Positions 1 to 64,000 of a DNA stretch of 64,000 nucleotides are shown one piece after another. The position numbers were made by a program, and so were the translations under genes. Location: assembly GCF_030285785.1 (NCBI RefSeq), contig NZ_CP127247.1, forward strand, positions 4,363,501-4,427,500, in the 5' to 3' direction. The notes under the pieces were generated by a model. It searched no databases and had not been told where the DNA came from. It was given only the letters and a program-made list of their open reading frames with translations. This DNA is from Parasedimentitalea psychrophila (lineage in GTDB: Bacteria; Pseudomonadota; Alphaproteobacteria; Rhodobacterales; Rhodobacteraceae). The first letter of the stretch is position 1, and the number at the start of each line of letters is the position of its first letter.

Positions 1-560
1 GTCAACAACACCCTTCCCAGCCGCCTGATCGTGAGTGACACGCGCTGTTTGCTTTCGGCACCGAGCAGAGTTTCCATTTGCAAACCATATCGGATCAAAT
101 CGCGAATATCGCTGTCATTTTGTTGAAACTTGATGATCAACTCGGGCAGTGATTTGACCAAATCCCTATCCGGCCCGGCCACAATCGGCGCAAAATAATC
201 CAACCGATTTTGGATTCGGATGAACTTCTCAGCCACAATGCCATCTGCCCGCACCTCATCAAACATCGGGTAATCGTGCAATGTGGCTACGCGATTGTAA
301 TATTTGGCGAATTCAAGACGAAAAACATTCAGGTTCTCGCCTTCCTTGGCCCGATAGGCAATTTCCGTCATTTTTATGTGGGAAAACTGAACCTGTGCTA
401 GGTTCCAAGTCAATCGCTCGGAGGCTTTGCCCCCAACCGTGTCCAGCTCATCCAGAACGAGCCGTCCAAGTCCTAGCGAAAGCGTCCCAAGGCCAACAAG
501 AAATGCAATCGTCAGCGTGAGCACCAGTCTTGTGCGTGCTGTGGCGCGTTTGGAGTTCAA
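1..560 (-). CDS. sensor histidine kinase, N-terminal part (runs off window)
   Basis: An open frame on the minus strand runs from a TTG at 560 to the window edge without a stop. The TTG is preceded by AGGAAGG at 8-nt spacing, which decides the start. The protein opens with basic residues (NSKRATARTR), then one hydrophobic segment (about residues 11-33), then a soluble, mostly helical stretch that should be extracytoplasmic. This is the usual front end of a membrane sensor kinase. The kinase core lies outside the window, so the class is inferred from this layout and from the divergent NarL-type response regulator at 1009. It could instead be another transmembrane sensor such as a chemoreceptor. 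Confidence 0.6.
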   Translation of the reverse strand, partial: MNSKRATARTRLVLTLTIAFLVGLGTLSLGLGRLVLDELDTVGGKASERLTWNLAQVQFSHIKMTEIAYRAKEGENLNVFRLEFAKYYNRVATLHDYPMFDEVRADGIVAEKFIRIQNRLDYFAPIVAGPDRDLVKSLPELIIKFQQNDSDIRDLIRYGLQMETLLGAESKQRVSLTIRRLGRVLL

Positions 561-1008
561 TTGGCAGACCTTCCTAATTATCGGGTTGCAGGACGAACCG
601 CACCAATCAGCATTTTAGTCCCAGAATCAGGGGTGAAGACAACGAGGCGCAGCCAAGATAATAAATATGACAACCTTGAAAATCTATTTGGAAAATCAAA
701 AAGTCAGTGCGACACTCAATAGCGGACGACCGGCCAAACCTGACACAGAAACGGCTGGAACGCACGTTAGCCTAAGTATACCCGACTATCCTTTTGTATA
801 TGGGCTGTACTTAGGTCGCCCCCTCCTCAGCCAAGCTTATCAGGTCTCAAATGAGCAGCCCAACCCTGAACTTCGAGGGTGATGTCCATAAAAATTTGAA
901 GCATTTAGGTCGAAAAAAAACGCTCTCCATTTCACAAAAGTGGATGGTATTGGCAAGTTTACCGCTATATTGAAAATATGGGGGAACTTAATCCAGTAAG
1001 TGAGTTTC
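561..1008. other. intergenic region between divergent sensor and regulator genes
   Basis: About 450 bp with no convincing gene. Short open frames here lack ribosome binding sites and recognisable sequence. The part from about 880 to 1000 is AT-rich and should hold the regulator promoter, but I cannot place -35/-10 boxes with confidence. Confidence 0.5.
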
Positions 1009-1623
1009 ATGCGCATATTACTTGCAGACGACCACGACATGGTTCGTGACACCATATCCGCCTACCTGCATTCAGTAGGCGGCGCCGAAGTAACCTCGAC
1101 CGTCAACCTGCCAGATGCACTGGACCAGATCGAAAAGACTGGTCCATTTGATCTTGTTCTGCTCGATTACAACATGCCGGGGATGTTTGGCCTCGAGGGG
1201 CTGGCGCGCGCGTTGAAAAGCAATGGCGGCAAGGGCGTCGCCATCCTGTCCGGCAGCGCCCCCACCCACACCGCTCAGGATGCGCTGGACGCGGGCGCCA
1301 TTGGCTATCTGCCAAAAACCATGGGGGCTAAATCGCTGCTGAACGCCGTCCGCTTCATGAGCGCAGGCGAGGTATATGTCCCGGTTGAGCTGCTCAGAGA
1401 GCAATCACCTGCAAACGTTCACCCTTTGGCTGAAAAACTCAGCCCGCGCGAGGTCGAAGTTCTGAGCGGTCTTTGCCGCGGACAATCCAACAAGGAAATT
1501 GCCCGCGATCTGGAGTTGCAGGAAGTGACCATCAAACTGCATGTGCGGACCCTGTGTCGCAAACTGGACGCAAAAAACAGAACCCAGGCTGCGATCACTG
1601 CAAAAGAAGCCGGTCTGTTCTAA
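1009..1623 (+). CDS. NarL/FixJ-family response regulator
   Basis: Cytoplasmic DNA-binding response regulator of 204 residues. It has a receiver domain (residues 1 to about 118) with the acidic pair in LLADDHD, the phospho-acceptor aspartate in VLLDYNMPG and the conserved lysine in YLPKT. A LuxR-type helix-turn-helix follows (LSPREVEVL, then NKEIARDLELQEVTIKLHVRTLCRKL). I chose ATG 1009 because receiver domains normally begin as MRILLADDH; an in-frame GTG at 1000 is possible. It is divergent from the membrane sensor fragment at 1-560, its likely partner. Targets are not evident. Confidence 0.85.
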   Translation: MRILLADDHDMVRDTISAYLHSVGGAEVTSTVNLPDALDQIEKTGPFDLVLLDYNMPGMFGLEGLARALKSNGGKGVAILSGSAPTHTAQDALDAGAIGYLPKTMGAKSLLNAVRFMSAGEVYVPVELLREQSPANVHPLAEKLSPREVEVLSGLCRGQSNKEIARDLELQEVTIKLHVRTLCRKLDAKNRTQAAITAKEAGLF

Positions 1624-1642
1624 TGCGTCCTGGGACCGGCGT

Positions 1643-2875
1643 TTACAGCACAGCCGGAAGCTTGGCGTAGCCGCGAAACCTCATCCGGCCTCCACCTATG
1701 CGACCGGGAAGGATCTGAAAATCCGGGAACCGATTCAAAAATCGTCCAATCGCAATCCAGCCTTCCATCCGCGCCAGCGTCAGACCCACGCAGACATGCG
1801 GACCACCTGCAAACGCCAGGTGGCGGTTCCGGGCCCGTGATATGTCGAAAATCTCGGGCGCGTCGAACACATCCGGGTCGCGATTAGCTGCGCCAATCAC
1901 CAGATGCAAATTGGTGCCCTTGGCGATGATCCTGCCGTCGATCTCAACCTCTGCCGTGGTTTCGCGGTTGCCCAGCTGATTGGGAGAGCGAAACCGCAAC
2001 ATCTCTTCAATGGCCGGTTTGATCAACTCAGGGCTGTTCAGCAATCGCTCTTTTTGATCCGGATGATCCTGTAAAAGGGCCAATCCGTTGCCAATCAGGT
2101 TGGTGGTGGTTTCATGGCCTGCGTTCAGGATGAAGATACAGTTCTGAATCAACTCGATTTCGCTTAATGTGCCGTCGGCCCCCTCCCCTTGAATCAATCG
2201 GGTCAGCACATCGTTTTCCAGATCCCCCGGCTGCGCCCGCCGCCGTCCAATCAGGTCCGACAAATAGGCTTTGAACTCGGCAACTGCCGTTTGACCGGCC
2301 GCCAGCTGTTCGGCGCTCAGCGACGGTTCCAACGCCCCGAGGATCGCCAGCGACCAGTCCCGCAGCGGTCCGCGTTCCTCCATCGGTACGTCCAGCAGGT
2401 TGCCAATGATCTGGATCGGGATAGAGGAGGCAAAATCTTCGATCAGATCCACCTGATCTCGCTGCGCCATATCCTCCAGCAAATGATCGACGGTTGCGAT
2501 CAACCCTGTCTCCATTCGGGCAATGGCGCGCGGCGCCAGTGCCGAGGTCATGATCCTGCGCACCCGCGTGTGCAGCGGCGGGTCGGAAAACACCAGCGAG
2601 CTGGTGTGATGTTCAAACAGTGGCGAACCAACCCCGAACTTGGGCCCAAATGCCGCCTTTTTATCTGACGAATACAGGGTGGTATCACGGTAAATACGAT
2701 CCAGATCACGGTGACGGCACAGCATCACCGACCCATCCGGCTGCGGCAAAACCGGAGCCTCTGCCAGAAGCGCGTCATAGTAGGGAAAAGGATCGTCAAC
2801 AAACCCCTGCGGCGGATTCGCTAGATCAAAGCCTTCAATATTCACATTTGCTTGCAACGCTCTGTTTGCGGCCAT
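1643..2875 (-). CDS. cytochrome P450 (bacterial class I type)
   Basis: Soluble heme-thiolate monooxygenase of about 410 residues, the normal length for bacterial P450s. Visible motifs are the I-helix oxygen-binding AGHETT, the K-helix ExxR region (EEMLRFRSPNQ) and the heme loop FAGGPHVCVG, whose cysteine is the axial ligand. ATG 2875 is preferred because GAGAGAGG lies about 9 nt upstream; starts at 2881 (ATG) and 2884 (GTG) are also in frame. No ferredoxin or ferredoxin reductase lies beside it, so it must use redox partners encoded elsewhere. Substrate unknown. It ends 19 nt from the convergent response regulator gene. Confidence 0.92.
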   Translation of the reverse strand: MAANRALQANVNIEGFDLANPPQGFVDDPFPYYDALLAEAPVLPQPDGSVMLCRHRDLDRIYRDTTLYSSDKKAAFGPKFGVGSPLFEHHTSSLVFSDPPLHTRVRRIMTSALAPRAIARMETGLIATVDHLLEDMAQRDQVDLIEDFASSIPIQIIGNLLDVPMEERGPLRDWSLAILGALEPSLSAEQLAAGQTAVAEFKAYLSDLIGRRRAQPGDLENDVLTRLIQGEGADGTLSEIELIQNCIFILNAGHETTTNLIGNGLALLQDHPDQKERLLNSPELIKPAIEEMLRFRSPNQLGNRETTAEVEIDGRIIAKGTNLHLVIGAANRDPDVFDAPEIFDISRARNRHLAFAGGPHVCVGLTLARMEGWIAIGRFLNRFPDFQILPGRIGGGRMRFRGYAKLPAVL

Positions 2876-3012
2876 TCCCATCACCCTCTCTCAATTTCAC
2901 AGATAGGGTGAATGACTGTAAGTACACTGTCAATTGCCAGGAGGGGCAAACGGTCTCTGTCCGGGCGTTTTCTATGGATGACAACCGCGTTCAGCCCGGA
3001 TAGAAACGAAAC

Positions 3013-3345
3013 ATGAACACACCGATATCCTCGATCCGCAACCTTGGCCCCGCATATGAAGAGGCTTGTGCCCGTGCGGGCATCCAAACGGCTGAACAGC
3101 TGCGGCAGCTAGGCGCTGATGAGACCTATGAGCAGTTGTTGAAAACCGGCACCAGACCCCATTTCATTGGCTATTACGTGTTGGTGATGGGCCTGCAGGG
3201 TCGGCCGTGGAATGACTGCAAGGGGGAGGAAAAAAAGGCGCTTCGCGTCCGGTTTGACGACATCAAGGGCCGCGCCTTTGACAAAGGGCTGTCAGAGCTG
3301 GAGGCGACCTTGAACCAGATCGGTGTCGTCGAGAAACGCCGCTAA
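3013..3345 (+). CDS. TfoX C-terminal domain protein
   Basis: A 110-residue protein consisting of a TfoX/Sxy C-terminal-like domain alone. It begins ISSIRNLGPAYEEACARAGI, the helix-hairpin-helix-like pattern of that domain, followed by TAEQLRQLGADETYEQLL. In gammaproteobacteria TfoX/Sxy regulates competence. The stand-alone C-terminal domain is common in Rhodobacterales and its role there is not established. Monocistronic, convergent with ndk, with a hairpin terminator between them. Confidence 0.8.
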   Translation: MNTPISSIRNLGPAYEEACARAGIQTAEQLRQLGADETYEQLLKTGTRPHFIGYYVLVMGLQGRPWNDCKGEEKKALRVRFDDIKGRAFDKGLSELEATLNQIGVVEKRR

Positions 3346-3364
3346 GCCCTCATCATACAAAAAA

Positions 3365-3388
3365 GGCCGCCTGCGTTAACAGACGGCC
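3365..3388. terminator. hairpin terminator of ndk (possibly bidirectional)
   Basis: GGCCGCCTG and CAGACGGCC form a 9-bp stem with one mismatch around a 6-nt loop. On the plus strand six A residues precede it, so the minus-strand transcript of ndk has a stem followed by a U run, a classical intrinsic terminator. Confidence 0.8.
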
Positions 3389-3415
3389 CAATCAATTTTC
3401 AAAACCGGCTAAGGT

Positions 3416-3838
3416 TTAGCCAACCAGTTCAAGACCGGAGAAGAAGTAAGCGATTTCTTCAGCAGCGGTTTCCGGAGCGTCGGAGCCGTGAACCGAGTTT
3501 TCGCCAACCGACTCAGCAAAGTCAGCGCGCACGGTGCCGGCGGCAGCGTCTGCTGGGTTGGTTGCGCCCATGACTTCACGGTTCTTGGCAATGGCGCCTT
3601 CGCCTTCCAGAACCTGGCAAACGATAGGAGCCGACGCCATGAATTCACACAGCTCACCGTAGAACGGACGCTCGGCGTGTACTTTGTAGAACTCACCCGC
3701 CTGCGCGATGGTCAGGTGAATACGCTTTTGTGCGACGATGCGCAGGCCGGCGTCTTCGAATTTGGCGTTGATCTTGCCAGTCAGGTTACGGCGTGTTGCA
3801 TCGGGCTTGATGATCGAAAATGTGCGTTCCAGAGCCAT
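3416..3838 (-). CDS. ndk: nucleoside-diphosphate kinase
   Basis: Transfers the gamma-phosphate from ATP to nucleoside diphosphates. 140 residues, the family norm. It begins [14 protein letters not shown] and carries the active-site histidine in NSVHGSD (His117), with RPFYGEL and GATNPADA also conserved. ATG 3838 is chosen because AGGAGA lies just upstream and homologues start here; a longer upstream in-frame extension exists but is not conserved in character. Confidence 0.97.
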
Positions 3839-4036
3839 CGGGCTTCTCCTGTTATTGGGGTCGGGCAAAACGCCCCACCGCCAGTGATCTAATTTGGCGC
3901 TCGGGTAGCACGGCAGCCACCGTTTGGAAAGGGGACAGTCGGCGTCTGACCGCCGGAAATGCCGCAACAAACAGATCGCATCGAACCCCATAACAGAGAC
4001 TGGCGCACACCGTCACTGTCTGCTACGTCCGGCTTT

Positions 4037-5890
4037 ATGTTACGCATCAAAGATATCACATACGCGGTCGAAGGTCGGCCCCTGTTCGAAGGCGCCAGCG
4101 CCACCATTCCCAATGGGCACAAGGTTGGCCTGGTTGGCCGCAATGGCACCGGGAAAACCACTCTGTTCCGGCTGATTTACGGCGAACTGGTGTTGGAATC
4201 AGGCGACATATCGCTGCCCAACAAGGCCCGTATCGGCGGCATCTCGCAAGAGGCCCCGTCATCGAACGTGTCGCTGATCGACACCGTTCTGGCCGCCGAC
4301 ACCGAACGCGCTGAGCTGATGGCCGAGGCGGAAACCGCCACCGACCCGCACCGGATCGCCGACGTTCAGACCCGTCTGGCCGATATCGACGCCTGGTCCG
4401 CCGAGGCCCGTGCCGCCTCGATCCTCAAGGGTCTGGGTTTCGACGTCGAAGCGCAGCAACGCCCCTGCTCAGACTTCTCTGGCGGCTGGCGGATGCGGGT
4501 GGCCCTGGCTGCGGTGCTGTTTTCCGAACCGGACCTGCTGCTGCTGGATGAGCCGACCAACTACCTCGACCTCGAAGGCGCGCTGTGGCTTGAAGCCTAT
4601 CTGGTGAAATACCCACATACCGTGATCATCATCAGCCACGACCGCGAATTGCTGAACCGCTCGGTCGGTGGCATCCTGCATGTCGAAGAACGCGGCTTGA
4701 CCTATTACTCTGGCAACTATGATCAATTTGCCCGTCAGCGTGCTGCCAACCGGGCCGTGCAAGCCGCCGCTGCCAAAAAGCAAGATCTGCGTCGCGCCCA
4801 TTTGCAGGGCTTTGTGGACCGGTTCAAAGCCAAGGCAAGCAAGGCCAAGCAGGCGCAAAGCCGGGTCAAGATGCTGGAGAAGATGGAAACCATCCGCGCG
4901 CCCGAAGATGCCGCGCGCACGGTCTTCACCTTCCCCGAGCCCGAAGAAATGTCACCACCGATCATCGCCACCGAGGGGGCCTCGGTTGGTTATAACGGCA
5001 AGGCGATCCTGAGCAATCTGGACCTGCGCATCGACCAGGACGACCGCATTGCCCTGCTGGGCAAAAACGGCGAGGGTAAATCCACCCTGGCCAAGATGCT
5101 GTCGGCGCGCCTGCAGGTGATGTCGGGCAAGATGACCCAGTCGAACAAACTGCGCATCGGTTTCTTTGCCCAGCACCAGGTCGACGAGCTGTTCATTGAC
5201 GAAACGCCGCTGATGCACCTGCAACGGGAACGCCCCGGCGAGGGCCAGTCGAAACTGCGCGCCCGTCTGGCCGGATTTGGCCTGGGCGCCAATCAGGCTG
5301 ACACCGAAGTCGGACGGCTGTCCGGCGGCCAAAAAGCGCGGCTGTCCTTGTTGCTGGCGACCATTGATGCGCCGCATATGCTGATTCTCGATGAGCCGAC
5401 CAACCACCTGGATATTGAATCCCGCGAGGCGCTGGTCGAGGCGCTGACCGCCTATAGCGGTGCGGTGATCCTGGTCAGCCACGACATGCACCTGCTCAGC
5501 CTGGTGGCCGATCGCCTGTGGCTGGTCTCTAAGGGCACAGTGACCCCCTATGAGGGCGATCTGGCCTCTTATCGCGACCTGCTGCTGGCCAAGGACAAGC
5601 CAGCCCCAAAAGCGGCCGCAGCAAAGGCAAAACCCAAACGCCCCACCCGGGATGCCATTTTGGCGCTGCGCTCAGATGCCCGCAAAAGCGAGCAGCGGGT
5701 GGAAAAGCTGACGCAGATGAAGGAAAAGCTGGACACCAAACTGGGTGATCCCGAGATGTACCAGCCCGAGAACAAGGATCAGGCCAAGGTCTGGCAAAGC
5801 AAGCACGCCGAAGTCATGATTGCCCTGGGGCGTGCCGAGACCATGTGGATGAAGGCGCTGGAGAAACTGGAAAAAGCGGAAGCTCTATGA
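4037..5890 (+). CDS. ABC-F family ATPase (Uup/YheS-like)
   Basis: 617 residues with two ATP-binding cassettes and no membrane segments, the ABC-F layout of ribosome-associated translation factors. Cassette 1 has Walker A GRNGTGKTT (about residues 34-42), signature FSGGWRMR and Walker B LLLLDEPTNYLDL. The second has GKNGEGKST, LSGGQKAR and LILDEPTNHLD. A basic, Lys/Ala-rich interdomain linker and a charged C-terminal coiled-coil-like tail (about residues 520-617) resemble Uup/YheS. ATG 4037 (MLRIKDITYAV) is preferred over an upstream in-frame ATG at 3959 because it matches family N-termini. The stop overlaps the start of the marC-like gene. Confidence 0.93.
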   Translation: MLRIKDITYAVEGRPLFEGASATIPNGHKVGLVGRNGTGKTTLFRLIYGELVLESGDISLPNKARIGGISQEAPSSNVSLIDTVLAADTERAELMAEAETATDPHRIADVQTRLADIDAWSAEARAASILKGLGFDVEAQQRPCSDFSGGWRMRVALAAVLFSEPDLLLLDEPTNYLDLEGALWLEAYLVKYPHTVIIISHDRELLNRSVGGILHVEERGLTYYSGNYDQFARQRAANRAVQAAAAKKQDLRRAHLQGFVDRFKAKASKAKQAQSRVKMLEKMETIRAPEDAARTVFTFPEPEEMSPPIIATEGASVGYNGKAILSNLDLRIDQDDRIALLGKNGEGKSTLAKMLSARLQVMSGKMTQSNKLRIGFFAQHQVDELFIDETPLMHLQRERPGEGQSKLRARLAGFGLGANQADTEVGRLSGGQKARLSLLLATIDAPHMLILDEPTNHLDIESREALVEALTAYSGAVILVSHDMHLLSLVADRLWLVSKGTVTPYEGDLASYRDLLLAKDKPAPKAAAAKAKPKRPTRDAILALRSDARKSEQRVEKLTQMKEKLDTKLGDPEMYQPENKDQAKVWQSKHAEVMIALGRAETMWMKALEKLEKAEAL

Positions 5891-6507
5891 TCGACACGGC
5901 CTTTCTGATCACCTCGTTTGTGACGCTGTTTGTCATTGTGGATCCGATTGGCCTGACACCGGTATTTCTGGCACTGACTCAAGGCATGAGCCCAGCCAGA
6001 CGGCGCTCGGTCGGGCTGCGCTCCTGCTTCACCGCAGCCGGACTGCTGGCCCTGTTTGCCGCCTTTGGCGAGGCGGTGCTGGGATTTGTTGGCATCTCGA
6101 TGGCCGCCTTCCGGGTGGCTGGCGGCGCCCTGCTGTTCCTCACCGCACTGGACATGCTGTTTGAGCGGCGCACAAAGCGGCGGCAAGATCAGGGCAGCGA
6201 CGACGACATTGACGATCCTTCGGTTTTTCCAATGGCAATGCCGCTGATTGCCGGACCAGGTTCGATTGCGACGGTGATCCTGTTGGCCGGGCAAAGGCCA
6301 GGTATCGAAGGCTTTGCCATGGTGATAACCGTTATGCTGGCGGTGCTGGCCGTGCTGGTGGTGATGTTTCTCGCCTCTGGCCTGTTTGAGCGCATGCTGG
6401 GCAAAACCGGCATCAATGTGATCACCCGACTTCTGGGAATGCTGCTGGCCGCCCTGTCGGTGCAGTTCATTCTCGACGGGCTAAAGGACTTCGGATTTGC
6501 AGGCTAG
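5887..6507 (+). CDS. MarC family integral membrane protein
   Basis: 206 residues with about six hydrophobic segments. The opening (TAFLITSFVTLFVIVDPIGLTPVFLALT) and the central MAMPLIAGPGSIATVI are characteristic of the MarC/YhgN family, whose transport function remains unclear. The ATG overlaps the ABC-F stop as ATGA, so the two are probably co-transcribed and translationally coupled. Confidence 0.9.
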   Translation: MIDTAFLITSFVTLFVIVDPIGLTPVFLALTQGMSPARRRSVGLRSCFTAAGLLALFAAFGEAVLGFVGISMAAFRVAGGALLFLTALDMLFERRTKRRQDQGSDDDIDDPSVFPMAMPLIAGPGSIATVILLAGQRPGIEGFAMVITVMLAVLAVLVVMFLASGLFERMLGKTGINVITRLLGMLLAALSVQFILDGLKDFGFAG

Positions 6508-6553
6508 CAAGTTCAGCATCGATGTCTAAATTAGACTGCAGGGGGGATGCTTG

Positions 6554-7135
6554 ATGACAGATGTCGATTTTGGCCGGGTGATCTACCTTGTGCTGATGCT
6601 GGCCGCCGTGGGGTCCTGGGTGTTTGTACAAAACCGCCAGCGGCTGGGAAAAACAATACAGCAGCTCGCCATTTGGGCCTTTATCTTTCTGGGCGTGATT
6701 GCAGGTTATGGGCTCTGGGATGACATCCGCCGCACGGTCCTGTCGCAACAATCCGTGATCCGCAACAGCGGCCAGATCGCGGTACCACGCTCAGCCGACG
6801 GTCACTATTATCTGACCCTCAACATCAATTCCGTGCCTGTCACCTTTCTGGTCGATACCGGCGCCACCGATGTTGTGTTGAACGCAAAAGATGCGCGCAG
6901 GGCCGGAATAGACCCTGATGCCCTGGCCTACCTGGGCCGCGCCAACACGGCCAACGGAGAGGTGCGCACCGCCTCGGTCTGGCTCGACAGCATTTCACTG
7001 GGCCCCATCACTGACACCAATATCCGGGCCTGGGTCAATCAAGGCGAACTGGACCAATCGCTGCTTGGTATGAGTTATCTTCAACGCTGGTCCAGCATTG
7101 AAATTCGCAACGGCTCGTTGGTATTGACCCGCTGA
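6554..7135 (+). CDS. membrane-anchored retropepsin-like aspartic protease
   Basis: 193 residues. Two N-terminal hydrophobic segments (about residues 10-28 and 38-58) are followed by a single retroviral-type aspartic protease domain with active-site VDTGATDVVL and the later LLGMSYLQRW. This matches the clan AA family common in alphaproteobacteria, in which one domain per chain would dimerise. The predicted topology puts the catalytic domain in the periplasm. ATG 6554 directly follows an in-frame TTG (6551) and has a GGGGGGA motif upstream. It lies 46 nt after marC on the same strand. Confidence 0.87.
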   Translation: MTDVDFGRVIYLVLMLAAVGSWVFVQNRQRLGKTIQQLAIWAFIFLGVIAGYGLWDDIRRTVLSQQSVIRNSGQIAVPRSADGHYYLTLNINSVPVTFLVDTGATDVVLNAKDARRAGIDPDALAYLGRANTANGEVRTASVWLDSISLGPITDTNIRAWVNQGELDQSLLGMSYLQRWSSIEIRNGSLVLTR

Positions 7136-7142
7136 CAAAAAA

Positions 7143-7158
7143 TGCGCCTATTGGCGCA
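7143..7158 (+). terminator. hairpin after retropepsin gene
   Basis: TGCGCC-TATT-GGCGCA is a perfect 6-bp stem starting 7 nt after the stop codon. There is no U tract after it, so it may be a weak terminator or an mRNA 3' stabiliser. Confidence 0.5.
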
Positions 7159-7160
7159 GG

Positions 7161-7190
7161 CCTCCGGCGGAGGTATTTGAAACAAGAAGA
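7161..7190. repeat. Rhodobacterales intergenic repeat (CCTCCGGCGGAGG type)
   Basis: CCTCCGGCGGAGGTATTTGA followed by AACAAGAAGA is a copy of an intergenic repeat frequent in this group. An inverted counterpart (CTTCTTGTCCAAAATACCTC) lies at 7378-7397, so the 7136-7442 gap is framed by a repeat pair in inverse orientation. No gene is visible between them. Confidence 0.6.
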
Positions 7191-7377
7191 AAAACAGGTG
7201 GCGCCCACATCGGCGGCAAGACACTTTAAGGCTGATCGCAAGGCCCCCCGCCACGGGACGCAGATGGATCGCGCAGCGAGGTTTCTCCTTGTGCGGTCAT
7301 TGGCTCCTCAGCCTGTACCGCATAGGAAGTAAATCAGGTTTTGGTTAACCTTCGGTTAAAAGGAGAGCCGGGCCTGC

Positions 7378-7438
7378 TTCTTCTTGTCCAAAATACCTCA
7401 GGGTGAATTGGCCGCAGGCCAAGAGGGGCAGCGCCCCT
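7378..7438. repeat. inverted repeat copy plus two small hairpins
   Basis: It starts with the inverse of the 7161 repeat, then two perfect hairpins: TTGGCC-GCA-GGCCAA (about 7409-7423) and AGGGGC-AGC-GCCCCT (about 7424-7438). The second ends 4 nt before the stop of holC and may terminate holC on the minus strand. Confidence 0.55.
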
Positions 7439-7442
7439 GGCT

Positions 7443-7901
7443 TCAGGTTTCTGCCTTTTTTTCCCACTGGCCCGAGGCCTCGGACCAGTATTGTGCAGAA
7501 CAGCCAGCGTCCGTCAGTGTCTTCCATTGGCTGCGCGCGCGTTTGACGGCATCTCCGTCGGTGCCGTCAAACAAGACACAGACCCGCTGCAGCGCCTCCA
7601 CCTCGTCCGAACTCACCGATGCACCATCGACAGCCATCACGCAATCCGGGGTATTGGCAGCCATCGCGCCAGTGGTCAGAAGTACCGGCTGCAGCGCATC
7701 ATTGGGCCCACCCTGCACCCCGTGTGGCAGAAAACTATCCTTAGCGCCCTGCCAGAGATGTTCGTCCAACCACCCCATGCGATCCGGGTCCCGACCGCGA
7801 ACCGCAACCCGCCAACCCGCGCCCCCTGCCTTTTCCAGCAGCATGGGTAGGGTCTGTTCTAGGGACCTGCGGGTGAGGTGATAAAAGAAGACCGCGCCCA
7901 T
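7443..7901 (-). CDS. holC: DNA polymerase III subunit chi
   Basis: 152 residues. It opens MGAVFFYHLTRRSLEQTLP and continues with GWRVAVRG, LWQGAKDSFLPHG and the C-terminal VCVLFDGTD, all typical of HolC, which links the clamp loader to SSB. ATG 7901 is the family start. An upstream Arg-rich in-frame extension is only the pepA tandem repeat read in another frame. It follows pepA by 7 nt, so the two form an operon, as in many Rhodobacterales. Confidence 0.9.
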   Translation of the reverse strand: MGAVFFYHLTRRSLEQTLPMLLEKAGGAGWRVAVRGRDPDRMGWLDEHLWQGAKDSFLPHGVQGGPNDALQPVLLTTGAMAANTPDCVMAVDGASVSSDEVEALQRVCVLFDGTDGDAVKRARSQWKTLTDAGCSAQYWSEASGQWEKKAET

Positions 7902-7908
7902 TATCGCC

Positions 7909-9432
7909 TCACTCCGCCCCAGTCTGCGTCTCGGTCTGCGTCTCGGTCTGCGTCTCGGTCTGCGTCTCGAAGCCATTGTGTACCAACCGGTTCAGCGCAG
8001 ACACGCCCCAGCCGGTGGCCCCCTTGGGCGCATAGCTGGTGTCTGCCTTGACCGAAGCAACGCCGGCAATATCCAGGTGAATCCAAGGGGTCTCGTCCTT
8101 GACGAACCGCTTCAGGAACTGGGCTGCGGTAACGGATCCCGCTGCGCGACCACCGGTGTTCTTGATATCCGCAATACGGGATTTAATCAGATCATCGTAG
8201 CCCTTTCCCAAGGGCATCCGCCAAGCACCTTCATCTTCGGCAGCGGCGGCTTTGAGAAAGGCATTGCACAGCGCGTCATTGTTCGAAAACACACCGGCAT
8301 TTTCATGCCCCAAGCCTACGATAATGGCCCCTGTCAGGGTGGCCAGATCAATCATGCCAACCGGGTTGAACCGCTCTTGCGTGTACCACATCACATCACA
8401 GAGCACCAAACGCCCTTCGGCATCGGTGTTGATCACCTCAATGGTGTCACCCTTCATCGATGTCACCACATCGCCGGGACGGGTGGCATTGCCAGAGGGC
8501 ATGTTTTCCACCAACCCAACCAAGCCAACCACATTGGCCTTGGCGCCGCGCAGCGCAAGCGCCCGCATGGTGCCGGCCACCACGCCCGCCCCGCCCATGT
8601 CCATGGTCATATCTTCCATGCCTCCCGCCGGTTTCAATGAGATACCGCCAGTGTCAAACACCACGCCCTTGCCGACCAGCGCCAGTGGAGCCTCGCCCTC
8701 AAGGCCGCCGTTCCACTGCATGATCACCACTTTGGAGGGGCTATCGGAGCCCTGACCGACACAGAGCAGCGAGCGCATCCCCAGCTCTTCCAACTGCGGC
8801 TCGTCCAGCACCTCGACCTTCAGGCCGATGGCTTCCATCTCAACCAGGCGGTTGGCGAATTCGGTTGTGGTCAGTACATTGGCGGGCTCATTGATCAGAT
8901 CGCGGGTCATGTGGACGCCTTCGGCCACCGCCAGCATCGGTGCAAATTTGGTGGCAGTCTCTTCATGCGCCTTATGCGCAATCACCACGGCGTCGAGTGT
9001 CTTGCTGTCCTGGGCCGTTTTATGCTGATCAAATGAGTAACTGCGCAGAGCAATACCAAGCGCCAGATCGGCGGCTTTGGGCATTGATCCGGCCATCACC
9101 GTCATGATCTTGCCGGCCCCTATTTTGGCCAGGGCCGCACCGGCCTTGCGGGCCTCAATCGGAGTGACCCGGCGTGGCAGTACCAGCACATCCAACGCTT
9201 CGACCTGCAGTCCGGCAGGCCAGCCCAGAGAGATGATCTGGCCGGTCTTGGCTTTCTTAAAACTGTCGCTGGCGATGAGCCGCGCCAAGGCGCCTTTGCT
9301 CAGTCGGTTGGCGCTGCGTCCAGCCTGATCCATGAGGCCCTCGGGGGTGATCAGGATCACCAGACGCCCGACCTGTTCTGACAGTGACTTGGGGTCGTAA
9401 TCGACAAAACGGATTGGTGTCAGATGGCTCAT
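7909..9432 (-). CDS. pepA: leucyl aminopeptidase (M17)
   Basis: 507 residues, cytosolic dinuclear-metal aminopeptidase releasing N-terminal residues. The C-terminal catalytic domain shows VGKGVVFDTGGISLKP, DMGGAGVV and the family signature NTDAEGRLVL, supplying metal ligands and the catalytic Arg. The extreme C-terminus is odd: four tandem ETQT units encoded by a 12-bp DNA repeat just before the stop, outside the conserved fold. Upstream of holC in the same operon. Confidence 0.96.
   Translation of the reverse strand: MSHLTPIRFVDYDPKSLSEQVGRLVILITPEGLMDQAGRSANRLSKGALARLIASDSFKKAKTGQIISLGWPAGLQVEALDVLVLPRRVTPIEARKAGAALAKIGAGKIMTVMAGSMPKAADLALGIALRSYSFDQHKTAQDSKTLDAVVIAHKAHEETATKFAPMLAVAEGVHMTRDLINEPANVLTTTEFANRLVEMEAIGLKVEVLDEPQLEELGMRSLLCVGQGSDSPSKVVIMQWNGGLEGEAPLALVGKGVVFDTGGISLKPAGGMEDMTMDMGGAGVVAGTMRALALRGAKANVVGLVGLVENMPSGNATRPGDVVTSMKGDTIEVINTDAEGRLVLCDVMWYTQERFNPVGMIDLATLTGAIIVGLGHENAGVFSNNDALCNAFLKAAAAEDEGAWRMPLGKGYDDLIKSRIADIKNTGGRAAGSVTAAQFLKRFVKDETPWIHLDIAGVASVKADTSYAPKGATGWGVSALNRLVHNGFETQTETQTETQTETQTGAE
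7922..7969. repeat. 12-bp tandem repeat x4 in the 3' end of pepA
   Basis: Four perfect copies of GTCTGCGTCTCG (plus-strand reading), 48 bp in all, encode (ETQT)4 at the PepA C-terminus. The unit length keeps frame, so copy number can change without disrupting the gene or holC downstream. Confidence 0.95.
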
Positions 9433-9612
9433 GAAGCGGGCTCCAGCTTAGGTTGATACGAGGTGCTGCAACAGCTAGCCTGCGACACCGCAATTGGCTA
9501 GGGGCAGTCGAAGGCGAAGGATCTGCGTTGACGTGGAAATTGCAGTTTTACCCGGCCTCAATCTACGCTAACATCGACGACAATAAATATGGCTAGATCT
9601 GGGGGGATCGCA

Positions 9613-10755
9613 GTGTCACGATTCGACAGGTACCTGCTGTCCCAATATCTACTGTTTTTCGGCTTCTTCTCGCTGATCCTGGTGGCGGTATTCTGGATCA
9701 ACCGGGCGGTGGTGCTGTTTGATCGGCTGATTGGCGATGGACAATCGGCGCTTGTATTTCTTGAATTCACCACATTGGCGCTGCCCAACCTTGTGCGGAT
9801 GGTTCTGCCGGTTGCCGCCTTTGCCTCGGCGGTTTGGGTGACCAACCGGTTGAGCAGAGAAAGTGAGCTGACAGTGTTGCGGGCCACCGGCACCAGCCCC
9901 TGGCAAATGGCCCGGCCAGCGCTTGTTTTTGGTGTTGTCACCGCGCTGATGATGTCGGTGCTCACCCATTTCCTGCTGCCTGCATCGATTGGCCAGCTGA
10001 AGGACCGTGAATCCGAAGTCACCCGCAATATTACCGCCAAGCTGTTGAACGAAGGCAGTTTCCTGCACCCCGCTAAGGGCGTCACCGTTTACATCCGCAA
10101 AATCGACCCGGACGGAACGCTGAACGATGTATTCCTTTCCGACCGGCGCACCCCGGGTCAAAGCGTCCTCTATACCGGGGCGCGGGCCTTTCTGGTTCGA
10201 GAACAGGATCGCTCCCATCTGGTGATGGTGGACGGAATGGCGCTTCGCATGGATCTTCAGGGCCGCAAGCTATCATCAACTGTCTTTTCTGATTTCTCAT
10301 ATGATATAAGTAGCTTGACGGACAAAAACGGGCAAAGAAACCGCGGCATTCGGGTTATTCCCAGTTATGAGTTGCTGACGCGTCTGGATCAGATTGCCGA
10401 GCGGGAAAAATTCAGTCGCGGCCAATTGACCGAAGAACTGCATCTGCGCTTTGCCCGGGCGCTTGTCTGCGTCGCGGTTGTGTTGATCGGGTTTTCGTCA
10501 CTGATGCTGGGGACATTTTCACGGTTCGGAGTGTGGCGTCAGGCGCTGCTGGCCTTTGTGCTGCTGGTTGTCATCGAAGGTCTGCGCGGCGTGGTGGCTG
10601 GGCCGGTCCTTGAGAATGCCGATCTTTGGCCACTGATCTATCTTCCCTCGGCAATTGGGCTGGTGATCGCAGCCATCTTCCTTCAACTTGCAGCACATCC
10701 GATCAAACTGTTTAGACGCCCCTCACAACCGGCAACAAGAGAGGCTGCCCAGTGA
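9613..10755 (+). CDS. lptF: LPS export ABC transporter permease LptF
   Basis: About 380 residues of the YjgP/YjgQ permease family: membrane segments near the N-terminus (FDRYLLSQYLLFFGFFSLILVAVF), a large periplasmic jellyroll-type middle, and three C-terminal membrane segments. With LptG and LptB it extracts LPS from the inner membrane. GTG 9613 has GGGGGGA 5 nt upstream and starts at the usual position; an in-frame ATG at 9589 would add 8 residues. First gene of a six-gene run. Confidence 0.92.
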   Translation: MSRFDRYLLSQYLLFFGFFSLILVAVFWINRAVVLFDRLIGDGQSALVFLEFTTLALPNLVRMVLPVAAFASAVWVTNRLSRESELTVLRATGTSPWQMARPALVFGVVTALMMSVLTHFLLPASIGQLKDRESEVTRNITAKLLNEGSFLHPAKGVTVYIRKIDPDGTLNDVFLSDRRTPGQSVLYTGARAFLVREQDRSHLVMVDGMALRMDLQGRKLSSTVFSDFSYDISSLTDKNGQRNRGIRVIPSYELLTRLDQIAEREKFSRGQLTEELHLRFARALVCVAVVLIGFSSLMLGTFSRFGVWRQALLAFVLLVVIEGLRGVVAGPVLENADLWPLIYLPSAIGLVIAAIFLQLAAHPIKLFRRPSQPATREAAQ

Positions 10756-11855
10756 CGCTAGACCTCTATTATGCGCGCCGCTTCCTGCAATGGTTCGCCA
10801 TCATTTGCATTGTCTTGCTTACGCTGGTGATGTTGATCGACCTCAACGAACAGTTCCGTCGTTTTGACGGGTTTGGTCTTAGTTTTGGTCAGCTGGTAAA
10901 CCTGACCTTATTGACGGCGCCAGCGGCGTTGGACCAGTTTCTGCCGCTGATCATGATTCTATCCACCATTGTGTTGTTTGTCGGTCTTGCACGCAGTAGC
11001 GAATTGGTGGTGACCCGTGCCATAGGCCGGTCAGGGCTGCGCGCCCTGGCCGCACCGCTGAGCATGGCTGCGTTGATTGGCGTGCTGACAGTCACCACGC
11101 TGAACCCTATTGTTGCAGCCACCTCAAACCGGTATCAAGATCTGGCGGATTCCTACCGCACCGACGGCTCAGCGGCGCTGTCGCTGTCTGGTGAGGGCCT
11201 TTGGCTGCGCCAGGGCGGGGCTCAGGGCCAGTCCGTCATTCATGCCGCCGGCTATGGCGGTGAGGCCGGCAATATCAGCCTGTATGATGTCACCATCGTT
11301 TCTTATGCTCCCGACGGAGGGCCCGTGCGCCAGATCATCGCTGAAAGTGCTCAAATTCAGGGGGACGTCTGGCTATTGAAAAATGCCAAGGCCTGGCCTC
11401 TGACGCCCGGTCTCAACCCTGAAACAAACTCGGCCATTCATGACGAACTTAGACTGCCGACAACCCTGACCCAGGATCGCATTCGCGACAGTCTTGGATC
11501 TGCCGACGGGGTTTCGATCTATGACCTGCCAGAAACAATTCGGGTCCTTGGCCAGGCCGGGTTTTCGACCAAACGGCATGAAGTTCGGTTTCAGGTAGAA
11601 CTGGCGCGGCCGTTGTTTCTGATGGCCATGGTTCTGGTCGGCGCAGCTTTCACCATGCGTCACGCGCGGTCGGGAGGCACCGGGCTGGCGGTTCTGATAG
11701 CCGTGCTGTTGGGCTTTGGCCTCTATTTCATCCGTAATTTCGCTCAAATCCTCGGCGAGAACGGCCAGATCCCGGTCAGCCTGGCGGCCTGGGCTCCGCC
11801 GGTTGCCTCGGTCCTGTTGACCCTTGGCCTGCTGCTGCATGCGGAGGACGGCTGA
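10752..11855 (+). CDS. lptG: LPS export ABC transporter permease LptG
   Basis: 367 residues, second YjgP/YjgQ permease with the same layout as LptF. It opens TLDLYYARRFLQWFAIICIVLL, and the C-terminal half has KRHEVRFQVELARPLFLMAMVLVGAAFTMR, a conserved LptG stretch. The GTG start overlaps the lptF stop (GTGA), implying translational coupling and balanced heterodimer production. Confidence 0.93.
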   Translation: MTLDLYYARRFLQWFAIICIVLLTLVMLIDLNEQFRRFDGFGLSFGQLVNLTLLTAPAALDQFLPLIMILSTIVLFVGLARSSELVVTRAIGRSGLRALAAPLSMAALIGVLTVTTLNPIVAATSNRYQDLADSYRTDGSAALSLSGEGLWLRQGGAQGQSVIHAAGYGGEAGNISLYDVTIVSYAPDGGPVRQIIAESAQIQGDVWLLKNAKAWPLTPGLNPETNSAIHDELRLPTTLTQDRIRDSLGSADGVSIYDLPETIRVLGQAGFSTKRHEVRFQVELARPLFLMAMVLVGAAFTMRHARSGGTGLAVLIAVLLGFGLYFIRNFAQILGENGQIPVSLAAWAPPVASVLLTLGLLLHAEDG

Positions 11856-11856
11856 C

Positions 11857-14004
11857 ATGCGTCGTACTCTTTATGTATTGACCTTGGTTCCCTGGATGAT
11901 CCTGGCCTCAACGGCCGGTGCCCAGCAAACCTCGGTGTCAGTGGACGACAGACGGCCGGCATTGCTGGTTGCCGATACGGTCTACATCACCCCGGACCGC
12001 ACCTTGATCGCCGAGGGCAATGTCGAAGCCTATCAGGGCGACATCCGCTTGCGGGCACAGAAAATCACCTTTGACCGCGACAAGGGCACCCTTCATATTG
12101 AAGGCCCTATTCGCATAGATCAGGGCGGCGAGATCACCATTCTGGCAAATGCCGCTGACATGGACAAAGACCTCCGCAATGGTATCCTCAAGGGGGCCCG
12201 CATGGTGTTTCAGCAGCAGCTGCAACTGGCCTCGGTGCAGATGACTCGGGTCAGTGGTCGCTATACGCAACTCTACAAGACATCGGCCACCTCCTGCCAG
12301 ATCTGTGATGATGGCTCGCCGCCGCTCTGGCAAATCCGGGCCGAGAAGGTCACCCACGACCAGCTGGAGAGACAGCTCTACTTTGAGAACGCACAGTTCC
12401 GAATTCTGGATGTGCCAGTGTTCTATTTCCCAGCTCTGCGCCTGCCCGATCCGACACTAGAGCGCGCCTCGGGTTTACTGGTGCCGTCAGTACGCACCAC
12501 GTCGGGTTTGGGCACCGGGGTCAAAGTGCCTTACTTCTTCACTCTGGGCGACTCCCGGGACCTGACACTGGCCCCCTACCTGTCGTCCAAAACACGCACC
12601 CTTGACGCCCGCTACCGACAGGCCTTCAAAACGGGAACACTGGAAGTCGAAGGCGCCTTGACCCGCGATGACCTGCAGCCCGGCGATACCCGCGGTTATC
12701 TGTTTGCTGATGGCGCCTTCGATCTGCGCAAAGGCTACAATCTTGAATTTCAAATCAGAACCGTCTCGGACGATGCCTATCTTGCCGATTACGGGCTGCC
12801 AGATCTCGACCGTCTGCGCTCGCAACTGACGCTGACAAAAGTCAATCGCGACAGCCTGTTCCACACCAGTATGATCTACTACAAAACGCTGCGGGATTCC
12901 GACGAGCAGACTGAAATTCCATCCTCGATCGGTGACATTTATTATCAGCAGCGCTTTCACCCTGAGCAACTGGGCGGTGAGTTGCAAATGACCCTGCTGG
13001 CCCACGCCCACAACCGCTCTTCGAACACTGATATTATAGGTCGCGATATCGCCCGCACCACGGTGGATGCCAACTGGCAACGCGAATGGCACCTACAGAA
13101 CGGAGTTGTCACCCAGACCCAATTTGGCCTGTCCGCCGATGCGTTCAACATTCAGGATGACAGTACATATTCGTCAAATGAATCCCGTCTGACGCCACGC
13201 GGTGCCATTACATTTCGACTGCCGATGACGCGCCAATCCACCTCTGGGGGCACGGAATTCCTGGAACCTATTGTGCAGCTGGGCTGGACCGATACCATTG
13301 GCGATGCGGTGCCAAATGACGAAAGCAATTTCGTCGAGTTTGATCAGGGCAATTTGCTGGAAATGTCCCGGTTTCCGGCAACCGATGCCCGCGAGGATGG
13401 CGTGACCTTGGTTTATGGCATCAACTGGGCTCGGTATTCGCAAGACGGCTGGCAGGCCTCCGCCGCCCTCGGCCAGGTGTTTCGCAGCACTGCAGACAGC
13501 CAATTCACCAAATCTTCGGGCCTTAGCGGCACCTCCTCCGATATATTGATGGCCGGGCAGCTCAGGCTTAACGACGATATCGCTATCACAACCCGCGGCT
13601 TGCTAAATGGCGCGCTGAACTTCTCCAAGGCCGAACTTCGCGGCGATTGGTCCAACCAGAACGCCCAGATTTCGGGCAGCTACCTATGGCTGGGCACCGA
13701 TGCGGCCGAAGGCCGAACCGAGGAAACCTCGGAATTTTGGTTCAATGGCCGCTATCAGATTCACTCGAACTGGTCCGCCAGCGCCAATCTGCGCTACGAT
13801 ATTTCCGATTCTCGTGCGTCACGCGCCGGTATTGGATTTGTCTACACAAACGAATGCGTCAAGGTCGATCTTTCGGTTAACAGGCGCTATACTACCACAT
13901 CAAGTGTTGAGCCTTCGACCGATTTCGGCTTTACCATCGCATTGAACGGGTTTTCCGTTGATAGCGGCACACAAAATTACAGGCGATCATGCAGCAATTC
14001 CTAA
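11857..14004 (+). CDS. lptD: LPS assembly outer membrane protein LptD
   Basis: 715 residues. A signal peptide (residues 1 to about 23, ending TAGAQQ) is followed by an N-terminal OstA/LptA-like beta-jellyroll (about 40-130, VYITPDRTLIAEGNVEAYQGD) and a long C-terminal beta-barrel domain ending YRRSCSNS. It inserts LPS in the outer leaflet. GGAGGA sits before ATG 11857. A cysteine pair in ATSCQICDDG is visible in the region where LptD disulfides are known. It follows lptG by one nucleotide. Confidence 0.94.
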   Translation: MRRTLYVLTLVPWMILASTAGAQQTSVSVDDRRPALLVADTVYITPDRTLIAEGNVEAYQGDIRLRAQKITFDRDKGTLHIEGPIRIDQGGEITILANAADMDKDLRNGILKGARMVFQQQLQLASVQMTRVSGRYTQLYKTSATSCQICDDGSPPLWQIRAEKVTHDQLERQLYFENAQFRILDVPVFYFPALRLPDPTLERASGLLVPSVRTTSGLGTGVKVPYFFTLGDSRDLTLAPYLSSKTRTLDARYRQAFKTGTLEVEGALTRDDLQPGDTRGYLFADGAFDLRKGYNLEFQIRTVSDDAYLADYGLPDLDRLRSQLTLTKVNRDSLFHTSMIYYKTLRDSDEQTEIPSSIGDIYYQQRFHPEQLGGELQMTLLAHAHNRSSNTDIIGRDIARTTVDANWQREWHLQNGVVTQTQFGLSADAFNIQDDSTYSSNESRLTPRGAITFRLPMTRQSTSGGTEFLEPIVQLGWTDTIGDAVPNDESNFVEFDQGNLLEMSRFPATDAREDGVTLVYGINWARYSQDGWQASAALGQVFRSTADSQFTKSSGLSGTSSDILMAGQLRLNDDIAITTRGLLNGALNFSKAELRGDWSNQNAQISGSYLWLGTDAAEGRTEETSEFWFNGRYQIHSNWSASANLRYDISDSRASRAGIGFVYTNECVKVDLSVNRRYTTTSSVEPSTDFGFTIALNGFSVDSGTQNYRRSCSNS

Positions 14005-15257
14005 AGTCTTGGTTCTCTGCCCCGGATCTGGTCCGCGGCACAATCCGTTTAACCTACACGGCCCTCTTTCTTGGTGCGGCGGTCATTGTGCCGCAATCCA
14101 CGTCAGCACAGGGGTTATTTTCGCCAGCTGTCACCGTCAATGAATCGGTGATCACAAAATACGAACTGGAACAACGGACCCAGTTCATGCGGCTGCTTGG
14201 CACCCCGGGTGACCCCAACAAACGGGCGCTTGAGGATCTGATCAACGACCGGCTCCAGAAAGAGGCCACGGCCCAGGCCGGGATCACGCTCTCCGAAGAT
14301 GCAATTACCCTTGGCATGACCGAATTCGCCGGGCGGGCCAACCTGACCCTCGAGGAATTTCTCAAAGCGCTGGGGGAAAATGATGTGGCCCCCGAAACCC
14401 TGCGCGACTACACCATTGCCGGCCTGAGCTGGCGGGACTATGTCGGCTCGCGGTTCCTGTCTTTGGCGCGCCCCAGTGAAGGCGAAATCGACCGGGCCAT
14501 GGGCCGGGCCGACACCGGTGGTGTGCAGGTGCTGCTGTCCGAAGTGATCATCCCGATCAATGAACAGAATGTGGGTCAGGTTAAAGAACTCGCAGAACAA
14601 ATCAGCCAGCTGGACAGCTTTTCAGCCTTTTCATCCGCCGCGACACAATATTCCGCTGCCGATAGCCGCAACAATCAGGGTCACCTGCCCTGGGTCTCAC
14701 TGACCAAGCTACCGCCACAACTGCAGGAAGTTGTGTTGGCTCTGAACGCAGGCGAAATCACCTCGCCGCTGCAAGTGCAAGGCGCCATTGCCCTGTTTCA
14801 GATGCGCGACGTCCGGGAAGTCGCCGGTGCCGCCCCTCGCTTTGCCGCTATTGAATACGCCAGCTACCTGATTGCAGGTGGCCACAGCCCGCAGGCGCAG
14901 GCAACCGCGCAACAGCTCGCCGCCCAGATCGACACCTGTGACGACCTCTACGGCATCGCCAAAGACCAGGATCCTGCGGTGCTGGAGATCCAGAGCCTGG
15001 CGCCGGCGGAGATCCCGCTGGATGTGGCACTGGAGCTGGCAAAACTTGACAGTGGCGAGACCTCTGCCGTGCTGACCCGCAACAATGGCCAAACCCTGGT
15101 GCTGCTGATGATGTGCGGCCGCACCGCTGATCTGGGCACCGACGAGGATGACGGCCGTCAGGGGGTCGCAAATGCGCTCACCCAACAACGGCTTGAGGCC
15201 TATGCCGCCAGTTTCATTGAACAACTTCGCGCCGACGCCGAAATCGTGATAAAGTGA
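13989..15257 (+). CDS. surA: SurA-like periplasmic peptidyl-prolyl isomerase/chaperone
   Basis: 422 residues. A leader with a hydrophobic stretch (about 20-36) ends in STSAQG; then comes a SurA N-terminal chaperone domain (VTVNESVITKYELEQRTQFM, LINDRLQKEA) and a parvulin-type PPIase region (about 170-270, LLSEVIIPINEQ to NAGEITSPLQVQGAIALFQM). The start lies inside the lptD 3' end (16-nt overlap). Its likely clients include LptD itself, which fits the operon. Confidence 0.87.
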   Translation: MQQFLKSWFSAPDLVRGTIRLTYTALFLGAAVIVPQSTSAQGLFSPAVTVNESVITKYELEQRTQFMRLLGTPGDPNKRALEDLINDRLQKEATAQAGITLSEDAITLGMTEFAGRANLTLEEFLKALGENDVAPETLRDYTIAGLSWRDYVGSRFLSLARPSEGEIDRAMGRADTGGVQVLLSEVIIPINEQNVGQVKELAEQISQLDSFSAFSSAATQYSAADSRNNQGHLPWVSLTKLPPQLQEVVLALNAGEITSPLQVQGAIALFQMRDVREVAGAAPRFAAIEYASYLIAGGHSPQAQATAQQLAAQIDTCDDLYGIAKDQDPAVLEIQSLAPAEIPLDVALELAKLDSGETSAVLTRNNGQTLVLLMMCGRTADLGTDEDDGRQGVANALTQQRLEAYAASFIEQLRADAEIVIK

Positions 15258-16225
15258 GCCCATTCCCCCCCATTGCCCTCAGCTGTGGGGAGCCCGCCGG
15301 AGTGGGCCCTGAAATCGCCGCCAAGGCCTGGGACAAGCTGCGCGATAGTTGCCCGTTTTTCTGGATCGGCGATCCCCGTCATCTTCCTGAGGGCACTGCG
15401 TTTGTGGAAATTTCCACCGCCGCCGAATCCCTGACTGTCTGCGCCACCGCACTGCCGGTTTTACCGATGGCTTTTGACGGTGCCGCCATCGCAGGACTGC
15501 CTGTTGCACGGCACGCCGCAGGTGTCATCCAGTCGATCGAAACAGCCGTGAGCCTTGTCCAGAGCGGCCAGGCCTCGGCACTCTGTACCGCACCAATCCA
15601 TAAAAAGGCCCTGATCGACGGGGCTGATTTTGCCTATCCGGGCCACACCGAATTCCTGGCGGCGCTGGCCGGGCGCAACCGCGTGGTGATGATGCTGGCC
15701 TGCGAGCAGTTGCGCGTGGTGCCTGCCACCATTCATATTGCCCTGGCCCAGGTGCCCCGGCATCTGACCCCGGTTCTGCTACGCGAAACCATCGAGATCA
15801 CGGTCAAAGGATTGCAAGACCAATTTGGAATCCCTCACCCGCGCATCGCAGTGGCCGGCCTGAACCCTCATGCGGGCGAAGGCGGCGCGATGGGCTCCGA
15901 GGAACTCGACTGGATCAATGCCCTGCTTCAAGACATGCAGAGTGACAGCTATGATCTCACCGGTCCACATCCCGCCGACACCCTGTTCCACGCCGCCGCC
16001 CGCGCCCGTTATGATGCTGCCATCTGCATGTACCACGACCAGGCGCTGATCCCGATCAAAACACTGGATTTTGATCGCGGCGTCAATGTCACCCTCGGCC
16101 TGCCCTTCATTCGCACCTCCCCCGACCACGGCACTGCTTGTGATATCGCCGGCTTGGGACAGGCCAATCCCAGCAGCCTGATCGAAGCGCTCAAAATGGC
16201 GCAGACCATGGCCAAATCCTCTTGA
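15254..16225 (+). CDS. pdxA: 4-hydroxythreonine-4-phosphate dehydrogenase
   Basis: 323 residues, NAD-dependent enzyme of pyridoxal 5'-phosphate synthesis. Family features: ALSCGEPAGVGPEIAAKAW at the N-terminus, the TAPIHKKAL and PGHTEFLA segments, and the metal/substrate-binding ICMYHDQALIPIKTL followed by TLGLPFIRTSPDHGTA. The GTG start overlaps the surA stop (GTGA). The surA-pdxA-rsmA order is widely conserved in proteobacteria. Confidence 0.95.
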   Translation: MSPFPPIALSCGEPAGVGPEIAAKAWDKLRDSCPFFWIGDPRHLPEGTAFVEISTAAESLTVCATALPVLPMAFDGAAIAGLPVARHAAGVIQSIETAVSLVQSGQASALCTAPIHKKALIDGADFAYPGHTEFLAALAGRNRVVMMLACEQLRVVPATIHIALAQVPRHLTPVLLRETIEITVKGLQDQFGIPHPRIAVAGLNPHAGEGGAMGSEELDWINALLQDMQSDSYDLTGPHPADTLFHAAARARYDAAICMYHDQALIPIKTLDFDRGVNVTLGLPFIRTSPDHGTACDIAGLGQANPSSLIEALKMAQTMAKSS

Positions 16226-16241
16226 TCCTTCATCTGGCTGC

Positions 16242-16260
16242 AAATATCCCCGCCGGAGGC
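16242..16260. repeat. intergenic repeat fragment (CCGCCGGAGG type)
   Basis: AAATATCCCCGCCGGAGGC in the 96-bp pdxA-rsmA gap is a short, inverted member of the same intergenic repeat class as at 7161. Confidence 0.45.
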
Positions 16261-16321
16261 ATAAAGTTTTGAAGCCTCCCCAACGTCCAGTCCCAACGCC
16301 CAACCCCAAGTTAGAAACAAT

Positions 16322-17167
16322 ATGACCACCATCGACAGCCTGCCTCCCCTGCGCGAGGTTATTGCAGACCACCAGCTCTCCGCCCGCAAATCACTGGGCC
16401 AGAATTTTCTGCTCGACCTGAACCTGACCGCCAAGATCGCCCGCTTGGCCGGTGATCTGTCTGACTGCGACGTATTGGAAATCGGCCCCGGCCCTGGTGG
16501 TTTGACCCGAGGCCTGCTGGCCGAGGGGGCCCGCCGGGTGCTGGCCGTCGAAAAAGACGCACGTTGCCTGCCCGCGCTGGCCCAGGTCGCCGCCGCCTAC
16601 CCCAATCGTCTGCAGGTGATCGAAGGCGATGCGCTGGAGATCAATCCACTTGAACACCTGACCCCGCCAATCCGGGTTACTGCCAACCTGCCCTATAATA
16701 TCGGCACCGAATTGCTGGTGCGCTGGCTGACCCCCAAACAATGGCCGCCGTTCTGGCAGAGCCTGACCCTGATGTTCCAGCGCGAAGTGGCCGAACGCAT
16801 CGTGGCGCAGCCGGGCACCAAGAAATATGGCCGTCTCGCCCTCTTGGCACAGTGGCGCGCCGAGCCGCATATCGTGATGTCGCTGCCGCCCGGAGCCTTC
16901 ACCCCACCGCCAAAGGTATCCAGCGCAGTTGTCCATCTGACGGCGCTGCCCGAACCTCGGTTTCCAGCAGATGCCGGCACCCTGAATCAGGTGGTGGCCG
17001 CCGCCTTCAACCAGCGCAGGAAAATGCTGCGGTCGGCACTGAAAAGCGTGTCTCCCGACATCGAAGACCACCTGAAGGCTGCCGGCATTCCTCCGACCGA
17101 GCGCGCAGAGCAGGTTGGTCTCGAAGCGTTCTGCGCCCTGGCACGCAGCTTGAATCCCGGGACCTGA
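16322..17167 (+). CDS. rsmA: 16S rRNA dimethyladenosine transferase
   Basis: 281 residues. SAM-dependent enzyme that dimethylates two adjacent adenosines near the 3' end of 16S rRNA. Motifs: [15 protein letters not shown]-binding loop [16 protein letters not shown], acidic VEKDARC, and the catalytic N6-adenine methylase motif NLPYNIGT. The C-terminal helical domain is complete. Last gene of the lptF run; a strong hairpin follows at 17261. Confidence 0.96.
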
Positions 17168-17260
17168 CGGCGACACCCGCCTATGGCTTGCCAATCCCCG
17201 GCGCAAGAACAGCTATGGTTTTGACATTCTGCGAGGTGTCACCACGACACCCCAAATGCA

Positions 17261-17292
17261 AAAAGCCCCGGTCCAACTGGACCGGGGCTTTT
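17261..17292. terminator. strong bidirectional terminator
   Basis: AAAAGCCCCGGTCC-AACT-GGACCGGGGCTTTT is a perfect inverted repeat with A and T runs at the ends, giving intrinsic terminators on both strands for the convergent rsmA operon and DUF4167 gene. Confidence 0.93.
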
Positions 17293-17326
17293 CTCTGTCT
17301 CTATTCTCTGTCTCAATAAAACAGGC

Positions 17327-18064
17327 TTACTCAGCCGCTTCAGGCGCATCTCCAGCCTTACGGTCTGACGCCGTGGGCGCCTCAGCTCTGGGTGCGACCG
17401 ACGCCTCAACCTTGGGCGCGACCGGTGCCTCAACCTTGGGCGCGACCGGCGCCACGGGTGTTGCAGCCTTGGCTACGACAGGGTCCTCTACCGCTTTGAC
17501 GGCGACTGGTTCCTGAGGTCTTGGAGCGGGTTTTCGCGTCCGCGGGCGGCGAGTGCTGGTTTTTTTAGGTTTGCTTTCCGGCGTCTCGACCAGACCGGAA
17601 TCCCCTGCCGGTTCGACCGTGTTGCTCACCTCCAGGACATCAGGCTGTGGCGCCCCTGCTGGATCATCGCGAGGGGTGGTTGCCGGTTCATTCCGGGCCG
17701 CAGCGTCACTGCGGGCCGCGGCATCGCGTTCCTGACGCTCGGCGCGTTCCCGGTCGCGCTCAACCTGGCGCTCCCGATTTTGCCGTTCCTGCTCTTCGCG
17801 ACGGGTATCCTGCTCGCGCTGAGCCTCTCCCAGCATCCGCAAATAGTGCTCTGCGTGCTGTTGGAAGTTCTCAACGGCGACCCCATCATTGCCCAACTGG
17901 GCATCGCGCGCCAGTTGATTGTATTTGTCGATGATTTGTTGCGGAGTGCCACGCACCTTGCCCTCTGGGCCCGAGCTATCGAACACCCGGTTCACAACAT
18001 TACCACCACCAGTGGGGCGATTGCGGTTCGATTTCGACCGCGAACGTGTTTTAGACGATCTCAT
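17327..18064 (-). CDS. DUF4167 domain-containing protein
   Basis: 245 residues. The basic N-terminus (MRSSKTRSRSKSNRNR) leads into the DUF4167 core (GNVVNRVFDSSGPEGKVRGT and the helical YNQLARDAQLGNDGVAVENF), then a charged Glu/Arg coiled-coil-like stretch (about 90-125) and a low-complexity Pro/Ala/Lys/Val tail with repeated APKVEAPV units. The family occurs in alphaproteobacteria and its function is unknown; the basic ends suggest nucleic-acid or ribosome association (inference). ATG 18064 is the family start, 14 residues inside a longer frame. Confidence 0.85.
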   Translation of the reverse strand: MRSSKTRSRSKSNRNRPTGGGNVVNRVFDSSGPEGKVRGTPQQIIDKYNQLARDAQLGNDGVAVENFQQHAEHYLRMLGEAQREQDTRREEQERQNRERQVERDRERAERQERDAAARSDAAARNEPATTPRDDPAGAPQPDVLEVSNTVEPAGDSGLVETPESKPKKTSTRRPRTRKPAPRPQEPVAVKAVEDPVVAKAATPVAPVAPKVEAPVAPKVEASVAPRAEAPTASDRKAGDAPEAAE

Positions 18065-18289
18065 TTGTTTAACGTCAGCCTTGATTCGTTGCGTCGCAGA
18101 TCCCAAAGTGCGCCTATTAGCGCCGGATCATCGACCATTTTGGGCTTGGTGTCGCCGGTAAGGATTTCAAACCGAACACTCTGCGACACCTATGTGTAAC
18201 CCTGACCAGCACATCCAGACAAGGGGCAGGATGGGATTTTTCCACTTTTTCGATCAAAAATGCCAATTTAGCGACCAAACGCATCCCAT

Positions 18290-19132
18290 TTAGTCGGCTT
18301 GCGCACAAACCACCCGATTCCGGCCATCCAAATCCTGAACCACCCGGATCTGACGCAGGCCGGCCTGCTCGAACAGGTCCGCCACCGCCACCGCCTGGGT
18401 TGGGCCGATTTCAACCAGCACCCGGCCGCCCCGGGTCAGGTAATTTCCCACCTCGCTGGCAATACGGCGATAGGCGCCCAAACCGTCACCGCCATCTGTC
18501 AGCGCCATTTGCGGTTCGTGGTCGCGCACCTCGGCCGACAGACCCGGCATTTCAGACAGCGCTATGTAGGGCGGGTTGGACACGATGAGATCAAATTTTC
18601 CATCCACGGTCTGAAACCAGTCCGATAGGCGAATATCAGCCCGTGCTTGCACCCGCTGCAGCACCGCATTGGCACTGGCCTGCAAACAGGCGGCTTCGCT
18701 TAAATCCACCCCAAGGCCGGTGGCCTGCTGTTGTTCAGCCAGCAGCGTCACTAGAATGCAGCCCGAGCCGGTGCCCAGATCCAACAGCCGCTGAAACGGC
18801 AGTGACAGGGCCGCCTCGATCAGGCATTCGGTCTCCGGACGCGGATCCAGAACTTCACCCGACACTTTGAACCGGCGACCATAAAACGCGCGCTCGCCCA
18901 ACAAATGCGACACCGGCACCCGAATGGCCCGCAGCGCAATCAACTGGTCATAGCGCTCGGCAATATCAGGATCCAGATCCTCAGGTGCGATCAGAGTGAC
19001 CCGGCTGGCCTCGATCCGGGCCGCATGGGCCAGCAACACGCGGGCATCACGGGCCGGATCCGGCACCCCGGCGGCACGCAGCCGTGCGGTGGCGGTGACC
19101 ATCGCCTGCGCCGCAGTCTGGGCGCCGCTCAT
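18290..19132 (-). CDS. prmC: peptide chain release factor N5-glutamine methyltransferase
   Basis: 280 residues. Methylates the glutamine of the GGQ motif in RF1/RF2. It has an N-terminal helical bundle, SAM-binding [11 protein letters not shown], and the catalytic NPPY at residues 176-179. Its start overlaps the stop of prfA by 4 nt, so enzyme and substrate are translationally coupled, a conserved arrangement. Confidence 0.96.
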
Positions 19133-20184
19133 TGGCCCATTTCGGCCAGAAGCCGCGCCTGATTGTCTGCTGACAAAGCGTCGATCATCTCGTCCAGATC
19201 CCCCGCCATCACCTGATCCAGCTTGTAGAGCGTCAGGTTGATACGGTGATCGGTCATCCGGCCCTGCGGGAAATTATAGGTGCGGATACGTTCCGAGCGA
19301 TCCCCCGACCCCACCTGCGCCGCGCGGTCCGCCGAGCGTTCACTGTCCACCCGCTGACGTTCCAGATCATACAGCCGGGTCTTCAGCACCTGCATCGCAA
19401 TCTCACGGTTGCGGTGCTGGGATTTCTCCGAGCTGGTGACAACGACACCACTGGGCAAATGAGTGATGCGCACAGCGGAATCGGTGGTGTTCACGTGCTG
19501 GCCACCGGCACCGGAGGCCCGCATGGTATCAATGCGCAGGTCAGTGGCGTTGATCTCGATATCCACGTCTTCGGCCTCGGGCAGAACTGCGACAGTTGCA
19601 GCCGAGGTGTGGATACGGCCGCCACTTTCGGTGGTCGGAACCCGCTGCACCCGGTGCACACCGGATTCGAACTTCATTCGGGCAAAGACATTTTCACCTT
19701 TGATATGGGCCACAACTTCCTTGATGCCGCCCAATTCGGTGAATTGCTCCTCTAGCACCTCGAATTTCCAGCCACGCGCCTCAGAGTATCGCTGGTACAT
19801 GCGCAGCAGGTCTGCGGCAAACAGCGCCGCCTCGTCGCCGCCGGTACCGGGGCGAATTTCCAGCATGGCCGGCTTGGTATCTGCCGCGTCTTTCGGCAAT
19901 AACGCCAGTTGCAAGGCGGTCTCGGCAGCCGGTATCGCCGCCTTCAGAACCGGGATTTCCTCTTCGGCAAGCCCCTTCAAATCCGGGTCAGACAGCATCT
20001 CTTGTGCGTCACCCAGATCGGTAATGAGCCGTCGGTAGGACATGATCTGTTCCACAACCGGGCGCAGGTCCGAGTATTCCTTGGCCAGCTGGGCAATATC
20101 GCTGCCACTGGTGCCATCGGACATCAAGGCCTCAATATACTGAAACCGCTGGATGATCTGTTCAAGACGTTGTTCGGGAACCAT
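19129..20184 (-). CDS. prfA: peptide chain release factor 1
   Basis: 351 residues. Recognises UAA/UAG and triggers hydrolysis of peptidyl-tRNA. The GGQ catalytic motif is at 227-229 ([10 protein letters not shown]); [13 protein letters not shown] and [13 protein letters not shown] are strongly conserved RF1 stretches. First gene of the prfA-prmC operon. Confidence 0.97.
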
Positions 20185-20246
20185 AGGTGGGTGATCCGCT
20201 TGTAGTGAAATTTGGTCTGGCCTGATCCTTGTGATATGCTAGCGCC

Positions 20247-20546
20247 ATGCAACATGCCAGAGCCGTTATCGCCGCCACCCTTGCCCTCTGGGCGCAACCC
20301 GTACTGTCTGATGTCGTTGTCCCCGGCGGCAAGACCATTGATTGCTACTGCACCGACAGGTCTGGCTCGCGGGTAGAATTGGGCCAGACCATCTGCCTGC
20401 AGGTTGACGGGCGCATGTTCATGGCGCAGTGCCAAATGTCGCTCAATGTGCCGATGTGGCGCGAGGTGCAGCAGGGCTGCCTGTCCTCCTCGCTGGATCA
20501 AAACCAGAGCAACGACAGCCCGGTCGCCCCATATCCGCAGCTGTAA
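20247..20546 (+). CDS. small exported cysteine-containing protein, unknown function
   Basis: 99 residues. An N-terminal signal peptide (about 1-21, AVIAATLALWAQPVLS) is followed by a short mature region with five cysteines (DCYCTD, TICLQ, AQCQM, QGCLSS), enough for one or two disulfides in the periplasm. Not recognised beyond this. Divergent from prfA and convergent with the DUF1499 gene, whose stop is 11 nt away. Confidence 0.7.
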   Translation: MQHARAVIAATLALWAQPVLSDVVVPGGKTIDCYCTDRSGSRVELGQTICLQVDGRMFMAQCQMSLNVPMWREVQQGCLSSSLDQNQSNDSPVAPYPQL

Positions 20547-20557
20547 ACGCCGGTCTT

Positions 20558-21001
20558 CTAGTCGGCCGGCATCGCCTCGGGAACCGCCTCAATTCCCATT
20601 TGGCGCAGCCAGTCACCAATCCGCGCCCCGTTCACGCCCAGATCTGACCGTCCAAATCGCAGCCGGGCATAGACTTTCAGGAAATCTCCATCTTGTCGCG
20701 CCGTGGTATAATCTGGAAATCCCATAAATTTGGTCCGGGTCACATAGGTCGCCAAGCCGTCCTCAACAGAGCCCGCCAGCAGTTTGGTCCGCGGCGCGGC
20801 ACTGGCCACTCGGTCAAACCGGGCCAGCCCGCCGGGCCCGGTTTGCACCACCCGGAACACACCGCCACGAAACGTCTTGTCCTCGGAAAAATCCGGTTGG
20901 ATGTTCCAGTCAATCGGGTCAACCGGAGCCAGTCGGATCAAGCCCAGCACCACCACAACAGCGGCCAAACAAATCCAGCCAAATATCATAATTCGTCCCA
21001 T
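20558..21001 (-). CDS. DUF1499 family protein
   Basis: 147 residues. One N-terminal membrane anchor (about 4-22) and a soluble domain with TKFMGFPDYTTA and LKVYARLRFGRSDLGVNGARI, typical of DUF1499. The role of the family is unknown. 61 nt downstream of the first agmatinase gene on the same strand, possibly in the same transcript. Confidence 0.8.
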   Translation of the reverse strand: MGRIMIFGWICLAAVVVVLGLIRLAPVDPIDWNIQPDFSEDKTFRGGVFRVVQTGPGGLARFDRVASAAPRTKLLAGSVEDGLATYVTRTKFMGFPDYTTARQDGDFLKVYARLRFGRSDLGVNGARIGDWLRQMGIEAVPEAMPAD

Positions 21002-21062
21002 ACCTCAGCCGCCCCCCGCTGTGATGCGGCCCCAAAGCCACAATTGGATTTGGGGAGCTATC

Positions 21063-22010
21063 TTATTTTGTTGTCACACCCGGTAGTATGCACAGCATCT
21101 CATACAACAGGTTGGCGCCCGTCAAGGCGGTGTTGCCGGTGGTGTCATATGGCGGCGACACCTCAACCAGATCACAGCCGACAATATTCACCCCCCGCAA
21201 GGCCCGGATCAGTTCCAACGCCTGTGGAGTCGTCAATCCGCCGATCTCGGGGGTTCCGGTGCCCGGTGCATAGGCCGGATCCAGACTGTCAATATCATAG
21301 GTCAGATAGGTCGGCCTATTGCCAATATCGCGACGTATTTCCGCGCCGAGATTGCTCAGCGACCGATGCCACAGCTCAGCCGCCGGGAATTGCTGAAAGC
21401 CCCAGCCCTGCGCTTCGGTGAAATCGCTGGCCGCATAGCCAGTTCCGCGCAGTCCTACCTGATAAGTCTTGTCCGCCTGTATCAGACCTTCCTCATAGGC
21501 CCGGCGAAACACGGTGCCATGAGTTTCCTTTTCGCCGAACATCTCGTCATTGACATCCGCATGGGCATCCACATGCACCACCGCCACCGGGCCATATTTC
21601 TTGGCGATTGAGCGCAGGATCGGCAGGGTTATCGAGTGATCGCCGCCCATCGCCACCGGCACCACATTGGTGGCGACAATCGCGTCATAGCTGGACTCGA
21701 TGATACGCAGGCTGTCCGGCAACGAGAAGGTGTTGATCGCAAGATCGCCGATATCGGCGATTTGCAGGTAATCAAAAGGCGCCGCCTTGGTGGTCATATT
21801 ATAGGGCCGGATCATGGCGCTCTCGGCCCGTATCTGTTTGGGGCCAAAGCGAGTGCCAGATCGCCACGAGGTGCCGATATCCATCGGGATACCCAACACC
21901 GCCACATCCAGCCCCGCAAGGGACGACGCCTGCGGCAATCTCATGAATGTCCCCGGTCCAGAAAACCTGGCCAGGTCGTTGCCGCTGATCGGTTGATTAT
22001 ACTCAGTCAT
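21063..22010 (-). CDS. speB: agmatinase/ureohydrolase family protein (copy 1)
   Basis: 315 residues. Binuclear manganese ureohydrolase; agmatinases split agmatine into putrescine and urea. Metal-binding motifs GGDHSITLPI, DAHADVND and the family signature TYDIDSLDPAYAPGTGTPE are present. Paralogues act on guanidinobutyrate or guanidinopropionate, so the substrate is not certain. Start overlaps the stop of copy 2 by 8 nt (same operon). Confidence 0.9.
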   Translation of the reverse strand: MTEYNQPISGNDLARFSGPGTFMRLPQASSLAGLDVAVLGIPMDIGTSWRSGTRFGPKQIRAESAMIRPYNMTTKAAPFDYLQIADIGDLAINTFSLPDSLRIIESSYDAIVATNVVPVAMGGDHSITLPILRSIAKKYGPVAVVHVDAHADVNDEMFGEKETHGTVFRRAYEEGLIQADKTYQVGLRGTGYAASDFTEAQGWGFQQFPAAELWHRSLSNLGAEIRRDIGNRPTYLTYDIDSLDPAYAPGTGTPEIGGLTTPQALELIRALRGVNIVGCDLVEVSPPYDTTGNTALTGANLLYEMLCILPGVTTK

Positions 22011-22971
22011 TGTTTCTCATATTCCAGCCCAACAGGCAGATAATTTCAGTAGCCGCATGGGCTGCGGCAATGGCCGTGGCCCCCGTGGTATCAAATGGTG
22101 GCGACACTTCAACCACATCACCGCCCATAATGTTGATGCCGGCGATGTCGCGCAATATGCGCGCCGCCTGCGCCGAGGTCAGCCCACCCCACACCGGCGT
22201 CCCGGTTCCCGGAGCAAAAGCCGGGTCCAACCCGTCAATATCAAAGCTCAGATAGGTCGGATGATCGCCCAGGATCTCTTTGATCCGGCGCGCCGTTGCC
22301 GCCGCACCGATCTCATGCACTTCGGCGGCATCAATGATATTCATCCCCATTGTGTCTTCGTTGCTGGTGCGAATACCAACCTGAACCGAGCGGGCAGGAT
22401 CAATCAGCCCCATCTTGATCGCCTTGTAGACAAAGGTGCCGTGATCGACCCGGTCCATATCGTCATCCGCCCAACTGTCACTATGGGCGTCAAACTGCAA
22501 CAGCGCCATTGGTCCGTATTTCTCGGCATAGGCCTTAAGGATGGGAAAGGTGATATAATGATCCCCGCCCAAGGCGACCGAGGCCACATCGGCGGCCAGA
22601 ATGCCGTGAATATGCTTTTGTAGCGCATCTGGAAAGCCGGCAATATTCGCGTAGTCAAAGGCCAGGTCGCCATAATCAATAATCGCAAACTCGCTCAGCG
22701 GGTCATAGCCCCAGCCATAAGGCGCATCCGGACTTTGCAAGGCGCTGGCCTCGCGGATGGCCCGTGGCCCCAGACGCGTTCCAGGACGATTGGTCACCGC
22801 CTGGTCAAACGGCACGCCGGTAACGGCAATATCAACGCCGCTCAAATCCTTACGATACCTGCGCCGCAAAAACGACGTGGCACCGCCAAAGGTATTCTCA
22901 AAGCTCAACCCTTTCAGGTCTTCGCGCGTAAAGGCCTCATCGACCAAGTATTTTGCATCTTCCAATGCCAT
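22003..22971 (-). CDS. agmatinase/ureohydrolase family protein (copy 2)
   Basis: 322 residues, a second ureohydrolase clearly diverged from its neighbour: GGDHYITFPI, DAHSDSWADDD and FDIDGLDPAFAPGTGTPVWG keep all metal ligands, while the HSD variant and extended N-terminus differ from copy 1. Two adjacent overlapping paralogues suggest different guanidino substrates or a hetero-oligomer (inference). 82 nt downstream of the M20 amidohydrolase, probably one operon. Confidence 0.88.
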   Translation of the reverse strand: MALEDAKYLVDEAFTREDLKGLSFENTFGGATSFLRRRYRKDLSGVDIAVTGVPFDQAVTNRPGTRLGPRAIREASALQSPDAPYGWGYDPLSEFAIIDYGDLAFDYANIAGFPDALQKHIHGILAADVASVALGGDHYITFPILKAYAEKYGPMALLQFDAHSDSWADDDMDRVDHGTFVYKAIKMGLIDPARSVQVGIRTSNEDTMGMNIIDAAEVHEIGAAATARRIKEILGDHPTYLSFDIDGLDPAFAPGTGTPVWGGLTSAQAARILRDIAGINIMGGDVVEVSPPFDTTGATAIAAAHAATEIICLLGWNMRNND

Positions 22972-23053
22972 TTTATCATACCCTTCAGCCTGCGACTGCG
23001 CTCTGGCATAGACCAGCGCTTGCCGCCTGTCACCTCACCTGTTGCCCGCCCCG

Positions 23054-24217
23054 TCAGCGTAGGGCTTGCGACCGCTCAACCAGCCGGGCAAAGAACGAGG
23101 CTCCAATCGGCGCGATCTCATCATTGAAGTCATATTTCGGGTGATGCAGGCCCGCGCTCTCGCCCTGCCCCAAAAACAGATAGGCCCCCGGACGCGCCTG
23201 CAACATATATGAGAAATCCTCAGCCCCCATTTCGCGGCGGCCCTCGGCCTCCACGTGGCTGTCGCCCGAGACCTCCCTGGCCACGCCAACCGCAAACGCC
23301 GCTTTGTCGGCGTGATTGATGGTGGCAGGATAGCCCAGTTCATACGCCAACTTAGCCTCAACCCCGTAGCTCGCCGCCTGACCGTCAACAATCTCCTGCA
23401 TCCGCGTCATCACCATCGCCTGTACCTCGGGGTCAAAGGTACGCACGGTACCATTGATATAGGCAGTATCGGGAATGACATTGTCGGTGGTGCCGGTGTG
23501 GATCTGGGTGACCGAGATCACCAGATCCTGCAACGCATAGTGATTGCGGCTGACAATGGTCTGGATCGCCTGGGCAATACCACAGGCCGCCATCACCGGA
23601 TCGCGGGTCTCATGCGGCATCGCGCCATGACCACCAAGCCCCTGAATGTTAATATGAAACTCGTCCACTGCCGCCATCAGCGCACCTGAGGTGGTCAGGA
23701 AATCCCCCGCCGGCAATCCCGGCGCATTGTGGATGCCGTAGACTTCACCAATATCGAAACGATCCATGATCCCCTCATCCACCATCACACCGGCGCCGCC
23801 ACCGGCTTCCTCAGCCGGTTGAAAAATCAACGCCACCCGACCACAAAAATTCCGCGTCTCAGCCAGGTATTTTGCCGCCCCCAACAGCATCACCATGTGA
23901 CCGTCATGACCACAAGCATGCATCTTGCCGACCTTGGTCGATGCATAGTCAACCCCGGTGCCTTCGGGTATCGGCAAGGCATCCATATCCGCACGCAACC
24001 CGATGGTCGGCCCAATCCCCTGGCCGTTGATGATCGCCACCATGCCAGTCTGCGCAATACCCTCATGCAGCTCGTCCACCCCAAACGCCCGCAAACGCTC
24101 GGCCACAAATGCAGATGTTTCCGGCAGATCGAAACCCAGTTCCGGGATCGTATGCAAATGCCGCCGCCAGGTCTTCATGTCTTCGGCAAAGTCGGCGATA
24201 CGATTGACAACGGGCAT
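23054..24217 (-). CDS. M20 family amidohydrolase (hippurate/N-acyl-amino-acid hydrolase type)
   Basis: 387 residues. Zinc-dependent amidohydrolase: MHACGHDGHMVMLLGAA, QPAEEAGGGAGVMVDEG, the IHNAPGLPAG segment and the C-terminal GAEDFSYMLQ carry the conserved ligands of the M20D (IAA-amino acid hydrolase/hippuricase) group. AAGGAG precedes ATG 24217. First gene of a run with two ureohydrolases, pointing to breakdown of acylated or guanidino nitrogen compounds (inference). Confidence 0.9.
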   Translation of the reverse strand: MPVVNRIADFAEDMKTWRRHLHTIPELGFDLPETSAFVAERLRAFGVDELHEGIAQTGMVAIINGQGIGPTIGLRADMDALPIPEGTGVDYASTKVGKMHACGHDGHMVMLLGAAKYLAETRNFCGRVALIFQPAEEAGGGAGVMVDEGIMDRFDIGEVYGIHNAPGLPAGDFLTTSGALMAAVDEFHINIQGLGGHGAMPHETRDPVMAACGIAQAIQTIVSRNHYALQDLVISVTQIHTGTTDNVIPDTAYINGTVRTFDPEVQAMVMTRMQEIVDGQAASYGVEAKLAYELGYPATINHADKAAFAVGVAREVSGDSHVEAEGRREMGAEDFSYMLQARPGAYLFLGQGESAGLHHPKYDFNDEIAPIGASFFARLVERSQALR

Positions 24218-24281
24218 GGGCTGGACTCCTTAGGTCAGACTCGGGATTGATGTATCTGACACTGGAACGAAAGCCGCCGCA

Positions 24282-25112
24282 ATGCCCGAAAACACCTTGA
24301 TCCACGACCAGACCGCCGGCATCGAACGGCTGCTGGAAATCATCCGCCAACTGCGGGATCCGCAATCCGGCTGTCCCTGGGATATTGAACAGGATTTTGC
24401 CAGCATAGCCCCCTACACAATCGAGGAAGCCTATGAGGTTGCCGATGCCATCGAGCGGCAGCAATGGCAGGAATTGAAGGGCGAACTGGGCGATCTGCTG
24501 TTTCAATCGGTTTTCCACGCCCAAATGGCACATGAGGCCGGGCATTTCACCTTTCAGGATGTGGTCACCACCATGTCCGACAAAATGGTCAGCCGCCATC
24601 CACATGTGTTCGCAGATGAAAGCCGCGACAAATCCGCCGCGCAACAAACCCGCGACTGGGAGGAAATCAAGGCCACTGAGCGCGCGGGCAAAGATCAAAA
24701 AGGCACCCTTGACGGAGTTGCCTTGGGGCTGCCGGCTCTGCTGCGCGCCTATAAGCTGCAAAAACGCGCCGCCCGTGTTGGCTTTGACTGGCCCTCGGCG
24801 CAGGGCGTACTGGACAAGATCGCTGAAGAAAGCGCTGAACTGGTCGAAGCCCGCGATGAGCTGACCCAGGATGCCGTCGAAGAAGAGTTCGGCGATCTGA
24901 TGTTTGTGATGGCCAATCTCGGTCGCCACCTCGGGGTTGAGCCCGAAGCCGCGCTGCGCCGTGCCAACGCCAAATTCACCCGCCGCTTTGAAGGTATTGA
25001 AACCCGGTTGGCGGCGCTGGGAAAATCCCCGTCGGACAGTAATCTCGATGAAATGGAGGCCCTGTGGACCGCGGTAAAAGCCGCTGAACGCAGCCCGCAA
25101 GACACCGAATAA
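24282..25112 (+). CDS. mazG: nucleoside triphosphate pyrophosphohydrolase MazG
   Basis: 276 residues, the two-domain form. Hydrolyses NTPs to NMP and PPi. The first MazG domain shows LRDPQSGCPWDIEQ, EEAYEVADAIE and ELGDLLFQSVFHAQMA, with the Glu/Asp metal ligands. The second contains EESAELVEARDE and EEFGDLMFVMANLGRHLG. Divergent from the M20 gene with 64 nt between starts. Confidence 0.95.
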   Translation: MPENTLIHDQTAGIERLLEIIRQLRDPQSGCPWDIEQDFASIAPYTIEEAYEVADAIERQQWQELKGELGDLLFQSVFHAQMAHEAGHFTFQDVVTTMSDKMVSRHPHVFADESRDKSAAQQTRDWEEIKATERAGKDQKGTLDGVALGLPALLRAYKLQKRAARVGFDWPSAQGVLDKIAEESAELVEARDELTQDAVEEEFGDLMFVMANLGRHLGVEPEAALRRANAKFTRRFEGIETRLAALGKSPSDSNLDEMEALWTAVKAAERSPQDTE

Positions 25113-25132
25113 CGGCGCGCTTCTGACGCATC

Positions 25133-25150
25133 TTTTTGCCAAAAATACTC
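25133..25150. repeat. intergenic repeat fragment
   Basis: TTTTTGCCAAAAATACTC is the AT-rich flank of the intergenic repeat class seen at 7161 and 16242, here between mazG and the nucleoside hydrolase gene. Confidence 0.35.
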
Positions 25151-25236
25151 AAATCCCGACCTGCCGCCGCCACGACCGCTGGACAAATCACCATAGCCTT
25201 GCAAATCTCCGTCCCTGCAACACCAAGAGGCCTTTC

Positions 25237-26178
25237 ATGACCGCACGCAAAATCATCATCGATACCGACCCCGGCCAGGATGACGCCGTCGCTATTTTGC
25301 TGGCCCTCGCCAGCCCCGAGGAGATCGATGTGCTCGGCATTACCGCCGTTGCTGGCAATGTTCCGCTGCCGCTGACCCAGAAAAACGCCCGCATCATTTG
25401 CGAGCTGGTCGGCAGGAGCGACATCCCGGTCTATGCCGGCTGCGACGCGCCGCTGCGCCGTCCACTGGTCACCGCCGAGCATGTGCATGGCAAAACCGGC
25501 CTCGATGGTCCGGAGCTGACAGATCCAACCATGCCGCTGGCCGATGGGCACGCGGTGGATTTCATCGTCGAGACCCTGCGCAGCCAGTCGTCCGGCACGG
25601 TCACCCTATGCCCGCTGGGGCCGCTTACCAATATCGCTGCCGCCTTTAACAAAGCTCCGGATATCATTGAAAAGGTGCAAGAAATCATTCTGATGGGCGG
25701 TGCTTATTTTGAGGTTGGCAATATCACCCCAGCAGCCGAGTTCAATATCTACGTTGACCCCGAGGCCGCCGACATCGTCTTCAAATCCGGCTGCCCCATC
25801 GTGGTGATGCCACTGGATGTGACCCACAAGGTACTGGTCACCAAACCGCGCTGTGATGCGTTTCGTGCTCTGGACAGCAAGGTTGGCACATTTGTTGCGC
25901 AAATGACTGAATTCTTCGAACGCTTTGATGTCGCCAAATACGGCTCTGCCGGTGCGCCTCTGCATGACCCCTGTGTCACCGCCTACCTGATCCGTCCGGC
26001 GCTTTTCACCGGCCGCCACATCAACGTGGAAATCGAGACCCAATCCGAGCTGACCCTGGGCATGACCGTCGCCGACTGGTGGGGGGTCACCGATCGCCCG
26101 GCCAATGCCACATTCATCGGTGACGTCGACGCCGACGGCTTTTTTGATCTGCTCACCGAACGACTGGCCCGGCTATGA
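25237..26178 (+). CDS. inosine/uridine-preferring nucleoside hydrolase
   Basis: 313 residues. Splits the N-glycosidic bond of ribonucleosides. The calcium-binding DTDPGQDDA (about residues 9-17), an NxxAEFNIYxDPEA motif (ITPAAEFNIYVDPEAA) and the late GAPLHDPC with the metal-binding aspartate are present. Cytoplasmic, no signal peptide. Followed by a GNAT gene with ATGA overlap, so probably one operon. Confidence 0.93.
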   Translation: MTARKIIIDTDPGQDDAVAILLALASPEEIDVLGITAVAGNVPLPLTQKNARIICELVGRSDIPVYAGCDAPLRRPLVTAEHVHGKTGLDGPELTDPTMPLADGHAVDFIVETLRSQSSGTVTLCPLGPLTNIAAAFNKAPDIIEKVQEIILMGGAYFEVGNITPAAEFNIYVDPEAADIVFKSGCPIVVMPLDVTHKVLVTKPRCDAFRALDSKVGTFVAQMTEFFERFDVAKYGSAGAPLHDPCVTAYLIRPALFTGRHINVEIETQSELTLGMTVADWWGVTDRPANATFIGDVDADGFFDLLTERLARL

Positions 26179-26624
26179 GTGCGGCCTTGCATCTGGCCAA
26201 GCCTGACGACCTGAACAAGGTACTGGCGCTGGTTGAAGCCTTTCATCAGGAAATGGGTATTGCCAGCACCGAAGACAGCCGCCGCGCCGCCATTGAACCA
26301 CTACTGAATGGCATCCCCTACGGGGCCGTCTATCTGGCTGGCCCAACCCGTGCACCGATCGGATACACCGTTGTGACCTTCAGCTGGTCGGTGGAATTTG
26401 GCGGCATGGATGGCTCTATCGACGAGCTTTACGTGCGGCCAGCGGTGCGCAGACGCGGCATCGCCACCGAGGTTCTGATCACCCTGCCAAAAACCCTGGC
26501 CGAGGCGGGGATCAAGGCGTTGCATCTGGACGTTGATCGCGAGGACCAAAGCGCACAACGGCTGTATGCCCGCACCCGTTTCAAACCACAGGACCGATAT
26601 ATGCTGATGACCAAGGAACTTTGA
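26175..26624 (+). CDS. GNAT family N-acetyltransferase
   Basis: 149 residues, a single GNAT fold. The acetyl-CoA pyrophosphate-binding stretch is VRPAVRRRGIATEVL, followed by the beta5/alpha4 region ALHLDVDREDQSAQRLYART. Substrate unknown. The start overlaps the stop of the nucleoside hydrolase gene. Confidence 0.87.
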   Translation: MSAALHLAKPDDLNKVLALVEAFHQEMGIASTEDSRRAAIEPLLNGIPYGAVYLAGPTRAPIGYTVVTFSWSVEFGGMDGSIDELYVRPAVRRRGIATEVLITLPKTLAEAGIKALHLDVDREDQSAQRLYARTRFKPQDRYMLMTKEL

Positions 26625-26888
26625 AACAGCAGGGCCCGCCAAAAACCAACAGCGCCACCGGCGTCAAAGTCCAGCCTCTTTTTGATCTCTTGCGGTACAA
26701 TCGCGCAAATATCAAAAGCGGCTGCCGTCTGAGCAACCTGCCCCCTGTGCCTGCGCTCGGTCACACCCTTCACCAGGATCGCAATACCCTAGCCGCGCCC
26801 AAATCCAGCTCAGACCTAAGTAAAATTCGAATATGGTGCGCTTTTTGATTTAGAACATCATGAAATGGGCGCGCCTTTGGGCCACCTT

Positions 26889-27719
26889 CTAAACCACGTA
26901 TCCATATTTGTTCCATATACCATGACCATATACAGCTCCGTTATGGGCCTCGATATACTTGGCATTTGTGTTGCTGAGTTGCGAAAAACGTGTTTCGAGA
27001 CCAACCGCCTCTGATCGTGGTTTTAGCGATAGAAATGTCCCGAGCCGCGTTAACACGTCTTCAGGCCGATCCACCAAGTCTTCGTATCGGCTAATTAGGC
27101 AATCACTTTCCCTAAAATCTTTATCCGCTTGCGAATATGCAACATTCCAATGCTTCATTAATTCTGGCAGCGATGCTTGAGACAGTTTTTGGGTGGCCGT
27201 CGATACTGCACGAGGGTCGCGCATAAAAATTATGAAACGGCTTCCAGGAAATACACGACGAAGCCACCATATCTTGGTAAGATTTGGGGGTGATTTTTCA
27301 ACAAGAACCGGCGAGGTTCCAACAATAAATTGCCGCCATTCCCTTAAGATTTGAGCACGATACGCATGGTAGTCAACTTGATTTTTCAACTCTTCCGACA
27401 TTTCCTGACTAAATGCGAAAGCGCCGGGGCCACCAAATTTCCTGGCTGGAGAAAACACAGTTTGCATGTGTTGACCTTCGCTCTCCGGGACTGACGCTCG
27501 CAAATAGGACGTGTCAAACCGATCCACGATCATTCTTTCAAGCAGTGTTGTTCCGCTGCGATGAAGGCCGCATATGAAAACGAAGGATTCAATATTCGGA
27601 TCGTACGCGTAGTTTTCTTTTTTCAGACGGGAGATGCCATTAGGGGAATTTTTTCTGGTAGACCGGCCCGGCATTAATTCTATCAGTTTTTTGGCGGCCG
27701 GTGACGTGAGTAGTCTCAT
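26889..27719 (-). CDS. sulfotransferase family protein
   Basis: 276 residues. PAPS-dependent sulfotransferase fold: 5'-phosphosulfate loop FICGLHRSGTTLLERMI, the 3'-phosphate region RFIIFMRDPRAVSTAT with its Arg/Ser, and ISRYEDLVDRPEDVLTRLG. AGGGGA precedes ATG 27719. By eye the gene is much richer in A/T than its neighbours and stands alone, suggesting transfer. Such genes often modify surface polysaccharides or lipids; the acceptor here is unknown. Confidence 0.85.
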   Translation of the reverse strand: MRLLTSPAAKKLIELMPGRSTRKNSPNGISRLKKENYAYDPNIESFVFICGLHRSGTTLLERMIVDRFDTSYLRASVPESEGQHMQTVFSPARKFGGPGAFAFSQEMSEELKNQVDYHAYRAQILREWRQFIVGTSPVLVEKSPPNLTKIWWLRRVFPGSRFIIFMRDPRAVSTATQKLSQASLPELMKHWNVAYSQADKDFRESDCLISRYEDLVDRPEDVLTRLGTFLSLKPRSEAVGLETRFSQLSNTNAKYIEAHNGAVYGHGIWNKYGYVV

Positions 27720-28091
27720 AGTAATCCCCTGTTAGAGCATGCCCTTCTTAATGACATATATTCCGCTTTCCGAATGTGGGGAGCCAAGCCGGTCTCAGGA
27801 AAGCCATGTCATCGGGCCTATATCTACGGTGATCTCTCAATTCACAAGGCCGGTTTGTGTTGGCGGTGTTGCACAATTTTTGACGGCGGAGGTTTCACAT
27901 CCGGGAACAAGGCCATTTCGACGATTCTCGACGCTATTTCTTGGTGGTGGCGTTGATGCGACTGGCAGGCTGCCCGGCTTGGCGCGAGATGACCCGCGCA
28001 AAGGCAACGCTGCTCTTGGGCCAAAAATCCTGCACCAAGGTTCAGGATCAGCCAGGTGGGAATGCACCGCCCCACCTGGGCACATCAATGC
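27720..28091. other. intergenic region with terminator hairpin
   Basis: No convincing gene in 370 bp; overlapping short frames in several registers lack ribosome binding sites. A hairpin at 28052-28079 (CCAGGTGGG ... CCCACCTGG, 9-bp stem) lies just beyond the stop of the RTX protease gene and is its probable terminator. Confidence 0.5.
28052..28079 (-). terminator. terminator hairpin of the RTX protease gene
   Basis: Perfect 9-bp stem CCAGGTGGG/CCCACCTGG with a 10-nt loop, starting 12 nt past the stop codon at 28092. No strong U run. Confidence 0.55.
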
Positions 28092-31000
28092 CTATGCGAA
28101 CCAATCGCTTGAAATCTCCTCCGCTGCATTGACCCGTTGGAGATACGCGATCTGGATTGCCTCCTCGCCGCCCGCACCATCGGCATCAAATTCCAGCCAT
28201 GAGGCAGACCTTGTTCCGTTTAAGCTCAGCAAGTCCGCTGCAAGAGCGGTCACCAAATCGGTGCCCATTGCCTCGAGAAAACCGGAAATCTCCAGCACAT
28301 CCCCGTCGCTGAGCGAGAAATCTTTGATGGTATCGCCCAGTTCATCCAGCCCGGCGAAGACAAAGACATCCGCTCCGGAGCCGCCGGTGAGGATATCAGC
28401 ATCGATGCCGCCGATGATCCGGTCGTCGCCGGTACCGCCATTGATCTGATCCACACCACTTCCGCCTGCAATGGTATCGTTGCCTGCGTCTCCTGCGATC
28501 CGGTCCATGCCGGCGCCGCCATCAATCACATCATCGTCATCGCCGCCGTAGATTCTGTCGTTGCCAGCGCCGGCGCTTATGGTGTCATTGCCGTTGTCGC
28601 CGTAGAGCTTATCGTTGCCTGCCCCGGTTTGGATCCAATCCTGTCCGTCACCGCCTTTTATCCAGTTGAGCCCTCCATCACTGGTGATGCTGTCGTTGCC
28701 AACACCGCCGTCAATCCTGTCGGCACCAGAGCCCGTGGTGATGGTGTCGTCACCACCGACAGACTTGATTTGGTTATTGCCGTCACCGGCACTGATATTG
28801 TCATTGCCGTCGCCGCTGTCAATTTTATCGGCACCCGAGCCGGTGGTGATGGTGTCGGCACCACCGCCGGACTTGATCTGATTGCGGCCTTCGCCTGCAT
28901 TGATCAGGTCATCTCCCAAGCCAGCGTCGATCTTGTCATCGCCCAACCCCGAGAGGATCGTATCATTGCCGCTGCCAGACTTGATCTGGTTACTGCCGTC
29001 ACCGGCATTGATATTGTCATTGCCGTCACCGCTGTCAATTTTGTCGACACCCGAGCCGGTGGTGATGGTGTCAGCACCACCGCCAGACTTGATTTGGTTA
29101 TTGCCGTCACCGGCATTGATATTGTCATTGCCGTCACCGCCGTCAATCTTGTCGGCACCAGAGCCCGTGGTGATGGTGTCGTCACCACCGCCAGACTTGA
29201 TTTGGTTATTGCCGTCACCGGCACTGATATTGTCATTGCCGTCGCCGCTGTAAATTTTATCGGCACCCGAGCCAGTGGTGATGGTATTGTTGCCACCGCC
29301 GGACTTGATCTGGTTGCGGCCTTCGCCTGCATTGATCAGGTCATCTCCCAAGCCAGCGTCGATCTTGTCATCGCCCAACCCCGAGAGGATCGTATCATTG
29401 CCGCTGCCAGACTTGATCTGGTTACTGCCGTCACCGGCATTGATATTGTCATTGCCGTCACCGCTGTCAATTTTATCGACACCCGAGCCGGTGGTGATGG
29501 TGTCGGCACCACCGCCAGTCTTGATCTGGTTGTGCCCTTCGCCCGCGCTGACCAGATTATGTCCCAAACCGGCGTCGATCTTGTCATCGCCCAGGCCCGA
29601 GATGATGGTGTCATGGCCGCTGCCTGTCTTGATCTGGTTTTTACCGTCACCGGCGTTGATTGTGTTGTTGCCGCCACCGCTGCCAATTCTGTCATCACCA
29701 GAGCCAGTGGTGATGGTGTCGTCGCCACCGCCAGCGTAAATCTTGTCATCGCCCGATCCCGAGATGATCACATCATTGCCGATGCCACTCTTGATGTAGT
29801 TTTTGCCGTCACCGGCATTGATGATGTTGATCCCTTCGCCAGCGTCGATTTTGTCATCTCCAGAGCTAGCTGTGATGGTATCATTGCCACTGCCACTCTT
29901 GATCTGGTTGCGACCGTCCCCTGCATCAATTTGAACATTGCCGTTGCCAGTGGTGATCTTGTCGTCTTTGGCGCCGGTTATGATCGTATCATTGCCATCG
30001 CCACTCTTGATCTGGTTGCGACCATCGACCGCTGTGATGTGATCATTGCCGTTGCCAGTGGTGATCCTGTCATCCCCCGTGCCGGTGATGATCGTATTAT
30101 TGCCGGTGCCAGTGGTGATCTGATTTCGCCCATTGCCCGCATCGACATGATTATTCCCCTCGCCGACATATATCTTGTCGTCCCCGGCGCCCGCCGTGAC
30201 AGTGTCATCACCGTCTCCAGTGGTTATCCGGTTTCGTCCTTCCCCCCCGTGCAGAACATCGTTGCCGATGCCGCCATCCAAGAGGTCGTCGCCGGTTCCA
30301 CCGTCGAGGCTGTCATCTCCGTCTCCACCGTACAGCTTGTCGTTGCCTTCGCCGCCGTCCAGCGTGTCGGCACCTTCCAGCCCATAAAGACTGTCGGCGC
30401 CTCCATTTCCCTCGATCAAATTGTCCCCGCTATTGCCGGTGGCTGTATCCTTGCCACGGCCCAAAATGATGTTTTCGATTTCCGTTCCATCAGCAATAGT
30501 CAGAACCTTGGAGCCGATTTTGCTTCGGCCGCCGCTCTCGAGTGTCACCCGCGTGTTATAGGTCACAGCGCTAAGATCCAGGGTATCGATGCCACCGTCG
30601 GTATCGGTGACAAGCCCCAGTGCAGATGTCCAATTGAGGTTGAAATCATTATCAAAGGTATAGGTTGTATCGACAGATCCCGGTGTCGGAGGTGGCGGTA
30701 GCGGCGGTGTATCACCGCTGTCAATGATGTCTGCTACATTGGCATCAGCCGAGACACCGGTCAAAAAAGCCAATTGGGTTGTTGATCCGTTATAAGTGAC
30801 CTGCAGCCACGACCCACCAGCCCCCGCCGCCAGAGACACAACCCCGTCACTGACAGGTGTGGTGCCGCCATAGCCGATGTCTTGCAGCAATTGCCCCAGA
30901 TCGACGCGATCACCTGCCGCCAAATCAAAATCTGTGACTGTATCACCGGCTTCAGACAGGCTGGCGTAGACAAAACGGTCAGCGCCAGTACCACCTGTCA

Positions 31001-32027
31001 ACTGGTCTGCACCGGTGCCGCCGATCAGGATATCATTGCCGTTGCCTGCATCGATCTGATCGTCGCCGCCACCACCGTTCAGCCGGTTGTCCGCATCATT
31101 GCCGATGATGATATCATTGCCAGACCCGGTGATTGCATTCTCGATGACGGTTCCGCGGGCAATGGAAAAATTGCCTATTTTACCGTTCAGATTGGAATAG
31201 GTTTCAATCCCGAGGTCGAGCATTTGGTTATAGCTGCGCGAGCCCAGATCAATGAGGTCAATGCCGCCGCTGTCGACGATCGCAACAGACCATCGGCTTG
31301 ACAGGTCCATGCCCACACGGCCAGTGGTCTCGCCGTCACCGTATACAGTATCGCCCGTCTCGACATTTGTTGGCGTCCCGTACAGCTGATACACGGCCGC
31401 AATATCAGCCAGCTGCGCAGTGGCCAGGAACGAATAAGACGCATCGGTCGAGGTGTTCTCGGTCTGGCTGAAATAGGACATGATCGACATCTGCCAGCTG
31501 TCATTGGCGAAATTCGCATTTGCCCCATAGCTGGCACTGCCATTGTAGTTGCCGGTATGGCCCAGCCCCAGTGCATGGCCGATTTCGTGAATGAACGTCT
31601 GGAGATAATAGTCGCCGTAGCCAGACCATGAGCTGGCCACGTTGATATGGGAACTGATAACAGTGCTGCCGCTGATGCTGGAGCTTGCGTAGGCACCAGA
31701 TTGATTGTCGTCAAAAGTGATTTGGGCCGAGCTGCTTTGGACAAACTCAATCCCGGTAATGGCTGTCCAGCTGTCCAGCGCCTGACGCGCCGTTGTTTGA
31801 CCCGCCGAATTCAGGCCATTCAGGTTCACTGTGATCTGGCCACCGGGCTCAACATCATAGGACCGTTGTGCGCGCCCGGTATCCTCCCAGTAGCCTTGGG
31901 TCAGATAGGTCGCCACCTGATCAATGGTGTAAGTAGGCTTGGACGCCGACGACGTAGACGTGCTGCCACTGCTGGTCGCATTGTCGGCAGGATCGGTATG
32001 ATCAGGATTTCCACAAAGGTCACACAT
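28092..32027 (-). CDS. serralysin-like RTX metalloprotease, 1311 residues
   Basis: Secreted zinc protease fused to a very long calcium-binding RTX array. The N-terminal M10 catalytic domain has HEIGHALGLGH at 147-157 (three His ligands plus catalytic Glu) and a Met-turn SIMSY (Met183). RTX nonapeptides GGxGxD occur around 300-345 and from about 530 to 1230, then a C-terminal tail (VFAGLDELGDTIKDFSLSDGD, ending EEISSDWFA) typical of type I secretion signals. No Sec signal peptide. Serralysins are usually about 480 residues; the excess is array. Many units are a less common form (NQIKSG, DTITTGSG, DKIDSGDG). AAAAGGA precedes the ATG. No type I secretion genes are nearby. Confidence 0.93.
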   Translation of the reverse strand: MCDLCGNPDHTDPADNATSSGSTSTSSASKPTYTIDQVATYLTQGYWEDTGRAQRSYDVEPGGQITVNLNGLNSAGQTTARQALDSWTAITGIEFVQSSSAQITFDDNQSGAYASSSISGSTVISSHINVASSWSGYGDYYLQTFIHEIGHALGLGHTGNYNGSASYGANANFANDSWQMSIMSYFSQTENTSTDASYSFLATAQLADIAAVYQLYGTPTNVETGDTVYGDGETTGRVGMDLSSRWSVAIVDSGGIDLIDLGSRSYNQMLDLGIETYSNLNGKIGNFSIARGTVIENAITGSGNDIIIGNDADNRLNGGGGDDQIDAGNGNDILIGGTGADQLTGGTGADRFVYASLSEAGDTVTDFDLAAGDRVDLGQLLQDIGYGGTTPVSDGVVSLAAGAGGSWLQVTYNGSTTQLAFLTGVSADANVADIIDSGDTPPLPPPPTPGSVDTTYTFDNDFNLNWTSALGLVTDTDGGIDTLDLSAVTYNTRVTLESGGRSKIGSKVLTIADGTEIENIILGRGKDTATGNSGDNLIEGNGGADSLYGLEGADTLDGGEGNDKLYGGDGDDSLDGGTGDDLLDGGIGNDVLHGGEGRNRITTGDGDDTVTAGAGDDKIYVGEGNNHVDAGNGRNQITTGTGNNTIITGTGDDRITTGNGNDHITAVDGRNQIKSGDGNDTIITGAKDDKITTGNGNVQIDAGDGRNQIKSGSGNDTITASSGDDKIDAGEGINIINAGDGKNYIKSGIGNDVIISGSGDDKIYAGGGDDTITTGSGDDRIGSGGGNNTINAGDGKNQIKTGSGHDTIISGLGDDKIDAGLGHNLVSAGEGHNQIKTGGGADTITTGSGVDKIDSGDGNDNINAGDGSNQIKSGSGNDTILSGLGDDKIDAGLGDDLINAGEGRNQIKSGGGNNTITTGSGADKIYSGDGNDNISAGDGNNQIKSGGGDDTITTGSGADKIDGGDGNDNINAGDGNNQIKSGGGADTITTGSGVDKIDSGDGNDNINAGDGSNQIKSGSGNDTILSGLGDDKIDAGLGDDLINAGEGRNQIKSGGGADTITTGSGADKIDSGDGNDNISAGDGNNQIKSVGGDDTITTGSGADRIDGGVGNDSITSDGGLNWIKGGDGQDWIQTGAGNDKLYGDNGNDTISAGAGNDRIYGGDDDDVIDGGAGMDRIAGDAGNDTIAGGSGVDQINGGTGDDRIIGGIDADILTGGSGADVFVFAGLDELGDTIKDFSLSDGDVLEISGFLEAMGTDLVTALAADLLSLNGTRSASWLEFDADGAGGEEAIQIAYLQRVNAAEEISSDWFA
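28712..29522. repeat. segmental duplication inside the RTX array (432-bp period)
   Basis: About 380 bp at 28712-29090 reappears almost unchanged at 29144-29522. For example ATCTCCCAAG occurs at 28911 and 29343, an offset of exactly 432 bp = 16 nine-codon RTX units. The near-identity points to recent duplication within the array. Confidence 0.9.
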
Positions 32028-32053
32028 GTTGCATTCCTTTTCGGTTGTAAATT

Positions 32054-32452
32054 TTATAGGGGAAGGGCGGTAGAGCGAACCAGTTGAACGGCATAGGGGG
32101 TCAGGTCACTTGAAGTCAGCGCCCGGTCCATGACCGAATATTCAATCACCGGTCCGTTGCCACTCTGCCCGTCAGCGCTTTGCCAGCTGAGGTATCCCGA
32201 CAGCCAGTCCTGCGCGCGGTGCTTTTCGACGTATCGTATTGTCAGACCGGCCTGGGCATCCGGATCTGCCGATAGGGATATGCGGTAATCCTGCCACTCG
32301 GCGGACAATGCCTGCAGCAGCGCTTGGCAGATTGGCGTCTGCTGCTCGCAACGAAGCAGGATAAGCGGCGCATCATTGCCCATCGCCGCAGCGCCAGTGG
32401 CGACAAGCATGGCAACGGACGATACTTTAGCGATGTTTTTGAGAGGGGCCAT
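32054..32452 (-). CDS. small exported protein upstream of RTX protease
   Basis: 132 residues with a signal-peptide-like N-terminus (MAPLKNIAKVSSVAMLVATGAAAMG) and a small soluble domain with two cysteines (LRCEQQTPICQALLQAL). It ends 26 nt before the protease start on the same strand, so the two are probably co-transcribed. Protease operons of this type sometimes carry a small periplasmic inhibitor, and size and position would fit, but I see no recognisable inhibitor motif; function unassigned. Confidence 0.65.
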   Translation of the reverse strand: MAPLKNIAKVSSVAMLVATGAAAMGNDAPLILLRCEQQTPICQALLQALSAEWQDYRISLSADPDAQAGLTIRYVEKHRAQDWLSGYLSWQSADGQSGNGPVIEYSVMDRALTSSDLTPYAVQLVRSTALPL

Positions 32453-32576
32453 GGAATGGGTTCACTTAACGGTTCGAGAGTTTCATTTATGTCTCGCGCC
32501 GTTCTGGCTGCTGTTAACACCTTAGACATAACATTCGGTCAGGAAAGGGTTCCAAACTAGGCCAAAATGTGACCCG

Positions 32577-33140
32577 CGGTTAGGCGACGTCTGCGACTCC
32601 CCTTAGATCTGGGAACGACAGGAGACGCCATCAGGGCACGTGCGCCGATGTAATCACTCACGTTTCCAGCGGTCAGCAACAACCGGATCGGGCGACCGAA
32701 TGCATCGGTCACGGCGTGCAGTTTTGAGTTCAAACCACCCTTTGTCAGTCCAATCAGGCGGGTTTTGCCCCCTTTTTGAGAGCCAGGCTTGATGCTGTTC
32801 GGTGCGCTTTAAGATGGGTCGCATCAATCATAAGCACGTCGGTTTTGTCACCTCGCGGGCCAACTCCATGAGAATGCGAGCGAATATCGCCTTGCGGCTC
32901 CAGCGGACCCACCTGCTGTAGAGCATCTTCGCAGGACCGTATTCCGCTGGGGCATCCCGTCACCTTAACCCATTGCGGTTAATAAATATTAGTCCGCTCA
33001 GGACACGTCTATCATCCCTCTCGGGACATTGCTATGCAATGCCCTGCCGAGCAGTGAACGCGAGGCTTCCCATGCGATTTCGGAAAGAACGGCTTAAGAC
33101 GGGACATCTGGATGGCCGTTAGCCAGAAACGATCGCTCAT
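32577..33140 (-). pseudogene. IS5-family transposase remnant (IS5-X), frameshifted
   Basis: Starting at ATG 33140 (MSDRFWLTAIQMSRLKPFFP) the frame follows an IS5-family DDE transposase through KSHGKPRV, is broken by a 40-bp palindromic insertion at 33017-33056, resumes as DDRRVLSGLIFINRNGLRWR, and shifts frame again before LMIDATHLKAHRTASSLALKKG. Loss of one G in a G run near 32775 causes a further shift into GLTKGGLNSKLHAVTDAFGRP. The 3' third is missing. Clearly dead. Confidence 0.85.
33017..33056 (-). repeat. palindromic insertion element, copy 1 (40 bp)
   Basis: Read on the minus strand: CACTGCTCGGCAG, then stem GGGCATTGC, loop ATA, stem GCAATGTCC, then CGAGAGG. Inserted in the IS5-X transposase; deleting exactly these 40 nt joins CGC GTT to GAT GAT and restores the KPRVDDRR reading. 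Confidence 0.9.
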
Positions 33141-33220
33141 ATCACTGCTCCTGTTTGATTGAAGTGGTCCTAGTTTTCAGGACAGGTTTGCGACTTTGCT
33201 AAGATGCATCAGGTTTATGT

Positions 33221-34085
33221 TCATGCCGCTTTTTGTGTCTCCGCTTGGCCGAAGTATGCGGTGTCTGGCGTGCGCTTATCAAGGGCTGTGTAAGGTCGCT
33301 CAGAGTTGTAGAATTCGATCCAGTTATCGATGATCCGTTTTGCTTGGAAACCATCGGTGAATTCATGCAGGTAGACGGCTTATTGTTTCAATGGTCGCCA
33401 GAGGCGTTCAATGAAGATTGTTATCCAAATAACGTCCGCGACCGTCCATTGATATTTTGATGGTGGCTTCGGTCAAAGTCGTGACCCAGCCAGCGCCCGT
33501 GTATTGGCAGCCTTGATCCGTATTCATTATCTCTGGCTTCCCATATTTTGCGATGGCCTCCTCCAGCGCCTCAATGTAAAAGCTGGCGTCGAGCGTATTT
33601 GAGAGCCGCCAGGACAGCACTTTGCGGGTTGCCCAATCCATGATCGCTACCAAGTACAAAAGGCCGTTTTTGACGGGTATGTAGGTACTATCACTGCACC
33701 AAACTTGATTGGGCCGCGTAATTGCAAGCTTCCTCAGCAGGTATGGATATATCCTGTTCTGTGGGTGCTTTTTGCTGGTGTTTGGGCCTTTGTACCCTCT
33801 CGTGCATGTAAACATGCACTGCCGGGCGATGGATGGCCTGTAATCCCATGGAGTTCATGAGGCGACGCACACGATGCCGCCCAGCCGAGAACCCTGACTG
33901 AGGAAGATAGGCCGCAATCTGACGGCTTCCCCTCTCGGGACATTGCTTTGCAATGCCCTGCCGGGCAATGAAAGAACGGGTATTTCGTGAACACCCTATC
34001 AATCTCATGCATCAGTTTAGGCGTCTCAAAATTCACCCCAACGGGCGTGTAATAGATCGACGAGCGGTTGATCTTGAGAAGCTTA
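33221..34085 (-). pseudogene. IS3-A transposase orfB, C-terminal portion
   Basis: From LLKINRSSIYYTPVGVNF through VFTKYPFF, interrupted by palindromic element copy 2 (33931-33970), then GSRQIAAYLPQSGFSAGRHR, the rve/DDE region (WCSDSTYIPVKNGLLYLVAI, MNTDQGCQYT) and the C-terminus YNSERPYTALDKRTPD ending at 33221. Besides the insertion, at least one more frameshift lies near 33410. The N-terminal 30 or so codons lie on the other side of IS3-B (35283-35340). Confidence 0.85.
33931..33970 (-). repeat. palindromic insertion element, copy 2 (40 bp)
   Basis: Minus strand: CATTGCCCGGCAG, stem GGGCATTGC, loop AAA, stem GCAATGTCC, CGAGAGG. Inserted in IS3-A orfB; removing exactly 40 nt joins TTC TTT to GGA AGC and restores KYPFFGSRQIA. 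Confidence 0.93.
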
Positions 34086-34124
34086 GGTAATCCCCCCATT
34101 TTTAACAGGGGGCGGTCGTAGAAT

Positions 34125-34952
34125 TTACGCGGCCATTTTCAGTTTCATTGCGGGTGTGATGCCGCCGAGGCCCATATTCGGGCGGTCATTATTGTAAGTC
34201 CATAGCCATTGTGTGGCAAAGTCCTGTGCCTCCTCTATGTTTTCGATGATATGTTGGTCCAACCATTCATGCCTGACGGTGCGATTATAGCGCTCGATGT
34301 AAGCGTTCTGCTGCGGCTTTCCGGGTTGAATGTACTGGATGATAATACCTTGTTTCTCAGCCCATTCCAGCAGCTTACCACTGATGTACTCCGGCCCATT
34401 ATCGACCCGAATGGTTCCTGGTTTCCCACGCCATTCAATGATCCGATTAAGGCTGCGAATAACCCGTTCGGCTGGCAAAGAAAAATCGACCTCGATGCCC
34501 AAACCCTCGCGGTTAAAATCATCCAGCACGTTCAAGAGCCGAAACGCCCGACCATCCCCGAGGCGATCCGCCATGAAGTCCATCGACCAGGTCATGTTCG
34601 GGGCGTCCGGCACTGCCAGCGCATCGGGTTTGTCCCGCTTTAACCGTTTCCGAGGTTTGATCCGCAAGTTCAGTTCCAGTTCGCAGTAAATCCGGTAAAC
34701 CCTTTTGTGGTTCCACGAATGACCTTGCACGTTACGTAGATGCAGGAAACATAGCCCAAACCCCCAAGTCTTCCGTGCGGCCGTCAGCCCAACCAGCAGA
34801 TCGGCAATCTCTTCGTTCTCATCGCTCAAGAGCGGGCTGTAACGATAGCACGTCTCACTGACATCAAACGTGCGGCAGGCCAGCGCAATGCTGATACCGT
34901 GGCGCGCCACCGCTTTCTCGGCCAGACCCCGTCGTAAGGCTGGCCGGATCAC
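34125..34952 (-). CDS. IS3-B transposase orfB
   Basis: 275 residues, DDE integrase-type transposase of the IS3 family. HTH_21-like N-terminal part, catalytic region with [13 protein letters not shown] (first Asp), [16 protein letters not shown] (second Asp) and [20 protein letters not shown] (Glu). Ends with [19 protein letters not shown]. Intact frame, so it may be functional. Overlaps orfA by 4 nt, the usual arrangement for frameshift or coupled expression. Confidence 0.93.
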
Positions 34953-35230
34953 TTTTTTCCCAGGGCTTCCTTCAGTAATTCTGCTTGCATGCTCATCTCG
35001 GCATACATCTTTTTCAGCCGCCGGTTCTCGTCTTCAAGCGCCTTCATTTGGCTGATCATCGACGCGTCCATACCACCGTATTTTGATCGCCATTTGTAGA
35101 ACGACGCGTTGCTCATCCCGTGCTCGCGGCACAGCTCCGTTACAGGCACACCGCCTTCGGCTTGGCGTAGGATCGCAAGAATTTGGGGTTCGCTATATCT
35201 CGTCATCTTCATCAAAATCTCCTCATGCAT
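34949..35230 (-). CDS. IS3-B transposase orfA
   Basis: 93 residues; probable start at [15 protein letters not shown] a few codons inside. HTH_8 domain ([24 protein letters not shown]) followed by a leucine-zipper-like helix ([23 protein letters not shown]), as in all IS3 OrfA proteins. Supplies DNA binding for the OrfAB fusion transposase. Confidence 0.93.
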
Positions 35231-35344
35231 TCTGCCGAGAAAATTCTACTTCCACATCCCCTTAGTTTCGGGGGGGATTACCCTTACACTGGCGCGTCAG
35301 GCTCAGGTTAGTGTTGTCTTTGCGGATCATCTCGCGGCATTCCC

Positions 35345-35380
35345 CCTCTCAGCGATGCAAGCATCGCCTGCCGGGCAGTG
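35345..35380 (-). repeat. palindromic insertion element, copy 3 (36 bp)
   Basis: Minus strand: CACTGCCCGGCAG, stem GGCGATGC, loop TT, stem GCATCGCT, GAGAGG. Shorter stem than the 40-bp copies, shortened equally on both sides. Lies between orfA and orfB of IS3-A. Confidence 0.88.
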
Positions 35381-35387
35381 GACGGGC

Positions 35388-35666
35388 TCACAGCTTCAGC
35401 CCTTGTGACAAAAAATCACTTTCCACTGCCAGTTGATTAATCTTGACATGTAACTCTTTGATCTCGCAGTCCTTATTCTCAGCTTTTTTTACCTTGTCTG
35501 AGAAGACACCTGCCATGCCTTCGATCGCCTGTCGTTTCCATGTGCTCACCTGCGTCGGGTGGAGCTGCCGCTTGGCCGCGATTTCCTGAACCGTCTTGTC
35601 ACCGCGCAGTGCCTCAAGCACCACAGCAGCCTTGTACTTGTCTGAAAAATTCCGTCGCTTCGTCAT
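35388..35666 (-). CDS. IS3-A transposase orfA
   Basis: 92 residues from MTKRRNFSDKYKAAVVLEAL, HTH_8 domain with VQEIAAKRQLHPTQVSTWKR and a coiled-coil tail (KAENKDCEIKELHVKINQLA) ending FLSQGLKL. Frame intact although its orfB partner is destroyed. An upstream in-frame ATG at 35714 reads through the terminal repeat and is not the likely start. Confidence 0.88.
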   Translation of the reverse strand: MTKRRNFSDKYKAAVVLEALRGDKTVQEIAAKRQLHPTQVSTWKRQAIEGMAGVFSDKVKKAENKDCEIKELHVKINQLAVESDFLSQGLKL

Positions 35667-35732
35667 TCTCGCATCCATTCGTTCGGGTTGGATACATCTT
35701 AGCACGCTGTCCAAATTTGCCGGACCACTTCA

Positions 35733-36147
35733 ATGCGATTGCAGCCCGAAATGCACACGCCGTGATCCCGCCGCGCAAGAACGCCAAGTTATGGAAGCCT
35801 GACACGCCCGGGACCAAGGCACGAGCCAAAGCGGTCCGATCCTCAAAGTATCTGGGCCGTGCATTGTGGCAGCAACTGACTGGATACCACCGCCGTAGCC
35901 GCGTCGAGACGAAACCTCTCGGGACATCGCGTTGCGATGCCCTGCCGGTCAGTGGATGCATTGTATGAAACTTTTAGGTCAGCGCCTCTCCGCAAGAGAC
36001 TTCGAGCGGCAGGTTGCTGAGATCCAAATCCGCGCTGCGATCCTCAATGGCTTCACGGCGCTTGGCATACCCAAGACCGAGGCTGTAGGGTAAATCCGTT
36101 CGGGGCAAGGGGAAGCCTGACCTCAAGCCGATTTGTGCAACAAAGCC
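35733..36147 (+). pseudogene. IS5-family (IS1031-like) transposase 3' fragment (IS5-Y)
   Basis: On the plus strand the C-terminal part of a second IS5-type transposase is readable: RNAHAVIPPRKNAKLW, KAVRSSKYLGRALWQQLTGY, HRRSRVETK, then palindromic element copy 4, then MHCMKLLGQRLSARDFERQV to a stop at 36091-36093. The right terminal repeat GATTTGTGCAACAAAGCC (36130-36147) is preserved. The 5' part is lost at the edge of IS3-A. Confidence 0.85.
35915..35954 (-). repeat. palindromic insertion element, copy 4 (40 bp)
   Basis: Minus strand: CACTGACCGGCAG, stem GGGCATCGC, loop AAC, stem GCGATGTCC, CGAGAGG. Interrupts IS5-Y between VETK and MHCMKLL; 41 nt must be removed to restore the frame by my count. 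The host gene is on the plus strand here, so the element is inverted relative to its gene but keeps the same genomic orientation as the other copies. Confidence 0.9.
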
Positions 36148-36178
36148 CAGTGCTCGCGACAAAAATGGATGTATATTT

Positions 36179-36973
36179 CTACCCCAGATAAGCGCGAAGG
36201 CCTTCTATATCTGCGAGATCTGGCATCATGTGAATCATTCGGTTGCAATTTGTGCAAAGGACTGCCAAATCCGAAATCTCCAGACGACGCGTCTTAAAAT
36301 TCTCTGCGTATGGCACCTTATGATGAACTTCAAAAATGGCGCCACGAAACTTGTCCTCGTGAGAAATCCCACAGCATTCACATTTATACCCGTACTGCTT
36401 AAGGGCCATTTTTCGAGCCTTTGAGGTGCGCTCAACCCCTACTGACCATTTCCTACGCTTCTTTTCGCAGTCGATGCTGCTTTCAAGTCCTTGAGCCAAC
36501 TTTTCAAACCAAACAACCCAAGGACTATCTGCATCCCCATAGAGAACTGGGAACATGCCTGGAGGTCTGGGCTGCAATTCATCGTTTCTTTTGTCAACCG
36601 GGATCAAAAATGCATCCTTTGGGTCGACCTTAACCCGGCAGGATATCTTATCCTTGCCAGCCTTAAGGCGATCTGGGTGCCGAACTGGAGAAGCAAAAAC
36701 TGTCGCATTCCTGTAGTATCCGCACAAAACACCACCACTGATAAAAAGCACGGTTACGTTCGAGACTTTGTCAGCGTCGCGATCCCCGCCCAACCGACTT
36801 AAGTCGCCTCCTCCGTTCTTTGGAAGGTAGCCATAGATAAAGCCATCGGATGCGAGTGAAAAATTGGAAATCTCACTAGGAACTTTACCGCTCTTTCCAT
36901 ACCCCATAACAGGGTCGGCAGACAGGTTTTCGCCCTCAAATCGGGCGAAATTTTCCACACGCGCCAGTAGATA
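36179..36973 (-). pseudogene. HNH endonuclease, 5' end removed by IS3-C
   Basis: About 264 native codons (from YLLARVENFARFEGENL) end with a C-terminal HNH nuclease domain: CECCGISHEDKF zinc-binding cysteines, IFEVHHKVPYAE with the HH pair, and LAVLCTNCNRMIH. The frame continues 17 codons into the terminal repeat of IS3-C (to an ATG at 37024), so the original start and N-terminus are gone. AT-rich by eye. Such stand-alone HNH proteins are often defence or restriction nucleases (inference); whether a hybrid product is made is unknown. Confidence 0.8.
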
Positions 36974-37036
36974 TGGACCTGTCACGGTATTGTTCCGCCC
37001 CTTTGAGAGCATATTCTGCCCCAAAGGAGATACACC

Positions 37037-37312
37037 ATGGCACCACGACCATCCGAAGAATTCAAACGCGACGCAGTGCGGATCGCACTGACCAGCGGGC
37101 TGACCCGCCGACAGGCGTCCTCCGATCTTGGGGTTGGTATGTCCACCCTGTGCAAGTGGATCAGAACCTATCGTGACGCGGACGTTGTTTCGAAAGAGGA
37201 TCAGGAACTGGCCAATGAGAACGAGCGCCTTCGCCGGGAAAACCGCCTTCTACGTGAGGAGAGGGAGCTGCTAAAAAAAGCAACAATCTTCTTTGCGGAC
37301 CAAAGCAAATGA
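37037..37312 (+). CDS. IS3-C transposase orfA
   Basis: 91 residues. HTH_8 domain (EEFKRDAVRIALTSGLTRRQ, then LGVGMSTLCKWIRTYRD) and a leucine-rich helix (ELANENERLRRENRLLREER). AAGGAG lies upstream of the ATG. Its stop overlaps the orfB start (ATGA). Confidence 0.93.
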   Translation: MAPRPSEEFKRDAVRIALTSGLTRRQASSDLGVGMSTLCKWIRTYRDADVVSKEDQELANENERLRRENRLLREERELLKKATIFFADQSK

Positions 37313-38166
37313 GGTTTTCATTTGTTGAAAAGCACCGCAATAGCATTCCCACAGAGCGACTTTGCCGGATTGTGGATGTCACCCCACGTGGCTACCGAGC
37401 CTGGCGCAAACGCCCTGCCTGCCAGCGTCAACGTGGGGATATGGTTCTGTTGGCCCACATCCGGGAGCAGCACCGCCTGAGTTTGCAGAGCTACGGCCGA
37501 CCGAGAATGGTCGAAGAACTGAAAGAGCTTGGTCTGGATATTGGTCACCGCCGTGTCGGCCGATTGATGCGCCAGAACGGCATATCTGTTGTCAGAACCC
37601 GTAAGTACAAGGCCACAACGGACAGCAATCACAAGTTCAACATCACGCCAAACCTGCTGAACCGGAACTTCTCAGCAGATCGACCCAATCAAAAATGGGT
37701 TGTTGATATCAGCTACATCTGGACCCGCGAGGGCTGGCTCTATCTGGCCGTGGTTCTGGACCTGTACTCCAGGCGCGTGGTCGGTTGGGCTGTCAGCAAC
37801 CGGATGAAGCGCGATCTGGCCATACGGGCGCTGAACATGGCCATAACCCTGCGCAGGCCGCCCAAAGGATGCATCCATCATTCTGATAGGGGCAGCCAAT
37901 ATTGCTCGCAGGATTACCAGAAAATCCTGCGCCGGTATGGCTTCAAGGTATCCATGAGCGGCAAGGGTAATTGCTATGATAACGCCGCAATGGAAACCTT
38001 CTTCAAAACCATCAAAGCGGAATTGATCTGGCGGCACTCTTGGCAAACCCGCAGGGCTGCTGAGATCGCCATCTTCGAGTACATTAATGGGTTCTATAAT
38101 CCCCGCCGGAGACACTCGGCATTAGGCTGGAAAAGTCCCTTGGCTTTTGAAAAGATCGCCGCCTAA
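37309..38166 (+). CDS. IS3-C transposase orfB
   Basis: 285 residues, DDE transposase with KWVVDISYIWTREGWLYLAV (first Asp), CIHHSDRGSQYCS (second Asp) and GNCYDNAAMETFFKTIKAE (Glu). The C-terminal YNPRRRHSALGWKSPLAFE is family-typical. Intact and probably active. Confidence 0.95.
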   Translation: MRFSFVEKHRNSIPTERLCRIVDVTPRGYRAWRKRPACQRQRGDMVLLAHIREQHRLSLQSYGRPRMVEELKELGLDIGHRRVGRLMRQNGISVVRTRKYKATTDSNHKFNITPNLLNRNFSADRPNQKWVVDISYIWTREGWLYLAVVLDLYSRRVVGWAVSNRMKRDLAIRALNMAITLRRPPKGCIHHSDRGSQYCSQDYQKILRRYGFKVSMSGKGNCYDNAAMETFFKTIKAELIWRHSWQTRRAAEIAIFEYINGFYNPRRRHSALGWKSPLAFEKIAA

Positions 38167-38204
38167 ATGAGCACAAGGGGCGGAACGAAAGCGGGACAGG
38201 TCCA

Positions 38205-38249
38205 CTTATCAAATAACGCTATTTGGACCCATAGGCGCTGACGTCAGAC
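38205..38249. repeat. right-end fragment of an IS3-D copy
   Basis: A 45-bp stretch beginning CTTATCAAATAACGC and ending GACGTCAGAC is identical to the right terminus of IS3-D at about 46760-46804, in the same orientation. It is all that remains of a second IS3-D copy, cut by IS3-C. Confidence 0.9.
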
Positions 38250-38374
38250 AGGTTGGCGTTGGTGGGGCCAGTATAGCAGCGTTTGAAGAATTCGCCGGCG
38301 GACTTGCGGTTGCACTTCCGGACGATGCGCAGGCCATATTTGACTGGGTGCAAGACGCCATATCCGAACGCTAG
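38250..38374 (+). pseudogene. 3' fragment of an unidentified gene
   Basis: After the IS3-D end an open frame reads VGVGGASIAAFEEFAGGLAV through IFDWVQDAISER to a TAG at 38372-38374 and is followed by a strong terminator, so it looks like the tail of a real gene whose front was lost to IS activity. Not identified. Confidence 0.55.
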
Positions 38375-38386
38375 ACCCAAATGATA

Positions 38387-38416
38387 AGGCGCTTTGAAAT
38401 CTCTTTCAAAGCGCCT
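38387..38416. terminator. strong terminator between gene fragment and alkB
   Basis: AGGCGCTTTGAAA-TCTC-TTTCAAAGCGCCT is a perfect 13-bp stem with a 4-nt loop. It serves the convergent alkB operon (stop at 38436) and the plus-strand fragment. Confidence 0.85.
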
Positions 38417-38435
38417 GACCTAGATCTGTTGCCGG

Positions 38436-39587
38436 TTACCCTGCGCCCTTTGGCTTAGGCAGGGTTCCCATTTTGTAAGGTTCCCAATCTGTGATTTCGG
38501 GGTAGAATTGCTTGCGCCAGGCCCGGACACGTGGGTTAAACACCCGGCGCCACAGCGGCGGGATCATCGCCAGTGCAGTCATCGGCGGATAGCCCGTCGG
38601 CAACAGCGGCACTTCGCTCTCATCATAGACCTGCAACAGCGGAAAGCGCCGCATCGGATGGGCGTGATGATCAGCGTGACGTTGCAGATTGATCAGCAGC
38701 AGCCCCGAGACCCGATGAGCGGAATCCCATGAGTGATGCGGCCGCACCGGCTCGTATTTGCCGTCGCCCAGATGTTTGCGAGTCAGCCCATAGTGCTCGA
38801 CATAGTTGGTCAATTCCAACTGCCAGATGGCAACAAAGGCCTGAAACACAAACAGGCCCACACCGATCCAGCCGCCAATGGCAAAGGCGATGGCAAGGAA
38901 GACAACCTGCAGTCCCAGATATTTCCAGATCGGATTGCCCGGATGCCACGGCGACCTATTGAGCCGGGCCTGCATCGCTTTTTCCGCCCGCCAGGCCGAA
39001 CCAAAACCCGTCCACAATGTGCGTGCAAAGGCGCGGTGGAATCCCTCGTTATAGCGCGCTGTCACCGTATCGCGCGAGGTGCCAACATGGGGGTGATGCA
39101 CCAACAGATGCTCGGTGCGAAAATGGCCATAGAGTACCAGGGCCATCAGCAGATCGCCCAAGCCCCGCTCGATCCGGTTGGGTTTGTGAAACAGCTCATG
39201 TGCGTAGACAATGCCGACGGTTCCGGTTGTGACACCGATGCCGAACATGATGCCAAGGGTTTCCAATGTCGAATACTGACCAACTCGGGTCAAATAATAG
39301 AGCGACCCAAACACCAGAGTGATTTGAATCGGGAACCAGATGCAGGTGAGCAAGCGAAACCAGAAAAGCTCGGCCTCAGGGGTGTCAGGATCGGGATTAC
39401 GCAGGTCTTTGCCCATGATAATGTCCAGCAATGGCATCAGCACCCAGCCGTAGAAAGGGATCAACAATATCGTCCACCCTCCCTGTAAAACTGCCAGAAC
39501 CACTAAGGGTACAAATGTCAGTGTCATCCAGTAGGGCCAAGGGTTTAGTCGATTTTTGTCGGTTGGGGATTCAGTCGCCCATGTCAT
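38436..39587 (-). CDS. alkB: alkane 1-monooxygenase (AlkB-type)
   Basis: 383 residues. Integral-membrane non-heme diiron hydroxylase converting n-alkanes to 1-alkanols. About six membrane segments and the histidine boxes HELFH (130-134), EHLLVHHPH (from 159) and LQRHADHH (301-308), plus the AlkB-typical NYVEHYG (261-267). The second box has LLVHH where many AlkB have NRGHH, worth noting. Rubredoxin is not encoded nearby. AAGGAGAA within the last codons of the P450 gene serves as its ribosome binding site, so the two are one operon. Confidence 0.93.
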   Translation of the reverse strand: MTWATESPTDKNRLNPWPYWMTLTFVPLVVLAVLQGGWTILLIPFYGWVLMPLLDIIMGKDLRNPDPDTPEAELFWFRLLTCIWFPIQITLVFGSLYYLTRVGQYSTLETLGIMFGIGVTTGTVGIVYAHELFHKPNRIERGLGDLLMALVLYGHFRTEHLLVHHPHVGTSRDTVTARYNEGFHRAFARTLWTGFGSAWRAEKAMQARLNRSPWHPGNPIWKYLGLQVVFLAIAFAIGGWIGVGLFVFQAFVAIWQLELTNYVEHYGLTRKHLGDGKYEPVRPHHSWDSAHRVSGLLLINLQRHADHHAHPMRRFPLLQVYDESEVPLLPTGYPPMTALAMIPPLWRRVFNPRVRAWRKQFYPEITDWEPYKMGTLPKPKGAG

Positions 39588-39589
39588 AT

Positions 39590-41017
39590 TCAGTTCTCCT
39601 TATTGCTATCATCAGAGCGCGGGGTGAGGCGCAGGCGAATACCATTGGCCGAGCGCACCGTCAGATGCGCGACGGGCATCGGGTCATCACCTTTGACAAC
39701 CTCAAATCGATAGGCCCGTACCAGCATCGACAACAGCAACACTCCTTCGGCCATGGCAAAGGCAGAGCCTGGACACACCCTGGCGCCAGCAGAAAATGGG
39801 ATGTAGGCCGAGCGCAGGCACTCCTTGCCGTTGGGCGTATCAAAGCGACCTGGATCAAACTCATCAGGTCTGTCCCACAGGCGCTCGTGGCGATGCAGGT
39901 GCCATGGGCTGATGATGACCTGTGAGCCAGGCTTGACCTTGCGGCCTCGGAACTGTTCCGGGCAGGTGGCCTCGCGGACATACATGGGCACCGGCGGATA
40001 AAGCCGCATCGCCTCGCGAAACACAGAGCGGGAATGGCGCAGTTTAGACAGGGCCGAGAAATAGATTTTCTCAGGGTCAATTTCCGCCAAAGCTTCCTCG
40101 GCCAATTTGTCTTGCCAAACGGGGTAACGGGCCAGCAGATACAGCGCCCAGGCCAATGCCGCCGCCGAGGTTTCATGACCGGCCAGAAAGAAAATGGCGA
40201 CCTGATCAATCATTTCCTCGGTTTCAAATACCGTGCCGGTTTCCGGGTCCGGCGTGGTCATGATCTTGGTGGCCAGATCATCCGGCGCGGTGCCGTCTGC
40301 GATGGCAGCAGCGCGTTGTTGCGTCAACTGCCCGATCAAACCACGAATTGTGCGGGCCGTTTCCTTGGTTTTGCGCGAATGAAACCGCGGAAACCATTTT
40401 GGCAACGGCAAAACAGCCGCGATATTGGCAATCGGATGCGCCGCCTGATGTTCACGAAAGGTCTCAAACGCCGCATTGGCAATTTCATGGTCGATTGGGA
40501 CCGAAAACAAGGTGCGGAAAATCACATCCATCGCCAGATGGCTGGTCTGGGCCTCGATCTCGACAGGAGAGCCATCCGCCATCGGTTTCAGGCGTTCGAC
40601 TGCCGCATTGCCACAGTCCCACATCGACGGGAACACGGTTCGCAATCGCCCGCCCTCAAACGCCGGGTCAATGATGCGACGTTGACGGGCCCATGTTTCA
40701 CCGTTCGAGATAAAGACGGACTCGCCCAAAAGCGGTTTCAATCCGACCCGGATCCGCTCAGACTTGGGAAAGTCTTTTGGGCGTTTTTTCAAAACCAGAT
40801 CAACAAGATCGGGATCATTGCACAGGTATGACCTGAAAAATGGAGTGCGCATCTCGGCCATCCAAGCGCGGTACAAATGTGCGGGCTGGGCCGACAGAAT
40901 GTCCTTTTTGAACAGCCGGAAATAAGTCCATAGCGAAACTCTACCCTGCCGGGCAACAGGTTTAGGCGGCACATCCATTGGCGGCACAGGTTTCTCGTCT
41001 AGCAATTCGGGCCCCAC
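39590..41017 (-). CDS. cytochrome P450, long-chain-substrate type
   Basis: 475 residues, longer than the P450 at 1643 and closer to the eukaryote-like/CYP102-heme-domain type. I-helix FFLAGHETSAAALAWALYLL, ExxR in FREAMRLYPPVPMYVREA, heme loop PFSAGARVCPGSAFAMAEG. The start is a GTG at 41017 with a weak ribosome binding site; ATG 14 codons downstream is an alternative. It is upstream of alkB with 2 nt between them. Together they suggest terminal or subterminal oxidation of alkanes or fatty acids. Confidence 0.92.
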   Translation of the reverse strand: MGPELLDEKPVPPMDVPPKPVARQGRVSLWTYFRLFKKDILSAQPAHLYRAWMAEMRTPFFRSYLCNDPDLVDLVLKKRPKDFPKSERIRVGLKPLLGESVFISNGETWARQRRIIDPAFEGGRLRTVFPSMWDCGNAAVERLKPMADGSPVEIEAQTSHLAMDVIFRTLFSVPIDHEIANAAFETFREHQAAHPIANIAAVLPLPKWFPRFHSRKTKETARTIRGLIGQLTQQRAAAIADGTAPDDLATKIMTTPDPETGTVFETEEMIDQVAIFFLAGHETSAAALAWALYLLARYPVWQDKLAEEALAEIDPEKIYFSALSKLRHSRSVFREAMRLYPPVPMYVREATCPEQFRGRKVKPGSQVIISPWHLHRHERLWDRPDEFDPGRFDTPNGKECLRSAYIPFSAGARVCPGSAFAMAEGVLLLSMLVRAYRFEVVKGDDPMPVAHLTVRSANGIRLRLTPRSDDSNKEN

Positions 41018-41074
41018 AACAGTGATAATTGGTCAGAGTTGCACGATTTCTCCTTTGTCATCTTTGGTTTGTAA

Positions 41075-41088
41075 TTGACGATCATCAA
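41075..41088. promoter_or_regulatory. FNR-like operator between P450 and Crp/Fnr gene
   Basis: TTGACGATCATCAA fits the FNR/Anr consensus TTGAT-N4-ATCAA with one mismatch. It lies 58 nt before the P450 start and 126 nt before the regulator start, a natural place for control of the divergent genes by the regulator encoded next door. Confidence 0.65.
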
Positions 41089-41213
41089 TTTTTGCTACGA
41101 TAGATCCTTTACTGCGGATTCAAGGCCAAAACAGCAGGCGTTATTGTCCAATATCAAACACGTCGCAGGAAAAAGCGTCTATTCAGGCTCATGTTACCTC
41201 AACGAGGAACGAG

Positions 41214-41924
41214 ATGTCGGACCCATCAAACCCAATACACCCTTGCGGGGCCTGCGATTTTTATAACGACAGCGTCTGGCAACCCGTTGCCTCCTGCTCA
41301 GTTTCCGTCCTGTCCCGTGGCTATTCGCGCAAGGATCTAAGCAAAGGGCAATCCCTCTACTATCAGGAGGATGAAAACCGGGGGGTGTTCTGTTTGTCCA
41401 AAGGTTTGGTCGCGCTTCGCACATATCACCAAAATGGTTCGTCAACCTTGCTCCGGCTGGCCTATCCCGGCGACATCATCGGCTTTCGGTCTTTTCTCGA
41501 AAACCGCCCACACCGAACTGAAGCGCGTGCACTCTTGGCCTCTCGCGTGTGCACCGTTGCGAGGCGTGATGCACAGCAGGTGGTGCAAGGAAATCCGTCA
41601 ATCCTGGCACGGCTGGCCTCGCGCTGCATTTCGGAAATCGATCGCAACCACGACCGGATCATCGCCGCCGCGACAACATCCAGCAAACAAAGGCTGATCG
41701 ACATTTTGTTGCGGTTGATGAAGGCGCATGGTGAACAATCCGTAGAGTGCCTGCACATGCAATTGCCACTGTCACGCTCTGACTTGGCCGACCTGATTGG
41801 GGTGCAAACTGAAACCGTGTCACGCCTGTTCAAACGCATTCAGGCCGACGGAGTTTTTCACGTCTCTGGGCGTGAAATTCAGATGCTTGTTGACCCTTCT
41901 CCCCGGCGATCTGGCAGTGGGTGA
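41214..41924 (+). CDS. Crp/Fnr-family transcriptional regulator
   Basis: 236 residues. N-terminal extension with cysteines (PCGACDFYN, later VASCS), a cyclic-nucleotide-binding-like beta-roll (LSKGQSLYYQEDENRGVFCL to YPGDIIGF), a dimerisation helix and a C-terminal winged helix with LSRSDLADLIGVQTETVSRLFKRIQ, the recognition pattern (E-T-V-S-R) of FNR-type proteins that bind TTGA half sites. The N-terminal cysteines could hold an Fe-S cluster as in FNR (inference). GAGGAACGAG precedes the ATG. Divergent from the P450-alkB operon, its likely target. Confidence 0.9.
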   Translation: MSDPSNPIHPCGACDFYNDSVWQPVASCSVSVLSRGYSRKDLSKGQSLYYQEDENRGVFCLSKGLVALRTYHQNGSSTLLRLAYPGDIIGFRSFLENRPHRTEARALLASRVCTVARRDAQQVVQGNPSILARLASRCISEIDRNHDRIIAAATTSSKQRLIDILLRLMKAHGEQSVECLHMQLPLSRSDLADLIGVQTETVSRLFKRIQADGVFHVSGREIQMLVDPSPRRSGSG

Positions 41925-42178
41925 CCCTTGTTTTCTGCCGTGTCCAACGATTTGCGGTTTAGTAGGATGGATATAGCCTCCAACCACTCTGACGAATGCA
42001 GCCTTTAGCGATCGCCGAACGCGGCAATCTGGAGCCCCAACGCAACCGGGCCGCGCACAAGCGTATGCTGGACGCACAGATGCTTGGGTTGCTGGTGTCG
42101 CGTGCGGCGGCGGAAGGCGTCGAGGCAGAGGGGTTCGAGGTGTTCAAGGTGTTCACAACAACCTACGCCGGATTGATC
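41925..42178. other. short region between regulator gene and IS66 end
   Basis: No convincing gene. An open plus-strand frame from 41996 (Ala/Glu-rich, reading AAAEGVEAEGFEVFKVF) runs into the IS66 terminus, so it may be a truncated relic, but I do not recognise it. Confidence 0.35.
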
Positions 42179-42193
42179 GTAAGCGTCCGTTGC

Positions 42194-43640
42194 CTACGTC
42201 TTTGGACTATAATTCCACGGCATCAACTCGTCTAGCCTGTTGATTTTGTGGTCAGCGATACGTTCCAGAACCCATGTGAGCCATGCCTGTGGATCGACCT
42301 TGTTCAGCTTGGCGGTTTCAATCAGGGTGAAGGCGATAGCCATAGAATTACCACCGCGTTGTGAACCAGAAAACATCCAGTTTTTACGTCCGATGGCGAT
42401 GGGCTTCATGGCGCGTTCAGCAGTATTATTATCCAGTTCCAGAAAACCATTGTCGAGGTAAGGCCGTGTTTTGGGCATGCGGTTCAAGGCGTATCGAATG
42501 GCTTTGGCCAGTGGCGATTTGCCTGATATTTTAGGCAACTGGGCGTGCAGCCAATCTTCCAGATCATCGAAGATAGGTTTTGCATTTTCTTGACGTAGAG
42601 CATCACGGGCCTCGGGGGATAGGCCCCGCGCCTGCTTTTCCACGCCATACAATCGTGCAATCCGCTTGATGGCTTCTTCGGCGATGGCAGAACCTTGCGC
42701 GGTAAACACATCCACAAATTTGCGCCTGATATGGGCCATGCAGGCCACTTCCGAGACTTTGCCTTCACCAAACACACCATTGAACCCAGCATAACCATCC
42801 GCATGCACCCAGCCTTGATAACCGGATAAACATTTGACTGGGTGCTCGCCTTTACGGTCGACTGTAAACTGATACCAGACGCAGGGCGGAGATTGGTCGG
42901 ACCATGGCCTCTCGTCTCTGACATAGGCCCAGATGCGGGCGGTTTTGGTCTTTTTGTTGCCTGGAGCGAGCATTTTAAGCGGCGCATCATCCGCAAACAG
43001 GGATGTGCCATCCTTGACCCGTTTTGCGATGGCATCAGCCAATGGTTCCAGCAGGGCTGTGGATTTCCCCACCCAATCCGCCATTGTCGAACGGTCCAGA
43101 TCGACACCTTCGCGGGCATAGATTTGTGACTGGCGGTAAAGCGGTAAGTGATCTGCATACTTGCTGACCAAAACGTGCGCCAACAAACCTGGCCCGGGTC
43201 TGCCACGTTCGATCGGACGCGAGGGCATAGCGGCCCGGAATGTATTCCAGTTCTTCTGTTATGTCTTCGCCCAGTTTTGAAACGTCACCACCACATTCAG
43301 GGCAATCCTCACCAACAGACAAAACCTGTTCAATACGTTCAAGGTGTTCTGGCAACGGCTTGCGTTTGGGCTTTGCCTTTGGCTCAACGGGGGCAGCGAG
43401 CGCGGTTTGTTCAACCTCGGTAGCCGCTTTTGCGATCTCTTCATTCTCGGCGAACAATTGCAGTTGATCCATGCCCTCGGATTTTGACCCAAAACGATGC
43501 CGGTTAGCTCCGTGCTACTGGTGCTGAAGTTGCTCAACCTTCAGGGTCAACGCCTTTACTTCGGCCGCCAAAAGCTCTCTCACCTGCCGTAGTTCGGCGG
43601 GGTCTTCAGGCAAGTTGTCAAGGGCGTTCAGCATGGCCAT
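42194..43640 (-). pseudogene. IS66 transposase tnpC, broken
   Basis: Begins MAMLNALDNLPEDPAELRQV at 43640, hits an in-frame TAG after KVEQLQHQ, continues HGANRHRFGSKSEG, MDQLQLFAEN and the zinc-finger-like CPECGGDVSKLG to EYIPGR. It then loses about 60-70 bp (the segment normally joining EYIPGR to LPSRPIERG is absent) with a frame change. From 43228 the DDE domain is readable ([33 protein letters not shown]) to the stop at 42194. Confidence 0.88.
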
Positions 43641-43706
43641 TCTATACAGAAACGCGCCCGAAATGGGAATCCATATTCGCCCGTATTACTTGATAATTGC
43701 ACTTGA

Positions 43707-44050
43707 TTATCCCGCCTGCAAAGGTCGCCATGTCCGCTTTGGAATGCGCCAGTCGATGCCTACCAGCAGCATCGCCAGTTGCGCCGAGGTCAGGCTGATC
43801 TTGCCGTCTTTTGCCACAGGCCAAACAAACCGGCCATGTTCAAGTCGCTTGGAAAACAGGCGCCTTGGCTGTCCCACCATATGATCTTGAGCAGATCGCC
43901 ACGCCGTCCCCGAAACACAAACAGATGACCGGAGAACGGATCCTCCGTCAGAACCTGTTCGGCCTTTGCTGCCAGCGTATTGAATCCACGCCGCATGTCC
44001 GTTACGCCAGCTGCAATCCAGACCCGCGTATTGCTCGGCACCGGGATCAT
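43707..44050 (-). pseudogene. IS66 accessory protein tnpB, frameshifted
   Basis: [20 protein letters not shown] to [11 protein letters not shown] follows TnpB; then a small deletion (about 4 nt) shifts the frame, and [20 protein letters not shown] to MLLVGIDWRIPKRTWRPLQ is read in another frame up to 43707. Confidence 0.85.
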
Positions 44051-44145
44051 GATGACAATCCCTTCAGCAAGCGCGCCAGCATATCAACAACAAAACTGCC
44101 CTCGGCCGATACGTGGCTCCTCCCGTCGGCAACCGTCATTGTGCT
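44047..44145 (-). pseudogene. IS66 tnpA, C-terminal fragment
   Basis: The minus strand reads [20 protein letters not shown] ending ARLLKGLSS with a stop overlapping the tnpB start (ATGA). Only this tail remains. Confidence 0.75.
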
Positions 44146-44314
44146 AGAAAGCGACGACCGACAGAAGATATCCGCGCCTTACCTGGCTCTACTCGACGAT
44201 GGCGTATGGTATTTGATCAATGTTGGTTTCGGAGGGCTAATGGGATCCGTCAAGGGCCTGTACTCGTCGTTCGACGAGATTGAGTTCGATTTCCCCACGC
44301 GGGAGCAGCAGTGA
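44146..44314 (+). pseudogene. 3' fragment of an unidentified gene next to IS66
   Basis: Reads LESDDRQKISAPYLALLDDG and VWYLINVGFGGLMGSVKGLY to SSFDEIEFDFPTREQQ and a stop at 44314. Protein-like composition and abrupt start at the IS66 edge suggest a host gene truncated by that insertion. Not identified. Confidence 0.5.
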
Positions 44315-44667
44315 AGCGGCCCGGTATCGCCTTCTACTTATCTCGGTTTCTACTTTTCAATTGTGACGGCACTTTCTGACCACACGACGCGCCCTAAAAC
44401 CTCTACAGGTTCTCGCTGGGACATTGGGATCAAAACTGAATCCGAATTGGCGGCGTAAAGCCCTTTCAAATAAGGCAAATATGGGGTTGGTATCTAGGTG
44501 AACGCGCGGAATTGGCGGCAAATCAAGGCTGCGAACTTGAACGAGCCGATTCAAGTTCGCTCCTCTCTTTCAAGAAAGGGCATACACCTTACTTTTCAAT
44601 AACATAGATGATTTGCGTGACAGAAAATTGGCGCTGGGACTTGAGAGTGATTTCCGGGGTTTTAGTG
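44315..44667. other. intergenic region, nothing recognised
   Basis: 350 bp, AT-rich in the second half; no gene, hairpin or repeat stands out. Confidence 0.4.
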
Positions 44668-45215
44668 TCAGAATATGCTTATGACAGCCCGGATGCGGCC
44701 AGCGATGCGTATGGTAAGTAATTCTTCATTTGAAACAACCTGAACTGGATAGGAGCGGTTGTCTGCCACAATCGCAATGGTGCGCGGTCGCCCTTCCTCA
44801 TCGAAATCAGACGGGATCAAACGCTTGATGAATGCTTCCCCGTTGCGGCTAAAGGCATATATGCCTTCATGCAGCGCATACATCTCTGGTGCATGAACTA
44901 ATGCCAGCGACCCATCGGGAATTGTAGGCACCATGCTGTCGCCTTCAACCCGAACCAAACCGCACAGGTCAGAGTTCAACTGTTGCTGCCCTAGCCATGA
45001 GTTGGAAAATGCAATGTTGTCATTATCTTCTCCCTCTATTGCGATCAGACCCTTACCCGTAGAAACGCCGATTTCAAACCGGTAGATCATCGTGAACTCC
45101 TGGTCATTAAACCTCAGATCGCCACGGCCAGATTGTTGGTAATCTGGTGGCGCAACCTGTTCGCCCCTTCGACCAGTAAAGCCCGCGCTTTCCGTGTCCA
45201 TATCGCCGTTCCCGG
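44668..45215 (-). pseudogene. S24-family phage-type repressor, N-terminus removed by IS3-D
   Basis: The C-terminal LexA/CI-like peptidase domain is complete: catalytic serine in VEGDSMVPTIPDG and catalytic lysine in EAFIKRLIPSDF. The DNA-binding N-terminus is missing: native sequence starts at the IS3-D end (45216), and the open frame reaches only to an ATG at 45243 inside the IS. The domain is clearly homologous to the intact repressor at 61645 (shared SWL, SDLCGLV/ADLCVLV, GDSM.PTI, EA.IKRL). Confidence 0.85.
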
Positions 45216-45289
45216 TGTCCGTCGTCAGGGTTTTTGGAACCAATGGCGGGTTAAACTACTAGAGAGTTCGGCTCATCTGGTTGGCTTCA

Positions 45290-46310
45290 TTATGCGGCGC
45301 GTTGTCTGTGATGCAAGCGCCGCGTTTCGAGCGTCTTACGTTTGATCCTTTCCCTTTGTTGTAGAATGGCTTTGTCGCGTCCGAAGTAGACGTCGGCGGG
45401 TGTGACGTTGTTCAGGCTCTCGTGGTAGCGGTGATGATTGTAGTGATCGACGAAGGCTTCGATCTGGGCTTCGAGATCACCGGGCAGGAAGTAGTGCTCT
45501 AACAAGATGCGGTTCTTCAAGGTTTGATGCCACCGCTCGATCTTACCTTGGGTTTGCGGGTGATACGGCGCGCCACGGCTGTGCTTCATGCCCTTGTCTT
45601 GCAGCCATTCCGCCAGTTCCCCTGAGACGTAGCTGGAACCGTTATCACTCAGCAGGCGTGGCTTGTGGACGACATGAACTTGGTCACATCCCGATGCTTC
45701 CAAAGCCAAGTCCAACGTATCAGTGACGTCTTGTGTTCTCATGTTCGTGCAAAGCTTCCATGAGATGATGTACCGGCTGTAATCGTCCAAGATCGTGCTG
45801 AGATAAAACCAACCCCAGCCGATGATCTTCAGATATGTGAAGTCCGTCTGCCACAACTGGTTGATGGCTGTGGTTTTGTCTTTGAACTCGCTCGCCGCCT
45901 TTATAACGATGAAGGCGGGGCTGGTGATCAGATCGTGCGCCTTCAAGATCCGATACGTCGAAGCCTCTGATACGAAATAGCTTTCTCGATCCGTGAACGT
46001 CACTGCCAGTTCACGTGGCGACAACTCGGTCTCGTTCAGCGCCAACTTCACGACCTTGCGCCGTATCGCGTCCGGAATACGGTTCCAGACGAGTTTGGGC
46101 TTCGGCGATTGATCCTGCAGTCCAGCTTCGCCGCGCTGCAAATACCTATCATACCAACGATAGAAAGTGGTGCGTGGGATGCCCAACTTGGCCAATGTCA
46201 GGCGGGCCGACAGATGCGATCCCTCAACCAGCCTGATGATCTCTAACTTCTCAGATGCCCCCTTTCGGCAGATTGCTACGCAATCGCCTGCCGGGTGACA
46301 GGTATCTCAT
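45290..46310 (-). pseudogene. IS3-D transposase orfB, interrupted near its start
   Basis: ATG 46308-46310 overlaps the orfA stop (ATGA). The first codons (MRYR) are cut by palindromic element copy 5; without it the frame reads ASEKLEIIRLVEGSHLSARL into AKLGIPRTTFYRWYDRYLQR and the DDE domain (WQTDFTYLKIIGWGWFYLST, PRLLSDNGSSYVSGELAEWL, HPQTQGKIERWHQTLKNR), ending HHRQRAA at 45290. About 300 codons from ATG 46195 remain open, so a shortened protein could still be made. Confidence 0.88.
46261..46300 (-). repeat. palindromic insertion element, copy 5 (40 bp)
   Basis: Minus strand: TGTCACCCGGCAG, stem GGCGATTGC, loop GTA, stem GCAATC-T-GCC with a one-nt bulge, then GAAAGG. Inserted after the fourth codon of IS3-D orfB; deleting exactly 40 nt gives ATG AGA TAC CGG GCA TCT and the reading MRYRASEKLE. 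The most divergent copy. Confidence 0.88.
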
Positions 46311-46719
46311 TCGCGGCCGTCCCCACCGTCGAACATGCTTTTTTTAAGCAAACGGAGTTCGAGCGTTTGTTCCGCCACAACTTCCTTCAGATCACGCGCT
46401 TCACGGCGCAGATCCTTCACTTCGTCGGTGTTTGCAGCGCGTGCAGTATCGCCAGCCAGCCGCTTCTTGCCAGCTTCCATGAAGTCTTTCGACCATTTGT
46501 AGTAGATGCCTTGGGAAATGCCCTCACGACGGCACAGCTCAGCAATGCTGTCTTCGCCACGAAGGCCATCCAGGACGATCCTGATCTTCTCTTCGGATGA
46601 GTAATGCTTGCGCCCCTCTCACACATGCTGCGCATGTGCTGCCGGGCAGGGGTGGCCCGCTTGATATCTTTGACGATCTTCTCGCCAGGGCTTTTGCCTG
46701 TTCCAGTTGTATGTCTCAT
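46307..46719 (-). pseudogene. IS3-D transposase orfA, interrupted
   Basis: Starts MRHTTGTGKSPGEKIVKDIK at 46719; palindromic element copy 6 follows RAT, after which the correct frame continues RKHYSSEEKIRIVLDGLRGE, the HTH region (ELCRREGISQGIYYKWSKDF) and a coiled-coil tail ending MFDGGDGRE at 46307. Removal of 38 nt restores one frame. Confidence 0.85.
46614..46650 (-). repeat. palindromic insertion element, copy 6 (37-38 bp)
   Basis: Minus strand: CCCTGCCCGGCAG, stem CACATGC, loop GCA, stem GCATGTG, TGAGAGG. The stem sequence differs from all other copies yet pairs perfectly. In orfA of IS3-D. Confidence 0.88.
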
Positions 46720-46804
46720 GTTCCACTCCTCAATGGTTACGATGAGCCAGAAACACTCTCTTATCAAATAACGCTATTTGGACCCATAGGCGCTGACGTC
46801 AGAC

Positions 46805-47044
46805 ACCTTTCGCATTGCTGACATTCACAAGAAGCGCTGCATTTGGACAGTGGGATTAGCGGTAGAGCGAACAAATGCGGACTCTCATAGCAGCTGCGCC
46901 ATTTTCTGAAGCTGCGGCCCCGCCCTACCGTTGGACGATAGGTCTTTGCCTGGAGCTGGTAGCAGTCCGCTAGGAAAAATAGTGCGCTAGCAAGGGATGA
47001 CGAGCAAACTTAAATATTCGGTAGCTTGTGGCGCCAGCTTTCCC
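46805..47044. other. intergenic region right of IS3-D
   Basis: 240 bp without a gene; marks the end of the IS-rich segment. No recognisable repeat. Confidence 0.4.
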
Positions 47045-48001
47045 TCACATATCCAACAGACCTACTTCACAGTCCCAGTATGGCGTGGTGCTGCCAATCT
47101 GGTTGATGAGATAGTCCACGAAAATACGGACTTTCGCTGGCATGTGACGCCGTTCCGGAAATACCGCGAATAGTGCTTGCTTCGGCATCGGGTGGGTGGG
47201 CAGCAACCGCACCAAACTACCCGCAGCAATAAACGCACCGGCAATGAATGTCGGCAACCGCCCGACCCCCAAACCATCAACCAATGCGGTACATAGCGCT
47301 TCGCTGTTGTTGATGCGTAGGGAGCCGGTTGTCCGGACGCGGATTTCACCGTCGGGACCAAGGAATACCCAATCCAGTGGATCGCGGGAATAGGCGTAAT
47401 GCAGGCAATTGTGGTTTGTCAGACTGTCAGGTTGCGTCGGCTCTCCATATTTGACGAGATAGGACGGAGCGGCGACAATCACGCTGTAGATCGGGGCCAG
47501 TCGACGGATGATCAGCGTTGAGTCTGGCATAGTGCCCGCACGGATTGCCATGTCGTAGCCCGCTTCGACCAGATCAACGATCCGATCATCCATTGTAATT
47601 TCGAGCGTAATACCCGGATGATCCGTCAGAAAACCTGCAACCAATGGAGCAATGTGCAAGCGCCCGAATGACATTGGGGCACTAATCTTGAGGTGCCCGA
47701 CCGGCTTGCCCTGCAATGCCGCCACCGCGTCCTCAGCCTCGCGCGCAGCGCCAAGGGCTTGCGCCGCATGTGCCAAATAAATTTCACCCGTCTCGGTCAA
47801 GGAAATGCTGCGCGTAGAGCGATGAAATAACTGAGTTCCCAACCTGGCTTCCAAAGCCGAGATACGCTTACTGACTGCAGACTTTGTGATCCCAAGCTGA
47901 CGCGCTGCTGAAGCAAAGCCACCGGTCTCTGCGACCGCCACGAACACGGGGATGGCGCTAATTTCAGTCAATTTGATCTCGCATTGGTGAGTTTTTCTCA
48001 T
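47045..48001 (-). CDS. LysR-family transcriptional regulator
   Basis: 318 residues. N-terminal winged HTH (FVAVAETGGFASAARQLGIT, KSAVSKRISALEARLGTQLF) and a periplasmic-binding-protein-like effector domain (about 95-300) of the CrgA/DmlR type. Divergent from the glutathione-enzyme gene at 48081 and its probable regulator; inducer unknown. Confidence 0.92.
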   Translation of the reverse strand: MRKTHQCEIKLTEISAIPVFVAVAETGGFASAARQLGITKSAVSKRISALEARLGTQLFHRSTRSISLTETGEIYLAHAAQALGAAREAEDAVAALQGKPVGHLKISAPMSFGRLHIAPLVAGFLTDHPGITLEITMDDRIVDLVEAGYDMAIRAGTMPDSTLIIRRLAPIYSVIVAAPSYLVKYGEPTQPDSLTNHNCLHYAYSRDPLDWVFLGPDGEIRVRTTGSLRINNSEALCTALVDGLGVGRLPTFIAGAFIAAGSLVRLLPTHPMPKQALFAVFPERRHMPAKVRIFVDYLINQIGSTTPYWDCEVGLLDM

Positions 48002-48080
48002 CGGTTGGTTTCAGACTTAGCGGATTATCACGCATCGGGAAACCTCGTAATTTAGTTGCAGAACATTGAAAGAGGTTCAG

Positions 48081-49034
48081 ATGCCCAAGATGCTGATCAA
48101 CGGAGTACTTCGTGACAAGCCCGCCCAAATCGACGGGCAGTTCCACAGGATGCCTAGCGGCTTTCGCAATCAAATTGATGCCAATCCCGGTTCAAAACAT
48201 CCGGCGGCATTGGACCGCTATCACCTTTACCTTTCGAAAGCCTGCCCATGGTGCCACGGAGTTGAACTAGTCCTGATCCTGAAAGGCCTCGCCGAAGCGA
48301 TCAGTATTACCTGGATGTATCCGATTTCGTCCGAGGATGGTTGGGTGATCGACCAGTCAGCCTTTGACGGGAACGATGGCGTGCCGCGCGACCATTTTCT
48401 GTATCAGGCCTATCAGCGTGCTGCGCCTGATTACACCGGTCCAATCTCGGTGCCGGTTCTGCTTGATAAATCCACGAGCGAAATTATCAGTACGGAATCT
48501 GCCGACATCATGCGGATGCTCAATTCCGCGTTCACCGACGTCGACGCAACAGGGCCAGACCTCTACCCAACCGCACTTGCGGATGAGATCGACCTGATCG
48601 ACTCAATGATTCAGACGCCAATCCGCGATGGCGCTTATCGCGCCGGATTTGCAACGTCGCAAACTGCATATTGTTCTGCTGTCATCGCTCTGTTTGATGC
48701 ACTCGACGACATCGAATCCTTACTGGGACAGCGGCGCTATCTGGCGGGCTCGACCCTCACCGAGGTTGATCTAAAGCTGTTTCCGACGCTTTTACGGTTT
48801 GATCCGGTCTATGTCACCCACTTCAAAACGGACCGAAAGCGGATCGCCGACTATCCCGCGTTGAGCCGGTATCTTGCGGATGTCCTGCAGTATCCGGGCG
48901 TGGCACCGACAATCAATATGCCGCACATCCGCGCCCACTATTTCCAGAGCCACCGCCACATCAACCCAACGGGTATTATTTCCATCGGACCAGAATTGCA
49001 GGTCATGGCGATCCCGACGAAAGGAGCATCCTGA
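48081..49034 (+). CDS. glutathionyl-hydroquinone reductase-like GST (xi class)
   Basis: 317 residues. Thioredoxin-fold N-terminal half with the xi-class active site SKACPWCHG (Cys of CPWC is catalytic) and a helical C-terminal GST half (SLLGQRRYLAGSTLTEVDLK, LFPTLLRFDPVYVTHFK). Family members reduce glutathionyl-hydroquinones. ATG 48081 has AGAGG upstream; a TTG at 48066 is also in frame. Its stop overlaps the EamA start (TGATG). Confidence 0.9.
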   Translation: MPKMLINGVLRDKPAQIDGQFHRMPSGFRNQIDANPGSKHPAALDRYHLYLSKACPWCHGVELVLILKGLAEAISITWMYPISSEDGWVIDQSAFDGNDGVPRDHFLYQAYQRAAPDYTGPISVPVLLDKSTSEIISTESADIMRMLNSAFTDVDATGPDLYPTALADEIDLIDSMIQTPIRDGAYRAGFATSQTAYCSAVIALFDALDDIESLLGQRRYLAGSTLTEVDLKLFPTLLRFDPVYVTHFKTDRKRIADYPALSRYLADVLQYPGVAPTINMPHIRAHYFQSHRHINPTGIISIGPELQVMAIPTKGAS

Positions 49035-49987
49035 TGCCCACTGCTTTCAAAAATCTGCCGCCAATACTATTGATCATCACGATTGGGGTGCTGGTGGGCG
49101 TTAGCTTCACGCTCTCCAAGATTGCCGCCATGGCCGGGGTGCCACCCTTGCTCGCGCTTTTCCGACAGCTCTTGGTGGCGGGTCTTTTGCTGCTTGTGGT
49201 TGGCATTGCAACCGGGCGGCGCTTGCCGCTGACGCGCCAGCACGTCTTTTATTACTTGGGCGCAGGTATCTTGGGTGTCAGTGGACCGGCTCTGATTGGC
49301 TACACCGTGCTCAGCCATGTCTCCACAGGCTTCTATTCGGCGCTTGTGACGCTTTCACCGCTGTTCACCTTTGCCATCACCGCTGCGGCGGAGAGGCGCA
49401 TGCTGCCTTTCCATCGTCTGGTCGGAATCCTTGTCGGACTTTCTGGTGTTAGCATTGCGACAATGAAAGGCTTTAACTTCGACAGTACTGCGACGGTCTG
49501 GATTATCTTGGCGGTCGGCGGACCGCTGCTACTTGCTTCGGGCAACGTCTTTCGTAGCCGAGCCTATCCGCCGAAGGGTGATCCGATGATGATGGCTACC
49601 GGGGCGCTGTTGTCGCAGCTCGTGTTGATCTGGCCGGTGCTGGCGTTGTCGAGCGCGGCGCAACCGGTATCCAGCATCGCCTTTGGTCCTGAAGCCGCCA
49701 TTCTTGGCGTCGGGCTGATCACTGCTGTCACCTATGTTCTGACTTTCGAGGTTCAGCGCCGGACCGATGGCATTGGCTTTGCACAGGTCGGCTACTTTGC
49801 CACTCTTTCTGGAATTGCCATGGGCGCGCTTGTCTTTGGCGAGACTATTCGGCCCGCACTCCTGCTCTCTCTCGCCGTAATATTTCTGGGGCTAGGTATT
49901 TCGAACGGCCAAATCAAAAGCCCCGGGCAGCTATGGTTTATGCTTCGGAGCCTGGCCACCAGGTGGATAGCAGGCATCCGGGCCTGA
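49034..49987 (+). CDS. EamA/DMT-family membrane transporter
   Basis: 317 residues with about ten hydrophobic segments in two EamA halves (LLIITIGVLVGVSFTLSKIA; later FAQVGYFATLSGIAMGALVF). Drug/metabolite transporter superfamily; substrate unknown. Overlaps the preceding gene, so regulator-controlled detoxification plus export is a reasonable reading (inference). Confidence 0.9.
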   Translation: MPTAFKNLPPILLIITIGVLVGVSFTLSKIAAMAGVPPLLALFRQLLVAGLLLLVVGIATGRRLPLTRQHVFYYLGAGILGVSGPALIGYTVLSHVSTGFYSALVTLSPLFTFAITAAAERRMLPFHRLVGILVGLSGVSIATMKGFNFDSTATVWIILAVGGPLLLASGNVFRSRAYPPKGDPMMMATGALLSQLVLIWPVLALSSAAQPVSSIAFGPEAAILGVGLITAVTYVLTFEVQRRTDGIGFAQVGYFATLSGIAMGALVFGETIRPALLLSLAVIFLGLGISNGQIKSPGQLWFMLRSLATRWIAGIRA

Positions 49988-50045
49988 GCCAGTGCACCCT
50001 GGGCATCAACCAACCTACACCCCGTCCACCAAAAGGAGAAGATCC

Positions 50046-50423
50046 ATGCAAATCACTGCAACAAACACCACCCCTCACATGAAGCTGATTGCAGGCCTTT
50101 ATTCAGCTGTCGATGCGATGAATGCCACAAGCATAGTCAGCTACGTTACTGAAGACGTAAACTTTCGCTTAGGTAATTTCGACGCTCTGGTCGGCCGAGA
50201 TCCTGTCAAAGAAGCAAACGAGGCCTTCTTTGAAACAATCTCAGCCATGCGGCACACTATCACCGATATCTTGTCCGAAGGTGAAACAGTGTTTTGCACC
50301 GGGTCAGTACACTACACGCGGAAAGACCAAAGCGGGCATGAGGTGCCCTTTGCTACACGATTGCAGCTACGCGACGGTAAAGTCGCAGACTATCAGATTT
50401 ACGTAGATATTTCAGGGCTTTAA
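50046..50423 (+). CDS. SnoaL/NTF2-like protein
   Basis: 125 residues. Single cone-shaped NTF2-like fold: MKLIAGLYSAVDAMNATSIV, VTEDVNFRLGNFDALVGRDP and a beta-rich second half ending KVADYQIYVDISGL. AAAAGGAG before ATG 50046 decides the start. Third gene downstream of the LysR-divergent promoter. Family includes small isomerases, cyclases and ligand-binding proteins; function open. Confidence 0.85.
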   Translation: MQITATNTTPHMKLIAGLYSAVDAMNATSIVSYVTEDVNFRLGNFDALVGRDPVKEANEAFFETISAMRHTITDILSEGETVFCTGSVHYTRKDQSGHEVPFATRLQLRDGKVADYQIYVDISGL

Positions 50424-52272
50424 TTTCAATACTGGTTGGTCGGCGGTGTTGATCGCCGACCCAATCCTTGGTCAAAAAATCTAGTCATTGGCGGACTTCA
50501 GAAAAGGGTAATCAGGTATCTGCGCAGGCTTCTGAGACCCAGAACAGAAACGCAAATTCGCTGCCAGTCGAAGGCCCGCTTCCGGAAGTTGCACCTGATT
50601 GGTTCGCGACGGCAGCGAAGATCGGTTATCCGCCCTTAGTGTTGGATGCTGCACTGCGCACCAAGGTCGTAAAAGGGCTGAGAGTGTGAATTCGCTGCGG
50701 AGAGGTCCAACGGCCAGTAAGGGCAGTTCTTGACAATACCGCGGGCGGGAAGTGACCCGATTGCTGCATCTGGCACATTCCGTCACAAATGACGGATAAC
50801 CGTTTGGTCCCAATGGCGGCCGCACGCGTGTTTAAAGCGTTGAAGACGGAACTATAGAACGGGTTTTAAACACCGTTCAAACACCGTTCAAGGAGGTTGT
50901 CAGAAAGCCGATTAAAACGATTTGAGCCGCCACCCGATTGGCTACTGCAAATATCTGTGTCCCAAAACGCCGATGTGGTACCGTTGGAATTTGAAGTTAG
51001 GCCCCCCCACGGTCAGCCGCCCAGGGCCCATCGTCCAGAAAGGCCGCGCAATTTCGGTTTGAGATTTTGACGTGCTTCCAACGCACTGGTAGTGACCTCT
51101 GTCAAAATCGCCGCTAAGGTGCCCAATATCCAAAAACGAGTGTTGTTGGACACTTATTATTGCAGTAACCGGAAGAGCCCGGAGGATGCCGGAAGAGCCC
51201 GGATAAATCTTGCAAACAAGGGGTTTTGTGACGGTGAACCGCATCCCGGGCAGGTTTGGTGAATGTCCTTCAAAACAGCTTAAAACGGGCCTTTAACGCC
51301 GTTTGACCGATATTGGGACACCTATCTTTGCAAATTATTCTGACCTCTCTGCGAGCCTTATAAATAAGGTTGATCGGCCATTGTAACCGTCTCGGCACCC
51401 CGGCAAGCGCGCTTATTCTAAGGGTCGGTACTGGGAAATCCTGCGCCAAGTTTGTTCACGGCTTCCAAGATAGGGATTAGTCTAAAAAATTCAATGCCAT
51501 AGAGGTATTTTAAAAGTTCCCTTACGTGCTGGAAGTGGGAAGCGTTTTTGGGGAAAACCGACACCTGGTGCTCCCATCTGGGATCCGAGCACGGCACTAA
51601 ATTCTAACACTGTCATCCAATAGCGGCCATTCGAACGACACCCAGAAAACTCCGAACTAGCGCAGTCAGCGAACAATGCTGCTGCCGCAGAGTTCCGTCA
51701 GTATGGGCAGAAAGCGGTAGTTCGCTGCGGTGTGCACCAATGGCAGCTAGGTATGAATGCGATCTGTGCAAACAGGTGAGATTGACCCATTTCTACCTGT
51801 TACAAGCATTTAGCTTAGCTTGCCGCGGTTACCGCTATCCTTTGATTTTACGGGATCTCCAATAATTGGATGGTCTTCGTGTTTTCAGCAGTAGGATGTC
51901 AAAATTTCGTGGTGGAAACAAGGATTTGAGCCAACATCCGGGTCACCGGATTTTCACTTTGAAATCCTCAAAGCCTTGATTTTATCAAATTAAATGAGCG
52001 TGTCATCTAATGTTCGTGACACTTCGAAAATGATTTCGAGTTCAACGGCCCCCCAAGTATCAATATTGTTCTTCAGTTTCCTTCACGTACCTTTAGTACA
52101 TTCTATGGTAGGCGGCAGTTCAGAGTTGCGAGTTTGTGAAGATGGAAACAAGCCTATCAGGATGTTGTCAGCGATTGTGCTTATGGCCCCCTTTAAATAT
52201 TCCATGGGCAGATGCCAGTAGGTGCCAGAACCCCTACGTTACGAACCTATTGCTTGTTGAGAGGCCACAGAG
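50424..52272. other. 1.85-kb region without recognisable genes
   Basis: Both strands carry only short, unlike-protein frames without ribosome binding sites. Visible features: ACACCGTTCAA repeated in tandem near 50870-50891, and CCGGAAGAGCCCGGA-type repeats at about 51168-51200. Composition becomes AT-richer from about 51800, leading into the next gene pair. It looks like decayed sequence or a boundary of acquired DNA. Confidence 0.5.
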
Positions 52273-53169
52273 ATGACTGTTAGGTGCTTCATTCTAAAAT
52301 TGTGCTTATGTATCAGCTTGTTATCAGGCAATACCGCCCTTGCAAGGCCGCTAGTCATAGGCACGATTAGCGACGAGCCGGTCAAAGAAATTCGGGCATT
52401 TCTGCCTTTTGCCAAGTACCTAGCTAAACAGTTGGAAACATTCGGGATCGACGACGGAAAAGTTGTAATTGCACGGGACATCGACCACATGGCCAGCCTC
52501 ATTAACAAGGGAGAGGTTGATCTCTTTGTTGACAGTCCTTTGGTCGCACTGGCCATCATTGGGAAAACAGGATGCCGGTTGTTAGCCCGAAGGTGGAAAA
52601 AGGGTATCGCACAATACCATTCCGTTGTTTTCGTTCGACAAGACAGTGATATAGATTCGGTTCATGACCTTACCGGTCGCATTGTCGCATTTGAAGAGAG
52701 CTACTCATCAAGCGGGCATTTGCTTCCACGAATAACCATGGAGAGGATGGGAGTACCATTGACGCAATTGCTGAATCTCCAATCCAATGTACCCACAAAG
52801 CAGGCTGGATATGTGTTCTCTGGAGATGATGAAAGCACGATGGAGTGGGTTTTACGCGGCCGTGTCGATGCTGGTGCCATGTCTATGGCCAATTTCGAAA
52901 ATCGGGTCGCGACCAACTGGAAAGAGCTGAAAATAATTCTGAAAACCGCAGGCATTCCTCGCCATTCGGTTAGCATTTCCTCTGAAATTTCGGGGCCTTT
53001 ATCCTCTGCCATCGAGGCCGTATTGTTCACCATGCAAGATAGCGAAGATGGGCAGAGTGTACTGGATAGCTTTGAAAACACGACCAAATTTGACCCAATT
53101 CCAAAGGAAACGATGGCGCTTTTGGATCTTTTCCAGATCCCCGTTTTGGCCCTGGTAGGCGAGGAATAA
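52273..53169 (+). CDS. PhnD-like periplasmic substrate-binding protein
   Basis: 298 residues. Signal peptide about 1-25 (LKLCLCISLLSGNTALA), then a type 2 periplasmic-binding fold of the phosphate/phosphite/phosphonate group (PLVIGTISDEPVKEIRAFLP, KGEVDLFVDSPLVALAI, LTGRIVAFEESYSSSGHLLP). No ABC permease or ATPase follows; instead a membrane hybrid kinase starts one nucleotide after the stop, so this is probably the ligand-sensing subunit of that kinase. AT-rich by eye. Confidence 0.85.
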   Translation: MTVRCFILKLCLCISLLSGNTALARPLVIGTISDEPVKEIRAFLPFAKYLAKQLETFGIDDGKVVIARDIDHMASLINKGEVDLFVDSPLVALAIIGKTGCRLLARRWKKGIAQYHSVVFVRQDSDIDSVHDLTGRIVAFEESYSSSGHLLPRITMERMGVPLTQLLNLQSNVPTKQAGYVFSGDDESTMEWVLRGRVDAGAMSMANFENRVATNWKELKIILKTAGIPRHSVSISSEISGPLSSAIEAVLFTMQDSEDGQSVLDSFENTTKFDPIPKETMALLDLFQIPVLALVGEE

Positions 53170-53170
53170 G

Positions 53171-55132
53171 TTGTTTGAACTTCGGACAAAACTTGTTGCC
53201 TACACCATTCTGGTCGTCCTCGCTGTTGCTGGGGGCTTATCCACGATTTCGATTGCGTTGGACCACAAAAATTCGCTTGCCGCATTCGAAAGAAAGGTAA
53301 CAGCTCTGGCCAGAACTCTAGGTGAAGCCGTAGTGGAATCGGTTTATGATTTGGATATCAAACTCCTGCGGCAGCAGGTGACCTCCGTTTTGACAAACAA
53401 TGACGCCAAGACGGCCTTCATTTTGGATGCTGAAGGTCTGGTGCTGACCGATGGGACGGAGGAAAATCCCCTTCGTGGTATCCGGATTGTGGACCCGTTC
53501 GCAAATCGCGTCCTGACGGAAAAAGCCTGGTCAGCACAACACCAAGACGAAAGAATTTTGGTCGGGGGGCCAATCTTACTGACCGAGGGAGTTGTGCTCG
53601 GCTTCGTCTATCTTGATTTTTCGACTGCAGAGCTAAATGCACGAATGATTGGACAAATACAGCAGACACTTATGCTGTCAGCTCTCTTCGTCCTCATCAC
53701 CTCATTTATCGCAATTGCAGTGGCTAGGCAAATCACCCGACCGATCAATAAACTGACTGATTTTGCGGTCAGGGTAAAGGAAGGAAGCAGTGATCGTGAA
53801 GTTCCAGATTGTGGAAAAGGTGAAGTAGGTCGTCTTGCACAGTCATTTTCCAGTATGCTGATGAACCTTGATAAGTCCAACCAGGACCTTCGGAAACTGA
53901 CCGAGACGCTGGAGGAGAGAGTCAGAGATCGCACTCAGGAGGCAGAGGCAGGCACAAAAGCCAAGTCCGAATTCTTGGCAACAATGAGCCACGAAATCCG
54001 TACTCCAATGAATGGGGTGCTGGGCATGGCATCGCTGCTAGAGGAAACCAATCTGGACAAAGAGCAGCAGTTGTTCGTTCGCACGATTTCAGAATCTGGG
54101 GAAGCGTTGCTGGTCATCATCAATGACATCTTAGATTTTTCCAAAATTGAAGCTGGAAAAATCCTTTTGGATGAAGAGCCATTTAATCTGGAAAACCTTG
54201 TACAGAGCATCCTGAAACTTCTGTCTCAGAAAGCCTCTGGCAAGAACCTGAACTTGGTGATGGACTACAGTCCTGACATGCCGAAGGTCTTGGTTGGAGA
54301 CGAAGGACGTATCCGGCAAATCATTACAAACCTAATTGGAAACTCGGAAAAATTCACTATGAACGGCAGCATTCGTGTTGTGGTGTCAGGATCCTCCGCA
54401 CACGGCGTCTCATCGGTGGAAATCGCTGTACAGGACACCGGTATAGGCATTCCAGAAAGCAAACTTGCAAAAATATTTGAAGGGTTCTCGCAGGTGAATG
54501 CCAGTAGCAACCGCAAGTTTGGAGGAACCGGATTGGGCCTTACAATTGCCTCTGACTTGGCGAGCATGATGGGCGGCGACATTCAAGTTCGCTCAGAAGT
54601 TGGAAAGGGTTCAACATTCACGTTCAGATGCCTTTTGAAAACATCCAAAAATGCAGAATCCTCACTTCAGGTGACTGAGAACAATTTGATTGATCGGATC
54701 AACCCAGAACTGACCAAAGCGCCCCTCAAAGTTCTGATCGCAGATGACAATAAAACCAACAGGCTAATTGTCCAGAAAATGCTTAAAACAACAGGCACGG
54801 AAGTCATTTTCGCACAAGATGGCAGCGAGGCGGTGCAACAGTTTATCAACCACATTCCCGGACTTGTATTTATGGACATTTCGATGCCCAAGTTGACTGG
54901 CATTGAGGCAACTATGGAAATCCGGTCCTTTGAGGCAGAAAACGGAATGAACGCCTGCCCGATTATTGCCTTGACCGCCCATGCCATGAAAGGTGACAGG
55001 GAGAAGTTCTTAGAGCAAGGGATGGATGGATACATTAGCAAGCCGGTTAGAAAAGATGAGTTAATTGAGTTGGTCGTATTTTGGTCGCGGGAGCGAGATA
55101 GTAGACAGAACTTGGAATGCAACTCAGCATAG
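53171..55132 (+). CDS. hybrid sensor histidine kinase with receiver domain
   Basis: 653 residues. TM1 (about 8-27), periplasmic domain, TM2 (about 168-187), HAMP (about 188-240), coiled coil, HisKA with phospho-acceptor His274 (MSHEIRTPMNG), HATPase with VQDTGIGIPESK and GGTGLGLTIA, and a C-terminal receiver with Asp569 (VFMDISMPK) and KPV. TTG start 53171 has GAGGAA upstream and follows the binding-protein stop by one nt. With no Hpt domain or regulator beside it, the output partner lies elsewhere. Confidence 0.93.
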   Translation: MFELRTKLVAYTILVVLAVAGGLSTISIALDHKNSLAAFERKVTALARTLGEAVVESVYDLDIKLLRQQVTSVLTNNDAKTAFILDAEGLVLTDGTEENPLRGIRIVDPFANRVLTEKAWSAQHQDERILVGGPILLTEGVVLGFVYLDFSTAELNARMIGQIQQTLMLSALFVLITSFIAIAVARQITRPINKLTDFAVRVKEGSSDREVPDCGKGEVGRLAQSFSSMLMNLDKSNQDLRKLTETLEERVRDRTQEAEAGTKAKSEFLATMSHEIRTPMNGVLGMASLLEETNLDKEQQLFVRTISESGEALLVIINDILDFSKIEAGKILLDEEPFNLENLVQSILKLLSQKASGKNLNLVMDYSPDMPKVLVGDEGRIRQIITNLIGNSEKFTMNGSIRVVVSGSSAHGVSSVEIAVQDTGIGIPESKLAKIFEGFSQVNASSNRKFGGTGLGLTIASDLASMMGGDIQVRSEVGKGSTFTFRCLLKTSKNAESSLQVTENNLIDRINPELTKAPLKVLIADDNKTNRLIVQKMLKTTGTEVIFAQDGSEAVQQFINHIPGLVFMDISMPKLTGIEATMEIRSFEAENGMNACPIIALTAHAMKGDREKFLEQGMDGYISKPVRKDELIELVVFWSRERDSRQNLECNSA

Positions 55133-55640
55133 TTCGATTTCATTAACCCCATCGCTGTTCTTGATCTTTTATTTTCCCTTCGTTCTGAAACGGTTTTTCA
55201 CGCCGAACAGAAAATTTATTCCCGAGATAAATCGGGCAACACGGGATGACTTTTATTGTTAGGATATCCGCTCCTCAGTTGAGTGCTCCTTAATCAAATA
55301 GCGATTTGTTATCATGCTTGTTAACAACAAACACCCGAACGGACGACTGGCGGGTTCAGGCACCGATTCGGGCATCTGGATAGCCTAAAGCGGCCCGTTT
55401 CCATACAGCGGCAAGCGACGTCAAACCTTGGCCTTGGACCGAGCTATATTAGGTTCAAAATCTGGCAAAATGCTCACCATCAAACGACATCCTTGAGCCC
55501 TAAGCGAGCAATGCTGCACCAGGCACAAGTCGTCACTAAGGGCGGTGGGCTGCCCTTCGCTGCGCGACGCACCAATGCCTCCTGTGCGGGCTTAGATGCC
55601 CTTGAACATTTTTGCGCCAAGGTCTGCTTCCAGAAAACAG
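55133..55640. other. intergenic region, nothing recognised
   Basis: About 500 bp, AT-rich at first then more GC-rich. No gene with start signals. Marks the right limit of the AT-rich kinase pair. Confidence 0.4.
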
Positions 55641-55663
55641 CCAGCCATGCAGCTCATGGCTGG
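55641..55663 (-). terminator. terminator of the TauD-like gene
   Basis: CCAGCCATG and CATGGCTGG form a 9-bp stem with a 5-nt loop; on the minus strand it is followed by a T-rich stretch, 13 nt past the stop of the dioxygenase gene. Confidence 0.75.
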
Positions 55664-55676
55664 CCCGCGTTTGATC

Positions 55677-56747
55677 CTAATCGAGCGGCGCGTGCAGCTT
55701 GGTCTGAGTGGTGATGATCCCACCACGGTTGCCGATCTCGATTGATCCATACCGCTCTTTGAAACAGGTCGGCAATGGACGGTCGCCCTTTATTGAGAGC
55801 CAAAGACGCATCAGGTGGCGCCGCTGGCTGGGCTCTGGCCAGTCGAGGAATCCGGTCCGGTCGTGCAGCTGCGAGTGGTTGTATACAAACTGCATGTCAC
55901 CCGGTTCTAATTGCATCCCAAAACAAAGCGCGGGATCATTGGCCAGGGCATCAAACATATTCAGCGCTTCGATGTGTTCGGGAGTTAGCTTCATGGCGCC
56001 CTCAAACCGCTGGGCGCTGTCGATATATTGGCGCTGGTAGAAGACAGTCAAATATCCCGCGTGCCAGCTAAGAACTGGAATTTCCATAAAGGGCTTTGCC
56101 CCTTCGGGGATTTCTCCTCGGCGATCCGTTGCGATTGGATCAAACAGTTTCTCCAGCAGGTCTGGACGCTGCTGCTTCATCCGGTTGTAAATCGATTCCG
56201 CACTGACCAGCAGGGATTTCCCACCTTCCTTGGCGCCGCGGATGCACAGCAGACCAACGATGTCCGCACTATCGGTGTGAAAAGTCTGGCGGTCGCAGGT
56301 CTGGTAAATACGGCTGTTGGGGTCGTTTGCATCCGCCCCGATGTCACGAACATGGCCCAGAATATGCCCGTCTGCGTTCTGCGATCGGGCGCTTCCGACA
56401 TGTGCCCCGATGCCGCAAAAAATCGTCGCGGCAAACGCCTGCGAATAATCTGCGATGGGAAGCCCACGCAAGACTTCGAGCCCGACGCCCGTCAGAAGTT
56501 GTTGCTTCAGGTGCTGTATATGGGTGCCAAACGTCGCCAGCGGAAAGGTCTCTTTGCTGATTTCACCGACATCCAGCTCCAGGCTTTGGAAATGCTGTGC
56601 GGCGGATTCGAGATCGCGGACGTCCGCTGCCGTTAAATGGTAAAGCCAGGTGTCCGGCGCGTTCACCATGTCTTTGCCCAACCATGCAGAAGGTCCGGTG
56701 ATGGAAGCGGGAAGCATGTCCATGTTTGGGTTGGCTGGGTGTTGCAT
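55677..56747 (-). CDS. TauD/TfdA-family Fe(II)/2-oxoglutarate dioxygenase
   Basis: 356 residues. Iron-binding HxD in FHTDSAD (His157, Asp159), a distal histidine in VYNHSQLHDRTGF (about 291-295) and the 2-oxoglutarate-binding arginine in RRHLMRLWLS. Substrate unknown; relatives hydroxylate sulfonates, carboxylates or amino-acid derivatives. Divergent from a LysR gene (79 nt between starts), its likely regulator. Confidence 0.88.
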   Translation of the reverse strand: MQHPANPNMDMLPASITGPSAWLGKDMVNAPDTWLYHLTAADVRDLESAAQHFQSLELDVGEISKETFPLATFGTHIQHLKQQLLTGVGLEVLRGLPIADYSQAFAATIFCGIGAHVGSARSQNADGHILGHVRDIGADANDPNSRIYQTCDRQTFHTDSADIVGLLCIRGAKEGGKSLLVSAESIYNRMKQQRPDLLEKLFDPIATDRRGEIPEGAKPFMEIPVLSWHAGYLTVFYQRQYIDSAQRFEGAMKLTPEHIEALNMFDALANDPALCFGMQLEPGDMQFVYNHSQLHDRTGFLDWPEPSQRRHLMRLWLSIKGDRPLPTCFKERYGSIEIGNRGGIITTQTKLHAPLD

Positions 56748-56826
56748 TTGAATTCCTCATATTGGCACCGATAGAATTCACTACTGGTATTGCTCTGCAA
56801 AACAAAATGACTAGAAGTCATAGTTG

Positions 56827-57711
56827 ATGACGACCGAACCCTCTCTTCCTGTGCTGCGCGCCCTGCAGAGTCTCCAGACAACGGGCAGCGTATCCCAAAC
56901 AGCTGTCGCTTTGGGGGTCACCCAATCTGCGGTCAGCAGGTCGATCAGCAAGTACGAAAAAGCCATAGGATTGCAATTGCTGCGCCGGGGTGTGCGGCCG
57001 CTGACATTGACCGAAGAGGGCCTGTTGGTCGCCGCCCATGCCGCTGAGATTGATCGCTCGATCCGAACGCTGAGTGAGCGGCTGGAGACCCTGAAGCAGG
57101 GCAAAGAAGGTGCGGTCCGCATCGGATCTTTTGGGCCATCAGCTTCGTCGCAGATTCTGCCTGCTCTTTTGGCCAAATTTGCCAGGCGTTATCCAGGCAT
57201 TTCAGTAAGCATTCTGGAAGGCTCGGACGACAGGACGCGAAAGGATTTGGTCAACGGAAATGTGGACATTGCCGTGCTTGGGGATCGGATTGATGAGTTT
57301 GACGCGATACCAATTGCGACCGATCAATTGGTTGCGCTGGTTCTGGAGGGATCACCCCTGTCGTTGAAACCCGCCATCGCGCCCCTCGACCTGGAGGACG
57401 CACCCTTTGTGATGACCTTGGCGGGCAGTGAGCCGGTCATTGAAAAATGGTTCGAAGCAGCCGCGATCACTCCAAACGTGAAGCACCGGATACAACAGAC
57501 ACATTCGATCCTTGCTCTGGTTCGGGCTGGAATGGGGAATGCCATTGTCACGTCTCTGTCCTTGCCAGAGGACCTTCGGGGTATCGTGGTGAAGCCGTTG
57601 CTTTTGATGCCAACGCGCAAAATCTATTTTGTCAAAAAGCCCGTTTCAGTGAGTTCCAAGGCCGTCAGTGTTTTTTGGGATTTTCTAAGTCGTACGATCT
57701 TGACGTCTTAA
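56827..57711 (+). CDS. LysR-family transcriptional regulator
   Basis: 294 residues. N-terminal HTH (LQTTGSVSQTAVALGVTQSA, VSRSISKYEKAIGLQLLRRG) and a LysR substrate-binding domain (VRIGSFGPSASSQILPALLA). ATG 56827 follows an in-frame TTG. Divergent from the TauD-like dioxygenase gene. Confidence 0.92.
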   Translation: MTTEPSLPVLRALQSLQTTGSVSQTAVALGVTQSAVSRSISKYEKAIGLQLLRRGVRPLTLTEEGLLVAAHAAEIDRSIRTLSERLETLKQGKEGAVRIGSFGPSASSQILPALLAKFARRYPGISVSILEGSDDRTRKDLVNGNVDIAVLGDRIDEFDAIPIATDQLVALVLEGSPLSLKPAIAPLDLEDAPFVMTLAGSEPVIEKWFEAAAITPNVKHRIQQTHSILALVRAGMGNAIVTSLSLPEDLRGIVVKPLLLMPTRKIYFVKKPVSVSSKAVSVFWDFLSRTILTS

Positions 57712-57968
57712 ACTCGTTGGGACCCGACATTCGCTGCGACTGAATAACGAACAAACTGAAACGGAGAAAGGGCGGGCCCATGAATTTGTTGCGATCTGAA
57801 TGAGCCATTGATGTGGGGTATGAACTGCCTTTCGGGCAAACTCATCAAAGGCCTTGCTCTGCTCAAATGCGAAGGCCGTGGTTCTTTGAACTCCGTTCCC
57901 GCTTTGTAAAACCGGGTGTTTCAGCTGCCGTGGCCAGCACAGGAAAACCCGCCATAAGGGTGAATAAT

Positions 57969-58799
57969 CTATGCCCGCGCATTTGCACGGAACTGACGTG
58001 GCGAGAGACCATTTGTGCGAGTGAAGTCTCGGCTGAAATGAAATGGGTCGCTGTAACCGCAGCGCAAGGCGATGCTTGCAATATCATCACTGGTTGCGAC
58101 CAGTAGGTGGCGCGCCAGGACCATTCTTTCTTGCCGCAGCCAGTTTTTGGGAGTGGTGCCGCTCACGGCTTTGAACCGGCGAAACAACTGCGACGGGCAG
58201 AGCCCTGCGATGTCTGACAGGGTGGAAATGTCCCACTTGCGGGAAAGGTCGTCGCGCAGGTGCCGCATGACCTTGGATACCGGGTCAGAGCCGCTGTCGA
58301 CGATCCTGGGACGTCGCTTGAAAAACAGATCTGACGCAATCTGGGCAAAGCTTGCATTTGTCACGGCCTCGGCAGCGGAATGTCTTTCGGCCAGCATCCG
58401 CACGATTTGGTCGAAACTGGGTCGCAGATGGTCCATGTCGGCGATAACGGGCTGTTTCGGCAAGCCGATCAATTCATGCAAGTGGTCCAGGCCATATCCC
58501 GACAAGCCCACCCAAACATAACGCCATTCCTGCCCTTCAACCGCGCCGTGCTGGTATTTCTTAGAGGTGTCTAGCCAGGCAAGGTCGCCTTTTGCACAGG
58601 GGAATTCACCATCTGCCACCTTGATGCAGCCCTGCCCTGACACCGTTAGGATCAGGGTGTGTTCGTGGTATTGTCGGCGGACCATCCCATCGCGCCTTGA
58701 GACACAGGTGCGCCCGGCAGCGGCAATGGCATAAGGCCAGGGTGACGCTAAGGGCCCGGCGTTGTGAAAGAAGACCTCGGATTTGGTGAAATCAGCCAT
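57969..58799 (-). CDS. AraC-family transcriptional regulator
   Basis: 276 residues. Cupin-like N-terminal sensor domain (EHTLILTVSGQGCIKVADGE) and a C-terminal double HTH (WDISTLSDIAGLCPSQLFRR, ASIALRCGYSDPFHFSRDFT, GLSPRQFRANARA). Divergent from the glycyl-radical enzyme gene 132 nt away and therefore its probable activator; effector unknown. Confidence 0.92.
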   Translation of the reverse strand: MADFTKSEVFFHNAGPLASPWPYAIAAAGRTCVSRRDGMVRRQYHEHTLILTVSGQGCIKVADGEFPCAKGDLAWLDTSKKYQHGAVEGQEWRYVWVGLSGYGLDHLHELIGLPKQPVIADMDHLRPSFDQIVRMLAERHSAAEAVTNASFAQIASDLFFKRRPRIVDSGSDPVSKVMRHLRDDLSRKWDISTLSDIAGLCPSQLFRRFKAVSGTTPKNWLRQERMVLARHLLVATSDDIASIALRCGYSDPFHFSRDFTRTNGLSPRQFRANARA

Positions 58800-58931
58800 G
58801 GATGCGGTTTTTGTCCAGCTTAATGCGCGTATTCGCTATTCTAAGCAGGTTTCTTTGCGAGTATCATCATATTTGTGCACATTTCGTGCAGGTGCTGTGC
58901 CCACCTGCCACCGTGATCAAAGGACTCCGAT

Positions 58932-60464
58932 ATGCCGAGTGAAACCCCACACATCCGTCACATCGTGAACGACCCGACCCTAAGTTCGGCGCAAAAGGCC
59001 CGTGCCCTGTCTTTGGAGGCTGAAAACTCGCTGCCTTACCCTGCCTTGGACAGGGAAACCCAAGACGCGCTGGAGGCGCGGTTGATTTGTGACATGTACG
59101 AGGGGCACGCCCCTTATAAGCCGCGCTATGTGCTGCCGGATTACGGTGTGGTACTGAAAAACGGCAGCGAATGGCTGGAACTGCCGGTGCCACAAACACT
59201 GGACGAAGCGATTCATACTCTGATGATCGCCTATCACCATGTACCATCTGTGACCGCCATGCCGGTCTATATCGGTCAGCTGGACGATTTGCTTTTGCCG
59301 TTTTGCGACGGTGTGACTGACGCGGATCTGTATCAGCAAATCAAATTGTTCTGGCGCTATCTGGACCGAGTGCTGCCAGACGCATTCATGCATGCCAATA
59401 TCGGCCCCACAGACAACCGGGTCGCCAGAATCATCCTGCAGGTCGACGCCGAGCTAAAGCAGATCGCTCCGAACCTGACCTTTCTTTACGATCCCAAAAT
59501 CAGCAGTGACGCAATCTTGCAGGTGGCAGCGTCGAACATCACCAAGTGCTCCAAGCCCCATATCGCCAACCATCCGCTGCATGATGAAGTGTTCGGGGAG
59601 CGTGGATATGGTATTGTCAGCTGCTATAACGCGCTGCCACTGCAAGGCGGGGCTTCGACGTTAACGCGGATCAATCTGGCAAAGGTGGCCAAGCAGTCGG
59701 ATGATGTTGAAGATTTCCTGACCAACAAGCTGCCCCATTATGTCGACCTGAATTTCCGCCTGACCGAAGCTCGGATCGACTATCTGTTCAACCAATCGGG
59801 GTTCTTTGACAGCTTCCTTGTGACCGAGGGCTGGCTGGATGAAACACGATTTACCGCCATGTTCGGCATTTTCGCAATGGCCGAGGCGGTGAACGAACTG
59901 CAAGACAAAATCGGCGCAACGGGGCGTTATGGCCATGATGCACAGGCCAACGCACTCGGTTACAAAATCTCCGCCCTATTGGATGGGCTGGTGTCCAAGC
60001 GCCCGATGAAGAACGTTTGGAAGGGCCGTGCGATGCTGCATTCGCAAGCCGGGCTTTCCACTGACACCGGTTTCACCCCTGGCGTACGCATCCCTTATGG
60101 CACCGAACCCGATCCTGTGACCCATGTGCTGGCCCTTGCTCCGCATCATCAATATTATGGCTCGGGTGTGAGTGAGATTTTGACGCTGGATGAAACCATC
60201 AAGGCAAACCCAGAGGCGGTTACCGATCTGTGCAAAGGCGCCTTTGCGAAAGGGTTTCGTGAGTTTACCGCCAATGTAGGCGGCAATGATCTTGTGCGGG
60301 TGACGGGCTATATGATCCGGCTATCTGATGTCGCACAGTTTCACGCCGAACAAGGATCGCGAACCAACACCACCGCCCTTGGCGCCGAGGCCTCCAAGCA
60401 AACCTTGATCCTGCAACGCAAACCCCGAGTGGTCGCAAATGAGCTCCTTGCAGGCACAAATTAG
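58932..60464 (+). CDS. yjjI: YjjI-type glycyl radical enzyme
   Basis: 510 residues, matching the YjjI (DUF3029) family rather than pyruvate formate-lyase, which is far longer. The C-terminal glycyl-radical motif is VRVTGYMIRL, with the radical Gly at residue 459. Candidate active-site cysteines are in SNITKCSKPHI and IVSCYNALP. The reaction of YjjI enzymes is not well established. Radical enzymes of this class are destroyed by oxygen, so expression should be limited to low-oxygen conditions. The activase gene overlaps its 3' end. Confidence 0.9.
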   Translation: MPSETPHIRHIVNDPTLSSAQKARALSLEAENSLPYPALDRETQDALEARLICDMYEGHAPYKPRYVLPDYGVVLKNGSEWLELPVPQTLDEAIHTLMIAYHHVPSVTAMPVYIGQLDDLLLPFCDGVTDADLYQQIKLFWRYLDRVLPDAFMHANIGPTDNRVARIILQVDAELKQIAPNLTFLYDPKISSDAILQVAASNITKCSKPHIANHPLHDEVFGERGYGIVSCYNALPLQGGASTLTRINLAKVAKQSDDVEDFLTNKLPHYVDLNFRLTEARIDYLFNQSGFFDSFLVTEGWLDETRFTAMFGIFAMAEAVNELQDKIGATGRYGHDAQANALGYKISALLDGLVSKRPMKNVWKGRAMLHSQAGLSTDTGFTPGVRIPYGTEPDPVTHVLALAPHHQYYGSGVSEILTLDETIKANPEAVTDLCKGAFAKGFREFTANVGGNDLVRVTGYMIRLSDVAQFHAEQGSRTNTTALGAEASKQTLILQRKPRVVANELLAGTN

Positions 60465-61302
60465 TAAGATCCTGACGTGGTCCTGCGTCGATGGGCCGGG
60501 CAATCGGATCGTGCTGTTTCTGCAGGGATGCAATTTCAATTGCATCACCTGCCACAACCCGCACACCATCGGGCGGTGTAATGATTGCGGAGATTGCATT
60601 GCGGATTGCCCGACGGATGCGCTGATGCTGGAGGGTGGTAAAATCCGGTTTGACCCGGCGCTTTGCACCCATTGTGACGCCTGTCTTGCGGCCTGTTCGA
60701 TTAATGCCAACCCGATGGTGCAGACCTACAGTGTTCACGACATTCTTACTCTGCTGGGCAAGCATAAGGACTTTGTTTCGGGCATCACCGTGTCAGGCGG
60801 CGAGGCCACGATGCAGCTGCCGTTCACAAAGGCCCTCTTTACCGAGATGGGGCGCGATCCGGCGCTGGCACACCTGACGCGGTTCATTGACACAAACGGC
60901 TATTTGGGCGCTGCGGCATGGACGACGGTGCTGGATGTCACAGATGGTGTCATGCTGGATATCAAGGCCTTTGACTGCGACACCCACCGGCAGCTAACGG
61001 GACGTGACAATGCGCGGGTGTTGGACAGCGCAAGGATGTTGCACACCGCCGGAAAACTATATGAGCTCCGCTATCTTATGGTCCCGAGCCAAACCGATAC
61101 CGCCGGTGAAATCGAAAGCTTGATGGCTTTTACCCAATCTCTGGAGGGCCCGGTTCGAGTTCGGCTGAACGCCTTTCGCACCCATGGAGTGCGGGGAGAA
61201 GCCGCAGCTTGGCCTGCAATGGAACGCGAACAAGTCGAGGCGGCAGCACGTGCCCTTGCAGAAAAAAGCACTGGACCGGTGATATTGCCCGCACTCTGGT
61301 AG
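60439..61302 (+). CDS. yjjW: YjjW-type glycyl radical enzyme activase (radical SAM)
   Basis: 287 residues. Radical-SAM cluster motif CNFNCITC (Cys31, 35, 38), then an inserted two-cluster ferredoxin domain (Cys47/50/53/57 and Cys76/79/82/86), and SAM-binding GITVSGGEATMQ. This architecture is that of glycyl-radical activases, which generate the glycyl radical on the partner. The start overlaps yjjI by 26 nt, so the pair is coupled. Confidence 0.94.
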   Translation: MSSLQAQISKILTWSCVDGPGNRIVLFLQGCNFNCITCHNPHTIGRCNDCGDCIADCPTDALMLEGGKIRFDPALCTHCDACLAACSINANPMVQTYSVHDILTLLGKHKDFVSGITVSGGEATMQLPFTKALFTEMGRDPALAHLTRFIDTNGYLGAAAWTTVLDVTDGVMLDIKAFDCDTHRQLTGRDNARVLDSARMLHTAGKLYELRYLMVPSQTDTAGEIESLMAFTQSLEGPVRVRLNAFRTHGVRGEAAAWPAMEREQVEAAARALAEKSTGPVILPALW

Positions 61303-61644
61303 TTAACCTCAAAAACCTGATGGGTGCAGAAACTTGAGGGAGGGAGGCCTTGAGATTCTCACACCTAATTCCAGGGAAACTTCCTTTTCTGATCGCCTGA
61401 CGAAAACAGCGAGTGACCGTGGCCCCAACTGCATTCTTTAGTTTTCAACGAATGCTCACGACCCATTTCTATGTTTTTGCCCCGGTTCGAACCCTATGTG
61501 GCATGTGGTAAATTTAGCTCATTGTTACCAATTACTGCAGTGGTCACGAATGGCTGCTGAGGGCCGAAAGCACCAAATGGGCTGATCCGAGCGAAGTCCA
61601 ACAAAGATCCGCAATTTGGTCACTCCTGCTCATCACAGCGGCCG
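61303..61644. other. region between yjjW and the prophage repressor; likely prophage left end
   Basis: About 340 bp with no gene. If the genes from 61645 on belong to a Mu-like prophage, its left attachment end must lie here, but I cannot pick the terminal TG or the flanking 5-bp duplication without the right end. Confidence 0.4.
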
Positions 61645-62547
61645 TCAAAGATCTGCGATGACACACCTCACACGCCCAACGATGCGGATATCCGCCAATC
61701 TTTCGCCCGAAATAGTTTCAGGGAAGATGGACGGATTGTCACTAACAATGACCAACGCCGCCGGTTTGTCATCTTCGGTCACACCAACAGGCACAAGACG
61801 TTTGATATAGGCCTCGCCATCCCGTCTAAAATCATAAATACCTTCGCGGGTGCTTCGCATGTCAGATATGTCCACCAGGACAAGTGAGTCGCCGGGGATA
61901 GTAGGAGACATACTGTCGCCGTTCACCTTGACCAATACGCACAGATCGGCGGCCATGTTATGCTTGCGCAGCCAAGACCGCGAGACCGCAATGTGATCAG
62001 CCTCGGCATTCTCAACCGGGATCAGTCTCGCCCCATCTGACAAGCCAATGTCAAACCGGCGGACAAGCGTGAAATTATTCAATTTAGACCGGTCAACTTC
62101 CTGGATTGCGCGTTCCCCCTGCCCCGTCCAACTGTCCCTGGTGGCTTTGACCGAGTCTTGGAGAGCCTCCATTTCGGAGCGGCGCGCGTCTTCTATGTTT
62201 TTGGTTACGGCCTCACCTTCGGCCTCATGCATCCGCTGGAGAGCTTCCATTCCAGGGCGAAAAGCCTCTTCCTTGGCCTTAGTATATATATCGTTCATGG
62301 CCTTCGATATCTCACGCCTCTCGCTCACTCCCGTTAGCACGTAGAGAACATCTACACCTGCTTTTGCAGCGGCCATGAAATACTCTCCATCCGGAGATCT
62401 TCGTCCTGCTTCATAGTTGAGCTGTGCATTCTTTTTTACGCCCACAAGAATACCAAAATCACCTTGGTTAAAACCAAGTGTTTCGCGTTCCTGCCGTAGT
62501 CGAAATCCCAAGGCATCCAATTGAATACATAGCGTGCGTAACAACAT
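61645..62547 (-). CDS. phage-type S24 repressor (probable Mu-like immunity repressor)
   Basis: 300 residues. N-terminal HTH_3-like domain (RLRQERETLGFNQGDFGILV, KKNAQLNYEAGRRSP), a long helical linker (about 95-150) and a LexA/CI-like peptidase domain with catalytic serine (VNGDSMSPTIPGD) and lysine (EAYIKRLVPV). Divergent from an early-gene run, the typical position of a transposable-phage repressor. The peptidase domain suggests induction by self-cleavage on DNA damage. Confidence 0.88.
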   Translation of the reverse strand: MLLRTLCIQLDALGFRLRQERETLGFNQGDFGILVGVKKNAQLNYEAGRRSPDGEYFMAAAKAGVDVLYVLTGVSERREISKAMNDIYTKAKEEAFRPGMEALQRMHEAEGEAVTKNIEDARRSEMEALQDSVKATRDSWTGQGERAIQEVDRSKLNNFTLVRRFDIGLSDGARLIPVENAEADHIAVSRSWLRKHNMAADLCVLVKVNGDSMSPTIPGDSLVLVDISDMRSTREGIYDFRRDGEAYIKRLVPVGVTEDDKPAALVIVSDNPSIFPETISGERLADIRIVGRVRCVIADL

Positions 62548-62570
62548 CGGAACGCAGTTTGCGAGGCACT

Positions 62571-62876
62571 ATGATCGAAAAGCCATTCCCATACCAGCCG
62601 GGCGTGATCCTGTATGACGTAATTATCGGCCTTTTACGGACCCGTGAAACCACTTTTTCCGCGTGGTGTAAGGAGTTACAGATCGGGGAAAGCTCGGCCC
62701 GCAATGCGCTATATGGCCAGTCCAGCGGCCGCCGAGGACAGGAACTGCGGGAAAACGTCATTGAACGCGCGGGCCGCGATCTAGTCGAACGGGCCTATTC
62801 AGAACGCGTGAACCAACATGCCAGCAGCGTTGCCGAAGCGTTGCAGTCCCGGTTGCACCCCCGGAGGGCACCATGA
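62571..62876 (+). CDS. small phage early regulatory protein (HTH-like)
   Basis: 101 residues. A helical region with TTFSAWCKELQIGESSARNA resembles a DNA-binding helix-turn-helix and is followed by a basic Arg/Glu helix. Position just right of the repressor on the opposite strand is that of Ner/Cro-like proteins in transposable phages. ATG 62571 is 24 nt from the repressor start. The stop overlaps the next start (ATGA). Confidence 0.7.
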   Translation: MIEKPFPYQPGVILYDVIIGLLRTRETTFSAWCKELQIGESSARNALYGQSSGRRGQELRENVIERAGRDLVERAYSERVNQHASSVAEALQSRLHPRRAP

Positions 62877-63148
62877 CCCCCTACACCCCTTCCAACCACG
62901 CCCCTGCTCGGGCCCAGTTGGGCAACTCCCTCGGCGGCCATGGGGATGCGCCGCTGGGGGCTTTTTATTCTAGCCCACCACTCGCGGAGACGGGCCCTAG
63001 CACCTGCACATTGATGCAGAGACGCTGGGGCCAAGACCGGCGCGCCTGGTTTGCAACCTCCCTTTTCTGGCTCGGGGAGATCCTCGGCGCAGCCAGCCTG
63101 TTCATAATTCTCATTTTCGGACTTTTGGCTGGAGAAATTTTCAGATGA
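62873..63148 (+). CDS. small phage membrane protein, unknown
   Basis: 91 residues, hydrophilic N-terminal half and one or two membrane segments near the C-terminus (LGEILGAASLFIILIFGLLA). Coupled by ATGA overlaps to the genes on both sides. Not recognised. Confidence 0.6.
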   Translation: MTPYTPSNHAPARAQLGNSLGGHGDAPLGAFYSSPPLAETGPSTCTLMQRRWGQDRRAWFATSLFWLGEILGAASLFIILIFGLLAGEIFR

Positions 63149-63243
63149 ATATTGGTGAACAAATACAGGCTCTTGCTACCATAAAACTGGCCCCACCAGG
63201 GGGGCAGGATCGGTCATTTGAAGTGTTCTCCCCCACCCGGTAA
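63145..63243 (+). CDS. 32-codon ORF in the phage early run
   Basis: ATG 63145 overlaps the stop of the membrane protein gene (ATGA), and the frame (NIGEQIQALATIKLAPPGGQ then DRSFEVFSPTR) fills the gap to the next gene, ending 23 nt before it. Coupling and position support translation; no family recognised. Confidence 0.4.
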   Translation: MNIGEQIQALATIKLAPPGGQDRSFEVFSPTR

Positions 63244-63266
63244 TTTTTCATTTAGGAGCATCCCCC

Positions 63267-64000
63267 ATGCGTCCCCCACGCCTGATTGAAGTTAAAGAAA
63301 TCCCGCTTGATGACATCGACACGTCGAACCGGCTGCGCCCGGTGTCGGAAACGGCTGTCAAAAGCCTGACCCACTCGATTGAGCCCCTTGGTCTGCAATC
63401 CGAGATCCAAGTCCGCAAAATCAAGAAAACCGGCAAGCTGCGGCTGATAGCCGGCGGCCATCGGATAGCGGCGTTTCGCGCCCTGGGCCACGCTGAAATC
63501 CCCGCCAAGATCTGGGACTGTACCGAAGATTGGGCGGATCTGGCAGAGATTGACGACAACCTGGCCCACGCCGAGTTGGATTTTTTGGAAAAAGCTGTCT
63601 TTTTTGCGCCCCGCAAAGAGGTCTATGAGAAGGCCTACCCAGAAACAAAACAGGCTGTTGGCACCGAACTAGCCGCTAAACGCTGGAATGCGGCGGACAC
63701 AATGTCCGTCGCATCCTTCGTCACCTCAACCGCCGACAAAATGGGTGTAGATGAACGCACAGTACGCCGTCTTGTTGCAGCGGGGAGGTCCCTCGGACCC
63801 CGCGAGATCCAAGAGCTCCGCGACGCCCCTAAGAAGGTCTCGCTTTCAGACCTGCAGGAGATCGCCAAATGCTGCTCCCCCACGGATCGCTATGACATTT
63901 GCCGCGCCCTAGGCGACGGCAGCGCCAAATCGGCCAAGGAAGTTCTGGCCCGCAAGAAAGCCCCCGGCACGGCCGTAAAAGATCCGATTGAGGCTGCGCG
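63267..64000 (+). CDS. ParB-like protein, phage-associated (runs off window)
   Basis: 245 codons open to the window edge. N-terminal ParB/Srx domain (IPLDDIDTSNRLRPVSETAV, GLQSEIQVRK, RLIAGGHRIAAFRALGHAEI) and an HTH-like region (ADKMGVDERTVRRLVAAGR). TAGGAG precedes ATG 63267. ParB-like genes in this early position are known from transposable phages of Rhodobacteraceae such as RcapMu, where the Mu A-type transposase follows; that gene should lie just beyond the window. Confidence 0.85.
   Translation, partial: MRPPRLIEVKEIPLDDIDTSNRLRPVSETAVKSLTHSIEPLGLQSEIQVRKIKKTGKLRLIAGGHRIAAFRALGHAEIPAKIWDCTEDWADLAEIDDNLAHAELDFLEKAVFFAPRKEVYEKAYPETKQAVGTELAAKRWNAADTMSVASFVTSTADKMGVDERTVRRLVAAGRSLGPREIQELRDAPKKVSLSDLQEIAKCCSPTDRYDICRALGDGSAKSAKEVLARKKAPGTAVKDPIEAA

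Follow-up and report, generated by a model that had tools for sequence, protein, structure and literature searches.

Results

Seven short units in and beside transposase genes

The window analysed here is a 64-kb stretch of the Parasedimentitalea psychrophila genome, in which seven short units lie in or beside insertion sequence (IS) genes. Read on the plus strand, the plan of the units is CCTCTC, a variable hairpin and TGCCGGGCARTG. Counted from CCTCTC, a unit usually measures 40 nt (long type) or 36 nt (short type). The units, together with a unit-free gene lying between them that serves for comparison, are as follows.

33017–33056, plus strand: unit 1, of the long type (40 nt, counted from CCTCTC), within an IS5/IS427-type transposase gene (minus strand)
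33796–33831, plus strand: unit 2, short type (36 nt), within an IS3 orfB (minus strand)
33931–33970, plus strand: unit 3, of the long type, sharing the IS3 orfB of unit 2
34128–35033, minus strand: unit-free IS3 orfB, 213 bits with the IS3 family model (cut-off 160)
35345–35380, plus strand: unit 4, short type, about 10 nt beyond the point where an IS3 orfA reading frame ends (minus strand)
35915–35954, plus strand: unit 5, long type, within an IS5 transposase gene (plus strand)
46261–46300, plus strand: unit 6, a long-type unit whose ends are variant, positioned N-terminally in an IS3/IS481-like orfB (minus strand)
46615–46651, plus strand: unit 7, of the short type, where an IS3 orfA begins (minus strand)

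The original prediction listed six copies (33017, 33931, 35345, 35915, 46261 and 46614), all of which are present; unit 2 had been missed, and the last copy starts at 46615 if counted from CCTCTC. The accompanying statement that all lie inside IS genes holds with minor qualifications, unit 4 lying just beyond an orfA reading frame and units 6 and 7 where their genes begin. The ORF spanning unit 2 (33411–33854) matches IS3 transposase and rve, and that spanning unit 3 (33694–34011) matches HTH_21 and IS3 transposase, the latter at 31.7 bits, below the cut-off. HTH_Tnp_1 matches were obtained for ORF 35391–35729 at the unit 4 locus and for ORF 46310–46618, which adjoins unit 7. For unit 1, tblastn searches from both flanks converge at residues 28–29, and Dinoroseobacter shibae has the same IS5 position filled, whereas in Paracoccus pantotrophus it is empty. 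Homologous copies lacking the unit were found elsewhere in the genome for unit 5 (81%) and unit 6 (98% over 400 bp, with 42 nt replacing 2). An Rfam search of the window gave no match.

A fixed plan with covarying hairpin arms

The full unit consists of C, CCTCTC, the hairpin and TGCCGGGCARTG; on the opposite strand it reads CAYTGCCCGGCAG, hairpin, GAGAGGG. The hairpin has a stem of 8–9 bp and a loop of 2–3 nt, and the long type carries a one-base bulge. The hairpin is preceded by GCAG on the strand that reads CAYTGCCCGGCAG-hairpin and by TCTC on the other, and CCTCTC and RTG, at the two ends of the unit, do not form an inverted repeat. Arm pairing reached 93.1% in 45 long units, against 72.0% in shuffled arms and 31.6–44.4% in slid ones, and 89.1% in 40 short units, against 66.6% and 20.0–46.3%, respectively. 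At the level of sequence, strong covariation of the arms is thereby shown, in which bases change and pairing is kept. Single-strand folding energies are modest (z of −1.3 to −1.8). The conserved TGCCGGGCA palindrome could equally serve as a double-strand binding site, and template switching could be another way for the arms to stay matched.

The plan as a whole rises above chance. The pattern CCTCTCN{18,32}TGCCGGGCA has 97 matches in the 5.0-Mb genome versus 1 when the pattern is reversed. Taken by itself, the 11-mer palindrome is less telling, as it gives 40 matches (≤2 mismatches) in the window against a shuffle mean of 32.2, and 14 of 100 shuffles reach 40, so that it does not rise above chance there. 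A covariance model returned at least 141 matches at E≤1 (best 150 of 5908 candidates scored). A strict script applied to loci of the same genome found 167 units, and none when that sequence was reversed; 25 matches of the pattern or the model lie outside this strict set. Both orientations occur, singly or several per gene, and no obvious chromosome-wide pattern of orientation was seen. Clear hairpin-bearing matches are almost confined to Rhodobacteraceae, and copy number is uneven, ranging from 0 to 89 across eight genomes of one genus. A phage collection queried with one unit gave no match, one exact pattern found 6 stretches in viral contigs, and a plasmid search with the genome's own IS30 locus returned nothing.

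Clean insertion next to a preferred target

The units are true insertions and not native IS sequence, as the original prediction held, because filled and empty pairs are found within the genome (including an IS30 pair) and between species. Close relatives among the IS copies that lack just the unit are 98.8–100% identical at one site and 98.7%, 98% and 94–96% at others. No target duplication was seen in the pairs inspected, and the protein coordinates to the left and right of the unit meet within about one codon. The insertion point is Y^GAYG, just 3′ of CRTC on the other strand; over 83 site clusters this is a preference, not an absolute rule, and the GAYG/CRTC flank is native, being present in empty sites. 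The insert had been given as exactly 40 nt, which is nearly right: it usually comprises C plus the unit, 41 nt for the long type and 37 nt for the short type, with 1–2 nt lost or added at a few sites. The frame is shifted by 73 of 90 insert lengths, which are not multiples of 3; one in-frame case was found in Sulfitobacter pontiacus.

The recurrence of the same positions across genera is what an ancestral IS segment would give, but that reading is refuted by the filled and empty pairs, with both forms occurring in one genome at up to 100% identity, the empty form encoding an uninterrupted conserved protein (the 469-residue IS30 protein of SK025) and the same unit sitting in unrelated IS families.

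Association with insertion sequences

At least 76 of 135 sampled units lie in or next to IS genes, compared with 2 of 140 control points, and the same is true of at least 46 of the genome's own 90 site clusters. The host genes are mostly transposases of about ten IS families, among them transposases with a DUF772 domain, which we take to be IS1182. Unrelated families bear the same unit, up to six units occur in one gene, and the same codon is hit in diverged transposases. At a recurrent IS5 site, as far as a crude position mapping goes, the unit-bearing genes are scattered among genes that differ from their nearest relatives by 21–51% in protein. The excess in IS may be due in part to selection against other insertions and to the spread of IS that already bear units.

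Discussion

Comparison with known repeats

The analogy to REP sequences drawn in the original prediction is fair for size, hairpin and bulge, and no described repeat matching the units was found among the open-licence PMC papers listed by our searches. MITEs are defined by terminal inverted repeats and a target duplication; neither is found here, the duplication being absent from the inspected pairs. Rickettsia palindromic elements are small palindromic insertions inside genes, as the units are, but they are in-frame, whereas the units are shorter, mostly frame-breaking and located in transposase genes. According to PMC8266576, REPs are palindromes of 20–50 nt, some bulged, present in many copies, non-autonomous and presumed to act as single-strand substrates. 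The units, being many-copy short palindromes of bulged or perfect type, are like the REPs of the GTAG superfamily that go with TnpA-REP/RAYT. They differ in lacking a GTAG-type tetranucleotide 5′ of the hairpin, in carrying an added CTGCCCGGCAG palindrome, in lying mostly inside IS instead of extragenically, and in that their genome has no match to a Y1 TnpA-REP gene at E≤0.001. The CGTC-tagged REPs are alphaproteobacterial palindromes of similar size with no known transposase, according to PMC3733652. There, loops are of 4–5 nt, a CCA tail is present and head-to-head dimers are the main form described, while the units have loops of 2–3 nt and no CCA tail, and their CRTC sits in the target flank and not inside the unit. 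On these features the units do not qualify as GTAG REPs, CGTC REPs, Rickettsia palindromic elements or MITEs.

An IS200/IS605 element has two ends bordering a gene, with subterminal hairpins and guides at each, unlike the unit, which is one compact piece of about 40 nt; no TnpA was found here. Likeness lies in the insertion 3′ of a short target with no duplication and in hairpins with an extrahelical base. Hairpins combining a bulge or extrahelical base with a guide tetranucleotide are shared by REPs and IS200/IS605 (PMC8266576).

A proposed family of very small mobile elements

We propose, at a probability of about 0.5, that the units form a non-autonomous family of very small mobile elements, REP-like hairpins moved in trans that travel as passengers of IS. 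The working form would be the folded single strand. An HUH enzyme or another single-strand recombinase, acting in trans, would recognise the hairpin and the conserved flank and join the unit to the 3′ side of CRTC, as happens in REP and IS200/IS605 systems. Since IS are dispensable, multicopy and themselves mobile, the units could persist and travel with them, which would make the unit a hyperparasite of IS. Mobility is read here from comparison of sequences and not from observed transposition. No autonomous version split by a gene was found in loci totalling 1,738,912 bases, overlaps between loci counted, nor was an enzyme gene linked to the units.

That the units are an ordinary REP subfamily, dependent on a Y1 TnpA-REP lost here or too divergent to detect, is unlikely. 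The size, the hairpin and the bulged and perfect types do resemble two REP groups (as outlined in PMC8266576), four of the eight genus genomes have Y1 over the cut-off, and across the family it is found in 15 of 149 genomes, comprising 4 of 15 unit-rich genomes and 11 of 134 others (p=0.047). In the genus, however, Y1 occurs in one unit-free genome and in three with units that are not the richest, and a unit was near only 1 of 20 Y1 loci searched. This unit-richest genome has no Y1_Tnp (PF01797) match at E≤0.001 (best E=0.667), and the GTAG tag and a mainly extragenic location are both missing. The RAYT (Y1) partner suggested by the original prediction is not borne out in this genome and keeps a weak link in the family; judging from the PF01797 search, the mover is no Y1/RAYT protein detectable here.

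It is likewise unlikely that insertion is aimed at IS. A recombinase coupled to IS DNA, for instance to strands exposed during IS movement, would then place hairpins of 40 nt in transposase genes from about ten IS families that are unrelated. The units, spreading by themselves, would act as a brake on IS and would rank among the smallest mobile DNA units known.

Movement in trans by IS91-type Y2 rolling-circle transposases is a rather doubtful alternative. HUH enzymes insert without target duplication, so the duplication-free insertion counts in its favour. Y2_Tnp is found in the three unit-richest of the eight genus genomes and is absent from the other five, and it is present in 7 of 15 family genomes with at least 5 raw matches versus 11 of 134 others (p=0.0004). 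Several unit-rich genomes nevertheless have no Y2 (e.g. G013, G064, G108), no match is found in six genomes with Y2 (G047, G056, G071, G094, G105, G125), and by eye the borders of the genome's own IS91 copies show no clear likeness to the unit. In the family, the link of Y1 to copy number is weak and Y2 tracks it better, which the confounding IS load may explain.

Copying by the host replication machinery, with template switching at hairpins and no dedicated recombinase, is improbable. Arms that stay complementary while changing are what hairpin-templated conversion would give, and a loss or gain of 1–2 nt at a few sites also fits. Against it stand the clean ends, the fixed plan and the preference for a target seen over 83 site clusters, which point to an enzyme.

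Expression of the interrupted genes, with the unit bypassed during translation or cut out of the RNA, is very improbable. The byp elements of yeast mitochondria are a model for such skipping. For one IS5-type element, the unit is present in each of the eight close copies, and no stops occur where 13 transposase genes could be aligned, some of which carry five or six units; from this set, whose unit calls include false ones, only stop and frameshift counts were used. Four unit-bearing IS30 copies have fewer amino-acid changes than neutral (20 non-synonymous, 31 synonymous), as does one IS3 pair (1 to 6, p=0.001). Against this, 73 of 90 insert lengths break the frame, in-frame stops are not rarer beside units (82 in 22,302 residues) than in unit-free IS (8 in 4,446), and six frameshifts occur in three of the 13 genes. 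A pair with five units is compatible with neutrality (10 to 5, p=0.30), two IS5 groups have nonsense changes, stops or only non-synonymous changes, and two IS30 copies have single-base indels. IS30 copies without units exist, and one IS30 copy looks recombinant. The selection counts by group shift with the placement of IS borders and carry little weight. The tests are mixed and do not support bypass overall.

Units of this kind have been inserted many times over in IS of the marine Roseobacter group, and are candidates for a place among the smallest mobile DNA elements, with other mobile elements as their carriers. The dissemination mechanism of REPs is described as still unresolved in PMC8266576, and for a single hairpin of REP size the units offer clean pairs of sites before and after insertion, resolved to the base. 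They may account for some transposase genes left blank by annotation, and their presence in many IS families provides a natural tag for IS turnover in roseobacters.

Results

Seven units were located in the window by pattern and alignment, every one within or bordering an IS reading frame:

33017, plus strand, unit
33796, plus strand, unit
33931, plus strand, unit
35345, plus strand, unit
35915, plus strand, unit
46261, plus strand, unit
46615, plus strand, unit

The original prediction had six copies, all inside IS genes; the IS location stands, extended to frame edges, and the number is seven. Each unit runs on the plus strand from CCTCTC through a hairpin to TGCCGGGCA and usually RTG. The stem of long units consists of 3 bp, one unpaired base and 6 bp, closed by a 3-nt loop; short units carry a stem of about 8 bp and a 2-nt loop. 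Pairing was scored on rows chosen by hand, not at random, from the genome, family, genus and class matches and the window. Standard pairs fill 93.1% of cells in 45 distinct long units (72.0% shuffled, 31.6–44.4% slid), with 8 of 9 pairs varying on both sides, and 89.1% in 40 short units (66.6% shuffled, 20.0–46.3% slid), with 7 of 8 varying on both sides. Folding as single-stranded DNA recovers the hairpin at modest energies (z −1.3 to −1.8), and plus-strand folding adds a small TGC/GCA hairpin. A variant left end, GGATACTC instead of the usual CCCCTCTC, occurs in loci L042 (about 2947) and L046 (about 3102), on the minus strand, and in L240 (about 69).

Across the 5.0-Mb genome (four contigs, the window occupying 4,363,501–4,427,500 of the 4.84-Mb one), CCTCTCN{18,32}TGCCGGGCA has 97 matches, against 1 for the reversed pattern. 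A strict script over fetched loci of this genome, which leaves out 25 pattern or model matches, yields 167 units, which group into 90 site clusters, versus 0 on reversed sequence. Eight genomes of the genus hold 89, 0, 0, 6, 1, 28, 10 and 55 matches. Of 149 genomes of the family, 75 carry raw matches and 15 carry at least five; many of the lone matches arise by chance and lack the hairpin. Class-wide, 17 of 289 genomes have matches, with clear hairpins, judged by eye, in three genomes of the same family, one genome of f80 and one of f116. Named species gave at least 120 stretches; the 80 listed are titled Rhodobacteraceae, Rhodobacterales, genera belonging to these groups, or uncultured alphaproteobacteria. 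Plasmids gave 92 records, and every genus among those listed is of the Roseobacter group or its relatives. One unit searched against 50,697 phages had no match.

That the units are insertions and not native IS sequence, as had been proposed, is borne out by filled and empty copies within the genome and between species, the empty ones within the genome coming from in silico deletion of the unit and a query of the fetched loci. Site A of an IS5/IS427-type element is filled in four copies (GTCC-[40 nt]-GATC) and empty, as GTCCGATC, at four further loci (98.8–100% identity over 400 bp). The IS3 at 3024086 has a 41-nt insert (filled/empty identity 94.5–95.8%), and the IS3-type element at 4107340 one of 37 nt (80–81%); at window 46261, 42 nt replace 2 relative to an empty IS3 copy 98% identical. 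Six IS30 units, at 2199462 and in relatives, have two unit-free counterparts (2831137 and 2819593, 94% identity). Sulfitobacter pontiacus BL28 and S1704 carry a unit in an IS30 that is empty in Sulfitobacter SK025 (98.7% identity over 598 bases, open frame of 469 residues); the S1704 insert is exactly C plus 40 nt between CCC and AATGG, and BL28 has one extra C. At the IS5 position of window 33017, Dinoroseobacter shibae pDSHI04 also carries a unit, and the Paracoccus pantotrophus copy (87% over 416) has none. None of the pairs compared, within the genome or between species, shows a target duplication.

The pDSHI04 unit (in locus NC_009958.1 1–5829) lies in a 2.2-kb stretch without a listed gene, which matches IS5 transposases of other plasmids and is an unannotated IS remnant. 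In S. pontiacus NZ_CP081119.1 (locus L135), an IS3 transposase annotated as intact, with an in-frame unit near the start of orfB, occurs at 35650–36778 and 42905–44033 under a single protein accession; at that position related IS3 copies in S. dubius and in SK025 are shorter by 42 nt.

A transposase match lies at 76 of 135 named-stretch units and 46 of 90 clusters of the genome, versus 2 of 140 control points at distances above 1.5 kb (named units versus controls, odds ratio 89, p = 2e-27); the 19-protein transposase set was partly drawn from unit-bearing loci, and the 135 units, some of them loosely matched, come from the 80 listed of at least 120 stretches. Among 20 loci in 18 further genomes, twelve are IS, two of them by matches under the curated cut-off. 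Loci L118, L119, L120, L122, L127, L128, L130 and L132 were at first pass not IS or without clear assignment; L127, L128 and L130 gained IS matches in later flank comparison. Pfam and NCBIfam placed units missed by the small set in IS256, IS66, ISNCY, IS3, IS91, IS110 and transposase-like HTH genes, and assigned no family to ORFs at L180, L186, L229, L234 (one or two each) and L218; at L219 the sole match, to IS110, is weak, and at L194 a histidine kinase lies about 110 nt from the unit. Overall, the hosts are IS3, IS5, IS21, IS30, IS66, IS91, IS110, IS256, ISNCY and transposases with a DUF772 domain, which we take to be IS1182. IS91-type Y2 transposase genes contain units at L237 (943 and 1387) and L241 (6790).

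To the right of 83 clusters, kept after removing seven doubtful ones from the 90, the flank reads G 76%, A 70%, T/C 88%, G 64%; a C precedes the unit in 86%, and one C is usually part of the insert. Of 335 units gathered from this genome, named species and sampled loci, with IS copies and some loosely matched ones among them, 236 have flanks with some match to a small transposase set; where both sides match, left and right protein coordinates often meet within one codon. Certain codons recur: in IS5, that just before the D, presumably catalytic, of LLI^DSTGIK (8 rows: two copies of this genome plus six loci elsewhere) and residue 64 (five rows, two being own copies of one IS); in IS3, residue 272 (three rows). 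Since stems at one site are often of one type, part of this sharing may be inheritance. One gene (3731711–3732512) holds six units, and a five-unit gene occurs at two places with unrelated flanks, its copies differing by 16 substitutions. Sites 850976 and 3394055 share a left flank and differ in unit and right flank, which looks like recombination between two unit-bearing IS at the unit; an IS30 copy near 3687398 (L073) follows other copies closely through the unit and slightly beyond before it diverges, which looks like recombination next to the unit.

Discussion

The units form a structure-conserved family of about 37–41 nt in Rhodobacteraceae, inserted precisely and located mainly in IS. 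On mixed evidence, it is very improbable that the interrupted transposase genes are still expressed despite the unit. One IS5 does keep its unit in 8 of 8 close copies, non-synonymous changes are outnumbered by synonymous ones among four IS30 copies (20 to 31) and in one IS3 pair (1 to 6), and both copies of the S. pontiacus IS3 gene with its in-frame unit bear a transposase annotation. However, 73 of 90 insert lengths shift the frame, IS30 copies without the unit exist, and the five-unit gene pair has substitutions compatible with neutrality. Thirteen unit-bearing genes have zero stops, but three of them contain six frameshifts in total, and stop codons are no scarcer next to units than in IS that lack them (3.7 versus 1.8 per 1000 residues). 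Our conclusion is that the IS hosting most units are dead or mobilised in trans, though there may be exceptions.

A co-distributed Y1/RAYT gene, one of the partners first suggested for a search, did not clearly emerge: Y1_Tnp has no match in this genome at E ≤ 0.001, and within the genus it passes the cut-off in the genomes with 0, 28, 10 and 55 matches and not in that with 89. In the family it occurs in 15 of 149 genomes (4 of 15 rich ones versus 11 of 134 others), with a unit near 1 of 20 loci searched. Y2_Tnp is found in 7 of 15 rich genomes versus 11 of 134 others and, within the genus, in only the three richest of eight, in one as fragments; unit richness and Y2 presence may both follow IS load. 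The genome has three copies of an IS91-type element (2247332, 2827196 and 2835575), in which a gene of 331 residues, tyrosine-recombinase-like by its look, just precedes the Y2 transposase.

The unit works like a REP, yet fails defining tests of GTAG REPs, CGTC REPs, MITEs and RPEs. We infer that the units are moved in trans by a single-strand, hairpin-recognising enzyme and that they lead a hyperparasitic life in IS.
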